A stretch of 64,000 nucleotides of DNA, from positions 1,116,001 through 1,180,000 of the forward strand of contig MJGA01000006.1 of the NCBI GenBank assembly GCA_001910725.1, read 5' to 3'. The notes under the pieces were generated by a model, which saw only the letters and a program-made list of their open reading frames with translations, was not told where the DNA came from and did not search any database. Shown here in pieces: positions 1 through 64,000 of this stretch (its first letter is position 1; every line of letters begins with the position of its first letter). The stretch comes from Phanerodontia chrysosporium. Its lineage: Eukaryota > Basidiomycota > Agaricomycetes > Polyporales > Phanerochaetaceae. The position numbers and the translations under genes are program-made.

Positions 1-539
1 GCCTTATCAGCCGGAGACGGGGGTACGGGAGAGACTGCAGGCGGAAAGGTGATGGTACGGGCTGCCCAGTCAATCGACGGATTGAAGGCGGATAGCCAGT
101 TGAGACCTAAGACTGCAGTCGACGGAGAGTCGAGTTTAGTAACGTAGAAAGACAAATCCAGGGTGTTCCCGGTCGGAAAAGTGACCGGAAGATCAACGGA
201 GAAGGAGATGGTCCCTGCAAGAGATCCATCGAAAAGACGGAGCGGAAGCGGAGGAACGGACTTGAGCCGGAGATGGTGCCGTTTGGCAAAATCGAAATCA
301 ATGAAACAATGTGAGGAGCCACTGTCTAGCAGCGCAAGAAGAGAAAGATCGGGGGGTGCGGTTAGCGGAACATAGAAGGAATGCGACGGAGAAAGAGCGG
401 ACGCGTTGAGACGGAGCTCCTCGGATGCACGGGAAGATTCAACGCAACTCTCGGCCCGTGCGGAGCCACGAGAGTTGCTCAGGCTTTTGACTCCGAGCTC
501 TGCGGAGTAGCGGAGCTCGTGGTCGTAGCCGAGCGGGCC
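1..539 (-). CDS. pol: Gypsy Pol, N-terminal part with aspartic protease (partial)
   Basis: A minus-strand frame is open from 539 to the window edge and overlaps the last 60 bases of gag in the -1 frame. The retropepsin active-site block LLDSGSSHCFID lies at about 338-300, and downstream the sequence reads AVLGLNWLSAFNPSIDW, the usual flap-to-end block of gypsy proteases. The protease would cut the Gag-Pol polyprotein during particle maturation. Reverse transcriptase, RNase H and integrase would follow to the left of the window. No initiator Met is needed if the product is a Gag-Pol fusion. Confidence 0.8.
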
Positions 540-1873
540 TTAGCCTGAGAGGCCGTAGAGGCGGGGTTGGTACAGTCCCGGGCCTTGTGGCCGGGCTTTG
601 CGCAGAACATGCACAAGTTGTTTTCGAAACGGCGTTTACGCTCCTCTGGCGTTAGCTTACCGTTCTTGTCCAAACCCATTGCCTTTGCCCTGTCAGCGGT
701 GGAGTTGTTGCCGCCGCTGTTGTTTCCGGGCCGCGGCGCGGAGTTCGCCCTCGGGTTCGGAGTATCATTCCTGCCCCCGGAGTTCGAACCCTTTGCCTGG
801 TTGTTGTTGCCGCTGGACTTAGCAGCCTGGTTGCCGTTGCCGCTGCTCGACGCATTGTTAGAACTGCCTCCGGAGTTGTTACTCCGAGAGCCGGAGTTCT
901 GCGACGAGCTGGCTTTCGGTTGAGACCCCCGTTCACGGCGGATCTCTTCCTGGCGCTCCCAATATCGCCGGTCGTAGAGCTGGATCATCCTCCGCATTCC
1001 GGCCAGCGTTTTAGGCTTGCCGGACGGGGACTCGGAGATCTTGTCCTTGAGCCGGGCTGGGAGGCCCTTGTAGAGCAAGAAGCACAAGGCCGGCTCGCTC
1101 CACTGAACTCGGGATGCTAACCTGTTGAATTCAGCAAGATATTTTGCGCACGGCTTATCGTCGCGCATGGTTAGCGTCTGGAGTTTGGACTCCGCGTCGC
1201 CCTCCGGGTCAAAGACTCCGAAGTTTGACTGGAGTTCCTCCACGAAGATGTCCCAGTCGTCAATCCATTCCGGATCTTCGCCCCTCATGATGGCTGGTTC
1301 AAACCAGTCCAACGCAGTACCCTTGAGGTACGAGAGAGCGAAGCTGACCTTGTCCTGACCCCGGGAGAAACTCCGGGTATCAGTCCGGAAGGCCAGTTGA
1401 CACTGGAGCAGGAAGGTGTTGAGCTTCTGTGGGTCGGAGCCATCGAACGGGTCGGGCTTCCGGACCTTCACAGAGCGGGGCGGAGGAGAGGAGGACGTCT
1501 TACGAGTTAATCGTTCCAGTACCTCCGCTAACCGGACTATGTCCGATGGCGGAGCTTCCTCGTTCCGTGGCTCCGAACGTCGTGAGCCGGAACGGGACTG
1601 GGAGCCCTCTCTACTCCGGTTGGAATCCTGGAACGGGTTGTTCGGGGATTCGCGAGGCATGTGGAATTCCGGGACCGGAGGTTCCTCAGAGGCCCGGTTT
1701 TCCGGTTGCGGCTCTGCAGCCTGGGGTTCCTCGTCTGGACCTAGTTCTTCGAACCGGTCCTCGTCCGGAGTCGTGTGTCGTCGCGACACGGGTCGTTGCG
1801 ACGTGGATCGTTGCGACGTGGATCGTCGCGGCCGGACGTTGATGTGTCCGTACGCCTGCTGGAAGGCGCTCAT
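479..1873 (-). CDS. gag: Retrotransposon Gag polyprotein with a CCHC zinc knuckle
   Basis: 464 residues. Gag forms the virus-like particle and packages element RNA. The N-terminal third is rich in Arg, Ser, Pro and Glu and looks disordered. A retrotransposon-gag core follows, with a KPDPFDGSDPQKL-type start and the block FLLQCQLAF...FALSYLKGTALDWFEP, then a YLAEFNRLA segment. A long Asn/Ser/Gly-rich linker leads to one zinc knuckle, CMFCAKPGHKARDC, near residues 421-434 (CX2CX4HX4C). The start at 1873 is the first Met of the frame and follows a 221-base leader after the LTR. The pol frame overlaps the gag end in the -1 frame, so gag-pol is probably made by frameshifting or reinitiation; no clear slippery heptamer was found. 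Confidence 0.9.
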   Translation of the reverse strand: MSAFQQAYGHINVRPRRSTSQRSTSQRPVSRRHTTPDEDRFEELGPDEEPQAAEPQPENRASEEPPVPEFHMPRESPNNPFQDSNRSREGSQSRSGSRRSEPRNEEAPPSDIVRLAEVLERLTRKTSSSPPPRSVKVRKPDPFDGSDPQKLNTFLLQCQLAFRTDTRSFSRGQDKVSFALSYLKGTALDWFEPAIMRGEDPEWIDDWDIFVEELQSNFGVFDPEGDAESKLQTLTMRDDKPCAKYLAEFNRLASRVQWSEPALCFLLYKGLPARLKDKISESPSGKPKTLAGMRRMIQLYDRRYWERQEEIRRERGSQPKASSSQNSGSRSNNSGGSSNNASSSGNGNQAAKSSGNNNQAKGSNSGGRNDTPNPRANSAPRPGNNSGGNNSTADRAKAMGLDKNGKLTPEERKRRFENNLCMFCAKPGHKARDCTNPASTASQAKARSATTTSSATPQSSESKA

Positions 1874-2094
1874 GCAGTGCCGAGTGTGAGTTCGGATATA
1901 CTGTCAAGGTGCGAGACGGAGATGGGCCGGAGAACGAAGGACGGAGCGGAGAAAGGGTCGGAGAAGGGCGGAGGTCGGAGGTCGGATGGCAGTCGGCTTC
2001 AGCCTTAAAGGGCTGCGCCCTCGGCGGTCTGCGTTGCCTGGATTTCGGAGTCGGAGATACGGAGAAGTGGCGGGGTTCGGGCCCACACAGAGAT

Positions 2095-2433
2095 TGTGAG
2101 AAAGGATTAAGCAGAGTCGAGAAGGTACAAGGGGGACCTAAGTCGATATCCGAACTGAGGATACAAGTGCTAGCGCGGGAGCTTATATACTACTGAGTCC
2201 GGAGTTCGTGGAGATGGTCGGAGATGTACAAAACATATCATACTTCCAATCTGGGATTTGTCTCAGGAACGAAGGGGTAAAGGTTTGCGAGATGATGAAG
2301 GCATGTGGTGAAGATAAGACCTTAGCAACCGACCGGAGTCGCAAACTCCGAATGTCCGTGCTACTCCGTAGCTTCCCTCGAACTCCGGCGTTCTCCATGA
2401 CCGGAGTTGGCTCGGGATTTCAGCGCCATGACA
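2095..2433 (-). repeat. 5' LTR of the minus-strand gypsy element
   Basis: The 339-base segment reads TGTCATGG...TCTCACA on the minus strand, with short inverted TGT/ACA ends. A TATATAAG box is at 2182-2189 on the minus strand, as expected for the U3 promoter. Only one LTR is in the window, so the borders are inferred from the ends, from where coding sequence of the host element resumes at 2434, and from the leader. No primer-binding site was recognised with confidence. Confidence 0.6.
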
Positions 2434-2434
2434 G

Positions 2435-3772
2435 TACGAATGGACCGTGATGCCACAAGGGTGTCGAAACGCACCCGCAACACATCAACGTCGCATGTTC
2501 GACGCGTTGCGACCATGGATTGGCACCATGTGTCATGTTTTCATTGACGACATTGCTATCTGGTCACAGGATCTCGACGAACACCGTCGCAACGTCGACA
2601 CCATCCTCTCTGCCTTGCGGAATCACTCGCTTTTCGCCTCTCCGAAGAAAACCGACCTCTTCGCACACTCCATTCGATTCCTGGGTCACAACATCTCTGC
2701 TGACGGCATCGAGGCGGACGAACGGAAGGCGGAGAAAATCATCACCTGGCCCACCCCCGCCTCTGCGACCGACGTGCGGGCCTTCCTAGGGCTCGTTCGC
2801 TACCTAGACAAGTTCTTGCCTCACCTCGCTGACCATACTCGCGTTCTCACCCCTCTCACGACGAAAGAAGTCGACAAGGTCTGGCCTGGCTGGACCACCG
2901 ATCACCAATTCGCCTTCGACAAGATCAAGGAGCTCGTCGTCTCCCGCGAATGCCTCACTGTCATCGACCACGCCAACATGGGCGACAACAAGATCTTCGT
3001 GTCCTGCGATGCTAGCGACTGGCGAACTGGTGCCGTACTCTCTTACGGGCCCAGCTTAGACACTGCTCGACCGGTAGCGTACGATTCGATGCAACTCAGT
3101 AAAGCCGAACTCAACTACCCGGTCCACGAAAAGGAACTACTCGCAGTCGTCCACGCCGCTGAGCTCATTCGGAAGATCGAGACCGATTTCCTGGAAGCTC
3201 AGGACAATCTTCTGCTCGCTAAGGCGAACCAAGCGCACCATGCTAATCGACATCGCGGCCGTGAAGTCCCGTACGCCGTCGGCGACTTCGTTATGCTCTC
3301 GACACTCCACCGTCGCCGCGAGTACATGCAACGTGGTGATACACGCGTTGCGAAGTTCATGGTGCGCTACGACGGCCCATATCGCGTGAAGGCAGCCCAC
3401 CCCGAAACGTCCACCTACACGCTTGATCTCCCACCCAACATGCGCATATTTCCGACCTTCCACTCCAGCTTACTCAAGCCTTACCACGCGAACGACGATG
3501 ATGCATATCCTTCCCGTGCTTACACCAAACCTGGGCCGATCATCGGACCTGACGGAGACGAAGAATGGCCGGTCGAACGCATTCTCGACCGTAAAAGACG
3601 TGGTCGCGGTTGGTCTTTCCTTGTGCGGTGGCGCGGATACGGACCCGAACATGACGAGTGGATACCTGGATCCGAAGCGGTTAACCTGGCGGTTTATGGT
3701 GATTGGCTGGCAGACAACGACCCCGAGGCGTTACCAGCGTGGCGGAAGCGCATGGAACTCGACATGGAGTAG
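2435..3772 (+). pseudogene. pol: Gypsy Pol remnant: RT/RNase H joined in frame to integrase C-terminus and chromodomain
   Basis: Open frame from the insertion junction to a TAG at 3770. It begins inside reverse transcriptase (YEWTVMPQGCRNAPATHQ), includes the catalytic block VFIDDIAIWS and the thumb/RNase H linker (FLGHNISADGIE, VRAFLGLVRYLDKFLP), and reaches the RNase H stretch NYPVHEKELLAVVHA. It then jumps directly, near position 3160, to the integrase C-terminal region (QAHHANRHRGREVPYAVGDFV) and ends with a chromodomain (WPVERILDRKRRGRGWSFLV, then WRGYGPEHDEWIP). The end of RNase H, the zinc-binding HHCC domain and the DDE core are absent, yet the frame is preserved. Some RT positions are also non-consensus, for example PQGCRN where the family usually has an L-C-N type block. 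The product cannot carry out integration. Confidence 0.85.
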
Positions 3773-3798
3773 GAGAGTTTGTTTTCAGTGGGGAGGAG

Positions 3799-4032
3799 TG
3801 TAACCCTGGTCGAGGGTTACGACGTGACGTGACAAAGTGTGACCGAGTCTCCTAGTTCCGCTTTCCCCTTCGTCGTCTCTCCTTAGCTCACGCTATCGTA
3901 CAACGACGAAGGTATGCATTCTTACTTGTATATTAGTACCTGAGCTCACGCTATCGTACAACGACGAAGTTTGTTCCCCTCATTCCACAGAGTAGTGTTT
4001 CCGACACATAGTCGGTTTCCACGGAAGCAACA
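3799..4032 (+). repeat. Probable 3' LTR of the older gypsy copy
   Basis: Starts TGTAACCCTGG directly after a purine-rich tract (GTGGGGAGGAG, 3788-3798), the usual polypurine tract to LTR junction. The right border is a guess based on a terminal AACA near 4032; no second LTR is available. It contains an exact 27-base direct repeat (3885-3911 and 3943-3969). Confidence 0.45.
3885..3969 (+). repeat. Exact 27-base direct repeat inside the LTR
   Basis: The unit beginning AGCTCACGCTATCGTACAAC occurs at 3885-3911 and again at 3943-3969, separated by 31 bases that include GTATGCATTCTTACTTGTAT. It may be a duplicated LTR regulatory segment. Confidence 0.9.
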
Positions 4033-4507
4033 TTAGAGAAAAATATATCAGATGAACAACACCGGACCTGATCTGTCTGACCTGCATGCTGTGGACCTTC
4101 GCAGAAGCATTTGCTGTGCATGCCAGTTGATGCCAGTATTGTGACAACCGGGCGAGGTTGGGCTCGTCTCGGGGACCCTAAAGAATACAGAGAGAAATGC
4201 TAATTATAAGTCTATTGGGCCACCCGTACACAGTCTCAAGTCATAGCGCTGTCTACCCTTCTACACTGTGGCCGGGAAAGGCAGAAACAAGGGTGCGCGA
4301 GGCACTGAGGAAAAGTCTTAGTGCGCCTGTCAAAAGTCGTGTACGCAACATTCCTGCAAACAAGATCATTGAGTATTTCCGCAAGAAATTAAGCCGAGTA
4401 AAGGATCCTACTGAAAAACAATCATGTTTTCTCTTCTTATATAATGCAACCAACTCTTTGTCTTACGTTACGAGTAGGTTTGTGTGCTTTTACGAGGTGC
4501 AATGCAC

Positions 4508-4752
4508 CTAAAATGCGAGTTGGTAGGGCAGCCACTATGAAAAGGACCCCGGACACCCAAGACCGCAAGGTCCAGTTGAATCGTATCACCACTTCAAGAC
4601 AATTCAGTTTTATGCGCTAATATAATATATATAGACTGTTAGTCTACGTCCTTCTCAAAAACAAGCCCCTTTCAGACACAAAATGCAATGAACGCCACCT
4701 TGTAGGGCGGCGGCTACTCAAGGACCCCTGGCACCCAAAGCCGCAAGGTCTC
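4508..4752 (+). repeat. Pair of diverged direct repeats of about 65-73 bases
   Basis: Segments at about 4508-4573 and 4679-4752 share an ordered set of blocks: AAAATGC, a GTAGGGC block, a GGACCCC block, a CACCCAA block and CCGCAAGGTC. They are separated by about 105 AT-rich bases containing TATAATATATATAG. Origin unknown; they may be remnants of a dispersed repeat. Confidence 0.5.
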
Positions 4753-4942
4753 AATATCACCGGTCAGACTCCTCGTGCTGCATCCTGGAACGGATACTTG
4801 GCCCAGGATCTGTGCACATGCACAGCATGATCCGTACCCATGCATAAGCTGTGAGAACGGGCAACCTGGAGCCGCAAGTCAGCATATCCCTGGGTAGACG
4901 AGTAATCCTGGATCATGTTAAATGTAGATTCCCTTTCGTTAC

Positions 4943-5025
4943 AGTCGTCTTGGTCAAGTGGGTTAAATGCACCAGGTTTCAGGCGAGACCCTGGGTTCTA
5001 TTCCCGGATGTTGCAATATTTTTTA
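4943..5025 (+). repeat. tRNA-like segment, possible SINE or tRNA relic
   Basis: TTGGTCAAGTGGGTTAAATG resembles a tRNA A box (D arm), and CTGGGTTCTATTCCCGG about 35 bases on resembles a B box/T arm with a 5-bp stem and 7-base loop. It is followed by an AATATTTTTT run that could end Pol III transcription. The acceptor stem does not pair properly and no clean anticodon arm forms, so it is not called as a functional tRNA. Confidence 0.35.
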
Positions 5026-6068
5026 AATATTTTACTGCCCAGGTTTTGTGCCGAATCCCGACTGATGTCTCACATCCCTAGCATTTCTTTGTTCTGGTCA
5101 TAGCCACTTTCTACCCAGCCCCATACTATGTTCAGTGAGGTTGCAACAATGCAAGTCTGACTGTACATGGTGTCTGGAGTCCTTCTCTCTCGTTGTCACG
5201 CGCTGTGACCTCCCATCAACGGCATCGCGGCTGATGAGGTCCGATGCCGAGACATTGAACCTGGTCAAGGGATCCACCATACAATCGCACAGGGGGTTTA
5301 CGTACGAGGTTTTCAAAACATTCCTCGGCTCTGCGAGAGAGCTCGCATCAGACGACGTGCAGGGCACACTCTCCAATGGATTTCCGGAAGACGTCGCCAA
5401 GCCGAAGGAGAGATAAATGGCGGCGTAGAAAGCCGTCTGCAGAGAATTCTCGTGGATGAAATGAGAGGTGGAGACGGCGACCGTCCGCGCTGCGTCCTCG
5501 ATATGGCCATGGCCCGCCCACGGGTGTCGGGAGCCACGTGCGGACCCGGGCGCTTGGAAAGCCCGTGGCCCGTGGCAGCGTCGGGTCGCATACGCTGGCT
5601 TGAGGTGCTTCTCGTGCGCTGTGCAGAAAAGGAAGGTTCGGTTTTCTGCACATCTCGCACAAACCCTGAAAATCCCGCAATATCCTCGCTACGGAAAGCG
5701 AGATAGGGCCCGCACATGACCATCTCCGCCAGTCCGCACAGACACCGTCCTGCGAGCCTGTGATACCCCCCACGGACGCGCAGAAGATGCGTGTCTCTCG
5801 CTGACCCGCCATCTTCTCCTGCCTCCCGTCCGCCTTCACTGGCGCAGAGTATCCGTCCGCCTGCGCTTCCCGACGATACCCTCGGCTACCAGACCGGCCC
5901 CGAGCACCGCTTCACCGCGGCCGGCTGCCACGAGCAGTGCGACTAGGCGCGTTCTTGCGGTACGTGCTCATCAGATACTCCATCAGTCCAGAGAGTTGAA
6001 CTCGTCGTCAGCCCAAGCGGAAAGCTTGGTCTTGTATATCCGCCCGCCTCCTATCTTAAACGATTACC

Positions 6069-9000
6069 ATGCTCGCGCCATACCCTACACGCTTGCGCTC
6101 TCATTCTTCCCCAGCCCAGCCGGAGCGAAGTACGCCCCCGCCTGACGTCGCTCCAGCTCCGGCGCAGCAATCCGCGTTCGCGGCGGTGAAAGAAGCGTCG
6201 GAGCTGCAGGGAAATAGCAGCCACCCCCAGTCATCCCCGCGCACCGCCAGTCATAATTCCAGGAAGGCGTTCCGTCTGAAACGTCCGTCGGGCTCGACCT
6301 CAACGATGGAGCACTCGTACTCTCATAAGCCTGCTCTGCCTACTGATGCAAATATACCCCGAAAGCAGACAATAGCACTAGCCCCTCTCAGGCCCGGGCC
6401 CCTGTCTCCCTGCCGTCGCCGCTGCGGCGCGTCGGATCGCGCTCAGCCTCCCGACCATCAACATCGGTCGGTCCGCCTCCCTTGCCAGAGCAGCCGCTGA
6501 GCAGGGTGCGGAGCTCGTCAGCGTCCGTGTCAGACGCACGGAGGGACTCCTCTTTGTTCAAAGGCTTGGGCCCGATCATGGGGGTGCGTGGAGGGCCCCC
6601 GCCTGAGACACGCGTGCATCCCATCAATAACGCTGATCAGGCAGGGACCGATTTCATGCTGCAGCGCAGGAAGAGCCGCGGCAGCAGACAGCCGACGCAC
6701 AAGGCGTCTTCCGCGGTCGCACAGGTACAAGAGGAGGCCCCTTCCGTCGCGCACAAGTTTTCCACCCCCGACCGCACCGTCCTCCAGGAACTGAAGCACA
6801 AGATGCAGGCGCGCGAGGCGCAATTTCAGACACGGAACGGCAAGAAACATCATCCATTTCCGCCGGACGTGGTTCCCTACCCTCGAAGCTACGAAAGGAA
6901 CGTCGTCGATAGGTAAGCGGTTTCGTAGCACCCGCTGTCATATTCGCCTATCTGATGCCGCGTAGCGACATCTGGGAATGCATGTGGGCACGCGAAGCGA
7001 TGCACGGGCAGCAGACCTGGTATAAGCCCGACAGACCACCTGGAAAAGTGTTCGTAGGTCTCCCCTTGCCGCCCACATACTCTCTGACCTTACGCCTATC
7101 CGTCCAGGTTGGACCTTGGATGTGGTACGTATTACTCTACGCGGAATGACAACCGGGGGCCTGAACGCGTCGTTAGGCACAGGGACTTGGCTATTGGATA
7201 GTGCGCTGGATTGGAAGGCGCGTTTTCTATTCAATGCTTTTCACGTGGCCAGGGCTAATCCTCTTACTCTTAGGAAACTCATTTTGTCGGTTAGCACTGA
7301 TACACTCAAATTCTGAAAGGTTCTGTTGCTCATTGCGCGCGGCAGGCCTCGACATCGTACCGCTACACCCCGATTTGAACCAGATTGGGCCTCCCCAGCT
7401 CGCAAAGCGGATAACATGGGTCCAGGCAAACTTGTAAGCCGGCATGCGAATCCACAATGCGCCTTCTGACATCCCGTTGGACAGTCTTGAGAAGCTTCCT
7501 TTCCCAAACGAAGAGTTTGACTTCGTGTGAGTGCGGGCTTGCCGGTGTGTCAGGCGGTGTTCACAAGCTCATGACTCGGAATGTATGCGCAGCCACGCGA
7601 AGCGAATAGCACGCGGCGTTCCGGAAGACAAAGTACGTATATGCGCTACTAGTCTGCGTCCCAGACTCGCTGACAGAGCCTGGACAGTGGGACAGCCTCA
7701 TTGAGGCAGGTCACGTTCAGTTCGAATAGACTGTCGAGATCTCACACTGTCTATCTATCAGGAAGTGCATCGGGTGCTGAAACCAGGCGGGGTCTTCGGG
7801 GTGAGTGCTTCGCTTCAATTGACTCAGACCATGAGATTGATGTTCTCGACGCAAGCTCTTCGAAGAGGAGCTCACTTTTCCAGGCAAACCCCTGATCGAA
7901 GACAATCCGCCCGATACGATAGATCTGCCAGTGGCGAAGAGCCTGCCTTCCTCCTCGAGCGTGACTTCCTCGGCCAGCTCCACGATCTCGGAAGATCTCC
8001 ACATGTACTCGTCGCAGAACTCGTCGATGTCGGACTTCGTCTTCTCGTTCAACCCGAACCCGGACCTCAGCCTGACCGCCGATCTGTCACCGTCCCATCG
8101 GCCACAGTCCCAGCCGGAGCAGCGGCGGCCCAGAACGCTTGACAGCACGGGTTTCTCGTCAGTGCTGAGCCTCGGGCTCATGTCGCCAACTGCGGTCCCC
8201 GTCTCGCCGACACAGCCGCGCGCGGCGCCCCGCCCGCCCGCGAGCTCGCCGAGGGACGAACGCCAGGAGCACGAGCTACTCGACGTCCTAGCACTTGGCA
8301 AGTCCGCTCCTGAGCCTGCGAACGACCCGCGCGACCACAGCATGCTCGAGTACATCTACAACGAAATGCACGCCGCGCGGTTTATCAACCTCGAGCCGCT
8401 CGCTCTCCTCGAAAATAATCTCTCCATCAGTTTCAGAGGTGCGCAGTGCTTTCCGATTGTCGACGCTTGTGTCTGATGGCGATGCAGAACTCTTTACCCA
8501 CCCTCCGATTATCTTCACATTCCCTCCGAGCCCATACTGGCCTCACTCATACCCGGGAACAACACCAGGGAAGGCGACCGACCATCGTGCCTCAATGGAA
8601 AGCAAGACTCCGATTTACCCGGAATATCCACCGCCCATGTCTTTCCAGCAGATCGCTGCTGGCTGCAGCCCGTACGTCATGTTCGACGGCGACCGCGTGA
8701 CGAGACGTCAACCGCGCTCAGCGGGCTCTTCGGGCGCGTCCTCCTCGTCGACGAGCCCGATCCCCAGCCGCCCAGGCACCCCCGGGAACCCGCCCGTCCG
8801 CAACATCCGGCCCCTCCCTGAGGTGACGTTCGACCATCGCGCGCTGAACATGCACCTGCACCTGCGCGTGGAGGATGTCCTTGGCTGCGCGGAGGCGATG
8901 TGGCAGTTCGTGCTCGACTACCAGGAACGGCACCTCGAGAGCGGCAGCCACGCCACCGGAAAGGAGCAGCGCCAGGACCGGCCTCGCCCCACCGGCCGCG

Positions 9001-9547
9001 TGAACCCTGAGCTTCACCAGGAGTTGATGGGGCTACATCGGCGGGAGTTCGATGCCATGTTGACCAGATTCCGCCTGTAAGACTCTCGTGTCGTTTCTCG
9101 ACCTGTCGCGACCCACTGACCGTATCGACAGAGACATGGAAGACAACACCTTCCTTTCGCATGCTGTCAATACCCGGCTCACGTGGCCCTACGTGCGCTC
9201 GCCCAAACCGCCGGACCGCGTTGAGTTCGAGGAACTCTGCGAGAAATGGGAGAAGCACCTTGCCGCGACGACGCTACAGGCATCTGCTACACAAGGGAAG
9301 CATGCGCATAGCGACTCGCTGGCTCGAACACCGCCACAGCGTCGTCGAGGTTCTCCATCATATCCACGGCACCGTCTGAGACGACAGAGCCAGCGACGCC
9401 GAGGCCAGGGCAGGGCCGCCCCAGACGCCGGTTTCGTCGGTGACCGCTTGCTCGACCTCGAGAGACAGCATACCAGGCCCCAGGCGGAAGGTACACCCGT
9501 CTGAACGGATCAGTCGGATGTGTAGGGCGTTCGTGGCCTGGAAGTAG
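6069..9547 (+). CDS. SAM-dependent methyltransferase-domain protein, multi-exon
   Basis: A Ser/Pro-rich N-terminal region (exon 1, 6069-6912) precedes a Rossmann-type methyltransferase domain of the fungal class with the block DIWECMWAREAMHGQQTWYK. The glycine-rich SAM region is near GTWLLDSALDWK (about 7180-7215). It is followed by DIVPLHPDLNQIGPPQLAKR, FPNEEFDFV, RIARGVPEDKWDSLIE and HRVLKPGG, the last being typical of the post-motif loop. The C-terminal half (7880-9150) is Ser/Pro-rich with FPPSPYWPHSYPGT and long helical stretches, and ends near a MCRAFVAWK tail. Intron 1 is 6913-6965; at least seven more short introns follow, with borders only approximate. A one-base loss in the CCCC run at about 6357-6360 shifts exon 1, and the frame also changes near 9380, so the last exon is uncertain. 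Substrate unknown. Confidence 0.75.
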
Positions 9548-9920
9548 TTCCCAAACATTCCCTTCACTATCAGGATCTCACCGAGTGTTCACCGCCTCTC
9601 GATACCAGCGTCATTTGTACCATGTTGTAGAGAAGGAAGGATGTACAAGGCTCGATCTCGTTCGTGTTCGTCAGTGTCACTGTTCACGCTTGTATCCACC
9701 CTCAGGCTCAGTAGGATTTATATTACCACTATTCTTGCTTGTAATGCCTACTAGAATTACCAACAACGTGAGGCTTCTCTGTGCACAGAGCGATTGTAAA
9801 GGGTTGTACACCGGATCGCGAGGCCCCTGCCGAGTTTATGCGACCACGTGACTTTGTGAGCTCGCACACGGCGTGCGCGACACACGTTGTAACCTCAAGC
9901 ACCCTGTTCTCACCATTGCC
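9548..9920. other. Intergenic spacer, nothing recognised
   Basis: Between the methyltransferase end and the start of the F-box gene. It should contain the 3' end of the first gene and the promoter of the second. No coding feature or repeat was recognised. Confidence 0.5.
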
Positions 9921-11879
9921 ATGACCGCGGTGCAACACGAACTTCCTCAGTTCGATCCTCTGCAACGGTTAGTGGGCAGGTACATGCCTGCGTCGAGAGC
10001 CTAGAGGCTCTGGAAACCAATTCGTGAGTTAACCGTTCTGAAATTTCAATGGTTCCAGCATTCACGCGTTCACGCTCCGACGTGGACTATGCAGAACCAA
10101 CGCAGGCACCTCTCTATTCCATGATGTTGACGAGGTAGCCGCTCGCCTGGCTCGATATGACCTTATCGTCGCTAGCCTCCAGGCAGACCTGCAGACTCTT
10201 TCACGCCTTCGTGCTGAGACTGCGAAGACCAGAAATCTTTCCAAACCACCCATTAACAGACTCCCTTCGGAAATTCTATGCGATATCTTTCTCAGCGTGA
10301 CGCAATCGGGCTCGGTCTATGACACAGGGAAACGGCAACCTGCACTGGTGCTCTCCTACACCTGTACCCGCTGGCGAGCCATTACCCTCGGCTACCCTGA
10401 ATTGTGGAGCTATATCAACCTGTCATATCTATCATCCCGTTTGGCCAATCTCTTTATCGACCGCTGTGACCAATCTTTGCTGAAGATGCATGGCTGGACG
10501 GAGAAAGTTGCCGATGAAGACGTCTACTGGACCGCACAGAGGCACCTTTACCGAGCCGAGGAGTTGAGCGTACAATTCAAGGACATGGACTCTTGGTGTT
10601 TCAACTCCACGTACGAACCGTGCTCAGAACTGAGCCGTCTCTCGTTGGACTATTCTCCTTCGGATGATGACCATGAAACATCCGAAGAGGATCGGATAAT
10701 GGATCATCGCCTGTTCGGTGGTCAGCATCTCCCCAACCTGCGACATATGTCTCTTTCCTGCTGCCGGTTCTCCTGGAGGCGAGGGCGCTATAAAGACCTA
10801 CACACGCTCAAGATCAAGGACGTTCGCTTAACCGCAGTCGCGGGAAAGGACAGGAATATCTGCTGGGCAATACGGGAGTCACCTCTGCTCCATTCCCTCG
10901 AGCTATATTCGTAACGAGCGACACCCTCCGAACCGCTGACCGCACGCCAGCTTCAGGTGCTCAAGTCGGAATCTATTCGCCCCATCTCTCTCATTCACCT
11001 ACATACCGTCAAGCTCCGCATGCCTTTTGCTTTGGCCCAGTGGATTCTCTCTAACATGGATGCGCCCGCTATTCGAATTCTTCATGTAGAGCCGCTGGGT
11101 GATCATGACACTCTCTCGGCAGTGGGGGAGCTTCTCAAGCTCAAACCTGGCCTGAACATTGCTCCATTGCTTTCCTGTCTCCGAAAGCTCGAGGTCCATG
11201 TAGGAATGAACGCTGCCGAAGGTGATGTCAGTATAGAGCTTCTGGTTATAACAACCTCGAGGAACATTCTCTACGTCTCACCTGGTCAGAGAGGGATGAT
11301 TCCCTGATGGCTTTGCGTACGGTATTCCAGGCCATTCAGTCACACGGTGATTTGCGAACGGTCAATTCGCTTGTACTCGACGCGTACGAAACTCAAGACA
11401 GCTCGTTTATGCGCCAGCTGCAGGTGTACGACGGCAGGAACGAGGTCCAGCTCAATGCTCTCGACCCACCCGAATGGCCTGATCTGGCTTTTATGACTCG
11501 TAGTCTGCCCTCGCTTCGTCACCTGAAGCTTCAGGGTCTCGCGCACGCTTCTATCACTCGCCGAGAGGTGCACGCTGCCCACCTGGATTCCATCAAAACG
11601 CTGTCAAAATTACAGTGCCTCTCGATTGAAGGTGACCTATATGAAGACTGCGCACGCTGCATTTGGACGTGGCTGCTGAAGCTTCCCTCCCTGGAATCCT
11701 TGGAAATGGGTGCATGCCGGCTGTTTTTCTCTTCCAACGAGCGGGCCAACGTCTACGCTCACATGATTCAGGTTGAGTCTGGTGAGTTATCCGTTACCTG
11801 GCCGACCTTCCGGGTGTCTCCAGCGCGAGATCGATCCAGAGAAGTACGTCTTATTCTTCGGAACTTGATTCTCTGCTGA
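9921..11879 (+). CDS. F-box protein with LRR-like C-terminus (gene 1 of the F-box group)
   Basis: F-box proteins link substrates to SCF ubiquitin ligases through Skp1. Exon 1 starts at ATG 9921 (MTAVQHELPQFDPLQ) and joins through an intron (about 9968-10059) to a helical segment and the F-box PINRLPSEILCDIFLS with SYTCTRWRAITLGYPELWS, the standard agaricomycete F-box arrangement. The rest is leucine-rich (LPNLRHMSLSCCRF, SLRHLKLQGLAH, LPSLESLEM). An intron follows LLHSLELYS (near 10907-10950). Two frame breaks, one at that junction and one at the GG near 11244, each fit a single missing base. They may be assembly errors rather than decay. The target protein cannot be inferred. Confidence 0.75.
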
Positions 11880-13745
11880 CAAGTCAGAAGTAGGAGCATC
11901 GCGGCAGCTAGTCTCTAGTCGCTCGTGACGCTGCATGCTGTCTTCATAACACTCGTAACGTAAAACGCTATCTAAACTTGTCATTCGAATGTACTTGTGC
12001 TGGCCACTGGTATCCTTTGCAGGCTATACGATCAGCGTGTGTATTCGCTACGTATCCTTCAATGCGAGATTAAGAACAGCCCAATGTTTGAGGTGTTTTC
12101 GGCTTCTTGATGAGCATTGCCAGCCTTCAAATTCCAGGTTAGACAAATGACCTATAGGATAGAAGACTCAGGTCTCACAGCTGTTGAGAGCGACGTCACC
12201 CAATATTCGTTCCACGGCCGAAAATGCACTACGGTGAACATAATTGCGACTGCCAGCTGTCACCCTGACCAGTGAAATGCTGGTGTTCAAGTTGAAGACT
12301 AGCGACGCATACCGGGTCAGGAGGGCTCATCTCGAACCATTCCTCCGTGGCACCGTCAGCCTTCATGGAACACACCGGTGCGTGAACGACGTTCCCCTGA
12401 TCGTCGTGGGATACCGTTGTTCCTGGACGGATATGCCTGCCGTCTGCCTGCCTACGCGTTCGATGCGAACGCGCGAAGGCATCGTTGCATGGCGAAGATT
12501 GCTTGCGTGCAGTGTCGCCAGCGATATACCGCCCTCGCTCGGCCGCGCCTGCTTGCGTAGATGGAGCGTAACTTAATGCGACACAACATTGCTACCGTCA
12601 GGCTACATAGTACGTTAGTGCAGCGTTGAATGTTCGCCCGAGACGTGCATTAGCTCCAGTTAAGATATGCGTGAAATGACATCAGCCGCAGGCAGAGTAG
12701 GATGACTCGTCGCGGACGCACTGGGCTGTAATAATCTGTATGTCTCGAGGGGCGTTCGCAATTATCAACGTGAGTATCAAGGTCATAGCGTAAATGACGC
12801 TGCCAGACATCCTCAAAGTATGTTATGTGCGAGACTTAGAAAACAACTCAGCTGTGAATAAATCATACCATCGCGCAGCCGTACTCTCGCCATCTTCCCT
12901 GAGGTCTTATGCTCCAGAGGGGCCTAATGATCGATTCAGTGTCAGAGAAAGGACTAGGGTGTCGTATAGCAAAGGCATCCATGCAGACTAGGCGCGACAT
13001 GAGCACTGTAACGTGAGTTATGCTATAACAACGTACACTGGTATTGTCGAAGATCATGCTGCGTGCTAGTCACCACGGTTCAGTGCACGATGGGTCGGCC
13101 AAAGGCCGTGCACAAACGCACAATGTACAAGACCAATGTGCGGAACGGCTATGCGAGCGTGAATTTTCGGGCGGCCAGTCCGTATTGTGGAGATACGCAC
13201 GGTCTCCGTAGGATACGGGTCGGGCGTTGACGCTAAGTTCAACACAGAACGCTGCAGTTGCAATGCCTAGTATTGTGCCCCTTCGGGGTATATTGGAGCA
13301 ATTCTGCGGAGGACTGGACGTGAGCATATCTTCACATAGCAGATGACGCTTCCACGCACCGGAAGATCACAGCTGTGTTCTTACCACCTGCTACGCGTAG
13401 AGGCTCGTATGCTGCGGTCATCTGCTACAGTGTCTTCGCCAGCAAACGATGTGACCCTGTTACGACGTCAGCGCTCCGCAGATGAACAAGATAGCGTATA
13501 AATTGAACTCTACCGAGCTCATCGTGCGGGCTCTACTGCCCTGGGGGACTGGACGGTTGCAGTAGTCCGCTCTTACCCGCTTACACAAACAAACCCCTGT
13601 CGAATTGAGTCATGGCAGGCTAACGAGTGGCTCCGCGAAATGATGCACATTACATAGTCATGGTATGTCTCTTGCGATGGTAGTACCTAAAACGGCTCGT
13701 TAACGATGAAGCATACCGAGTGGGACCCCACAATCTCCGCCACCA
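11880..13745. other. Intergenic interval without supported genes
   Basis: About 1.9 kb between two convergent F-box genes. Open frames are short, overlap on both strands and show no domain. Base composition is near the local average. No tRNA, repeat or mobile-element signature was recognised. Confidence 0.5.
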
Positions 13746-15521
13746 TCAATCGCCCTCGTCGGTGTCCACGCAGCTTTCGCACTCTTCTACGGAATCCTGT
13801 ATGCTCGGAGAGATCTCGAATGCGTCGACCGCCCGCAGCACGCGCGCAAAGTCGTTCTCGCACGCCGTCATGCTCGTGTACGCGCAGCACGTGAACTTGA
13901 GGTGCGCGAGCCGCAGCCCGTGCCGCGCGCGCTCCTCGAGCGTGTCCGCCAGTAGGCGCACGAACGCCTGTGCGCGCCGATGTCGGTCGTAGGGGCTCCG
14001 CCGCTTGAACCAGGTCACGATGTGCAGCGTGAGCCGGCCGAGCCTGGGAAACGGGAATGCGAGCATGCCTCCGTCGACCGGCACGCCCGTCCGCAAGAGG
14101 CGCAAGAGGCGCATGCCGGTCGTGTAGTGCGTATAGGCCTCGAGTTGGTAGACCTTTGCGGACGAAGGAGCATCTCGAACGTCTCAGGCCGCTTGACAGG
14201 CCCGGCGAAGATGATGCCCTCGACATCGGTGAGGGAGATGAGGGAGTAGAATGTTCGGATGATGGGCTCGCGGATAGACGAGTCGTCCCCGAGTGCGAGC
14301 GTGACCGAGAATCCGGACTTGTGGTCTCGGATATCTCGTCCAGCTTCGAGGTGCAGCGGACTGTCCATGGCGTAGAGGATGAGCGTGACCTTGCGGGGCT
14401 CGTGCTGATATTCCGCGACGCAGACGCGCGCGACCCATGGCTCCCCAATAACATTCTTCCTGCTGCTTTGGCCGCAAGTTGGGCGATAATGACTTGAGCT
14501 TCCGGCTCCTCTACCGGCTCGTCGCCCGCAATGTGCGCCCTGATGCTGCTCGGAACTGCAAGACATGATAGTAGCTGTGCACTCGAGAGACCATTCTTCC
14601 TATCCTGGACCCAGAGGTACTGAAGGTTCGGCATGGAGACCACCGGTCCCTTCTCTGGCGGCTCATCTGACACGACAGAGTGAATGAGAGTCAGATTGGC
14701 AAGGGCTGGCAGGCGCAAAAGAATGCGCGCCCATTCGCTGACCGGCAGGGAAGGACTGCACTGCCTGACGTAGAGTTTCGTTAGCGCACTGCGCAGGAAG
14801 GCTTGAATGAGCACGGGTGATGATTCGATACACTGAGCGTTTTCAGATTAGGCCAGCGGGATTCGCGAATGATTTTGAGAGACGCGGGTGCCATTTCGAA
14901 TGTCTGCACAATGGTAACGCACTGGAGAGCGGGAAAGTTGAGAATTCGGGGTTGGCCAATCGACTCGTGCATGACAAGGCCTCCTACGGTTATGGAGAGC
15001 CGCTGTACCCGGCTAGCCTCTTGCATGATCAAAGACATGACCGGCGACCCTACTGTGTATGATATTTGATGCACGTCGAGGATCAGTTCGAACTGCTCGA
15101 AAGTGAGAGGCAGCCTGCCGGAACGCTTGATCCATACGCTCATGCGACTGATGCCGACTGGCCTGTTGTCGGAGCGAGTACAGATAATATGCTGCCAAAG
15201 ACGTGGAGAGCGAAGCGCAATCTTTCTCCAATACTGGCAAACGAAGGTGACCACTATCCAGCTGTGGGGGAATATCGGAAACCGCACTGCCACCGCCCAA
15301 GACTCGCGGTGTGCACGGAAGAGAGCGAGAAAAATCTCGGAGAGAATCTCTGGTGGAAGGAGTCGGTTGATGGGGGCAAGTGCGTTCCTGCGGTTCCTCA
15401 ACAAGCGTTTTTCTTCCACGATTCTTTCGATCTCGCGGTCGCGCGCAGCAATCGCATGATCTACTCCCGCCTGGGAGTTTAGCGACATCATCCACTGCGC
15501 AAGAGAGGTCTGGGGATGCAC
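13746..15521 (-). CDS. F-box protein (gene 2 of the F-box group)
   Basis: The start is ATG 15521 (MHPQTSLAQWMMSLNSQ). A coiled-coil-like segment (ARDREIERIVEEKRLLRNR) leads to the F-box APINRLLPPEILSEIFLALF and the conserved tail VCQYWRKIALRSPRLWQHI. The body is LRR-like (LPALANLTLIHS, MPNLQYLWV). It ends with helical blocks such as MRLLRLLRTGVPVDGG and an acidic tail ECESCVDTDEGD. The protein is continuous only if one base is restored at each of three places: the GGG at 14815-14817, the CC at about 14459 and a run near 14155-14162. All three are -1 changes next to homopolymers. No intron is required. Expected role: substrate receptor of an SCF ubiquitin ligase; substrate unknown. Confidence 0.75.
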
Positions 15522-16665
15522 GGTCAGCTCGTTCTAACTGAGGTTCTGAAAGCCATACGACGTCAGTGCGCCTAGTACCTCTGTGTCAGGATGTGATCTG
15601 ATTTGTGACGGCAGGTCGTGACGCGAGGACGTGTCGCCAGACATGACAGCCTGGCTAAGACCACTAAACGCAAACTTGTGAGCACGCATCCACACGCGGA
15701 TGGACATGGAGGAGAGACCTAGAGAAACGCAGCCTGGAGATTGCGGTGAGGTCAATAGCCAAGTGCGGCAGGACCGTCGCTTCCGCCAATGTGTTCGCCA
15801 CGTGGCAACAGCTTGATGCTTGGCACCGTTACGCCACGACTCTTTTCTCTCCAGGTTCGAATCTGCCCCGTGCGGTGAATTCGCTGCTTGAAATCGATCC
15901 ACAGGCAGGGCACAAGCGGACTGAGACGGAGGGCGGCGCTGACGGAACAACAGCGGCCACGTCTCTTCTCACGCGATAGCGACACACAAGGTCCCTGCCG
16001 ACCATAGGCGCGGACGCAATGATCCGTTTGAATTCACCATGCCATGCAATTCGATATCGCATCTACACCAATAAAACCTTGTATAGTGTCGCTAGCCGTA
16101 GCTCCGACGGCCTGTTCCCGCAATTACTGCCGACAGCATTAGATTGATTATCCAAGCGTACGCCAGAGTATTTCGCAGAACAACAGCAAAGTGGAGAGGG
16201 CACTCTGCATCTCTCTGGATCGCCATACCTTAGGACAGTCTGGTGACACGGGAGAGGCCTTTCGACACTTCTGAGGGCTGCGCCGCCATTACGCATGAGA
16301 GAACCGTAATCTGTCTATCGCATAGGCCCATAGAGCCAACCTTCGACGCTTGATGACTCACTTCGCTGCGGCGCGAGCAAAACAGACAATGATATTCACC
16401 CAGGCTCTGAAACAGGCCCTGCTTGTCATGGGAAGCTGCAGCCTCCCCTCCTACACTTTCCTGGCTATCTTTAGAGGTGCAGAAGTGGAGGTGTCTTTGT
16501 CAGAAACTGCGACAAAAGCACGCCACAAGGTGGGCGCCTGATCACCTCATCACACCCTCGGCCTCCGCACAGATTATCTTTCTCTCCAACGTTCTCCATC
16601 TCCCTCGCTCAGCACACACCCCAGACGACCTTTACCTCTCCCAACCCCCTTCGCAGACTCTCACC
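15522..16665. other. Intergenic interval (divergent spacer)
   Basis: Lies between the divergent F-box gene 2 and thioredoxin gene. The last 120 bases before 16666 are CT-rich (CTCTCCAACGTTCTCC, CTCCCTCGCTCAG), a common fungal core-promoter style. No TATA box is obvious. Frames of up to 138 codons at 15534-15950 have no recognisable content. Confidence 0.5.
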
Positions 16666-17183
16666 ATGCCCGTCACCCCCGTCTCCGACATCAACGAGTT
16701 CCACCAGATCGTGCGTCCCCCGCCGGGCGAAGGAAAAAAATGAGTGATAGCACTGACGCCCCCCGTGGGACCCAGATCGCGAAGGACACGTACACCGTGT
16801 TCGACTTCTGGGCGCAGTGGTGCGGCCCGTGCAAGGTCATCAGCCCGATCTTCGAGAAGCTCTCCGAGCAGTTCCCCGCCGTCGAGTTCTACAAGGTCGA
16901 CGTCGACGCCGCCGAGGCCATCTCGCAGGAGCTCAGCATCCGCGCCGTGCGTCCCCCCGTGTCCCCCACTCGCCCCTGGCATACCGCTGACTCCCCGCGC
17001 TTGTGCATCCAGATGCCGACGTTCATCCTCTTCAAGAACGGCCAGAAGGTCAAGGAGGTCGTCGGCGCGAACCCCGCCGCGCTCCAGGTACGCTCCCTCT
17101 CTCCTGTCCCCCACACGCATCAGCGCGCTCACCACCCCTGTCCGCGCCCCCTGCAGCAACTCCTTGCGAGCACCCAGGCGTAA
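16666..17183 (+). CDS. TRX1: Thioredoxin, cytosolic type, four exons
   Basis: Exons 16666-16710, 16776-16946, 17013-17087 and 17157-17183 give a 105-residue protein, the normal length of a thioredoxin. All three introns (65, 66 and 69 bases) are phase 0 with GT-AG ends. The active site WCGPCK sits in FDFWAQWCGPCKVISP. The conserved KVDVDAAEAIS block and the cis-proline motif MPTFILFKNGQKV with VGANPAALQ complete the fold. It would reduce protein disulfides using NADPH and thioredoxin reductase. There is no transit peptide, so a cytosolic or nuclear place is likely. The gene is intact in this assembly and convergent with the MADS gene. Confidence 0.95.
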
Positions 17184-18016
17184 AGGAACGAACCGCCCGC
17201 GCAGAAGAAGCTCCATCGCGCCGTCCTGGAGGCTATTTTAGACGCGAAAGGCACAAACTAGTACATGTATACGAAACCCTGAAATTGTATGAAAAGTCGT
17301 GATGTCTACAACATGCTCGCCGGCCGCCGCCCCGGAGAGCGGTGTGAACCTTAGAAGACGCACGCACTGCTGCAACTCACCGGTCCCTCCTGGCAGCGAT
17401 GCACGTCAGCGCAAGGGACCCGGGTGAAGTCGGCTGTCAGATCCACGCACGGTCTGGGATCACGCAAGGACACCGAGGGTGTTGATAATACTGATACATT
17501 CGCAATACGAAGGTCATGACACGTCGTAATCTGCTTGGTACACTTTGCACTAGACTAGTTACTGTAGAACAAGCTAGAGAGTTTGCAGGGAACCAGAGCC
17601 CGTCGAGGCCGGCGGGTGCAGCGGGGCCCCAAGGCACCGTATGCTCCACCGGTTCGGTGAGCGAGGAAGGAAGGAAATAACAGGAGACACGCAAGGACAC
17701 GAGAACGGGGCGAGCTGCAATGAGACAGAAAGAGGAGAGCAAGAGTGGTATAGCTGGCGGACAAGGAGGAGTGGGAGGAGAGCGTTTATGAGAACCGCCG
17801 GGGAGAACACGATGACGCACGACGTAAAACAAACTGGAACACGGGGGAAAAGGGAGGAAGGGAAAACAAGACATGATGCAAACGACGCGAAACCAGGCGA
17901 AGCCGAGACGAAGCGCTGCCGACAACCATCCACTTACACGCGCGCGCGACCGTGCAGCCCTCGATCTCGACCAGGAAACCTCATACCTCTACTCCTACGT
18001 CTACACGCCGACCTCA
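17184..18016. other. Convergent intergenic/3' UTR interval
   Basis: Lies between the ends of the thioredoxin and MADS genes. It probably holds both 3' UTRs. Frames such as 17437-17925 (minus) are Cys/Pro/Leu-rich, lack domains and are taken as noise. Confidence 0.55.
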
Positions 18017-19118
18017 TCACCGCCGGCCATAGTGGTTGTTCTGCTGCACGCCGGGCGCCGGTCCCCACGTCATGCCCGGCTGCGGCTGCTCGTGTCCGGG
18101 CTGTGGCGGCTGCGGCACATAGTACGGCGCGCCCTGCGCTGCTGGCGGCTGGCCCGCGTACCCAGGGTACATCGCGGCCGCGTTCGGGTCGCCGCCGGGG
18201 TAGGGCGCGTAGCTCGGCGACTGCGGCTGCATCTGCCCTTGCTGCTGCGGCGCGCCGGGCATCGCGAGCGGGTTCGGGAGCGGCACGGGCTGGCGTGCGT
18301 GCGGCGACGTCTGCTGGGGCGGCTGCTGTGGTGCGGCTTGCGGCGCGTTCGTGGGCGGGTTCGATGCTGGGGGCGGCGGGGGAGGGGGTGCTGCGCCGCC
18401 CCACGCGTGTTGGGCGCGGTGGTCGTCGAGGAGGCACGTCGACGCTTGCGCGAGCCGCGGTCGTTGTCCTGCGCGTCGGCAGCAGCCTGATCCTGGCTGT
18501 CGGCATCATTGCCCTCTTCGTCCTTGCCGCCAATGGAGAGTCCGCCTGGGACGTTCGGAGGTGGTGCCGGCTGTGATGGAGAGTGCGGAGGACCAGGGAT
18601 GGGACCCGACTGGCGCCCGAGGGGAGTGCCGACGGGCATGGAGGATGGCAGCTGGCCATGGGGAGCGTTCAGGCATGCTTGGATTAGGTTCTTGCCCTCG
18701 GGCTGGGTGACGAGCGGCTGCAGCTTCGCGGTGGTAAAGGTGTACACGAGTCCGGTCTCGGACACGACAAGGAGAAGCACTTGTGTGCCTGTGAGTGTCG
18801 AGAGCTCGTAGGCCTGGATGAGAACCGATGTCAACACGTGCACAAGACGCGTGAATAAACAATGAGACGCGCCTTCTTCATGATACCTGCTTTTCGCTTC
18901 GAGAAGGTAATGTGACGACGGCTCTTGTCCTGGATGAACTCGATCTTGATTTTCCTGCGACCGGCCTTCTTGTCTTTTGGCTTCTCATCATCGTCATCAT
19001 CATCGCCGCTTCCGTCCATTGCGTCGCGGTCCTGGACAAAGGCATCGTCGACGGGACCGGCGGTGGGGTCGATGGGGTCAAGGCGCTGGCGTTTGTTCGG
19101 CGTTGTCGAGTCGGGCAT
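18017..19118 (-). CDS. MCM1: MADS-box (SRF/MCM1-type) transcription factor
   Basis: Exon 1 (19118-18873, 82 codons) starts MPDSTTPNKRQRLDP, has a run of acidic residues and then the MADS core GRRKIKIEFIQDKSRRHITF with SKRKAGIMKK. Exon 2 (18813 down) continues AYELSTLTGTQVLLLVVSET and GLVYTFTTAKLQPLV, which is SRF/MCM1-type rather than MEF2-type. The C-terminal half is Pro/Gln/Ser-rich with an acidic, Asp-rich stretch and ends HYGRR. The protein would bind CArG-like sites, with partner proteins, to control mating, cell-cycle and growth genes. The 59-base intron (18814-18872) appears to start GC rather than GT. A single missing base at the CCCC run 18399-18402 joins the proline run (A-A-P7) to the C-terminus. 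The long C-rich leader upstream looks untranslated. Confidence 0.9.
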
Positions 19119-21608
19119 GATTACTTTTGAGAGGTTGGGGGTAGATGAGGGAGTTTACAATGGAGGGGGAGTGGTACAAGCTACAGTGAGCACGGGTACA
19201 AGGCGTTTGTGTTGGGCGAGGTAGGTCAAAGCCGGATGTTGATGATGGTGCTGAGCGATATAGCTGGCGTCGACAGCGATGTTACGCGGCTTTCTGCACG
19301 TCGATGAAGGACTGGTGAGCTTATATCGCGTCAAAAGCATCGCCGAGGGCGGGCGCACCTGATATGGATTCGCGCTTTGTTGGCGGGGCCTGACGAGGGG
19401 GTTGCGCGTCGAAATGGGCGACGGCGGGGGCAGTGCTGAGGACAGGGGTGTTGTAGAGGGTGTTGTGGGCGACGATGAGCTCGAGAGGGCGAGCAATGAG
19501 TCGGTCGTCGGTGGTGTGGACAAGAATGGGAAGGGGGAGCGGGCGAGTGTCGCTACCGGAAAAGGGGAGAAAACGACTCGAAGAGGAAAGGAGGCAAGAA
19601 CGAGCGAGCCCGTCCCGATTCGTCTTATAGCGCAAAATTCAGTTCGCTGACGGCGTTCCCTCGGCATGCGCCGCCAAATTTAGACTCCGCCGATCCCCGA
19701 CATTGCCATATCTTATCGGGTCTCCGCCCAGGCCGGCGAGGCCGCAGCCCTCCCCCGCAACCGCGCCCAGTTCTTGGGCAGTCTGCTCGCTCAGTCTGTG
19801 CAGCCGTCGCAGGGAGCCCCCCGCGCGAGGCAGGCCCGTTCTGGCAGTGTGTCGCTTGCGGGCGTCCCAGTGCCTGCCCTAAAGCGGCACTTTCTCACGC
19901 GTGACCCGCGCCACATCAGGCTACCCAGGCACCTGTCACGCACCCGGCGCGCTGCCGAGGGCCCGATTCGGCGAGCTGGGGCGGCATGCCCATGGTGAGA
20001 GCCGCCGGGTGCAGTCCCGCTGCGCGCAGCAGCCAGCCCAGCGGCCGGTGGGCAGCGCGGCCAGGCGACGGCCTCTCACAGCACAGCGGGCAGCGCGCGC
20101 AAGCACACGCCATGACACTCCCCGCCCGGAAGCAGTCTCGTCGCTCGCTGTGCCTGGGCGAAGACGTCGAGGATCCCCGCCGGCTTATCCTCTCCTGGCC
20201 ATCGTGCTCTCCCACCCCGGCCGGTCAGCAGCCCTCCTGCGATTCGTAATTGCCCACTCGGACGGCACGCTGGCTGTGCGATAGCCCGCTTCTCGACTCC
20301 GAGCGCGGCCAGGGAACCCGCCTCGGAACGGTCGACTGTGCAACCCTATTCGTGCACGCCCAATCGCACGCACCGCACCCATCTGCATCAAGCGGTGCAT
20401 GTGATTCGTTGCTTGTTCCACGCACGCCTGCTTTGCCTTGTCCTCGCGCGCACGGCCCCAGGATGGGGCCAGTGCGGCCCAGCAGTGGGTCACGCACCCT
20501 CCCATCGTGGCGTCTCCCAGTCACTTGCTGCGCCGCCGCCACGCCCCGAAAGCGGGGGACCCTCCCCCCAATTTGCAAACTCGATATGGTCATCCCGCTT
20601 CCTTTTACGCCATCGTTGCACACGACGCTCTTGAGACCCTGGTCCGTGCCCGGCTGCGGGCCGCTCGCTCGAGCGCGCGCAATTGTCTGACACGTCGCCC
20701 ATGGCAACCGTCCCAGGGACCTTCGACAGCGGGCGCCGCGCCGTGTGTGGTTTCAACATTACAAGCTCAAGCTACAATGCACGGGCACGCCGATGGAATA
20801 TTCTCTGCGCTATTGTCCTCGTTGCCAGGTGTGCGATTCCGGCTTGCCTGCTCGCACGTCCGCGGCCTGTCACTCGACCTGACACAGTCCCCGAGCGGCG
20901 CTGGGGCAGGCGCACGCGCAGCACCGCGAGGCAGCCACCACACCCGCTGCTGATCGATATATACGGCAGGCGTGCTGCCTTTTCGGTCGCGATCGCACCC
21001 CGGTTTGGTGCCATGCCGCATTTGGCAGGGTCTGATGGCAGGCTGGCTGAGCCGAGATGAAAGTGCGTCGACCGTCTGCGTCCATGTCGGCGGCGGCGGT
21101 GGATGCTCGGCTATCGTGCATTTAGTGCGTTTCCCGCCATGGAAGCACGCCGCACAGCTGCTATTGTGCTAAGAGCACAACGCCTGGCGGTCCCCTCGTA
21201 GCACCATTCCTGCCATATCAGTCTGACAGTTCATCATGTATCCAAGACTCTTGCTATGGAGACGTCCCCTCCTGGCGTCTGCTGCATTGCAGTCAATGCC
21301 GGAGGACAAGGTCCAATTCAGTTGGTATACAAGGCACGTTTGAGAAGCCTGTCGGCCCGCAAAGTCAATCGGAGGCCTCTGTTCTTGAGCTGCCGTCTTC
21401 CAAACGTCACTAGAGCCTACGGTAGACTAAATAGGTACCTACCCCCTGCGCTTGGGTATCGAATGGTCATTGCCGCGGTAAGCTTAGCGATAGGAGAACA
21501 CGCAGAGCGACAACTGTCCCCTTAGAAAGCCACAGATAGTCGTATCAATACACAGTGCCCAGATACACGCGAGAGCGTCCCAGGAAAAAAGATGACAGAT
21601 CTGCAATG
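19119..21608. other. 2.5 kb GC-rich interval without supported genes
   Basis: The part next to 19119 should be promoter and 5' UTR of the MADS gene. The remainder, about 19670-21200, is rich in GC and in CGCGC steps with many short overlapping frames on both strands, none with a recognisable domain. Near 21450-21600 it becomes AT-richer before the next gene end. No repeat copy of it was seen elsewhere in the window. Confidence 0.5.
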
Positions 21609-22860
21609 TCAATATCTCCATTGCCAATGGCCATGACTTCCTGATGCGGCGTTGGCGATATTCTGCGCACCTTGGGTCATGATGTTCTGCAGATCCACTG
21701 GGTTAGCCGAAATCTCGGAGCAAGACCAGGCCGACGTACCGCCATCATGCGAGTTTGTTGCATTGACATTTGCTAGAGAAAATTAGCCAGCGGCATACGG
21801 GATGATGACAAGACACACTTACTATCTGTGCTTGCTGAATAAGCATATTGTTGTTCATGATAGCTATTTGGTTGAGCGTGTACTGCTGGAGCGCTGTCAA
21901 GACGTAGAGGTAAGCAGAGCGTCACTGTGTGTTGCGCAGAGACTTTCGCACCTGCTTGTTCAGCAGGCTCTCTTCCCTGCTCCATGAGCTTTTCGAGGGC
22001 CATGCGCATCCCATCGGGAAGGTACCAGCGCATCCTGACTTGGTCGCCGTCCAGAACCCGGAGCATGAAATATCGATCGTCATACGGACAGAGCGCAGAC
22101 CCATCGAGGACGGTGCAGTTCCCATCGAACGCCATGCATGCCTACAAACCGGCCAGTTCCAGCCCCGAGATCTGCAAGACTGACGAGCGGACATACCTGG
22201 CGCAGCGGGTGCGACGGGTCCTCCGCGGGGCCCTTGAGGAACGCGAGGAAGCCCTTGTCGAACGTGCAGATGTGCGTCCCGTCGCAGCCAAAGAGGATGT
22301 TGCGCATGCGCGTGTCGAGCGCGGGCACCTCGGCGCGGAGCGCATCGAGGTCGATGCCGTACGCGGGGCTCTCGTCCGTCTCGAGCACGAGCTCCGCGCC
22401 GCCGCGCTTCATGAAGAGGCCATTCCCGTCCGCCGTGAACGACAGCGCGCGCGCGGTCGTGTCCTGGTTCGGGACCTCGCCCCCCGCGAGCAGCTTCGTG
22501 ACCCACTCGGGCGTCTCGGGCCCAGACCAGACTGCAGGGCGTGGTGAGCCCGAGTGCTTGTACGCAGGGACAAAGCAGCGACGTACCCGCTCCCGCCGTT
22601 GTGCGTATGGCCCACATCTGGAATTCGGGATGTACGCTGAGATAGCCAGCAGAAGTCAGGTCTCACATCGCCAGAGCAATGCGTAGGGCCCACGCTATCC
22701 AAGACACCTTCATCGGGTCCAGGTCGGTATTGATGTGCTGCATGATGGTCTCGACGAGGCCCGGGGGCATGCCAGTGCACGTCATTCGCCGGCCGTACAT
22801 GATGAGGAATTCGTTTGGGGAGGGCCCGAACACGACCTTGAGGTTACCGTCGACCGACAT
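21609..22860 (-). CDS. Uncharacterised protein, tandem paralogue A
   Basis: Not recognised as a named family. Exon 1 (MSVDGNLKVVFGPSPNEFLI then MYGRRMTCTGMPPGLVETI) is followed, after an intron ending near 22535, by SGPETPEWVTKLLAGGEVP, ALSFTADGNGLFMKRGGAEL and FGCDGTHICTFDKGFLAFLK. A further exon has AFDGNCTVLDGSALCPYDDR and YLPDGMRMALEKLMEQ. The last exons are Gln/Asn/Met-rich (QQYTLNQIAIMNNNMLIQQ) and end NIMTQGAQNIANAASGSHGH. The repeated pattern of a short beta-like unit with F-x-x-D-G suggests a repeat or propeller-like fold, which is inference only. A paralogue in the same order lies 0.4 kb upstream. No signal peptide or membrane segment is seen. Confidence 0.6.
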
Positions 22861-23270
22861 CGAGAGCGAGAGCGAGAGACACGGGGGTATGCAGCTGGCT
22901 CCACGTTCGTAGGCCCCATGGCTTATCAGCTCCTAGGTCACAGGCCCGCCTACGTACGGCAGCACAATGTCGACAGCTGTGCGATGATCCCAAAATACCC
23001 GCAGAGCACGATCAGGCACCGGACTTTCCGGGACGGCACAGACCACGCCTACTAACTGAATCCGCGATCGTCGGGGACAGGGCCCTGATCAGCCAGCAAC
23101 GCTGTACGCTGCACTGCATAGCTAACTCAGAGCATAGCGATGAAGGGGAGCAACAACTCCCCATAGTGCAGAGGGTGCTACCATGGAGTCATATGTCCAT
23201 ACGAAACAACATACAGATAAAAACCTGAAATCTCACCCACCGGGAAAATATTGTACTGCCTCCTGTTCCA
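22861..23270. other. Spacer between the tandem paralogues
   Basis: About 410 bases, expected to hold the promoter of paralogue A and the 3' end of paralogue B. Nothing else recognised. Confidence 0.5.
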
Positions 23271-24401
23271 TTATCGATACTCGTATCTGTACTCGTAGCG
23301 GGTAGTATACGGGCGCATGATGTCGCGGGCTGCGCGCATACCATTGTTCTGGATTTGCTTCAGGACCGCCACTCAAGTCAGTCCACTAGATCACACCAGG
23401 CTTATAGCATATACTCACCGTTTGCATCTGCGTCACCGCCATTGCACACTGTATGTTGTTCATGACGCATTGCCGGACGACTTCACCGATTGCAGTCAGC
23501 GACTTGTTTGATCCTCAAGTGCTTTGCAGGACTTACTGGCTTGCTCTGCGGGGTCGTTCATTAGGTCAATCAACTCCTGAAGCGCCTCCTGCATTTCCTC
23601 CGGGAGGTTCCATCGTGTGTCTATGCGGTTACCAATATGGACGCGCAGCACGAACCAACGGTCGTCATAGGGGCTCAGCACGGAGCCGTCCAAGATGCGG
23701 CATCCGGGGATGCTGCTGAAATATGTGCAAGCGCGGTGCAGGGGGTGCTCCGCTTCTTTCGCGGCGCCATCCAGATTGGCAAAGAACTCGCTCTCGGAGA
23801 CGCAGATATATACGAGCCGTCGCAGCCAAACAGGTTATTCTTCAGGTGACGATCCGGGTCGGGGCACTGCCCGCGCAGCTTGTCGAGGTCGATGTTATAT
23901 GCCGGCTCTGGACCGAGCTTGAGCACAAATCCCGCGCGCCCGCGCCGCACAAGAAGCCTCGCCCGTCGCCTGTGAACGATAGCGCGGTTGCTTTGTCGTC
24001 GGTGACCGAATACGCATCGATAGTGTTCTGGAAGTACTGCGCGACCACGTCTGGTGTCTCGGGCGAGGCTGAGACTGCAGTAAGGAGAACGCGAGCGTAA
24101 GATATATTGCCAGAGTGAGAGTACTGCCTACTGGTGTCGCCCAGTGCTATTCTGCCACCCAAATTTCGTTCGCCGGATGCATGCTGGATGTGCAGGACGT
24201 CAATAGCAGCACTAGATGACAGTAGAACCAGACGACCAGACCTTCACCACGCCACTTTCATCGGACTGAGGTCTGCATTTGTCTCAAATATCTGAACAAG
24301 GCTCTCCGGCATCTCGCTGTACGAGAGACGTCTTCCATACGTGATGAAGTATGAATCCGGCGACGGCCCGAATACGATCTTGACATATCCGTGTCTGTCA
24401 T
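23271..24401 (-). CDS. Uncharacterised protein, tandem paralogue B
   Basis: Collinear with paralogue A: KIVFGPSPDSYFITYGRRLS, EMPESLVQIFETNADLSPMK, SPETPDVVAQYFQ, ALSFTGDGRGF, AYNIDLDKLRGQCPDPDRHL, LFGCDGSYI, GCRILDGSVLSPYDDRWFVL and WNLPEEMQEALQELIDLM. The end differs from A: after NNIQCAMAVTQMQT and an intron it finishes AVLKQIQNNGMRAARDIM with a Tyr/Arg-rich tail (YEYRYEYR, stop at 23271). Frames must be shifted by one base near 24390, near 23970 and near 23815, so in this assembly it is more disrupted than A. The same -1 pattern is seen in PRP8, so errors cannot be told from decay here. Function unknown. Confidence 0.55.
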
Positions 24402-25421
24402 GGCTACGGCGCGGCCTAGAGTCAGAATCGCAGAGGATGGGTCAGTGGACACACATGTCAGGCAACCTTTATATGTACGAGCTACAGAGTGACAGACAGG
24501 CACAGCCGCTCGTGCACGACTGCATGCGCGTTCGTGGATCGTCAGGTACTGTCACCGACATGGACGGACCGGTTGGGCTAAGTGACGCGGGGCGATGTCG
24601 TCCCCGTGATCTGGTAGTGGGAATAACAGTACCATAAGCATCGTAATAAGCATGACCCGTCCATCGTGACACACCAGAGAGAGAAAACCCAAGTAACAAA
24701 TCCAGGACACGATCCAAGTCGCGAGCGTCGCGATGACGAGGGTCCATGATCAGAGAGGAATGCCTGAGAGCCCGGATACAGGTACGATCTCCTGCGCGCG
24801 AAAAAGACGAACAGTGGAGGAAGATGCAGCACGGCATCTTAAGCTGGAAGCCTGGTTATTGGCATCGACGCTGCTGACCCTGCAGCAACCTAGTTGCGAT
24901 GTATGCATGTAAGACCAGGGGAAGCTGCAGGTAGCAATGCTTACCCGACATTTGCGATATCTTCTATTCTTCTATCTTAGTAAGGCGGTTTCGTACCACA
25001 CGCGTCACCTTGATCTGACCATAGACTAGGAGGTTGCACGCACCTTATATATAACAAAATCTGCTCAGTGAGAGTACACCTTAAATAGCACACGATCACT
25101 GCTTTCGGGATGGGCGGGTTGTGTGAGATGGCGTTCAGAGGTGAGTGACGATGGACTGCACACTACGAGGTCAAGTGTCGGAACGATGCCGAGACTCCAG
25201 ATATGCTCTAGCCGTTGCGTGCACGACAGCAATGCGCAAGAGTTCTGTCGATGTTTTGCCCAGAGCCTGCAGCGCCCGCACGTGAGCTCCTTGGTCCCGC
25301 GGATGACTGTCGAATAGTCCTGTCCATCTCAGGCGACCCAGGCTTCAATTAAGTATTGCTACGACCTCGTTCTTCCACCACAGGACCAGAATACAGGAAG
25401 ACGTACGACAAATGGATGGCT
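24402..25421. other. Intergenic interval, nothing recognised
   Basis: About 1 kb between the unknown paralogue B and F-box gene 3. No domain, repeat or RNA gene was recognised on either strand. Confidence 0.5.
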
Positions 25422-26707
25422 CTACGGGGTGCGGGGAGGGGATGCGGACCACGTACAATACTCATGAGGCGTGCCTACGCAACAGCGGACGGCGCCTTCG
25501 GAGGTGCACACACTCGCGATGTGTCCTTCGTGAGTGCAGTCCGAGGGCATGAATGCAGGAGCTGTCAGTCCCTCAGAGATAGACAGCAATATCGCGTTCG
25601 CCTCTGTGGATGTCCTGTGACATTCGGGGGACCCGATCGTGACATGCACCTTGGGCACCGGGACAGGCTTCGCGGTCGAGGATGACCACACGTCCTTCGT
25701 GCTCCTGGTATGCAAGTCTGATAGCAGAGAAGGCTCCCCGGAATGAGGGGTGGAGATTAGCTTGGAAGCCAAAAGACGAAGAATTTCCCTCGCATTCTCC
25801 ACTTCCGGGTCGCGGTCTACGAGCGTGATGGAGATGGTCGCATCCGGAGGAAAGGCAACATACTCCAAGAACTGCAGAGCGGTAAACGCGGAAGTACAAA
25901 GCTCGAGGTGACGGAGGTGATGCAAGGCCATAGGTACGAGTTTTGGCTCTGCGCCGTCGTGATATGCGAGATGGCATTGATGAGCTCCAGTGACTGCAGA
26001 AGAGGCATGTTTCTGAGAACGTCGAGCACTTTCTCCACGCTCCAGTGGCGGTGGTGAGGGAGCTGCAGGAGGCGCAGGCGGAAAGTGACGTGCGTCAACG
26101 TGGGTTTGAAGAGTGAGCAGGACCAATCAACTGGTACATTGATGAGTCGCAAATGCGTCAAGGCTGGTGTTCCAATGTTATCGAACGGGGTGTAAGGCAC
26201 GAAGCTGAGTCGATCGTTGGACTCAAGAGACAACGAGCGCAGAAGCGGTGCGGAACGTGTTGTAGATACCGTGAGGTACAAGCGCCCTCGGGTAATGGTG
26301 CACTGGACGGAGCGGGCGCGGTTGATATGGCAGAAGACGAGGGCAGCAGGGTCCGTGATGTGAGAAGCGCATTCTGGGACAACGATGTCCAGAGCAGCTT
26401 TCCTTGAGCGGGCAAGCATCCTGCGCGTCCACGCCTCCGAGTACGTATACACCTGAGCCCAGAGCGGCCGAAAGTGAACAGCGGCGTCGCGCCAACGATG
26501 GCAGACGTGCGCGACGCCGATCCAAGTGAGGTCTCCTCGAGACCAATCCGCAGATCGATACATGAAAATCTCGAGCAAGATTTCCATAGGCAGTCGTCCG
26601 ACAGCGGTGAGCTCGTTCAACCTCCGCTTTGCAACGACGATCTGACGTTCCCAGGTGGTGATTGATGCGAGGAGCTGCAAACGCTCTTGAGCCGCCGCGC
26701 CAGACAT
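25422..26707 (-). CDS. F-box protein (gene 3 of the F-box group)
   Basis: The start is ATG 26707 (MSGAAAQERLQLLASITTWE). A short coiled segment leads to the F-box VGRLPMEILLEIFMYRSADW and AHVCHRWRDAAVHFRPLWAQ, the usual agaricomycete pairing of F-box and W-R-D-A-A block. LRR-like repeats follow (LLRSLSLESNDRLSF, PALTHLRLINVPVDW, MPLLQSLELINA). The frame then needs one base restored near 25965 to reach LHHLRHLELCTSAFTALQFL and VAFPPDATISITLVDRDPEV, a typical cleft-forming block of this family. The C-terminus after about 25560 is less typical and the stop at 25422 is provisional. Expected role is substrate binding for an SCF ubiquitin ligase; target unknown. Confidence 0.7.
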
Positions 26708-27114
26708 CTATCTCGACCGCATGTCAGCAGGGACCAGTGTAGGACGAGTGCACGTACTACTCAGAATGACAAGTGACCAGAAATGCAGTGTCCAGCAAGA
26801 GACTTCACCGAGGGAGAGTCGATGTGGTGGTGGAATGAGAGCGAAGAGTGGCCACGTCGCTCAGACGGGCTCGAATCCCATAGGATTGGGTTGCGGCAAT
26901 ATCGACAGCAGCTTCGGGATCGTGTGTTTGCACATGCGTCGGGCCGGGTCCAATGGGGCGTTCTTCGATCCCTGGAAGGAGTCGAGTGCGCACGGTCGGC
27001 AGAATACCGGGACGGAAGCTGTTTGCATTATTGAACGTACAGTTCGATAGGGGTGGCCTTGTAATGGTGTGTATGGGAGAGGGAAACACGAGGACCGCGA
27101 AGCGGAGAAGAGTT
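26708..27114. other. Spacer upstream of F-box gene 3
   Basis: Probable promoter of F-box gene 3 plus the downstream flank of the fragment ending at 27115. Nothing else recognised. Confidence 0.45.
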
Positions 27115-27626
27115 TTATGGGCTCAAGGTTTCAGGTAAAGGTTGAAGGTCGGCGGAAAATAGTAGAGTGAAATGCGAGGCGAGTACGATGGTCGCTCTGA
27201 GAGACCTCCCTGCGAGATCCTTGAATGCCTTCTGCACCAGTGGCTTCACCGCTCTCGTCACTCTCCACCATACATTTCTATCACCACAGAAAGCGTTCGC
27301 AGGTTGTTGACCGATGCGCTCAGTGTGGTCCAGTCTTGGTCCGTAGAAGGCCCTGGCAAGACGCTAAACCATCGCTTTCGACATAGTACCAGTTGCATCC
27401 GGCATCGACAAATGATGTTTCCACGGGGAGTATGAGCGAAGAGCGCATAAGCACGGTGGCCTCGCCTTATTATTCGGCCCAGAACGTGTCGTGATCGTCC
27501 CGGAAGGTGAGCTCCCGTAGTGTCGAATACGACGAAGTCCATGTACGCGCATAATGGCTCGTACGGAAGCAGCGGGAGAGGGAGCTCGACGCGCGGCATT
27601 ATTGCAATGTGTCGTGCGGCATTCAC
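27115..27626 (-). pseudogene. F-box-family C-terminal remnant
   Basis: A coherent minus-strand protein segment without an F-box: VELPLPLLPYEPLCAYMDFV, ICRCRMQLVLCRKRWFSVLP, DWTTLSASVNNLRTLSVVIE, then, after one base is restored near 27252, KPLVQKAFKDLAGRSLRATI and SADLQPLPETLSP with a stop at 27115. The style matches the C-terminal part of agaricomycete F-box/LRR proteins. Upstream (27627-27900) only scattered similarity such as HISRISVLHMRS is visible and the F-box itself is missing, so this is most likely a decayed member of the local cluster. Confidence 0.4.
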
Positions 27627-28801
27627 TGGCGTGAGTAGCGTATCGTAACATGTGTTATGTGGGGAAGCTCCAGGTTACGAGGAATATTCCTAGGCTGTTC
27701 ACAGAGATTGGACGTGGGCGAGCGGGAGCCGTCTCGGGCTCATTGTCCAGGCGCGACCGCATGTGGAGCACAGAGATGCGCGAGAGATGTGACATAAATT
27801 GAAGGTGCCTTGGAAGTGGGTCTCCGCACTGGTGATGTTGAAGTCGGGTTGGGATTGCCGTCGTCGTCGGAGGGGTATGAGGGGCGCCAAGGCATCAAGC
27901 ACAGACCCAAGACAGACTTAGTCACGACTAGCCTGGGTCCAATTGATCTTCATACGTCGATTCTTTACACTATTGCGGATCTGAACACCGAATGTTTATG
28001 TTAACATTGCCCCTTGTAGATGTACAAGTCGGGTTTTCCAGGCTTACCTGGACCGCTGGATCTGTAGACCACAAAACCGAGCCATGCTGTGTCCTACGAA
28101 CCCACGGGGTATCTGGGACATGGGCGCAGCGTACAATGCCCTGCAACTCGACTGTCGTAATAGCCACACTAGATTCCGCTGATCAGCGCATTGGCATGAC
28201 ATTGAGAGTTAGGCATACATGATACCTCACAGGGCTAACTTGCCTGCTTCACACGGTGATGATCCGACCTAGGCTCGCTAGCCAGCCTTCTAAATTACAG
28301 AAGAGAGCTCGTTCCTCCATATGAATTTTCTGGACCAGTAAGAGACGTCGAGATGAACCAAGACGTGAGCAAAGCCAGCTTTCGATTGAATAGTGAGTGG
28401 ATTGTCATGTTAGAAAAGGTGAGAGAGTATGATGACGAGCGAAAGACAGAGACGAAGCGGGACGGTGGAGGTAGCTAGGTCGGATCAACTTCGTGGCGCC
28501 CGCTGCAGAGTAGGACCACCCCGGCGGAAAGGTGACGGTTGTGGAAATGGTACCGATCCTAGGACTCGTTGAGAAGATAAAGTTTCGCAGCAGCATACCC
28601 CTCCTGGTTATATTACAATTGTATCTATAAATGACTAGTACTATAATGATATGGTTAACACATGCCCTCTAGGATGACAGCAAAACGACAAGTAGTTGAA
28701 TGAACGAGTAACGGGTAAAATGTAAGGATAGATAGCCTGTCCGGACAGACGAAAGACGGAAACGGGACAGCAAAAAGAAATATGGAGCAACCAAATGTCC
28801 T
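27627..28801. other. Intergenic interval
   Basis: Contains weak remnants of the upstream part of the decayed F-box gene (to about 27900) and then about 0.9 kb with no recognisable feature before the end of the first MFS gene. Confidence 0.45.
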
Positions 28802-30606
28802 CTACGCCTTTGAAATGTGGTTTGCCGCCGACTCCTCGCCAGAATACGCGAACTTGGAGTGCTTGCGGATCGCCGCGCCCTTGAAGTAGAACAGGTACGG
28901 GATCGCGCAGCACGCAAGCGCAATGAATGCGAGCAGAGTGCCGGCCCATTCGTAGCCGAGTCGGTGGTACATCTGCTCCGTGAACAGTACGACGGCCGCG
29001 CCCCAGAACGAACGCAGACATGTCTTCGCAGCGAGTGCACTCGCCGCCTGGTGCTGGTACGAATCCACGAGGTAGTTGTTTGCGCTGTTGTAGAGGAAGA
29101 TGAAGCCAAAGCCGATTGGGAAGCCGCCGAGGCAGGGCCCGAGCCAGTGTACTCGTGGATACGACGTCCATGCGAAGATGAACAGGCCGATGGGGATGAG
29201 CCAGCAGGAGATCATCATCGGGATCAGGCGTGCCTCCGGCGGCGGCAGCCCGCCGTGTTTCTGGCGAAGCTGCTTGTAGTGATTGTTCACGAAGGGTGCA
29301 CAGGCGGCGCTGCACACGACACCTATCGCGATGGGGATGAACATGAGACCGGTCTTCGAGGCGGACCAGCCCTTGCCCTCCTGGTAGACGATGGGGAAGC
29401 TGGAAGGAATGTCAGCACAGACGTAGGATAGGAGGGAGCAGAGACACGTACGCAACGAAGAACATGTACAGAAGGCCGTACAACACGGACATGTACAAGG
29501 TGATGAGGAAGACGATGAGCTCTTGGAAGAGCAGCTGGAACGGGCGGAGGACGAAGACACGGAGGGTCTCGGGCAACGGGCGGCGGTCGAGCTCCTGTTC
29601 AGTAACATACGTCTGGTCGCCCGTCTCCTTGCGCAGACGGCGAGCGCGCTTGAGGAGGATCGTCGGTGCGTAGGTCTCGGGCACCGTGAGCACCATCAGG
29701 GCGTATACTGCTCCAGCGACGATGAGCTGGATCCAGTACAGCCAGCGCCAGCCGAGGTTGTCCGCAAGGAAGCCACCGACCAGCGGGCCGATGGCGGGGC
29801 CAAGGAACGGCGCAGCACTGAAGGCAGCCATGGGCACACCGCGCTCCTCGTTCCGCCACATGTCGGCGAGCGTTCCACCGACAATGGTCATCGGGGCACT
29901 GCGGCCGTGGTCAGCGAAAGCGGTAGTAGGCGACAGTAGGGGCAGGCTCACCTGAAACCGATGCCGTCGATAGCTCGCGCGACGAGCAACGTCCCAATGT
30001 TTTTGGCAACCGCACCGGGGATGATGAAGATGACACCGATGAGCAGCGTGGTTACGTACAGGATCCGCCGTCCGTAGAGCTCGCTGAGGGGTGCAAAGGC
30101 CATCGGTCCTATCGGACGCATGTCAATGGGTCTAGAACACCTTGACCGGACGACAGTAGCGATGCTTACCGATACCAAACCCGATAACAAAGAGCGTGAT
30201 GGTGAGGAGCGAGACCTCTTCGCTGACGTGGAATGTCTCGTTCACGCCTATGATATCGGCGGTGATGACGGACGAGCAGAACGCGACGGTGAAGCACACG
30301 AAGGCGATCATGATCGTGCACCACCATTTTTTGGCCTTGCTCCAGTTTTTCGGGTTATCTGGGTCGTCTATCGTGAACGTGACGAGCTTGTACTTCTCGA
30401 GATGCCCGTCGGGCGCCGCGTGCGGCTGGATGATCGTGCCCGTCGAGGTCTCTTTGCGGTACTCGTCGAGGTTGGCCTCGCGCGAGAGAGTGCGTGTCGG
30501 GAGCACGAGGTCCTCTTCTGCGGGATCCTCGTAAGGCGCATGCTGGCTGGGGAGTGTCAGAGAAGCGAGCACAAGAGAAAGAGGGGCGAGGCTCACCGAT
30601 GGCCAT
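28802..30606 (-). CDS. MFS transporter, DHA1 drug/polyamine antiporter type (copy 1)
   Basis: Exons (minus): a short first exon at about 30606-30597 (MAI), then 30170 up to about 30557, 30108-29952, 29898-29452 and 29399-28802. The cytosolic N-terminus has the family block [20 protein letters not shown]. Twelve membrane segments follow, with the MFS loop motif [13 protein letters not shown], the antiporter region [38 protein letters not shown], the cytosolic-loop block [20 protein letters not shown] and the C-terminal [19 protein letters not shown]. This pattern is that of fungal TPO/FLR-type proton antiporters of the plasma membrane, which export polyamines or toxic compounds. The substrate is not predictable. 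The first exon joins in frame only if one G is restored at the donor. A tandem paralogue (copy 2) lies upstream. Introns are 61, 53 and 52 bases. Confidence 0.9.
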
Positions 30607-30756
30607 CGTGGAGGGTACTGTCCGAAGGTGTGCGTTGCATCGTGTCGTGGCGCAGGGGCGTGGCGGGACGTTAACGTGCGGCGGCGAGAGCGGGCGCGCG
30701 GTGGACAGAGGGACACCACCGGGGGGCGATGGTGTCCTTGGTGCGCACACGCCCGC

Positions 30757-30763
30757 TTTTATA
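30757..30763 (-). promoter_or_regulatory. TATA box of MFS copy 1
   Basis: The minus strand reads TATAAAA in a GC-rich context about 150 bases before the proposed start codon at 30606. Position and sequence fit a core promoter; transcription start not determined. Confidence 0.55.
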
Positions 30764-31860
30764 GCCCGGGGACATGCTCGATGTCTTGGCTCGACATGCA
30801 GCGCCGCATCGGCCGATATGGTAGCATCCCCGCAAAGAGCGAAGGGGGGAGCGTCGCGCAGGGCTCTGGAACGGCTCCGGCAATTGTGAGTGAGCGGAGT
30901 TGTCGAGCGAGGAAAAACGGACCTGGGGTACGAGCGGAGGATATTCCGCACGAAATGTGCCTGGAGAACTGCCTTGTACGGCAAGAATCGTGTCAAATCG
31001 TCGAGGGTGCGATCGCCCCGACGGCTGCTTCTCGAGAGTCCGCACGATCTGGGTGCAGCATTGCTCCTGGGTCCAACATCCCGCACCTTCCATAAATGGC
31101 TAGCACCTTCTTCGCCCGCCCTCTGCTTCTTTTAGGCGCCTGCGCTTTAGGCAGGTGTTGTCGTTCGAGCGCGCCGCTCGTCCCCACCTGTCACCTCGCC
31201 AACTACTGCAGACGGCTCTCCAATGCTGTGCGTTTGGAAGCTCGTCTCCTGCCGAGACATATGGGACTCTGTGCGTGTTGTAAGATGACACAGCGCGTGA
31301 GGTGCAGAACGCGGGTGACTTCCGAACCGGTGCACGTCGCCCGGGACCTGTTCGAAGCGTTCATCGTGGTAGCATGGTCGTTGAGCGCTGTCGAAACATG
31401 CTCTTCGAATGACGTACCTTCTGTAAGACCTCGAGCACGTGGCTGCGGTGATCCCGGGGCCAGCGTAGCGAATCAGCCGTTAGATCTATTAGTCGACCCA
31501 ACCATGCTTGACACCTGGCCAGAACCTCGGCTCTCCTTCTCGGGCTTAGGGTGTCCTAGGAACGTTAGCAGACGAGGGAGAACCAAAACTTGTGCTCACT
31601 GCGAGTAGTAGATAGACAAGAGGACGCTGCGCGTTTCCGAAACATTCCCTTAGCCCTCGGCGGACGTGTGTCGCGCCGGTCCCACCGAGGGACGTACAGT
31701 AAGCAACTAGCTGTGATTGAGCGCTATTTTACAGACGATTACCGATACAATAAGGATAAGGGTGTGGTACATGTGACAGGTGTAGTGTGGTGAGGGGGCA
31801 ATTGTCTGAGATTCAACGAGTCCAGAAGCCACAACGATAACAGGGTGGGGATGTGTACTC
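30764..31860. other. Intergenic interval between the two MFS genes
   Basis: About 1.1 kb that should contain the distal promoter of MFS copy 1 and the 3' end of MFS copy 2. No other feature was recognised; short frames overlap on both strands. Confidence 0.5.
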
Positions 31861-33451
31861 TTATGCCTTCGTCGTCGTCGGCAGCGTCTCGTCTCCAGAA
31901 TAGGCGTACTTCGAATGCTTGCGGATCGCCGCGCCCTTGAAGTAGAACAGGTACGGTATCGCGCAGCAACCGAGGGAGATGAACGCAAGGAGCGTGCCGG
32001 CCCACTCGTACCCGAGCCGGTGGTACATCTGCTCCGTGAACAGCACGACACCCGCGCCCCAGAACGAGCGCAAGCACGTCTTCGCGGCGAGTGCACTCGC
32101 CGCCTGGTGCTGGTACGAGTCCACGAGGTAGTTGTTCGCGCTGTTGTAGAGGAAGATGAATCCAAAGCCGACGGGGAAACCGCCAAGGCACGGCCCGATC
32201 CAGTGTACGCGCGGGTACGACGTCCACGCAAAGATAAAGAGGCCGACGGGGATGAACCAGCAGGAGATCATCATCGGGATGAGGCGCGCCTCCGGAGGCG
32301 GGATGCCGCCGTGCTTGCGGCAGAGGTAGTTGTAGTGCTTGTTCACGAGCGGCGCGAGCGCCGCACTGAGGAGCACGCCGACCGCGATGGGGATGAACAT
32401 GAGGCCAGTGATGGAGGCGGACCAGCCTTTCCCCTCCTGGTACACGATCGGGTACGCGATGAAGAACATGTAGAGCAGCCCGTAGAGCACGGACATATAG
32501 AGCGTGACGAGCAGCACGATGATCTCGCGCGTGAGCAGCTGGAACGGGCGGAAGATGTACACCTGCAGCCGCTCGCCCAGCGGGCGCACATCGAGCTCCT
32601 GCTCGGTGACGTACGTCGCGTCGCCCGTCTCCTTGCGCAGGCGGCGGGCTCGCTTGAGGAGAATCGTCGGGGCGTATGTCTCGGGCACGGTCACTACCAT
32701 GAGCACGTAGATTACGCCGGTGACGATGAGCTGGATCCAATACAGCCAGCGCCAGCCGGCGTTGTCCGCGATGAAGCCCCGACGAGCGGGCCGATGGCAG
32801 GGCCCAAGAACGGCGCAGCGCTGAACGCTGCCATCGGCACGCCGCGCTCCTCGTTGCGCCACATGTCGGCGAGGGTGCCGCCGACAATAGTTAGCGGGGC
32901 ACTGAAGAATGTATCAGAACCGGAGGTGCTGTAGAGAGGGATGAAGCGTACCTGAAGCCGATCCCGTCGATGGCACGGCATACGAGGAGCGTGGCAATGT
33001 TCTTGGACACCGCACAGGGGATGATGAAGATGAGGCCGAACAGCAGCGTCGAGACGTACATGACACGTCGGCCGTACATCTCGCTGAGGGGTGCGAAGAA
33101 CATGGGGCCTATGGCACCATCAATGGAAAGCTTCGTATAACAGCAAGAAGAGCGTACCGATGCCAAACCCAATGACAAACAGCGTCACGGTGAGTAGCGA
33201 GACCTCTGCGCTGACATGGAAGCGCTCTGCAGGGCCGCCTATGTCGGCGGTGATGACCGCAGAGTTGAAGGCGACGACGAAGCAAACAGCGGCTATCATG
33301 AGCGTGCACCACCACTTCTTGATGTTGGTCCAATTCTTCGAGTTTTCTGGATCGTCTATCGTGAACGTCACGAGCTTGTACTTTTCAACATGGCCGTCGG
33401 TGCGCGACACGCGCGGTGCGAGGATGGTGCCTGTGGACGTCTCTGTCCGGT
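31861..33451 (-). pseudogene. MFS transporter copy 2, main body, cut off from its N-terminus by retrotransposons
   Basis: Paralogue of copy 1 in the same orientation. Exons (minus): from the insertion point 33451 to 33158, then 33108-32952 and 32901-31861, with introns 33109-33157 and 32902-32951 at the same positions as in copy 1. The third intron of copy 1 is absent: [16 protein letters not shown] is continuous. Diagnostic blocks are [53 protein letters not shown] and [19 protein letters not shown]. One base is missing in the CCCC run 32777-32780. The first coding exon is broken at 33451 by a copia insertion. Its continuation is found at 38458-38494 and, beyond a second element, at 53146 onward. 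The protein cannot be made as a whole in this haplotype. Confidence 0.9.
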
Positions 33452-33854
33452 TGTTGTGATGCGCAGACTCTGGGATGGAGGAGAACAACGAGATAATATT
33501 TTTGGGATTATTCTACGAGTTTTATACCCTACATAGATTTGCTTCCATGTATCTAAAGTAGGTAATAATCAAATGAAAAATGCTCGCTCTGAAAAAGGCG
33601 GAATCTAATCTAGAGGATTGATAAGGGAGCGCTGGGGATTGATAACTACGGAATCTAATCTAACGATTACTCAGAGCGGAAAAGAGGAATGGGGAAGGCG
33701 GCGAGACTTGTCCCGCCGCGAGACCTTGTAAGGATACGCCGACGGCGCGTCTTTTGATGGGCGCTCGGCGCTTCAGCCCTCCGGGCGCGCCGGAGCTTTT
33801 GACTTCCGTCTGCACGACGGTTTTGAGTGCGCCCTGGCGGGGCGACTTTCAACA
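33452..33854 (-). repeat. Copia 3' LTR
   Basis: 403 bases, TGTTGTGATG...CTTTCAACA as read on the plus strand, identical by eye to 38055-38457. It is the 3' LTR because the coding strand is minus. Preceded (minus sense) by the purine tract TTGAGGGGAG. Confidence 0.95.
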
Positions 33855-33860
33855 CTCCCC

Positions 33861-36800
33861 TCAACGAGTGGCCATGTTGGCGAGGGCGAGCGCGGCGCGG
33901 TGCTTGGGCCGCGGGAGCGCCTTGGTGAACATGTCCGCGATGTTGTCTGCGGAGGCGCAGTGGATGACCTTGATGTCACCGTCGGTGATCCGCTCGCGGA
34001 TGAAGTGATGGCGGATGTCGATGTGTTTCGAGCGCGCGTGGAATTGAGTGTCGTGCGCGAAACTGATGGCGGCCTGATTGTCCGTGTGAAGGACTGTGGG
34101 AGCGCCGGGCGGGAAGCCTAATTCGGTAAGTAGGCGGCGGAGCCAGACGGCCTCCTTGGCGGCGTGGGAGAGGGCGATGTACTCGGCCTCCATAGTGGAG
34201 AGGGCGACGGTCGGCTGTTTCTTGGAGTTCCAGCTGACGATGCCGCCGGCGAGGAGATAGGCGTAGCCAGATACTGAGCGGCGGTCGTGTGCCTGAGCCC
34301 AGTCGGCGTCCGAGTAGCCGGTGATGTCGTCATCGGCGCGTCTTGCGAAAGTGAGCCCGACGTCGGTCGTGCCCTTGAGGTAGCGGAAGACGTGTTTGAC
34401 GGCGGTCCAGTGCGTGGCGGACGGGCGCGACGTGAACTGAGAGAGGGTCTGGACGGCGAAGGCGATGTCGGGACGCGTGCCGGTAGCAGCGTACATGAGG
34501 GATCCGATGGCGGCGGCGTAAGGTACATCGGCGGGCGTCTGATCTTCGGGCGTCGGCTCGAGTTTCACGCCAGGGTCCAGCGGCGTCGAGACGGGCTTGC
34601 AGTCTTGCATGCCGAAACGTTCGAGGATTGTCTCGAGGTAGCGTGTTTGCAGAATAGAAATCGCGCCGTTCTTGCGCGTGACTTGTAGCCCGACGAAAGA
34701 GCTGAGGGTGCCGTTGGTGGTGATCGCGAAGTGTTTCGCGACGTCGGCCTTGAATCGATCGAGGATGGAGCGCTCGCCGTAGAGCGCGGTGTCGTCGACG
34801 TGAACGAGGGCCATATTGAGTTTCCCCTCGTGCTTGAAGTACAGGCAAGGGTCGGCCTCGAAGCGCGTCCAGCCCATGAGGCTTGTGAGGACGTGGTTGA
34901 GCAAATGGTTCCAGACGCGGCCTGCCTGCTTGAGTCCGTAGAGGGCTTTGATGAGGACGTAGACTTGCCCTGATCCGTCGTCGTAGCCGGGTGCCTGGCG
35001 CATGTAGATCTCCTCCTCGAGCGGTCCGTGGAGATAAGCGCCAACGATGTCGAGTGCGTCGGAGTCGAGGTTTTCGGTAGCGGCGAGAGCTGTGGCGACG
35101 CGGAAAGTTTCCTGGCGGACGACGGGTGAGAAAGTGTCGAAATAGTCTTGTCCGGCGATTTGAGAAAAGCCTTGTGCGACGAGGCGAGCCTTGTACTTGT
35201 CGATCGAGCCGTCCTGGTGGCGTTTGATGGCAAAGACCCATTTGCTGCCGATGGCTTTGCGGCCCGGGGGCAGCTCCCCCTTCTTCCAGGTGCCGTTGGC
35301 TTCGAGCTGAGCCATCTCGGCGTCCATGGCGGCCTTCCATTTCGGCCAGTCGTCGCGAGTCTTGCATTCGTCGACCGAGCGAGGGTGGTCCGAGTCCATA
35401 GCGGCGTAGCAGAAGTATGCCTGGGCGCTATGGTACTGATCCGGTGATGGATCGGAGTCGTCGTCCTCCGAAGGTGGCTTCGGGATGCGTGTGCCGGTTT
35501 CGTGTAGGGCGCGGTAGTCGATACGGGTCCTCTGGCGTGTGGGGCGTATCGTGACGTTCCTGAGTTGTGACTTGAATTGTGCCCAAGCGGCGTCTTCAGG
35601 CTTGTTTGGCGTCGAGGGTGACGCCTTGACCGATTCCGAGGTGGAGGTTTCCGGCGCTTGCGATGTCGGCGGCGGCGGTGTCGTGCCTGCGGCGGGGGAT
35701 GGCTCGGGAGCGGTCTCACTCTCCCCCTCAAGCGTGAAGGGGACGCTTGGAGACTCCCGCTCGCGCTCAAAGATGACGTCGCGCGAGACCAGGACTTGCC
35801 GGAGGCCCGGGACGTAGTAGCGCCAGCCGGCGCTAGACGCGCTGATCCCGGTGAAGATGTATCGCTCGCTCTTTGCAGCGAGTTTGTCGCGCCGGTTTTC
35901 GGGGACGAGCACCCAGCAGGGTGTGCCGAAATCGCGCGCAGCGCGCACATCCGGTTTCTGTCCCCAGAGAGCCTCGTAGGGGGTCTTGCCTGAGAGCGCG
36001 CGGGTGGGGGTGCGGTTCCGAAGGTAGCAAGCGTACGCCCACGCTTCTTGCCACAGGAACTTGGGGAGGGAGCGCGCGATCAGCATCGCGCGTGCGCGTT
36101 CCATCAGCGTGCGGTTGAGACGTTCCGCGACGCCATTCTGAGCGGGGGAATAGGGTGCCATGGTGCGGATGATGATGCCGCAGGATTCGGCGTAGGCGCG
36201 GAATTTCCCCTCCGTGTATTCTTTCGCGTTGTCCACGTGTAGGACCTTGACGCGGCGGCCCAGCTGCCGCTCGATGAGTTGCTCGACCTTTTGGAAACGG
36301 TCGAGGGCGGCGTCGCGCGTCTTCATGAAATCGACCGCGACGAAACGCGACTTCGCGTCGGTGAATGTGATCGCGTAGACATTGCCCTGCAATGACGCAA
36401 CGCGTGCCGGTCCCCAGATGTCCGAGTAGATGAGATCGGCGACCTGATCGACGGTGCCTGATGCGATCTCGGGGAACGGAGCGCGCGAGTGCTTGGCCTG
36501 AATGCAGGCGTCGCAGACGAATCCAGGGTCGGAGGACGTGTCGACGTCCATGCCTTCGACGAGGCCCTTGCGGTACATTTCCTGGAGTTGCGTCGCGTTG
36601 ATGTGTCCGAGTGCGCAGTGCCATTCGTACCAGGTGCGCGCGCTGTTGCGCGCTGCGAACGCGAGGGTGGAAGGCGCCGGTGTATGTCCCGAGGACGATC
36701 GTGACGTCATGTCCATGCGGTAGAGCTGGCCCATCTTGTGACCGACAGCGATAACGCGATCGCGGTCCTTGATGTGAAGGAGGTTGCCGGTGCCGTGGAA

Positions 36801-37877
36801 AGACATACCGGCCGAGGTGAGCCGGCCTAGCGCGAGGAGGTTGTGTGGGAGGTTCGGCGACCAGAGGCAGTTCCTCAGGGTGGCGGTGATTTTCCCCTTC
36901 GGCGTGGTGAAGACGACATCGACGTCGCCTTGTCCGAGCGCGGCTGTGCTGCCGACACCGACGATGGTGTGGCCGGGAGTGGGGGTGAGGTTCTTGAAAG
37001 CGGCGCGGTCGCGCACGATGTGGCGCTCGGACGCGCTGTCCCCCAACCAGCACTCAGTGCCTGGGGTGCTCGCGTAGGCTAGAGTAGTCGCTACGAATGA
37101 GTACGAGTCGTTCGAGGCTTCGCGCGACTCAGCGAGGTGGGCGCGGGTCGTGTTGCCGCCCGCGCCAGATCCCTGGTTCGAGGAACGGCAGACGTTCTTC
37201 AAGTGTCCCTCCTTGCCGCAGCCGTGGCAGAACACCCCCTTCAGGAATTTAGACTTCTTCGGCTTCTTGCCGGGCTTGCCGTTGCGCGCGACAAGCGCGG
37301 TGGTCGTGTCCCCCTTCGATTGCCGTCGAAGGTTTTCGCTCAGGACGCGTCCGATGACGTCGGACGACTTCTCGACGTTGTTCTGAGCGGCGACGAAGCT
37401 TTCCCAGCTCGGGGGAAGCGCGGACAAGATGTTGAAGGCGAAGTCTTCGTCTGTGATCTTGCCGCCGACCTCTGCGGCCTCGGCCCGCATCTCGGTGAGC
37501 TTTCTCAGCTCGTCCTCCATGTCCGCCCCCTCACTCATCTCGTACTTCTGTAGCCTCCTCACCAGCGTGACCTTAGCCATGGTGCCCTGGGTCGCATACA
37601 TGTTTTTCAGCGTGTCCCACGCTGACTTCGCGGTCTCGCAAGACGCGATGTGTATGGCGACGGCGGGAGAGCATCAGAGGCGGATCGCGGAGATCGCCTT
37701 CCGATCTTTCCGCTTCCAGGCGGTAGCAGCGGTCCCCTCGGGGCACGTTGTTTCCCCCGTGGCGTACTCGAGTAGGTCGAGCTCGGTGAGGATGTCCTTC
37801 TCCTGAATCGACCAAGAAAAGTAGTTTTCTGAGCCCTTGAGAGGCTCGATGCGTACGGTGTGCGGTGCGTCCGACAT
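33861..37877 (-). CDS. gag-pol: Copia Gag-Pol polyprotein with one in-frame stop
   Basis: Starts MSDAPHTVRIEPLKGSENYF at 37877 and runs in one frame to 33861, interrupted only by TGA at 37674-37676 (plus coordinates). Order of domains: Gag (MEDELRKLTEMRAEAAEVGG), zinc knuckle CHGCGKEGHLKNVC, protease (CWLGDSASERHIV), integrase zinc site (HCALGHINA...CDACIQAKHSRAPFP), DDE core (YSDIWGPA, VLHVDNAKEYTEG, NGVAERLNRTLMERARAM), reverse transcriptase (AIGSKWVFAIKRHQDGSIDK, LVHVDDTALYG) and RNase H (TGYSDADWAQAHDRRSVSGY, ALSTMEAEYIALS, HTDNQAAISFA). The protease site reads D-S-A-S instead of the usual D-S/T-G-A. All other catalytic blocks are present, so the copy is near-intact. Confidence 0.93.
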
Positions 37878-38039
37878 CTTGCTCGCGTGGCGAGATCAGC
37901 AATCTGGCGCCTAGGTGTGTCCGACGTATCTGACGTCCGGTGATGTCACAGGAGTGATCCGCGATGGATCTGCAGCAGCAAGATTCGGTCCGCGTTGACC
38001 GTAGCAAAGGGTGAGATGGTGTTTGGGGCGACTTAGAGC

Positions 38040-38054
38040 GCGGAGCTCATAACC
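38040..38054 (-). other. Primer-binding site for a half initiator-tRNA-Met
   Basis: Directly after the 5' LTR the minus strand reads GGTTATGAGCTCCG. Its complement contains GAGCTCATAACC, which matches the anticodon stem-loop of initiator tRNA-Met (anticodon CAU). Internal-tRNA (half-tRNA) priming is known for copia-type elements; here it is inferred from sequence only. Confidence 0.65.
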
Positions 38055-38457
38055 TGTTGTGATGCGCAGACTCTGGGATGGAGGAGAACAACGAGATAAT
38101 ATTTTTGGGATTATTCTACGAGTTTTATACCCTACATAGATTTGCTTCCATGTATCTAAAGTAGGTAATAATCAAATGAAAAATGCTCGCTCTGAAAAAG
38201 GCGGAATCTAATCTAGAGGATTGATAAGGGAGCGCTGGGGATTGATAACTACGGAATCTAATCTAACGATTACTCAGAGCGGAAAAGAGGAATGGGGAAG
38301 GCGGCGAGACTTGTCCCGCCGCGAGACCTTGTAAGGATACGCCGACGGCGCGTCTTTTGATGGGCGCTCGGCGCTTCAGCCCTCCGGGCGCGCCGGAGCT
38401 TTTGACTTCCGTCTGCACGACGGTTTTGAGTGCGCCCTGGCGGGGCGACTTTCAACA
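38055..38457 (-). repeat. Copia 5' LTR
   Basis: 403 bases, identical by eye to the LTR at 33452-33854. It contains AT-rich stretches (GATAATATTTTTGGGATTAT) and a GC-rich part with CGGCGCG runs. Target duplication CCGGT follows at 38458-38462. Confidence 0.95.
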
Positions 38458-38494
38458 CCGGTACTCGTCGAGGTTAGCGTCTCTGGTGAGTTGC
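38458..38494 (-). pseudogene. Sliver of MFS copy 2 exon between two retrotransposons
   Basis: 37 bases bounded by the copia target duplication (CCGGT, 38458-38462) and the outer gypsy target duplication (GTTGC, 38490-38494). On the minus strand it encodes QLTRDANLDEYR, which aligns with [12 protein letters not shown] of MFS copy 1. It shows that both elements hit the same coding exon, 32 bases apart. Confidence 0.9.
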
Positions 38495-39128
38495 TGTCGC
38501 GGAGCGAAGGCTCAACGCTACACGAGGGAGCACGAATGGGGAGGTCGACGAGATGGCGCAGCGGAGCGGGTCACGCGGCGACGAACGGTTTGTGCAACTG
38601 TCCGTATTGACCAAGAGGTCGAGATGACGGACAGGAGCGAGAGGTGCTACCTATATATACTACAGGAGTTCAGGGCAGGCTGTACGATTACCTAAGCTGA
38701 TGGGCAGTGCTTAGCATAGCCAGCGAGGCTGCGACGCGGGCTGCGCGGCGAGGCTGTGCGGGGGCTATGTCACGAGGCTGTGTCAGCTGGCAGTGTTTCG
38801 AGGCTGCGTCGGGCCGAGGCTGTGTCATCAGGCTGATCAGCTCGGCGTGTCTCGGCGAGGGGAGTCATCAGGGATGACAGTGCCTCCTCGGCGATCCGGG
38901 GAACCGGTTGCAGGGCAGACCGGTGATCCGGGCAGTGTCTGAGCGCGCAGCGGAATGCGCTGGCGTCTAGGGGTGATGCGCCATCAGGGCGCTGGCGCTG
39001 AATGGCCAGGCGCTGAGTGTGGGCGGCTAGGACTCCAGACGGCGCGAGGGCTGCTCGCCCGTTGGATTAATCGAGGAAAATGGCCAAAAATCGGCGAAAA
39101 ATAGGGCGACACCGTCACATCCGTGACA
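38495..39128 (-). repeat. Outer gypsy 3' LTR
   Basis: 634 bases. It differs from the other LTR by A versus G in the CAGCGGAATGCG context near 38953 and by C versus T in the GGCGACGAACGG context near 38582. It holds a TATATATA box (minus strand) near 38652 and GAGGCTG repeats at 38724-38835. Confidence 0.95.
38724..38835. repeat. Imperfect GAGGCTG repeats in the LTR
   Basis: GAGGCTG or a near copy followed by TG or CG recurs about six times in 110 bases (for example GCGAGGCTGCG, GCGAGGCTGTG, CACGAGGCTGTGTC, TTCGAGGCTGCGTC, GCCGAGGCTGTGTC). The same block is in the other LTR at about 52741-52852. Confidence 0.8.
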
Positions 39129-39166
39129 TTACCCCCCTCCTAAAACCGAGCGTCCTCGCGAGGCTG

Positions 39167-42100
39167 TCAGATGTGGCGCCCCTCCTCCCAGTCGAGATCG
39201 GCCTTAGCGCGATCGGAGGCAGGAAGGAGAGAGACGTCGACTTCGGTGACGAACGGGCGAAAAGAGGCGGCAAGGGCTTCGAAGGCGGTGGCAGCGAGCT
39301 TGCGGGGCGCTTCCGGATTTTCGCGATGAAATTTGTTGACCAGGGCCTTGGCGTGCTTGAGGTTGTCTGCCTTTTCCCACGTGTCGCCGGCTTGGCCGTA
39401 GCCTTTCCAGCGGACTTTATACTGCAGTTGGCGGCGGTATATGCGGCTGTCGAGGATCTTCTCGACGACGTATTCTTTTTCGCCGGCAACCTTGACAGGT
39501 TTGGGAGGCAGGGGCTTCTCGACGCCCTGATCGTGCCACGGGCTGAGGCGGTTGACATGGAAAACCGGGTGGATTTTCAGCCAGCTCGGGAGCTCGAGCC
39601 GATAGTCCAGATCGCCGATCTTTTCCAGAACCTTAAACGGGCCCAGCTGACGAGGGCCGAGCTTGGGCGAAGGCTGATCGATGCTGAGGTCTTTCGTGCT
39701 GAGCCAAACCTGATCGCCGACTTTGAAGGAGTGGGCGCGTTTCTTCGCGGCCTCGTACTCTTCTTTCATGCGGGCTTTGGCTAGGCGCAGGGCAGCTTCG
39801 GCCTCTTTGCGAACGTGAGCCATGCGGTCTAGGCGCTCATCGAGAGCGGGAACCTTGGTGTGTTTGCCGGCCGGGATCGTGAAGTCCGGTGTGTAGCCGT
39901 AAACAATCTCGAAGGGCGTGCGCTCGGTAGCACTAGACACGTGTGAGTTCAGGGTGAACTCGGCCATCGGGAGCCAATCGACCCAGTCGTCTTGGCGCTG
40001 GGAGACGAAGAGACGCAGGAATTTCTCGACTTCCTGGTTCTTGCGCTCGACCTTGCCGTTGCCTTCGGGGTGATATGCCGTGGTGAGGCCGGTCGCGATG
40101 CCGAGGCGCTTATACAGCGCTCGCATGTACTGAGCTGCAAACTGGGGTCCACGATCAGAGAAGATCTTGCGTGGGAGGCCGTGAAGACGGAAGATGTCCG
40201 TGTAGTGGACGTCGCCCATGCCGGCGGCGGTGATTGTTGAGTCGACCGGTACAAGGTGGCACTGATCCGAATAGTGGTCCACGTAGACCGCGATCGAGTC
40301 CTTCTTGGTCTTGGCGTCGCGTGGGAGCTGTGTGATGAGGTCCACGCCAACGTGTTCCCAGGGCCCTGAAGGGACATCGTGGGGCTGTAGAGTGGCCTTC
40401 GGGTGCGGGGCGGACTTGTACCGTTGGCATTGATCGCAGCCGAGCACGTAGCGGCTAACATCGGCGGAGATGCGCGGCCACCAATAGTACCGAGAGACCA
40501 ATTCGAGGGTGGTGTGTTTCCCAGGGTGTCCGGCGGTCGGCGCGTCGTGGCAAGACTTGATGACGTCGTTGCGCAGCGCGGCACTGTTCGGGACATAGAC
40601 TTTCCCATGGTAGTATAGGAGGCCGTTGTCCTCTTCCCATTCGAGAACGCCGTTGCGCAGCTTGCGGGGCCCCTTGGTCCAGAGAGTCTGCAGGGCGTCT
40701 GCGACTTCCTTTTCCTTTTCGGAGCAGTCGCGAATGCGCTTCTCGAGGGGGGAGGGGTTTGCGAAGGCTGCCGTGGCGGCTATCTTAAACAGCTCTGGCT
40801 TCAACACTACCTGCGAGCGATTGTCTTCTTCGTCGGAGACATGCAGCGAGGAGGGCCGGGAGAGCGGATCAGCGAGGAGATGGGTCTTGCCGGGGCGGTG
40901 GATGATGTGGAAGTCGTACTCGGCGAGGTAGGAGGCCCACCGGGCTTGTCGCCGCGTGAGATTCTGTGCAGTCTTCCAGTACTGGAGATTCTGATGGTCG
41001 GTCCAGATCTCAAAAGGCTCCGGGAGACCTTCGAGGAACTGGCGCCAGTCCTTGAGAGCTTCAATGATTGCAAGCATCTCACGGTCCCAGATCTCGTAGT
41101 TCCGCTCGGCGGGGCTCATGGTCTGTGAGCGATACGCGATTGGATGCCAGAGACCATCTTCAGGGTTGCGTTGGGCTATGACTCCTCCAGTGGCGTAGCC
41201 AGAGGCATCGGTCTCGACGCGAGTTGGCCGATCAATGCTCCACATGGCGAGCACGGGCTGAGTCGTGAAAGCGCGCTTGAGCGTCTCGAAGGCTTCTGCC
41301 TGTGCGGGACCCCAATTAAACGGAGTATCCTTCTTCGTCAGATCGTGCAGCGGGCGGCAGATCTTTGAGAAGTCCTTGATGAAACGGCGATAGAAGTTGG
41401 CGAACCCGACAAAGCCTCGTACGTCTTTGAGGTTCTTCGGGGTCGGCCACTCGGCTACTGCCTTAACCTTGCCGGGGTCCATGCCGACTTGTCCTTCGCT
41501 GATGAGGAGCCCAAGATACTCGATCTCTGAGCGCTCGAACTCGCACTTCTCGGGCCGAAGGTACAGATCGTACTTGGCGAGGCATGCCAGGACCTCGTGA
41601 ACAATCTTCCGATGCGAAGCGAGATCGTTCGACCAGATGAGGATGTCGTCGAGGTAGACTGCGACCTTGCTTTCGGCGATGAGGTCGGCGAAGATGTGGT
41701 TCATGAGGGCCTGGAACGTAGCGGGGCTGTTGCACAGACCGAAGTACATGACTCTGGGCTCGAAGAGACCACGGTTGGTGACGAAGGCGGCTTTCCACTC
41801 GTCTCCTTCCTTAATCCGGACGTTGTTGTAGCCCCAACGGACGTCGAACTTGGTGAAGATTTTAGCGCCCTGGAGCTTCCCGATGATGTCGGAGGCGAGC
41901 GGAAGGGGGTAGCGATTCTTCACGGTGATGTCGTTGAGCTTGCGGTAATCCTGAATGAACCGGAGCTTGCCGTCCTTTTTCTTGATGAAGAAGACAGGGG
42001 AAGCGATCGGAGACTTGCTGGGGACGATATAGCCCTTGGCGAGTGCGTCGTCGATGAACCGCTGTAGTTCTTCGTTCTCGATCGGGGACATGGGATAAAC

Positions 42101-42913
42101 TTTCGATTTGATCGAGGCCGAAGCGTCCGGAACGAGATCTATCGCGTGATCCCAGGGCTGATGCTTCGGAAGGCGGTGCGATTCCTCTTCAGAGAACACC
42201 TTCTTGTGTCGGTGGTACTCCTTGGGGACCAGCTCTTCGAACGTCTTGGCGTACTTCTCGCGATTGGCTTCGACAGCGATCGCTTGCGAGTAAGTGTAAC
42301 CGGCGAGGATCCAGACTTCGTCCTTGGCGTCCTCGACAATGCCTGCTCGAAGCCATTCTCGGCGTTCGGAGCGATTAGCGTCAATCTGATGGATACCGAA
42401 AACCGGGGTGTCCTCAGCTCCGCCGCGGAGCTGAAACTGGACATCACCCGTTTCCCAGTCGATGTTCGGATTTCATTTCTTGAGCCACGGAAGTCCGAGG
42501 ATGACGTTCTCGGGACCAATGTTCGTGACAAGAAACTCCTCCTTAAACGTGTATGAACCGACAGTCAGCTGGAGTCTGGCGCGATGCGTGATAGACCCTG
42601 CTTCGTTCCTAGTTCCGTCGATGTTGTACAGTGTGATTTCCCTTTTGAGCGGTACCGTGAGAATCTTGTGTTGCTTACAAAAATCCTCGTGGATGAACAA
42701 CGAAGTCGCACCGGAGTCAATCATTGCAGGCGTGCGAATAGTTTTATTGATCCCGGTGAGCTTTACTGGTACACGATAGTGATTCGAAAAGGGGTCTAAT
42801 ACTGATATGGTACATGAGCGGATGGTATCGGAAGCGTCCTGTGGTTCTACAGAAGGCGCCGGAGTTGAATCCGGGCTTGACGAAACGGGGACCGACGATG
42901 CGGCGTCACTCCG
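39167..42913 (-). CDS. pol: Outer gypsy Pol: protease, RT, RNase H, integrase, chromodomain
   Basis: The frame is open through the gag 3' end in the -1 frame. Protease: PAMIDSGATSLFIHEDF and PENVILGLPWLKK. A TGA at 42473-42475 follows directly, then NPNIDWETGDVQFQLRGG resumes in the same frame. RT: FIQDYRKLNDITVKNRYPLP, FDVRWGYNNVRI, CNSPATFQALMN and the catalytic VAVYLDDILIWS. RNase H: VETDASGYATGGVIAQ, EIWDREMLAI and WTDHQNLQYW. Integrase: zinc site HDAPTAGHPGKHTTLELVSR...CDQCQRYK and DDE core (VGVDLITQL, FSDRGPQFAAQ, NGKVERKNQEVEKF). Chromodomain: YVVEKILDSRIYRRQLQYKV, RWKGYGQAGDTWEKADNL. The C-terminal tail of about 50 residues has no recognised domain and no dUTPase. Only the TGA prevents a complete reading. 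Confidence 0.93.
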
Positions 42914-42918
42914 GCCCC

Positions 42919-43280
42919 TTAAGCAAAACCCCCGAGCTGCTTTTGTATCAGAGCCAGCTGATCACGGAGGGCGGCGATCGCGGCAGCTTGGTCGTCAGAC
43001 GAGCTGCCAGAAGACGAGGAGGCCGGAGACGAGGAGTCCTGTGACGAGGTATCCGAAGACGAGGCGCGGACGGCGGCGGTAGCGGGGGCGGTTCTCGGCT
43101 TGCCCTCGAGGCGAGCGCGACAGACGCGGGACCAGTGACCCTTCTTGCCGCAATGGTTGCAAACCGAGTCGCGGTGAACGGGGTCCGTGGATTTGTGGGA
43201 CTTCGAGCCGCAGACCTTGCAGCGATCCTTGATGACAGCGTCGAACTGGCGCTTGAGATCCGTGCCAGTGAGACCCTTAA
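42919..43280 (-). pseudogene. gag: Outer gypsy gag, C-terminal half
   Basis: Continuation of the gag that starts at 51244. It reads GLTGTDLKRQFDAVIKDRCK with two metal-binding blocks: CKVCGSKSHKSTDPVHRDSV and the zinc knuckle CNHCGKKGHWSRVC. A Ser-rich stretch and AAAIAALRDQLALIQKQLGG end the protein. Removing the nested element and one CTTAA copy (7075 bases) restores the frame to that of the N-terminal half, so gag was a single ORF before the insertion. Confidence 0.88.
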
Positions 43281-43880
43281 TGTCACAGTTTTTCGTCTTA
43301 ACCCTTAGGGTTAGGGGCAGCAGGTGACAGAAGCGATTACTCCGAACTGTGACATGCAGAAGCGCTGGAGTGACAGCCCTAGGCTCGGGGCTGGTCACGT
43401 GATACGGCGGTCACGTGATGCGCACACGTGCGGTATCCCAGGGTCACATGGTCGAAGGTCTAGAAGCAGGCAAGGGTCTGGAAGCGCCGAGACACTCCGG
43501 AATGGACTAGAAAGCCCTGGAGGTCTCTGGACAGGTCCGGACAGTGCTGGAACGTTCTGGAGGTTTCTGGGACATCGTAGGAACATTTAGGAACGTGTAG
43601 GAGAATGTAGGAATGCCTGTAGGGCACTAGCCAATAGCGTAGTAGGTATTAGATAGCTAGGACCCTGAACACCGGTCCCTGGGGACCTGGTACACATGTA
43701 TATAAACCCTGAGGGCTGGGGGTGCCTCCCCAGCTTCAATCTCATCGCATCTCACCTCTCTAGCCTCTATACCTCGTCTTCAAGCCTGGCTACACCCTTT
43801 GTAGTCCAAGTAAACCTTTGCCAGTGAGTATTGCTGGTTGGTTTGGTGTATAGGCGCTAGGGCAGCGCATTTTTGTGATA
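43281..43880 (+). repeat. Inner gypsy 5' LTR
   Basis: 600 bases, TGTCACAG...TTTGTGATA, with inverted ends of the type TGTCACA/TATCACA. GTATATAAA at 43699-43706 is a good TATA box, followed by a CT-rich start region (CTCATCGCATCTCACCTCTC). Near the left end it carries CCCTTAGGGTTAGGG, a telomere-like motif. An 88-codon frame inside the LTR (43324-43590) is not considered a gene. Confidence 0.97.
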
Positions 43881-44189
43881 GAAGATTGAAGCTAGCCAAC
43901 CTACTCCACCTTTGGTGGCCTAGGTTATTGCTTTGGGTTCTGGGGGCTTGTTTGAACAAGTGCTTTCGCGCTTTGTTCAGTTTTCTGCCGATCCACAGGC
44001 GTAAGTGGGCACTATAGTACCTTTTTAGGTACAGACAGGGGAACGTGGTGTAACCCACCTCAGAGGGCTTTGCCTGCGGACGAGTAACCCCTGTTGTAGT
44101 GCTGGACTAAGGGTGTAATACCCTGTCCAACCAGTTTTAGCTGTGTGGCGTGGAAACCCACAGTAATACCCCTTTCTCTTCGTTGAGGG

Positions 44190-45002
44190 TTGGCTGGCAG
44201 GAAAGCCTTGCGCTTTGCCTGTGTGGAGAAGTTTTCTGGCTTGTGTACACAGGCTGACCCGTGTTTACTAGTGCCTAAAGCTGCTAGGAACCGTTTTGTC
44301 CTTGCTAAGGACGAGAGCTCTGGCAAACCCTTGCTTGAGCGCATCAAGATCTCGAACCTTCACCGCTTCAAAGACATTGGGAAGCCGCGCCCTGCGTACA
44401 AACCTCGCACTACACCCTACACCCCTGTCCCTGGTCGTCGTGAAAGGCTTGCTCGTGAAGCAGACTTGAACGACTTCAAGCACCAGCTTCAGCTCGAAGA
44501 CTATCGCAACGAACAGCGCAAGCGCCGCCTACTCGATCGCATCGCGAACGCCTCTCCCCCTCTACCCCTCATCGAACGTATTGAACCTCCCCCTACTCCC
44601 CCTATCGAAGTCAAACCCATTCCCAAAGACCTTCGCTTTCACACCAACACTCAGGTCCATCAGCTGCGCGACTACGGACGAAAGTTCAACGGCGCCCTTA
44701 ACCACTTGGGTCCGTTCTTTCAGAAGCTAGACGAGCAGCGTTTTCGAGTTGGGTTGACTGAACACGAGCTCTACACCTTGGGCTTGTTCAAGGAGAGGTT
44801 CGACAACATTCGCAAACACCTTCAGACCATCGTTGAGACGAAGGAGTACACCACGAGGGAGTGGAAGAAGATTTCGAGGGATTTGAAGAAGGCAGGCGCA
44901 CATAGCTTCGCTGAGCTTAAGCCACGCTTCGCTGAGCATTGCAGGGAGCTGATTCAGGAGTTGGGTGAAGATTGGTTGTTTTTGGAGAAGAACCTCGATT
45001 AG
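44190..45002 (+). CDS. Accessory ORF before gag in the inner gypsy element
   Basis: 270 codons, or fewer if translation starts at an internal Met; the start is uncertain because the frame is open before it. The N-terminal part is basic with ERIKISNLHRFKDIGKPRP. Then comes a charged, coiled-coil-prone stretch (NDFKHQLQLEDYRNEQRKRR), a proline-rich hinge (IEPPPTPPIEVKPIPKDL) and a helical C-terminal domain ending RELIQELGEDWLFLEKNLD. It stops 29 bases before gag. No known domain was recognised. The outer gypsy element has an ORF of similar size, position and layout (51670-52359), so it appears to be a conserved part of this element lineage. It is distinct from Gag, which has its own complete core and zinc knuckle. 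Confidence 0.7.
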   Translation: MAGRKALRFACVEKFSGLCTQADPCLLVPKAARNRFVLAKDESSGKPLLERIKISNLHRFKDIGKPRPAYKPRTTPYTPVPGRRERLAREADLNDFKHQLQLEDYRNEQRKRRLLDRIANASPPLPLIERIEPPPTPPIEVKPIPKDLRFHTNTQVHQLRDYGRKFNGALNHLGPFFQKLDEQRFRVGLTEHELYTLGLFKERFDNIRKHLQTIVETKEYTTREWKKISRDLKKAGAHSFAELKPRFAEHCRELIQELGEDWLFLEKNLD

Positions 45003-45031
45003 TTTTTGTATCTGCGCGTTTTTGAATCAAG

Positions 45032-46612
45032 ATGTCGCTCAATTCAAATCCTGTTGACTTTGGTTTGCGTTCTGCTTCGAGTTCAAGTGGCATGGACCCT
45101 TGGGGAGCGTTAGAACTTGGCTCTATGGCTGAGGGAGGCCCTACCCCAGTTTTGGCCGCTGCGCCGCTTTCGACCTCTTACGAAGAGTACAGCCAGTCAT
45201 GGGTACAAGCCGCTCAGGAAGGACTGACTCCTGGTGACTTTAAGGCCCTCGTTGACAGCCTGGGTAACTGGGTAAAGGCTGAAATAGCTCAAGTAAGGTC
45301 GGAAATGGGTTCAGAAGTCCTTCGCTTGAAGGAAGCCCTTCGCAAACGCAAAACCGAGGCCAAGACACTTCAGGAGCAGATAGACATTCTTGAGCAGACT
45401 AGACAGCACTTGTCTGCGCAGATAGCAGAGGCTCAGAACCAAAATCGCGTTTTGCAGAACGCTATGCAGGTGCTGAAGCAGGAGAACGAGAGCTTGAAAG
45501 TGTTGGTTCAGCAAGGCACTAGTGGAGGCAACATTGGGTTGTCTCAGTCTTTGTTCCCTACCATGAAGGAGCCTGACACCTTTAATGGTGATAAGGCTAG
45601 CAAGCTGGATGACTGGCTCGAGTCGATGGCACTCTGGTTGCGCCACCGTGGCGTAATGGACGACGAAAAGAAGATAGAGACGGCGATGACTTACCTGCGA
45701 GGTTCAGCAAAGAAGGTCATGCAAGAGTACTTTGACAAGGTGGCAGACTCAAAGCCCCTTGGTACTTGGACCAACTTTGTGAACGAACTCCAGAAAGGAT
45801 TCCAACAGACCGACAAGAAGGACAGGGCAAGGGCAGAGTTTGAGCAGCTTGTCAGCAAGAAAGGGACGAACGAGAAGACTTTCAACGAGTTTGCCGCTCG
45901 CTTCCGTTCGCTGGCTCGCCAAACTGGCTTCTCCAACGAGGAACTGTTGGTCAAAGCCTATGCCCATACCCCTCGTGCCGCCGCCGATGTACTGGCAGCC
46001 CGTGGTCGTGCTCAGTGGGCTACGACCTGGGATGGTTGGTTGAAGGATGTTCAGGAGATTCTGCAGGATCAACGTCTCTTGACGGGCACCGTACTCTCTG
46101 GACAGCCTCAGTCGTCGAAAGACCCTGACGCTATGGATGTCGACGCCTTGAAGAAGGGCTCAGCCCAGGGCAAAGGCAAGACAGCCAAAGTTCAGAAGGT
46201 TGCCATGTCGTTCGAGGAGGCGAAGAAGAAAGGCTGCTGCGCTCAGTGTGGAGGCAAAGGCCACATCGCCAAGGAGTGTCCATCGAAGAAGAACAACTCA
46301 GGTTCTTCGACGTCGTCGAGTAAAACCACCAATGCACCAGTGGCCAGTTCGTCAAAGGCTTCGTCTTCAAAGGGAAAGGAGAAGGATAAGGGCTCTCGCC
46401 ACACAAAGAACAGTGTGCGCGAGGTGTACGCCAGCGACTCGGAGAGATTCCAGGAGGTAGCCTCTGACGAGGAGTCGAGCTCGGATAGCTCAGAAGAAGA
46501 AGATGCCCCCAAGACCAAGCAGAAGAAGAAGTCGTCTTCGAAGGAGAAGGCGCAGAAAATTAACCGTGTGGTGTTCTCAGACAATGAGGATTTTCTGCAG
46601 GGACTGATGTAG
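45032..46612 (+). CDS. gag: Inner gypsy Gag with coiled coil and zinc knuckle
   Basis: 526 residues, starting MSLNSNPVDFGLRSASSSSG. A long coiled coil spans about residues 85-165 (ALRKRKTEAKTLQEQIDILE, VLKQENESLKVLVQQGTSGG). The retrotransposon-gag core follows (EPDTFNGDKASKLDDWLESM, TAMTYLRGSAKKVMQEYFDK, EFAARFRSLARQTGFSNEEL). The zinc knuckle is CAQCGGKGHIAKEC, followed by a Ser/Lys-rich tail with acidic clusters (DEESSSDSSEEEDAPK) and a basic KQKKKSSSKEKAQK stretch that may act as a nuclear localisation signal. The frame is fully open. Confidence 0.93.
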   Translation: MSLNSNPVDFGLRSASSSSGMDPWGALELGSMAEGGPTPVLAAAPLSTSYEEYSQSWVQAAQEGLTPGDFKALVDSLGNWVKAEIAQVRSEMGSEVLRLKEALRKRKTEAKTLQEQIDILEQTRQHLSAQIAEAQNQNRVLQNAMQVLKQENESLKVLVQQGTSGGNIGLSQSLFPTMKEPDTFNGDKASKLDDWLESMALWLRHRGVMDDEKKIETAMTYLRGSAKKVMQEYFDKVADSKPLGTWTNFVNELQKGFQQTDKKDRARAEFEQLVSKKGTNEKTFNEFAARFRSLARQTGFSNEELLVKAYAHTPRAAADVLAARGRAQWATTWDGWLKDVQEILQDQRLLTGTVLSGQPQSSKDPDAMDVDALKKGSAQGKGKTAKVQKVAMSFEEAKKKGCCAQCGGKGHIAKECPSKKNNSGSSTSSSKTTNAPVASSSKASSSKGKEKDKGSRHTKNSVREVYASDSERFQEVASDEESSSDSSEEEDAPKTKQKKKSSSKEKAQKINRVVFSDNEDFLQGLM

Positions 46613-46696
46613 AGGTTATGACCTCTGGTCCGTTTTCGATTTCCTTCACCCACTTGACTCAATTGAACATGTTTTGGAATTGAGGAAGGCCTTCAT

Positions 46697-47072
46697 TTGA
46701 GCTTTATCATTCCAGTAACACTGAGTCAGAGTAGGGAAATCAGAGTGCAGACTACCGCGCTGGTTGATTCAGGGGCCTATGCTGTGTTCATTAGCCATCG
46801 CTTCGTCAAGAAGCATAAGCTGAAGACGAACCAGCTGACCAGGGAGATACGCGTTTACAACGCAGATGGCTCCAGAAACAAGTGTGGCAGTATTGAGGAG
46901 TATGCTTGGCTCGACGTAGCCATAGGGGACCATGTCTCCAGACAAGCGTACCCCACTACAGATCTGGGTGGAAAGGACGTTTTCTCGGCCTTAGCTGCTC
47001 GAAGAAGTCTAGTCAAAGAGTAGACTGGGATGAGCATGGGCAGCATAAGCAGAACTCGAAGAACTGATGAAC
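46697..47072 (+). CDS. pro: Inner gypsy aspartic protease
   Basis: Reads IIPVTLSQSREIRVQTTALV, DSGAYAVFISHRFVKKHKLK and RVYNADGSRNKCGSIEEYAW, a retropepsin with the D-S-G-A active site. After GGKDVF the frame breaks at a TTTT run (46980-46983). Restoring one T gives LGLSCSKKSSQRVDWDEHGQ, the usual end block of gypsy proteases, and a stop near 47072. It is separated from gag by 84 bases, so the way it is translated is unclear; it may once have been joined to a polymerase. Confidence 0.8.
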
Positions 47073-47798
47073 TAGGACTTCGAGGAGGAAAGAGCAGAGT
47101 TTAGGCTCTAATTGTCGCTTGCACCACCTCAGATTGGCCACAGTTTTGGGCAGTTAAGCTGCCAGAAGGGAGGAATCAAAGATTCCAATGTTGTGTCCCT
47201 CAGTTTCGGCTATCTGACCAAACTTTGGAGCCTCTCAACTGTTGAGAACCAAAGTAGGGCGAGTATTACTACTCAGAAGGCCCAGTGTTGTGCCATTTAT
47301 TTGGACGAGTTAGTCAGATAGTGCAGGTCCCTAGGCACCGAGGTACTGGTACCTTTGGGGAGGGCTCCACAACTTAGCTTCGAGGTACTGAAGCAGAAGT
47401 TTTTGGGTTGCTTGCCGAGCAAGCGACAGGGCAGTGTCTCTCAACCTGAAGATGTTTGCAACACCTAGTTGGAGTTAGCATTCAGGGTATAACCCCAGAT
47501 ACTTCAGAATGTCGAGAGCAACTGCAGAAGTTGGGTCAGAAGGGCTTTTACCTATATTGGCTACGCATAGACTCTTGGAGTCGGCCTACACACATTGGAG
47601 CTGAACGCACTAGCCTGAGAAGGGGCTGATCCTATGTCCAGGAGGCCATATCCTGAATTGGGGGTAGATTGCCATAATCGTGGAAACCACATTGAGAAGC
47701 CAGAATCTTCCACGATACGAGCCCAAGGCAATCTGGCCATTCAGTGATAAGGGACACTAGCAAGAGGCTAGCAAGAGGATCAATACAAGCCCAGTTGG
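47073..47798 (+). other. Non-coding stretch where reverse transcriptase and RNase H should be
   Basis: About 0.7 kb between protease and integrase. All frames carry frequent stops and no RT or RNase H motif could be found; a 70-codon frame (47112-47321) is not recognisable. The space is far shorter than the 1.5-1.8 kb a gypsy RT-RNase H needs. This is a deletion or replacement, not mere point decay. Confidence 0.75.
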
Positions 47799-49049
47799 AT
47801 GACAGAGTCATCAAGTGTTATGGACCATGAGAAAGGACCAAGAGAGTTCGGGAAGGACTTAGCAGAATGGCACCTCGAGGATGGGCTACTACTGCACCGA
47901 GGCAAGGTGTATGTGCCCAAGGACGACAAGATTAGGGCGGATCTACTCAAGTTACACCACGACTTCCCTGGGGCTGGACACCCTGGACGATGGAAGACGT
48001 TGGAGTTGCTGTCGCGCAACTACTGGTGGCCAGGAATGTCAGTTTACGTCAAGAAGTACGTCGCAGGTTGCGAAGTCTGCCAGTCACATAAAAACGTCAA
48101 CCAGAAGCCTGCTGGCCTGCTACAACCGAACGAGGTTCCGTCGGAACCCTGGGAGATAATCTCATGCGATATGATCACGGACTTGCCTGAGTCGGACGGT
48201 TACAACGCTATCTTCGTAGTCGTTTGCCGCTTAACCAAGCGAGCACATTTCCTCCCCATCACCAAGGAGTTTTCAGCCAAGGATCTGGGAAATTTGCTCT
48301 ATGAGCGTGTTTGGCCTTTGCACGGCCTACCCAGACAGATCATTTCGGATAGAGGAACGCAGTTCACCGCGAAACTCTTCCAGGAATGGTGCAGACTCCT
48401 GGGGATCAAGTCAGCAATGACTACAGCGTTTCACCCTCAGGCAGACGGTCAGACTGAGCGAGTTAATCAGTCATTGGAGCAGTATCTGCGCTGCTACACA
48501 AGCTTCAGGCAGGACGACTGGGCGTACCTTTTGCCCTCTGCCGAGTTTGCGTACAACAACCAGGCGCATGAAAGCACCAAGAACTCGCCATTCTTCGTCG
48601 AATATGGCCGTCATCCACGCATGTTCCCAGAGCAGGACCGTGTTACAAGGTTGTCAGAACTGGACGACTGGACGAAGCTTAGACAGGAGGCCCAAGATCA
48701 GGCGAAAGCCGCGCTCATGCTGGCTGCAGAGCGAATGAAGTGGTACTACGACCAGGGTAAATCAGAACCCTTGTTCAAGGTCGGAGACCGTGTTTGGCTT
48801 GACGCAAAGGATCTGAACCTTCGGGTTCCCTCCAAGAAACTGGCACCAAAGCGAGTAGGCCCTTACGAGATCGTAGAGCAGCTGGGACCGGTCACCTTCA
48901 AGCTGAAGTTACCAGCCCATGTGAAGATTCACCCGGTCTTCCACACAAGCAAGCTCACGAAGCACGTCGAGGATGAGGTTGCCAATCGCACGCGCAAACC
49001 CCTACCACCCATTCGTGTGGGTGATGACGAGGAGTACGAGGTCGAGTAG
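47799..49049 (+). CDS. int: Inner gypsy integrase, up to a single TAG
   Basis: Starts in a linker and reads DLAEWHLEDGLLLHRGKVYV. The zinc domain is HHDFPGAGHPGRWKTLELLS with RNYWWPGMSVYVKKYVAGCE and VCQSHK (HHCC). The catalytic core has SCDMITDLPESDGYNAIFVV (first Asp), IISDRGTQFTAKLFQEW (second Asp) and DGQTERVNQSLEQYLRCY (Glu). The C-terminal part is FKVGDRVWLDAKDLNLRVPS and HPVFHTSKLTKHVEDEVANR. The frame ends EEYEVE then TAG at 49047-49049 and continues in the same frame into the chromodomain (IVDAQPDSKGRVMYRVRWRG). A CAG codon would give the usual E-V-E-Q-I-V-D-A link, so one C-to-T change explains the stop. Confidence 0.93.
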   Translation: MTESSSVMDHEKGPREFGKDLAEWHLEDGLLLHRGKVYVPKDDKIRADLLKLHHDFPGAGHPGRWKTLELLSRNYWWPGMSVYVKKYVAGCEVCQSHKNVNQKPAGLLQPNEVPSEPWEIISCDMITDLPESDGYNAIFVVVCRLTKRAHFLPITKEFSAKDLGNLLYERVWPLHGLPRQIISDRGTQFTAKLFQEWCRLLGIKSAMTTAFHPQADGQTERVNQSLEQYLRCYTSFRQDDWAYLLPSAEFAYNNQAHESTKNSPFFVEYGRHPRMFPEQDRVTRLSELDDWTKLRQEAQDQAKAALMLAAERMKWYYDQGKSEPLFKVGDRVWLDAKDLNLRVPSKKLAPKRVGPYEIVEQLGPVTFKLKLPAHVKIHPVFHTSKLTKHVEDEVANRTRKPLPPIRVGDDEEYEVE

Positions 49050-49715
49050 ATCGTAGATGCACAGCCAGACTCTAAAGGCCGTGTTATGTACCGAGTACGG
49101 TGGAGAGGCTACGATGAGCATAGCGACACATGGGAATACTTGCCCAATCTCAAGCACGCTATGGCGAAGGTCAAACAATTCCACAAGAAATACCCAGATG
49201 CACCGAAGGCAGTTTCCCTTCTGCAACGCCACCACGACGAGGAGGATGAGTTTTTCGTGCGCGAACTCGCGCTACTCCAATCTTGGGGAGCAGACGACCA
49301 GTTCGAGGTCGAGCTCATGAACAAGGATGCAAAACTTCCCTCACGTGGCTTGCCAGAAAGCGCAGGGTTGGATCTTTTCATCACGGAGGACCTTACGCTC
49401 AAGCCCCATGATCGCAAGCTAGCGCCAACTGGCCTTCGAATGTGTACTCCACCAGGTACCTACGCTCGAGTCGCACCACGGAGTGGCCTCAGCCTCAGAG
49501 GCATCGACATAGGAGCAGGCGTTATTGACCGAGATTATCGAGGAGAGCTCAAAATTCTACTCATCAACAACTCGCCCGACACCTTTACATTCCACAAGGG
49601 TGATCGTGTCGCTCAACTCGTGCTCGAAAGAATCTCCTACGCCAAACCAACTCCGGTTTCTCGCCTCGACTCAACCATTCGCAGCAGCGATGGTTTTGGC
49701 TCCACTGGTATTTAG
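49050..49715 (+). CDS. dut: Chromodomain fused to dUTPase, C-terminal end of the inner gypsy Pol
   Basis: In frame with the integrase past the TAG. The chromodomain reads VDAQPDSKGRVMYRVRWRGY and DEHSDTWEYLPNLKHAMAKV, and would bind modified histone tails to direct integration. A 40-residue linker leads to a complete trimeric-type dUTPase. Counting from the Met at 49086: motif 1 SAGLDLF (92-98), motif 2 PRSGLS (131-136), motif 3 AGVIDRDYRGEL (144-155, with the catalytic Asp and the uracil-selecting Tyr), motif 4 GDRVAQLVLE (172-181) and motif 5 RSSDGFGSTG (199-208). It stops one residue later. It would hydrolyse dUTP to dUMP and pyrophosphate and so limit uracil in element cDNA. All key residues are present, so activity is plausible. 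It could be read alone by internal initiation or through stop read-through. Confidence 0.93.
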   Translation: MVDAQPDSKGRVMYRVRWRGYDEHSDTWEYLPNLKHAMAKVKQFHKKYPDAPKAVSLLQRHHDEEDEFFVRELALLQSWGADDQFEVELMNKDAKLPSRGLPESAGLDLFITEDLTLKPHDRKLAPTGLRMCTPPGTYARVAPRSGLSLRGIDIGAGVIDRDYRGELKILLINNSPDTFTFHKGDRVAQLVLERISYAKPTPVSRLDSTIRSSDGFGSTGI

Positions 49716-49750
49716 GCTTCACCAGGAGGTTCAGCTAGAATTGGGGGTAA

Positions 49751-50350
49751 TGTCACAGTTTTTCGTCTTAACCCTTAGGGTTAGGGGCAGCAGGTGACAG
49801 AAGCGATTACTCCGAACTGTGACATGCAGAAGCGCTGGAGTGACAGCCCTAGGCTCGGGGCTGGTCACGTGATACGGCGGTCACGTGATGCGCACACGTG
49901 CGGTATCCCAGGGTCACATGGTCGAAGGTCTAGAAGCAGGCAAGGGTCTGGAAGCGCCGAGACACTCCGGAATGGACTAGAAAGCCCTGGAGGTCTCTGG
50001 ACAGGTCCGGACAGTGCTGGAACGTTCTGGAGGTTTCTGGGACATCGTAGGAACATTTAGGAACGTGTAGGAGAATGTAGGAATGCCTGTAGGGCACTAG
50101 CCAATAGCGTAGTAGGTATTAGATAGCTAGGACCCTGAACACCGGTCCCTGGGGACCTGGTACACATGTATATAAACCCTGAGGGCTGGGGGTGCCTCCC
50201 CAGCTTCAATCTCATCGCATCTCACCTCTCTAGCCTCTATACCTCGTCTTCAAGCCTGGCTACACCCTTTGTAGTCCAAGTAAACCTTTGCCAGTGAGTA
50301 TTGCTGGTTGGTTTGGTGTATAGGCGCTAGGGCAGCGCATTTTTGTGATA
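49751..50350 (+). repeat. Inner gypsy 3' LTR
   Basis: Identical by eye over all 600 bases to 43281-43880. Preceded by the purine tract AATTGGGGGTAA at 49739-49750, 25-35 bases after the dUTPase stop codon. Followed by the target duplication CTTAA. Confidence 0.97.
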
Positions 50351-51244
50351 CTTAAACAGCTCGTCGATGTTTGCGGCGTCGATGTCCATCGCGTTCGGGT
50401 CGCGGAAGGCGCGCGCCGACGAGCTAGCCGGAGACGAGGACGTCTTGCCCTGCTGCGCCAGGAGGTCTTGCGAAAGCTTGTCCTTCGACCGATCGACGGC
50501 AAAGCCAGCGTTCTTGAGCTCGTCGTACGTCTCGGGGCCTTTGCCGGTGCTGGGGTTGACCATGTACGAAATCCGTTCGAGGTAGTCTTTGTTGAACTTC
50601 GTCCGTAGCCGGGCCGCCAGGTCTTCCGGAGTGAGCTTCGTGCATCCGGCGAGGGCTTGGAACTCCGCAAAGAACTCCGCGAACCGACGGTTGCCTTGTG
50701 TACACGCCTGCAGCTTACTGAGGGCCTCGGCCTTCTCGTCCATAGGCTCGAACCGGTTCTTAAAAGCTTCCCAGAACGTGGCGCGAGAGCCGTCGAATAT
50801 CTGTGTGCCGTCTGCCGCTTGCTCGATGTACTGCCGTGCCCATTCGGCCGCTTCATCCTGCATGAAGGAGAGAGCACCGACGATCCACTTCTGGCCGTCT
50901 ACCAAGATCTTGCCGGTGTTTGCGTCTCGTTCGAGGTTACCGTTGACGTCGCGCTTGCCGAATTTCTCTGGCTGCCCGTCGGCGTAGATGCGATAGGCGG
51001 CACGGAAGAGACGGGCCGTGTCCGAACCTTTCCCTTTGAACGGCATAGGCTTCTCGACGAAGGGGAGCTCCTTGTTGGCATTGACCGTTGCATTGACCGT
51101 TGTCCGATTGGCGCCAATAGTCTGGGCCAGAGTGTTAACCGTGTTCGTGAGCTGCGTCATAGCTTGAGCCATCTGCAGGAGGGCAGCGGAGATGGGGTCG
51201 GGGGGAGCCGGGCCGGGAGGCGCTCCACCGGGAGTGCTTGACAT
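50351..51244 (-). pseudogene. gag: Outer gypsy gag, N-terminal half, cut by the nested element
   Basis: Starts MSSTPGGAPPGPAPPDPISA at 51244. It holds the retrotransposon-gag core (FVEKPMPFKGKGSDTARLFR, WIVGALSFMQDEAAEWARQY, FWEAFKNRFEPMDEKAEALS, FAEFFAEFQALAGCTKLTPE) and reaches DPNAMDIDAANIDELFK just before the nested LTR at 50350. The CTTAA target duplication sits at 50351-50355. Confidence 0.9.
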
Positions 51245-51669
51245 GTTGGGGGGACGGGGAGTATTGGCTCCTGAGTGAGCGCGAGAGAGATCGAGGGGCG
51301 AAGGGACTGGTTCGTGATCGGAGAGGACGGAGCCGAGCGATGTCTCGGGAGACGAGTGGTGGCTGCTGTCCGGGGGACTGCGGTCGGGAGTATTCGGGGT
51401 GGTGGCGGAAGCGCGGGCAAATTCTAGCTGTTGCGCGAAGCGGGGGCGCTCGAATTGTGTCTCTCGGTCGCTAGGCGGAACCGGGAGTAACGGAGGGGCA
51501 GTCTCTCGATGGGGGCAGGGCTGTTGGCTGCACTCTCTGGCTTCTCGAGACCCGTTGTGCTCCTCGACGTGGAGATCGGCGGGAGCAGTGACACCGTTCT
51601 CTGTAGTTCGCCCAAAGAAGTGCAGGCAGTTCGAACAGTCGAAATCCAGAGCGACAGAAGATGTATTAT

Positions 51670-52359
51670 TTAATCGAAATATCCAGCCCGGTATACAATG
51701 TCTAACTCCCCTACGATGCGGCGGAAGTTGCGCCTTAAACCGATAAACGAAATGTCACCGATCTGAGCAAGTCCAAGCTCGTACTGGTGCCACTCCTTAA
51801 ACGTGGTCGTGGGGGCGAGGCGGCTGAGCTCGTTGCGGATCTGCTGAAGTCGTTTGAGCAGCTGGCGAACTCCTCGCGCACGGTCGCTGTTGACGAGGTG
51901 GAATAAGTCGACTTCCTCGACGGCCTTGAGACGCTTGATGGTCGCGTCGAGCTTGGGTGTGAAGATGCCGACGAGGTCGGTGGGGGAGTATTTGGGAATG
52001 TCGATGCCGACGGGCTTGCGGGCGATGGGCTCGTACGTCGGGGCGGCGCTGAGGCGCTCTGCCAAACTGAGCTTCGAGGAGGAGGCGGTTACGGCGGCCT
52101 GGGCTTCTTGCGCCTCGCGTTGGCGCTGCTCGCGGATGCGGTTGCCTACGCGCTGTTCGGCTTCGCGAGCCTCGCGGACGGCAGTCCAGTTGATGGAGGG
52201 GACAGAGGGCGGAGGTGTCGGGAGCGTGGAGACGTGCTTGATGACCGCCTTGACTTTGCGGTCCGTCCACTTGACGGGGTTACCGGCCTCGCGTCGACGT
52301 TGGAGGCGGTCGAAGATGCGCTGGGGAATGTGGTCCTTCAGCCGGACGTCTTTCGGCAC
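51670..52359 (-). CDS. Accessory ORF before gag in the outer gypsy element
   Basis: 229 residues: MPKDVRLKDHIPQRIFDRLQ, then KWTDRKVKAVIKHV, an Arg/Glu/Gln-rich coiled stretch (AREAEQRVGNRIREQRQREA), KLSLAERLSAAPTYEPIARK, GIDIPKYSPTDLVGIFTPKL and a helical end (VRQLLKRLQQIRNELSRLAP, LRRNFRRIVGELDIVYRAGY). It starts 153 bases after the 5' LTR and ends 425 bases before gag. No known domain. Its size, basic N-terminus, coiled middle, I-x-I-P-K hinge and helical end match the layout of the ORF at 44190-45002 in the inner element. Confidence 0.7.
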   Translation of the reverse strand: MPKDVRLKDHIPQRIFDRLQRRREAGNPVKWTDRKVKAVIKHVSTLPTPPPSVPSINWTAVREAREAEQRVGNRIREQRQREAQEAQAAVTASSSKLSLAERLSAAPTYEPIARKPVGIDIPKYSPTDLVGIFTPKLDATIKRLKAVEEVDLFHLVNSDRARGVRQLLKRLQQIRNELSRLAPTTTFKEWHQYELGLAQIGDISFIGLRRNFRRIVGELDIVYRAGYFD

Positions 52360-52511
52360 TGTGAAGTAAGGACCTTAGCAACGTGTACGGAGTGAGCAGG
52401 CGGCTCGACTACGACGTACTTGCTTTAAACGGAGGGAATAAACTTTTTTAAACGGGGTTTGGGGGGAGCGGTAGGGAAAAATGCCTAGGGCACCCAAAGA
52501 TCTCGACCTAA

Positions 52512-53145
52512 TGTCGCGGAGCGAAGGCTCAACGCTACACGAGGGAGCACGAATGGGGAGGTCGACGAGATGGCGCAGCGGAGCGGGTCACGCGGCGATG
52601 AACGGTTTGTGCAACTGTCCGTATTGACCAAGAGGTCGAGATGACGGACAGGAGCGAGAGGTGCTACCTATATATACTACAGGAGTTCAGGGCAGGCTGT
52701 ACGATTACCTAAGCTGATGGGCAGTGCTTAGCATAGCCAGCGAGGCTGCGACGCGGGCTGCGCGGCGAGGCTGTGCGGGGGCTATGTCACGAGGCTGTGT
52801 CAGCTGGCAGTGTTTCGAGGCTGCGTCGGGCCGAGGCTGTGTCATCAGGCTGATCAGCTCGGCGTGTCTCGGCGAGGGGAGTCATCAGGGATGACAGTGC
52901 CTCCTCGGCGATCCGGGGAACCGGTTGCAGGGCAGACCGGTGATCCGGGCAGTGTCTGAGCGCGCAGCGGGATGCGCTGGCGTCTAGGGGTGATGCGCCA
53001 TCAGGGCGCTGGCGCTGAATGGCCAGGCGCTGAGTGTGGGCGGCTAGGACTCCAGACGGCGCGAGGGCTGCTCGCCCGTTGGATTAATCGAGGAAAATGG
53101 CCAAAAATCGGCGAAAAATAGGGCGACACCGTCACATCCGTGACA
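52512..53145 (-). repeat. Outer gypsy 5' LTR
   Basis: 634 bases, two differences by eye from 38495-39128. It is the 5' LTR in minus sense. A possible primer-binding site, TGGGTGCCCTAGG on the minus strand, lies about 14 bases downstream (52484-52497). Target duplication GTTGC follows at 53146-53150. Confidence 0.95.
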
Positions 53146-53205
53146 GTTGCCTGGTCGGCAGTGTGAGGTCTTCCTCCGCTTGATCTATATAGCTTGATGC
53201 ATTTC
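53146..53205 (-). pseudogene. N-terminal coding remnant of MFS copy 2
   Basis: On the minus strand it reads SSYIDQAEEDLTLPTRQ up to the outer gypsy insertion; the protein continues at 38494 with QLTRDANLDEYR. Copy 1 has [20 protein letters not shown] at the same place. The first exon with the start codon should lie further right, beyond an intron, but was not identified. This places the 5' end of the disrupted transporter 20 kb from its body. Confidence 0.85.
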
Positions 53206-54825
53206 TGTGTGTGCGGCGGGGAGTGACCCGCTGTTAGATGTAACGATGATGCGACAATGGATGACTTTCCGTAAGCCTTGAGAGGCCTCGAGACCTGAAC
53301 AAAAGCACGAGATATATGTTAGCCGACATCTAAAACTGACCGAACGCAAAATATTCAAGCCCGCTCTTGCCTTAGCAGGGCAAGGCACCAGCGTCCCGCC
53401 CGCTGCCGGACGTGCCGAGGACCTTTTGTTTATTGCTTCTGATGCTCACATTTTGTCTCTAGGCTTACGGGAAGTCATCCAATGTGACAACATACGGTCT
53501 AGGCGGAGAGTTCCGAGCGTGCTCTCTGAAGAATGGCCTGATAGACTGAGCTGTTTCTCGAACGCCATGTGGTTGTTTGTGATGTGGGGCGCGAGACCAG
53601 ATACGACTGAGACAGGACGACCATGGCAAACCCGACTCTGCTTTATAGACCGACATTAGTGGTCGCGAGTGCATAATGCCCTGGGGGCGGATGGTAAGGC
53701 TCTTAAAGGGGTGTCCGACCGACAAGAGCTTCGCTGCACGCATCGCTGTGGTTTGTGAATCGTGGTTAGTGGACGTACTCGCCCCATGACATATGCGGAG
53801 GGCCGCAGCCCTGTGGGTGCGAGCCCGACAGACAGTTCTGCTGCGCTCCTGGAATTTTACCATAGAAGATCGACAGAAATGGATATTTTCGGAATTGTGA
53901 CTCAATCCTGTCCCTTCTAGGGGATGAAAATCTGCAGATTGGGACCTGTATCGGGAAAAAGCAGGTCCGATCGCGGAGAGCTTCTTTGCCCCCGTGGGAA
54001 TCCCGCCGGTTGGTGCTTCTCAAGACTCTCCCCAGATGTGGAAATCGATGTGCGTCGTTCGCGCCTGCTCCCATCGACGTCGAGCTGTCTGCGTCAGAGC
54101 ACGATTTCCTCCATACGCAGCTTCAAGTCCTTCAGCCTCATAGTTGCGAGAGTGGCGCCGTGACGAATCCACAAGTAAGTCCTTCGGGTATCGGCACATG
54201 ATGGGACGGGAGACTCTCGACCCCCTAGAGTATTTGCAAGGTCGGAACCGATGGACAGAGCTTCATTGAGGCTTGTCATGCACTCCCGAGAGTGCGTCCC
54301 GCGAGGAAACTAGAAGAATGGGTTCACCGCTCATCGCGCTCACGAGTCGAGGCCTGGTGAGTCCAGAGATATGAGTCTATATCAGCATGCTGAGGCTGTG
54401 TCCAGGGTCGGTAGACAGCCGTACATTACCAGGGGTCATCCTTAGAGCTTTCCACGCAGCATGAGCGGCATCTCAAGCAAAGCGCACGTCGAAAAGGCTT
54501 TGGGAAGATGGACAAGTTCACCGCGAGCGCGCCGCGCTTGACCGCTGCTGAGGACTGTCGGAATAGACTACACCAGGCTAGATTTTGCTCTTGTGGACTT
54601 CTGAGGTGCAAGCTAGTTGGTGGAGTGGTGCCCTCCGTGGCCGCCGCCCGAGGTCGCCGCGCTGAGCTGGCGAGAGCTACCACGTGGGCGAAGCGCCAGC
54701 GGGATGGCCCGTTTTGGCAGCGCAAGTGCTTCGACGACAGCTTTGGTGTGGATTCTGGCTTGCTTTGCCTGCTGTCGCCGAAGGCCTTGCACGAACTCTT
54801 CCATCCACTCCATACTCGGTGGGGG
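53206..54825. other. Intergenic interval
   Basis: Should hold the old promoter of MFS copy 2 (CTATATAG at about 53187-53194 lies in the adjacent coding remnant and may be chance) and the upstream region of the DUF6534-type gene. Frames up to 194 codons, such as 54508-55092 plus and 53465-53905 minus, show no recognisable domain. Confidence 0.45.
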
Positions 54826-54833
54826 TTTATATA
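54826..54833 (+). promoter_or_regulatory. TATA box of the DUF6534-type gene
   Basis: TTTATATA about 96 bases before the ATG at 54929, followed by a C/CT-rich tract (CCCCGTCCCCGTCCCCGCCC then CTCTCTCCCC), a common basidiomycete core-promoter arrangement. Confidence 0.6.
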
Positions 54834-54928
54834 CCAGCCATGCCCCGTCCCCGTCCCCGCCCCCCTCTCTCCCCTCTCTCCCACTCTCCTTCGTCCCGTT
54901 CGCTCCTTTATTCTTTCATACGCTCGCC

Positions 54929-56719
54929 ATGGGTTCCCCGGCGACAGTGACGTACGTGCTACCGCGCTAGAAGCTGGCGTGTCTCACTCACTGGCGTTGC
55001 AGATACGGCCCGGTTTTCATCGGCGTCATGTTCAACGTTATTCTTTATGGCATCATGATCACACAGACTTACCTCTATTTCAATGTGTATAAACGGTCCG
55101 TCTCGCAATTTCATGTACGCGCACTTTATGCTGACAATAATTCTAGAGACAAGCTCTGGATGAAGCTTTTCGTGAGTCGAAGAACGCGAGGCTGCTTCTG
55201 GACCCTAATAGTGTCATCCCCAGGTGGCTACACTGTTTCTCTGCGACACTCTTAACTGCGCCTTCGATATAACATTCGTCTACATACCACTAGTCAGAGA
55301 CTACGGTTAGTTCACCTCTTCGGTCGTCGATCGCCCCGGCTAATGCATCACTTAGGAAACGTGAACGCTCTCAACTACGCTACGTGGGGTAAGTCGGGTA
55401 TTCTCTCCTGCCGCCGTTACTACACTCATACCCGTTATGAAGTATTCAACACAGGTATGACTTGGCTCCGTAAAGCGAAATCTGCAACACTGCTGACACA
55501 CAACCGTGCCAGATCCCGCTCTCACTGTGAGTACAGCGTGCACGAGTGCTGCTACTGTGCTAATATCTCCAAGTCCATTATCGCGCTCATGGTCCAAATG
55601 TTCTTTGCCTGGAGAGTGAAGGTCCTGACAAACAACTGGCCATCCGTTATCTTCATCGCGGTATGCTCCTTCTGTCAGTGGTGTAAGCACCCGTTCCTCG
55701 CCTCTACCTCCCGCATCACCTTATTGGTCTATCAGGCGGGGGAATTGGCACTGCGATAGCTTGCGGGATGTAAGAGGTATCATTCCGCTGCACACCGAGC
55801 CGAGATTCACATCGTTCCGAAATTAGCGTCCCGGAGTTCGTGCACTTCCAGAAGTTCCAGGTCGTCGTCATCATCTGGCTCGCGTTTTCTGCGGTCGCGG
55901 ACACTTCGATTACGCTTGCTCTCGTGTGGCATTTAGTAAGTCATGATAAAGACTCAACGTGGCCTCAAATTGACAGTCGCCCTCAGCGCAAGCACAAGAC
56001 TGGATTCACAGCGACGGATGACATTGTGAACAAGATCATCAGAAGTACGTGTCCATTGACACTTTCCTAGAACTAAACCGCTGACATCGCGCGCAGTGAC
56101 TGTTCAGACGGGAATGATCACGGCCATATGCGCTATCGTTGATCTTATTGCATTCTTGGCTACGGTGAGTAGCACTACTCATACCGTAGGATTACTTCTA
56201 AGTGTCCCTTTCCCTTTCGGTAGCCTTCCGGTTTGCACCTTGTTTTCAACTTGCCATTGTCCAAGTTGTACACCAACTCTCTCATGTCGAGCTTGAATTC
56301 CCGCGCGGGATGGAAATACGGAACACCGGTTGGTCGAGGCCTCAGCGGAGGCGGAGATTCAAGCAACAGAGATAGTAGGCTGGGTGCGCCGATGGGCAGT
56401 AACGTCCGGGTAAGCCCCAATCATCGACGCCCTAGCTACCGCTCTTCCTCGAGCGGCTGGGGAAGGCGGTCCTCCCTGTCATGACAAGCGGGACGACTGA
56501 TTATCACATTCTTTTATTGCTATTTTATTGCGGTTCGAACCCCAGCCGCAGCAAGTCTATATCGACGTTGAGGCTCACGAGTTGAAGGATCGCGAACGCC
56601 AAGGCAGCTATTCGTTCAAGAAGGGTATCGCAGACGCCGGCGACTCTGTCAACGAACTCAGGGGCGATCAGCCCTACGAGGTGAAGGTCAAGACAGAGAA
56701 GATCACTGTTTCGCGCTGA
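54929..56719 (+). CDS. DUF6534-type seven-helix membrane protein, many short exons
   Basis: A basidiomycete-expanded family of integral membrane proteins of unknown function. Exon 1 is MGSPATVT (54929-54951); the intron 54952-55002 leads to YGPVFIGVMFNVILYGIMIT and QTYLYFNVYKR, the family's N-terminal signature. Further exons read DKLWMKLF, VATLFLCDTLNCAFDITFVY, SIIALMVQMFFAWRVKVLTN, EFVHFQKFQVVVIIWLAFSA, HKTGFTATDDIVNKIIRMTV and AICAIVDLIAFLA. The conserved end PLSKLYTNSLMSSLNSRAGW precedes a Ser/Gly-rich cytosolic tail with VYIDVEAHELKDRERQGSYS. About seven hydrophobic helices are visible. At least eight introns are needed; the last two junctions are uncertain. It is probably a plasma-membrane or endomembrane protein. 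Confidence 0.85.
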
Positions 56720-57040
56720 TTATCGTTCGTCGCGCTCTGTTCGCTGTTAGCTGTCTGGGGACATGTTTGTTTTTGGGGTGTATACTTTGGCTGAGATTAT
56801 CCTTCCTGCGATACCTGCACTGCCTCTTCCTTGTTCTACGAGAAATGAATATCATCGGATGTATCTGTCCTGGAAGCGTGGGCGTGACGAGCATCGACAA
56901 CTCGCGAGCAGTGCTGAGCAATGGGATTTCGTGATCAGCAGCCTGGCGCTTTGCACCCACGGTTGGCAGTGTTTGGGGTCCCAGTTCAAGTTCCCTAGAG
57001 CAGACCCCAAGAGCGACTCTCATTCTTGCAGGCGCACACC

Positions 57041-57583
57041 ATGAGACCGCTACCCCTCCGGTCGTTGACTTTTATTCGTTCGTACGCAACGCGCCTGCCA
57101 GAGCGGCCGCCGTACAGGGCACCGGATCCTCTCGTGAACAATCCGCACGCCACCTATCAATCTCTCCCCGATGACTTGACCTTCATCCACCGCCCCCCGC
57201 CATCCGCGCCGGCACCCGAATCGTACACCACGCTCCCTACATCCCCGCTGCTGAAGCCCGTCAATGCTGCCTCGGGCCAGACCGCGCTGCCTCCGCAGCT
57301 TTTCCCGAAGAAGAAGGAGTCGCCGGAGTGGATGAGCCAGGAGGACATCGAGCGGATGAAGAAGCTGCGCGCGGAGGACCCGGTCAAGTGGACGGCGGGC
57401 AAGCTCGCGAAGGAGTTCGGGTGCACGCAGAGCTTCGTGCGCATCGTCGCCCGTCTCCCGAAGACCGTCCGCCGCCAGGCCCTTGCGCGCCGCGACGCCG
57501 AGCACGCGGCGTACCGTGAAAAGTGGGGCGACAAGAAGCTTCTGCAGGAAGAAATCCGGAAGAAGAGGCGCGAGTTCTGGTAA
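57041..57583 (+). CDS. MRPL20: Mitochondrial large-subunit ribosomal protein MRPL20 (mL58)
   Basis: 180 residues, single exon. The N-terminus MRPLPLRSLTFIRSYATRLP is a clear mitochondrial targeting peptide, with a cleavage-like RSYA site. The body holds YRAPDPLVNNPHATYQSLPD and a proline hinge. The conserved fungal end is LSQ/MSQEDIERMKKLRAEDP-like: WMSQEDIERMKKLRAEDPVK, WTAGKLAKEFGCTQSFVRIV and KWGDKKLLQEEIRKKRREFW. This helix-turn-helix-like region is typical of Mrpl20 proteins. It is a structural protein of the 54S subunit in the mitochondrial matrix. The Met at 57041 is preferred because it begins the targeting peptide. Convergent with TAD3. Confidence 0.9.
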   Translation: MRPLPLRSLTFIRSYATRLPERPPYRAPDPLVNNPHATYQSLPDDLTFIHRPPPSAPAPESYTTLPTSPLLKPVNAASGQTALPPQLFPKKKESPEWMSQEDIERMKKLRAEDPVKWTAGKLAKEFGCTQSFVRIVARLPKTVRRQALARRDAEHAAYREKWGDKKLLQEEIRKKRREFW

Positions 57584-57756
57584 GCCGGGTCTGCGTGGTG
57601 CGTGTGCTGCATTCTGCATCGCACGCGGTCGCTCACTCTTGCACAGGCCGGTATGGCCTCTTTATGGGATGCAAGCGGCTCGCACGAAAACACCGGGGCA
57701 TGCCCCACACTCCGTCAGACAGGGATCTGTGGCATATATACATCTTTTTACTACTA

Positions 57757-58801
57757 TCATGCGTCTGTCGCCTCGTCTATGTCGAGCTCATCGCCTGCGA
57801 GCTCGTCTGCGCCCACTGTCCACCGCACTATCGCAAAGCGGTGGTTCACGCCCTCGAGCCGGGGCACACACGCACACCCGCCGCACCCGCCTGTCTTTGC
57901 CATCGGCCGCAAATAGAATACCTCCTTCACCCGCGAATGAAGCAACGCCATGCTGCACATGATGCATGGTTCGTGCGAAAGGAACGCGCTGAGCGACGTC
58001 AGGAGGTAGTGTGCGCCGTTCCTGGACGTCGGGTCGGCGTCCGCCGACTTCGCGGATGGTGTCTCTGGAATGCTGACGGGCTCTGTCGGAGATGCTGCTC
58101 CTTCGCCTGGCGTGGCACGATATTCTGCAACTTTACGCACGAGGCTCAGGACTGCATGTCGGAGAGGGTGTGACGCTGACTGGCGGGTGTCGTACCCGGT
58201 CAGCGGTGACATGAGCTGGGTAGATGCCTTCGTTTCTGGGTCGTACGGCACGGGAACGTGTGCAACGATGGGGAGCTGTAATAAGCTATGAGAACAGCAT
58301 CCTGCGTTGGAAAGGCGTAGTACGCACTTCACCCCTTGCCTTCGCGGCCTTCGCTTCTGCGATGACTGTACGCATTGCTTCCCATGCCCATCGCACCCGC
58401 CCTCTTGTAAGCGGCTCGAGCTCGCCCTTCTTTCGGGGAGCGTAAATTGTTGGCCAGAATGTGGCTTTCGCTTTGGTCGCTTTCTGAGTGAGCGCGGGGC
58501 CTTTGGGCACTTCCAGAATATATGGCGCAGACAGCGGAATGTCCGAAGGCAGTGTTGGTGCGTCCGGGCAAAACGCGACGGAAGTGAGGAGGAGGATGGT
58601 CTTGCCGTTGTGCTTTCGTATCCTCTTCAGGTGGGCAAGAGCGGGGGTTTCTAGGCCGGACTGTTTGAGCCACCTGCGTGGAAAAGTAAGCGTAGTACGG
58701 AAGCGTGAGGGTAAGAGTCACACACTTCAATAGAGCATTCGTGTGCCGTGGTTCTGGGATGTCTACAACCCATGCAGGCTCTGGAGGGGCACGTAAGTCA
58801 T
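57757..58801 (-). CDS. TAD3: tRNA-specific adenosine-34 deaminase subunit TAD3
   Basis: TAD3 partners TAD2 to convert A34 to inosine in the anticodon wobble position of several tRNAs. Exon 1 has AWVVDIPEPRHTNALLK. An intron (58674-58725) leads to WLKQSGLETPALAHLKRIRK, AFCPDAPTLPSDIPLSAPYI and FWPTIYAPRKKGELEPLTRG. A second intron (58276-58332) leads to LPIVAHVPVPYDPETKAS. The deaminase site reads HPLRHAV, with Val in place of the catalytic Glu as in known TAD3/ADAT3 subunits, followed by HEPCIMCSMALLHSRVKEVF (PCxxC zinc ligands). The Met at 58801 is joined to the frame only if one base is restored in the GG or GGGG run at 58783-58789; the second exon junction also needs a one-base adjustment. 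The start lies only 13 bases after the SET gene stop on the same strand. Confidence 0.88.
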
Positions 58802-58814
58802 ACGTGCTGGTGTT

Positions 58815-59642
58815 CTAATCGTCACCGGACAGACCTGTCCGAACTGCGTCAGGCTCGTCTTCCGCTTCATCGTCTATGAGCTTCATGCGTGTGAAAGGTA
58901 GCTGGTCTTCAGGAATGATGTCGTCGTCGTGCCCCGCTAACAACAATGCAAGAGGGTCTGCATTCGTGTCCTTTTCACTCTCCACAAGGGACAGACCGCC
59001 CCAGCCGTCATCTGGCTCGTCCTCGCGGACGTCCGGCTCGATATCCGCGGGCTCGAACCACAGCTTGTGCCCGTAGAAAATGCAGAGTTCCTCTCCTTCC
59101 TCTACAATGCGTGTGGTAGTATATCGAATGGACTCTGTCTCAGCGTCCAAACTGTACGAGACGTTCGGAGTTCTAGAGTGATTGAAAAGCGAGCCTGCAA
59201 AGCGTAAACACATACCCGGGGGCAAAGCACTGGAAACATACCCAAGCCTAAAGCAAGAGCCATCCGACCATCTCGCCACTTGAAAGTATAATGGTCCAGT
59301 ACAGTGTACTTCCCATGCGCCTCGTACTCTTCCGGCGTGAAGAGTAGGACGGGGCTGATTTCAATGAGCTCGTGCCTAGGCAATTGACGCGAAGCTGACA
59401 GCAGTGAGTAAATAGGGAGTCATATCGAGAGTATATCTCATACCAAATACACCCCTCCCCTTTCCCTCAATGTATCGAATGTGACATCCGGTACTATTCA
59501 GATGGTACGGTGCCCGACGCACAGTAGGCGCAGTCTCAGTTACACAGTGATCTTTTATCTCCTGGTTCGCTTCATGTTTAGCCTCCACAAGGAGAACAGG
59601 TAAAACGAAAAACGTACATACGGCTATCGACGAACTCGCCAT
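58815..59642 (-). CDS. set7: Small SET-domain protein related to fission-yeast Set7
   Basis: Four exons with introns 59583-59621 (39 bases), 59395-59443 and 59195-59241. The protein starts MASSSIAAKHEANQEIKDHC. The SET fold is complete: HIRYIEGKGRGVFASRQLPR, HELIEISPVLLFTPEEYEAH, GKYTVLDHYTFKWRDGRMAL, the substrate block GLGSLFNHSRTPNVSYSLD (N-H-S) and the catalytic-tyrosine block EELCIFYGHKLWFEP. An acidic C-terminal tail follows. There is no pre-SET or post-SET cysteine cluster. Size and motifs resemble S. pombe Set7, a histone H3 lysine methyltransferase; activity and target here are inference. The frame is intact across all introns. It is divergent from PRP8 with a 195-base spacer and abuts TAD3. 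Confidence 0.85.
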
Positions 59643-59837
59643 TTCCAAGCAGCGATGATACTCAGCCTGAGGGAACAGTCTGAAGTCTGGATAATGGACG
59701 GTGCCAAGGGGGCGTGCCGCACGGGCGCCGCATCTGGGGAAGGACCCGGAGCACCGCTGGACGCACTGGTCTTGGTAAGAGAAGCGCCCTGAACTTAACC
59801 CAAACACCCATCGTCGACGTCGTCTTCGACACCGACA
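59643..59837. promoter_or_regulatory. Shared divergent promoter between the SET gene and PRP8
   Basis: Only 195 bases separate the start codons of the two divergent genes, so their core promoters must overlap. No TATA box is evident. Inference from gene positions. Confidence 0.5.
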
Positions 59838-62800
59838 ATGAGCTACCCTCCTGGAATGCCCCCTCCGCCGCCAGGCATGCCTATGGCTCCGCCGCCTGGG
59901 ATGCCTCCGCCGCCTCCCGGAATGCCTCCTCCGGGCATGGGGCATGCGTCCAGCTCACGTATGCCCCCAGAAGTGCTGGCGCAAAAATCCCAGAAGTGGT
60001 TCAGATGCAGAAGAAGCGGTACGGAGAGAAGCGCAAGGGGGGCTATGTGGACATGGGAAAGCAGGTGCGTCGTGTCTAATTTCGCGTATTGTAGGTTGTT
60101 GACGTTCCAAATAGGACCTACCACCGGAGCACGTCCGCAAAATCATCAAGGACCACGGTGACATGAGTAACCGCAAGTTCAGGAATGACAAGCGAGTTCA
60201 CCTCGGTGCCCTCAAGTACGTGCCACATGCGGTCATGAAGCTGCTCGAGAACATCCCCTTCCCTTGGGAGCAGGTCCGCGAAGTACCCGTGTTGTACCAC
60301 ATAACAGGTGCAATCACCTTCGTCAACGACATTCCTCGTGTCATCGAACCTGTCTACCACGCGCAATGGAGCTCTATGTGGCTTGCAATGCGACGCGAGA
60401 AGCGTGATCGGCGACATTTCAAGCGTATGCGTTTCCCACCCTTCGACGATGAGGAGCCGCCGCTCGACTACGGCGACAACGTGCTGGACGTGGAGCCTCT
60501 GGAGGCCATTCAGCTGGAGCTCGACGAGGAGGAGGACGCTGCCATCATTGACTGGTTTTACGACCCTAAGCCACTTGTCGACGATAAGACCGCTGTGAAT
60601 GGTCCTTCATACCGATACTGGTCGCTTACACTACCGGTGATGGCGAACCTGTATCGCCTCGGACGCACTCTTTTGTCTGACCACACCGACTCGAACTCGA
60701 GCTACCTCTTCGACAAGAAGTCCTTCTTTACTGCCAAGGCACTCAACTTGGCAATTCCGGGTGGTCCCAAGTTCGAACCCCTGTACCGTGACATGGACAC
60801 GTTCGACGAAGACTGGAACGAGTTCAACGATATCAACAAGGTCATTATCCGTCAGCAGATCAGGACGGAGTACAAGGTCGCGTTCCCACACCTTTACAAC
60901 TCGCTTCCGCGCTCCGTGCACATCTCTCCTTACCACTCGCCTAAGAACGTGTACATTCGTACAGATGACCCCGACCTTCCTGCCTTCTACTTCGACCCCC
61001 TCATTAACCCTATCTCGCTCCGTGGTTTCCATCCTAAGAACGCGCCTCTAGTATCGCATGAGGACCGCATCTTTGGCCCTAATGGCGCGGATGAGGACGA
61101 CTTCGAGCTCCCTGATGAGGTCGAGCCTTTCCTTGAGGACAAGCCGCTTGAGAACGATCTTACTGCGGACGCAATTGCTCTGTGGTGGGCGCCTGAGCCG
61201 TACAACCGTCGGTCTGGTCGTATGCGCCGCGCGCAAGATGTCCCTCTCGTGAAGAACTGGTACCTCGAGCACTGTCCGCCTGGCCAGCCGGTCAAGGTCC
61301 GGGTCTCGTACCAGAAGCTCCTCAAGTGCTACGTCCTTAACGAGTTGAAGACTCGGCCGGAGAAGGCGATGACCAAGAAGAACCTGTTCCGCCAGCTGAA
61401 GGCCACCAAGTTCTTCCAGACGACGCGACTCGACTGGGTGGAGGCCGGTCTGCAGGTCTGCAGGCAGGGCTACAACATGCTCAACCTCCTCATCCACCGG
61501 AAGAACCTGAACTACTTGCATCTCGACTACAACATGAACTTGAAGCCTGTCAAGACGCTGACCACCAAGGAGCGTAAGAAGTCGCGGTTCGGAAATGCCT
61601 TCCACCTGTGTCGTGAGATTCTCCGCCTCACCAAGCTCGTTGTCGACGCGCACGTCCAATACCGTCTGGGCAACGTCGACGCGTTCCAGCTCGCGGACGC
61701 GCTGCAGTACATCTTTGCCCATATCGGTGCATTGACCGGTATGTACCGATACAAGTACAAGGTTAGTAGTTGTTCGTATTAGTGTACGCGCTTTTGCTGA
61801 TGGCGTGGCTGTAGCTCATGAGGCAAGTGCGTATGACCAAGGACCTCAAGCACTTGATCTACTATCGCTTCAACACGGGTCCTGTGGGCAAGGGCCCGGC
61901 TGCGGCTTCTGGGCACCGGGCTGGCGTGTTTGGCTCTTCTTCATGCGCGGTATCGTCCCCCTGCTGGAACGTTGGCTCGGAAACCTGCTCGCGCGTCAGT
62001 TCGAGGGACGCAATTCGAAAGGTATCGCGAAGACGGTCACTAAGCAGCGTGTCGAGTCCCACTACGACTTGGAGCTCCGTGCCGCGGTCATGCACGACAT
62101 CCTCGACATGATGCCCGAGTCGATCAAACAGAACAAGTCGAAGACGATCCTCCAGCATTTGTCGGAGGCCTGGCGTTGCTGGAAGGCCAACATTCCATGG
62201 AAGGTGCCTGGTATGCCAACGGCCATTGAGAACATCATCCTCCGGTACATCAAGAGCAAGGCTGACTGGTGGGTCTCGGTCGCGCACTACAACCGCGAAC
62301 GTATTCGCCGGGGAGCTACGGTCGACAAGGCTGTCGTGAAGAAGAACCTCGGCCGCCTCACTCGTCTCTACTTGAAGGCCGAACAGGAGCGTCAGCACGG
62401 ATACCTCAAGGACGGTCCGTATATCAGCGCCGAGGAGGCTGTCGCCATATACACGGCGACCGTTCACTGGCTCGAGTCCCGCAAGTTCTCTCCCATTCCA
62501 TTCCCTCCGCTCAACTACAAGCACGACACAAAGTTGCTTGTGCTCGCGCTCGAGAAACTGAAGGAGGCATACTCAGTCAAGGGTCGTCTCAACCAGTCTC
62601 AGCGAGAGGAACTCGCGCTCATCGAACAGGCGTACGACAACCCACATGAGTGTCTGTCGCGCATCAAGCGTCTCCTCCTGACCCAACGCGCATTCAAGGA
62701 GGCCGGGATCGAGTTCTTCGACACTTACGACAAGCTCATTCCGTGCTACGACATCGAGCCCGTCGAGAAGATCACCGACGCGTACCTGGACCAGTTCCTC

Positions 62801-64000
62801 TTCTTCGAGGCAGACAAGCGTGGCCTCTTCCCGGCATGGATCAAGCCCGCCGATACAGAGCCTCCGCCGCTTCTTGTCTACAAGTGGTGTCAGGGCATCA
62901 ACAATCTGACAGACATATGGGAGACGAGTGAAGGCGAGTGCAACGTAATGATGGAGACAGTCCTCTCGAAGGTGTATGAGAAGATCGATTTGACGCTGCT
63001 TAACCGTCTCCTCCGGTTGATCATGGATCACAATCTGGCGGACTACATCACCGCGAAGAACAACACCGGTGAGCTCATCTGTGATATCGTGTTATTGCAT
63101 GTCCTGACTTCTTGTTTCCAGTACTCACGTACAAGGACATGGCGCACACGAACGCCTACGGTCTCATCCGCGGGCTTCAGTTCTCCGCTTTCGTGTTCCA
63201 ATACTACGGTCTCGTTCTTGATCTCCTCATTCTTGGCTTGCAGCGCGCGAGCGAAATGGCCGGCCCACCGCAGATGCCCAATAACTTCCTGCAGTATCGC
63301 GACGTTGCGACGGAGACCCGTCATCCGATCCGTCTATACTCGCGTTACGTCGATCGCATCCATATTCTCTTCCGCTTCACGGCCGAGGAGGCTCGAGACC
63401 TCATTCAACGCTACCTCAGTGCCAATCCCGATCCCACGAACAACAATGTCATCGGTTACAACAACAAGCGTTGCTGGCCCCGCGACTGCCGTATGCGTCT
63501 CATTAAGCACGATGTCAACCTTGGGCGCGCAGTCTTCTGGAACGTCAAGCAGAGCCTGCCTCGCTCGCTCACGACGATCGAGTGGGAGGATACTTTCGTT
63601 AGTGTCTACTCGAAGGATAACCCTCAGCTACTCTTCTCGATGTGTGGCTTCGAGGTTCGCATCCTGCCGAAGATTCGGACGATCAATGGCGAGCAGTACT
63701 CGCTCAAGGATGCGGTCTGGAACCTCACGAACGAGCAAACGAAGGAGCGTACAGCTCAGGCGTTCTTGCGCGTCTCCGACGAAGGTGTTCAGCAGTTCAA
63801 CAACCGTATCCGCCAAGTCCTCATGAGCTCGGGTTCTACAACGTTCTCGAAGATCGTCAACAAGTGGAACACCGCACTCATTGGTCTCATGACGTACTAC
63901 CGCGAGGCTGTCATCCACACGAACGAACTACTCGATGCCCTCGTCAAGGCGGAGAACAAGATCCAGACTCGTGTCAAGATCGGCCTGAACAGTAAGATGC
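59838..64000 (+). CDS. PRP8: Pre-mRNA splicing factor PRP8, N-terminal half (cut by the window end)
   Basis: PRP8 is the largest and most conserved spliceosome protein and scaffolds the U5 snRNP catalytic core. The start [20 protein letters not shown] is a Pro/Gly/Met-rich leader. Conserved blocks follow: [140 protein letters not shown] and [20 protein letters not shown]. Introns: 60065-60114, one near 61762-61814, and 63069-63121. The frame is broken twice, at the GG of AGTGGTTCAG (59998-59999) and at the CCC of GGGCCCGG (61895-61897). Each is repaired by one extra base. Since the gene is essential and single-copy in fungi, these are best read as assembly errors. The window ends at about residue 1300 of an expected 2300-2400. 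Confidence 0.97.

Follow-up and report, generated by a model that had tools for sequence, protein, structure and literature searches.

A chromovirus family of Phanerodontia chrysosporium with a chromodomain and a dUTPase at the end of Pol

The + strand frame at 49050-49715 of the window, by which we mean the whole analysed stretch of 64,000 nucleotides of Phanerodontia chrysosporium DNA, joins a chromodomain to a dUTPase within a Ty3/gypsy element, and raises the question of whether the enzyme domain is a working part of the element's Pol protein or a fragment that landed there by chance. The frame has 221 open residues and then a stop codon. Pfam placed a chromodomain at residues 1-47 (PF00385, E 2e-9) and a dUTPase at residues 93-220 (PF00692, E 1.7e-38), the latter covering profile positions 2-129 of 129 with a score of 131.8 against a cut-off of 22 bits, i.e., a whole-domain match. 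An earlier sequence-only reading had proposed a complete dUTPase directly following the chromodomain of a Ty3/gypsy Pol. The complete domain and the single frame were borne out, but a linker of ~45 residues separates the two domains. The motifs listed in that reading (SAGLDLF, PRSGLS, GVIDRDYRGEL, GDRVAQLVLE, and GFGSTG) are all present in order and make up what we take to be the five dUTPase motifs, with the Asp and Tyr of motif 3 in place.

In an alignment of 29 dUTPase sequences, A105, G106, D108, P143, S145, G146, G157, D160, A188, and Q189 of the frame were invariant, and R144, Y163, and G215-G220 were nearly so. Motif 5 of this element family, denoted family A, reads RSSDGFGSTG, and most aligned relatives have RG at the start of the motif. 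The AlphaFold2 model of the frame had a mean pLDDT of 84, and its confidence was low over residues 56-69, in the region linking the chromodomain to the dUTPase. A search with the model retrieved the Entamoeba dUTPase 3lqw as the closest solved fold (E 1.8e-14, TM 0.92 by target length), and similarity to solved dUTPases was also found at the sequence level. In the chromodomain of an intact copy, a Y, a W, and a Y line up with the CDYL/CDY chains of CDYL-type chromodomains, and presumably these are the cage residues. A chance origin of the chromodomain-dUTPase match is excluded.

The frame lies near the 3' end of an inner element (43281-50350) that is nested in an outer chromovirus of opposite orientation. 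The features of the two elements are as follows.

43276-43280, no strand: left target-site duplication CTTAA, flanking the identical LTR run
43281-43880, + strand: 5' LTR of 600 bp, identical to the 3' LTR at 600/600 positions
45032-46612, + strand: gag ORF of 526 aa (Retrotrans_gag PF03732, E 4.3e-8)
46697-47023, + strand: open frame of 108 aa in the place of the N-terminal part of the protease, labelled by its position in intact Pol (full-length copies match to 47034)
47035-47618, + strand: block replacing ~1.6 kb with the RT and RNase H of full-length copies (from copy comparison and a probe)
47799-49049, + strand: integrase part with H2C2, rve, and SH3_Tf2-1 (Pfam), ending at the TAG at 49047-49049
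49050-49190, + strand: chromodomain (Pfam), the first few residues of which precede the TAG
49191-49325, + strand: chromodomain-dUTPase linker (from the Pfam limits; partly of low model confidence)
49326-49709, + strand: dUTPase domain with five motifs (Pfam and fold match)
49713-49715, + strand: stop codon, one residue past the GFGSTG motif
49751-50350, + strand: 3' LTR (from LTR comparison)
50351-50355, no strand: right target-site duplication CTTAA, flanking the identical LTR run
39167-42199, - strand: pol part of the outer chromovirus with RT, RNase H, IN, and chromodomain (Pfam)
50327-51244, - strand: gag part of the outer element, Retrotrans_gag (Pfam match 50330-51244; the ORF enters the inner LTR by a few bases)

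The window copy is a defective member of its chromovirus family, with a Pol that is not intact. Full-length copies gave good matches at 43278-47034 and 47619-50342, with a weak stretch near 47042-47168, such that ~1.6 kb of RT and RNase H has been swapped for ~0.6 kb. Furthermore, the TAG at 49047-49049, corresponding to Pol residue 1164, falls between the integrase and most of the chromodomain and thus severs the chromodomain-dUTPase tail from the integrase. The LTR identity over 600 bp and the 5-bp CTTAA duplication on both sides indicate a recent insertion of this RT-less copy. LTRs normally end in CA, and this end has been altered alike in both inner LTRs, which start with TGTCAC and finish with GTGATA. 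Upstream of the inner gag there is also a 270-aa ORF (44190-45002, + strand) that had no Pfam match.

The insertion most likely interrupts the gag of the outer element; another supposed piece of that gag (42919-43398) had no Pfam match. As noted in the sequence-only reading, the outer element lacks a recognizable dUTPase (no Pfam match in the pol part), but the use of this absence as a sign of gain or loss had a weak basis. The outer element shares 51% identity with family A over 835 RT-IN columns and belongs to another clade of the RT-IN tree, and for this reason we rejected it as a close sister that had gained or lost the domain; being so distant, it says little about recent changes. Three other features of the window should be mentioned: a 229-aa ORF without a Pfam match upstream of the outer gag (51670-52359, - strand); a Copia element (33452-38354) whose frame at 33861-37601 has RVT_2 and rve and whose direct repeats start at 33452 and 38055; and a chromovirus remnant (2447-3772) in which the SH3 and chromodomain matches come after RNase H without an intervening match to the integrase core.

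When the genome was searched with the 221-aa frame, the fusion proved to extend well beyond the window copy. Family A occupied at least 84 near-full places, the window included (at least 213 residues of the query, 86-100% identity); at least 73 of these had no stop inside the chromodomain-dUTPase stretch, and at least 33 had a stop-free frame of exactly 1385 aa. These counts are lower bounds since the best 150 of 330 candidates were scored. The intact 1385-aa frame of locus L040 encodes, in one frame, PR, RT, RNase H, IN (H2C2, rve, SH3), chromodomain, and dUTPase, and a probe from its RT region matched 40 places at 98-100% identity among the best 40 of 122 candidates. In family A, a fungal Ty3/gypsy chromovirus, the tail of Pol consists of a chromodomain and a dUTPase, and the frame at 49050-49715 forms the 3' end of its pol gene.

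The RT-less form has also been amplified, because a probe from the replacement block (47035-47618) matched 21 genome places at 92-100% identity. The window copy is one of these, and another locus, L058, was co-linear with it (98.4% over 6405 bases). The form retains gag and an integrase-chromodomain-dUTPase frame, which spans at least 604 aa from stop to stop in 16 of the 21 places, and it is presumably mobilised in trans. L058 diverges from the window copy by 5.5% in the spacer and by 1.3% in this frame. Among the five RT-less copies read as DNA, out of 21, the dUTPase had 9 synonymous and 6 replacement changes (pN/pS 0.23), two copies had a stop elsewhere in the frame, and no fixed differences from other family A copies were found. 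Constraint on the dUTPase looks weaker in this form.

A dUTPase is also carried by other families in the genome. Family B (1393-aa frames) also has it after the chromodomain, as seen in the 1315 residues scanned of one copy. In family C (L045, 1752 aa) and family D (L048, 1829 aa), the dUTPase lies between the protease and RT; in a second family D frame (L049, 1778 aa) it precedes RT, and no protease match was obtained there. The displayed active-site motifs are intact in most copies of families A, B, and C. Pols of families C and D run on for ~350-420 residues beyond the chromodomain, and this stretch gave no Pfam match in family C (L045, 8267-9313).

Synonymous changes exceeded replacements in families A, B, and C, and the dUTPase therefore seems to be under selection in all three; the numbers lend support to this view and do not amount to proof. 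In nine distinct family A places other than RT-less ones, the dUTPase had 14 synonymous and 4 replacement changes (pN/pS 0.10), the integrase part 34 and 3 plus one stop (0.02), and the chromodomain 4 and 1 (0.06). The family B dUTPase had 52 synonymous and 19 replacement changes (0.13) and the integrase part 92 and 34 plus one stop (0.11), counted over 20 of the 21 given places, L022 having dropped out for want of a sufficiently long gap-free match; the short or broken B-like loci L021, L051, L052, L054, and L055 were not part of the given set. For family C (nine of nine places), the values were 14 and 3 for the dUTPase (0.07) and 16 and 13 for the RT part (0.22). It should be noted that all these ratios are biased downward, as the sample consisted mostly of the best matches to the chromodomain-dUTPase query or the dUTPase profile.

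Relatives in public data place the fusion in a wider history. Among the 120 matches listed, nine contained both the chromodomain and the dUTPase, and among the Pol relatives listed, six of 120 had a dUTPase; named relatives include Trametes, Phellinidium, Lyophyllum, and Agaricus. P0122 shares 93% identity with family A over the queried part of Pol. The RT-IN tree comprised 69 rows (63 of the 120 listed Pol relatives and six of our own) and 846 columns; it was a quick tree built without bootstrap, with long branches flagged at the outer element and at the join of families C and D with P0240. Family A with P0122 and family B with P0124 and P0125 fell into one 30-row clade, 22 rows of which lacked a dUTPase, although absence from a public protein may sometimes reflect a truncated frame. 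Over the whole tree, families C and D included, the starred branches require dUTPase presence to have changed four times or more, so that gain or loss within the lineage, as supposed from the sequence alone, is shown by the patchy distribution of the domain. On groups selected with trees already in view, the AU test rejected the eight rows with a C-terminal dUTPase as one RT-IN clade (p 2.5e-6), and likewise six of them. A single gain without losses is thus excluded, which leaves a gain with losses standing.

The dUTPase itself was poorly resolved in a tree of 131 rows, and a careful tree was built from 56 rows and 136 columns, leaving out P0126 and P0141 (very long branches), P0004 (apparently chimeric), and 72 further rows. 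In this tree, the family A dUTPase group had a support of 98/99, and AU tests, on groups picked after the trees had been seen, rejected a single clade uniting the A and B dUTPases (p 0.0225) and likewise one uniting every sampled C-terminal row (p 0.0099). With moderate confidence, these sequence comparisons suggest more than one acquisition of the dUTPase and repeated loss. Several dUTPase motifs have no recognizable copies in the C-terminal tails of P0125 and P0126 (the latter a cluster of 43 member sequences), the dUTPase-like tail of P0141 aligns weakly, and P0136 stops early. The loss of active-site motifs from the tails of P0125, P0126, and P0141 suggests that dUTPase activity is not required by every relative. 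The dUTPase of P0004 resembles P0003 in its first half and another type in its second half, and may be a recombinant or an assembly chimera.

No host DUT gene was recognized in three genome searches, in which the matches examined were element copies; the queries were P0001 (best 150 of 330 candidates), PF00692 (150 of 189), and the DUT of Lipomyces japonicus (150 of 189). Loci L051, L052, and L057 were considered as host DUT genes and rejected, because their alignments showed a likeness to family B (L051, L052) or family C (L057); they were not used as host genes. At L051 and L052, the family-B-like dUTPase lies in short ORFs with similar neighbouring ORFs, and the rest of Pol is not in frame.

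Taken as a whole, these data are probably best explained by a family A chromovirus whose Pol carries a chromodomain for targeting and a functional dUTPase tail, and we hold this reading to be likely though well short of certain. The tail, attached or freed by the protease, would most likely form trimers and hydrolyse dUTP in or near the particle, as its intact active-site motifs and the analogy with retroviral dUTPases suggest. The element cDNA would then most likely take up little uracil during reverse transcription. Chromodomains of chromointegrases aim integration, and that of family A, judging by its cage positions, most likely steers it to chromatin with methylated histones. The two modules would probably serve different steps and share one chain since the end of Pol tolerates additions, where a free C-terminus may keep motif 5 unencumbered. 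The window copy would be a form that lost its RT and is mobilised in trans.

Other readings were weighed against this one. That the fusion is a functionless chance join of a host DUT fragment, confined to the window copy, would agree with the defective state of that copy and the TAG that cuts off its tail; however, this was the outcome that the sequence-only reading had named as fatal to its proposal, and it is scarcely conceivable in view of the at least 84 genome places, the at least 33 uninterrupted frames, P0122, and the other chromodomain-dUTPase relatives in public data. The host-fragment artefact was rejected on the basis of copy number and relatives. The dUTPase tail might instead be mainly a trimerising or protein-binding handle on the integrase, with hydrolysis secondary. 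P0125 and the 43-member P0126 cluster do keep a C-terminal tail without intact active-site motifs, and bovine immunodeficiency virus, which is reported to require a dUTPase-related gene whose protein lacks dUTPase activity (PMC4261571), offers a precedent. However, most copies in families A, B, and C have intact motifs, with signs of constraint on the domain, and we judge the handle as its main role unlikely. Still less likely is that selection acts on the RT-less form itself, as a helper or parasite using the tail in trans. Its 21 places, the long frame kept in 16 of them, and the lower divergence from L058 in the frame than in the spacer would fit such selection, but the frame would equally be preserved if the form had arisen recently or had recombined with full-length copies, an alternative backed by the lack of fixed differences from other A copies. 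Moreover, constraint on its dUTPase appears weaker (9 synonymous to 6 replacement changes), and two of the five copies read as DNA, out of 21, contain a stop.

As to the origin of the tail, the C-terminal dUTPases of families A and B may both descend from one in a shared ancestor, with many losses along the intervening branches, a reading which we regard as doubtful but with a real chance of being correct. The domain occupies an identical position in both families, both Pols lie within the one 30-row clade, and the truncated or decayed tails of P0136 and P0126 suggest that losses occur; in addition, the dUTPase tree was short, at 136 columns, and an earlier tree had been seen before the groups to be tested were picked. 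Both the A plus B clade and the clade of all sampled C-terminal rows were nevertheless rejected by the AU test, and the family A group is separately supported. A bolder proposal is that at least two independent captures placed a dUTPase behind the chromodomain in this one clade, with the tail both hydrolysing dUTP and providing a handle for oligomerisation or targeting, because the end of Pol leaves motif 5 free and places a trimerising enzyme on the integrase. We offer it tentatively, as rather improbable in this full form. A dual-role tail, if real, would explain both the relatives with decayed tails and the RT-less copies that keep the integrase-chromodomain-dUTPase frame.

The data indicate that a dUTPase in fungal chromoviruses is no stray fragment but belongs to Pol, where it is constrained and has been amplified. 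One genome holds the enzyme at two different positions of Pol, in several element families, and its patchy presence, decay, and loss provide natural comparisons of related elements with and without it. This raises the testable question of whether uracil in cDNA limits fungal retrotransposition. To our knowledge, retroviruses with a dUTPase have no chromodomain.

The C-terminal arrangement, which the sequence-only reading had regarded as unusual, is not new: it was described by 2010, as Novikova et al. (2010; PMC2864245) report a dUTPase at the C-terminus of Pol in the Gypsy element PosPlaTy3-4 of Postia placenta, and in other Gypsy elements of that fungus an N-terminal dUTPase or one placed between PR and RT. 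Families A and B are like PosPlaTy3-4 in the position of the domain, a likeness taken from the published description and not from compared sequences, and families C and D are like the elements with a dUTPase between PR and RT. According to the same paper, dUTPases had earlier been described in elements of Phanerochaete chrysosporium (dUTPase-containing Metaviridae; Novikova and Blinov 2008) and Tuber melanosporum (Tmt1; Riccioni et al. 2008), which share with the present families a dUTPase in a fungal LTR retrotransposon; it considers the dUTPases apparently acquired independently and from different sources, a view with which our trees agree, and notes that viral dUTPase was assumed to permit replication in non-dividing cells. 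The sequence-only reading had conjectured a similar benefit for the element in non-dividing hyphal nuclei. In the available text of the literature surveyed (including PMC2864245, PMC2774666, PMC5408684, PMC11105155, PMC4531489, PMC3248453, and PMC1224870), we did not meet copy-level constraint, an amplified RT-less form keeping the integrase-chromodomain-dUTPase frame, or decayed C-terminal tails, and these are extensions of published work. Retroviral dUTPases, known from beta-retroviruses and non-primate lentiviruses, matter in non-dividing cells and likewise lie within the gag-pro-pol of a retroelement, viruses with three reading frames encoding the enzyme across gag and pro (PMC4531489). 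The LTR retrotransposons Juno, Vesta, and TelKA of bdelloid rotifers also have a dUTPase in Pol; theirs lies between PR and RT, and the available description reports no chromodomain behind the GPY/F module (PMC5408684), whereas family A carries its dUTPase at the C-terminus, behind a chromodomain.
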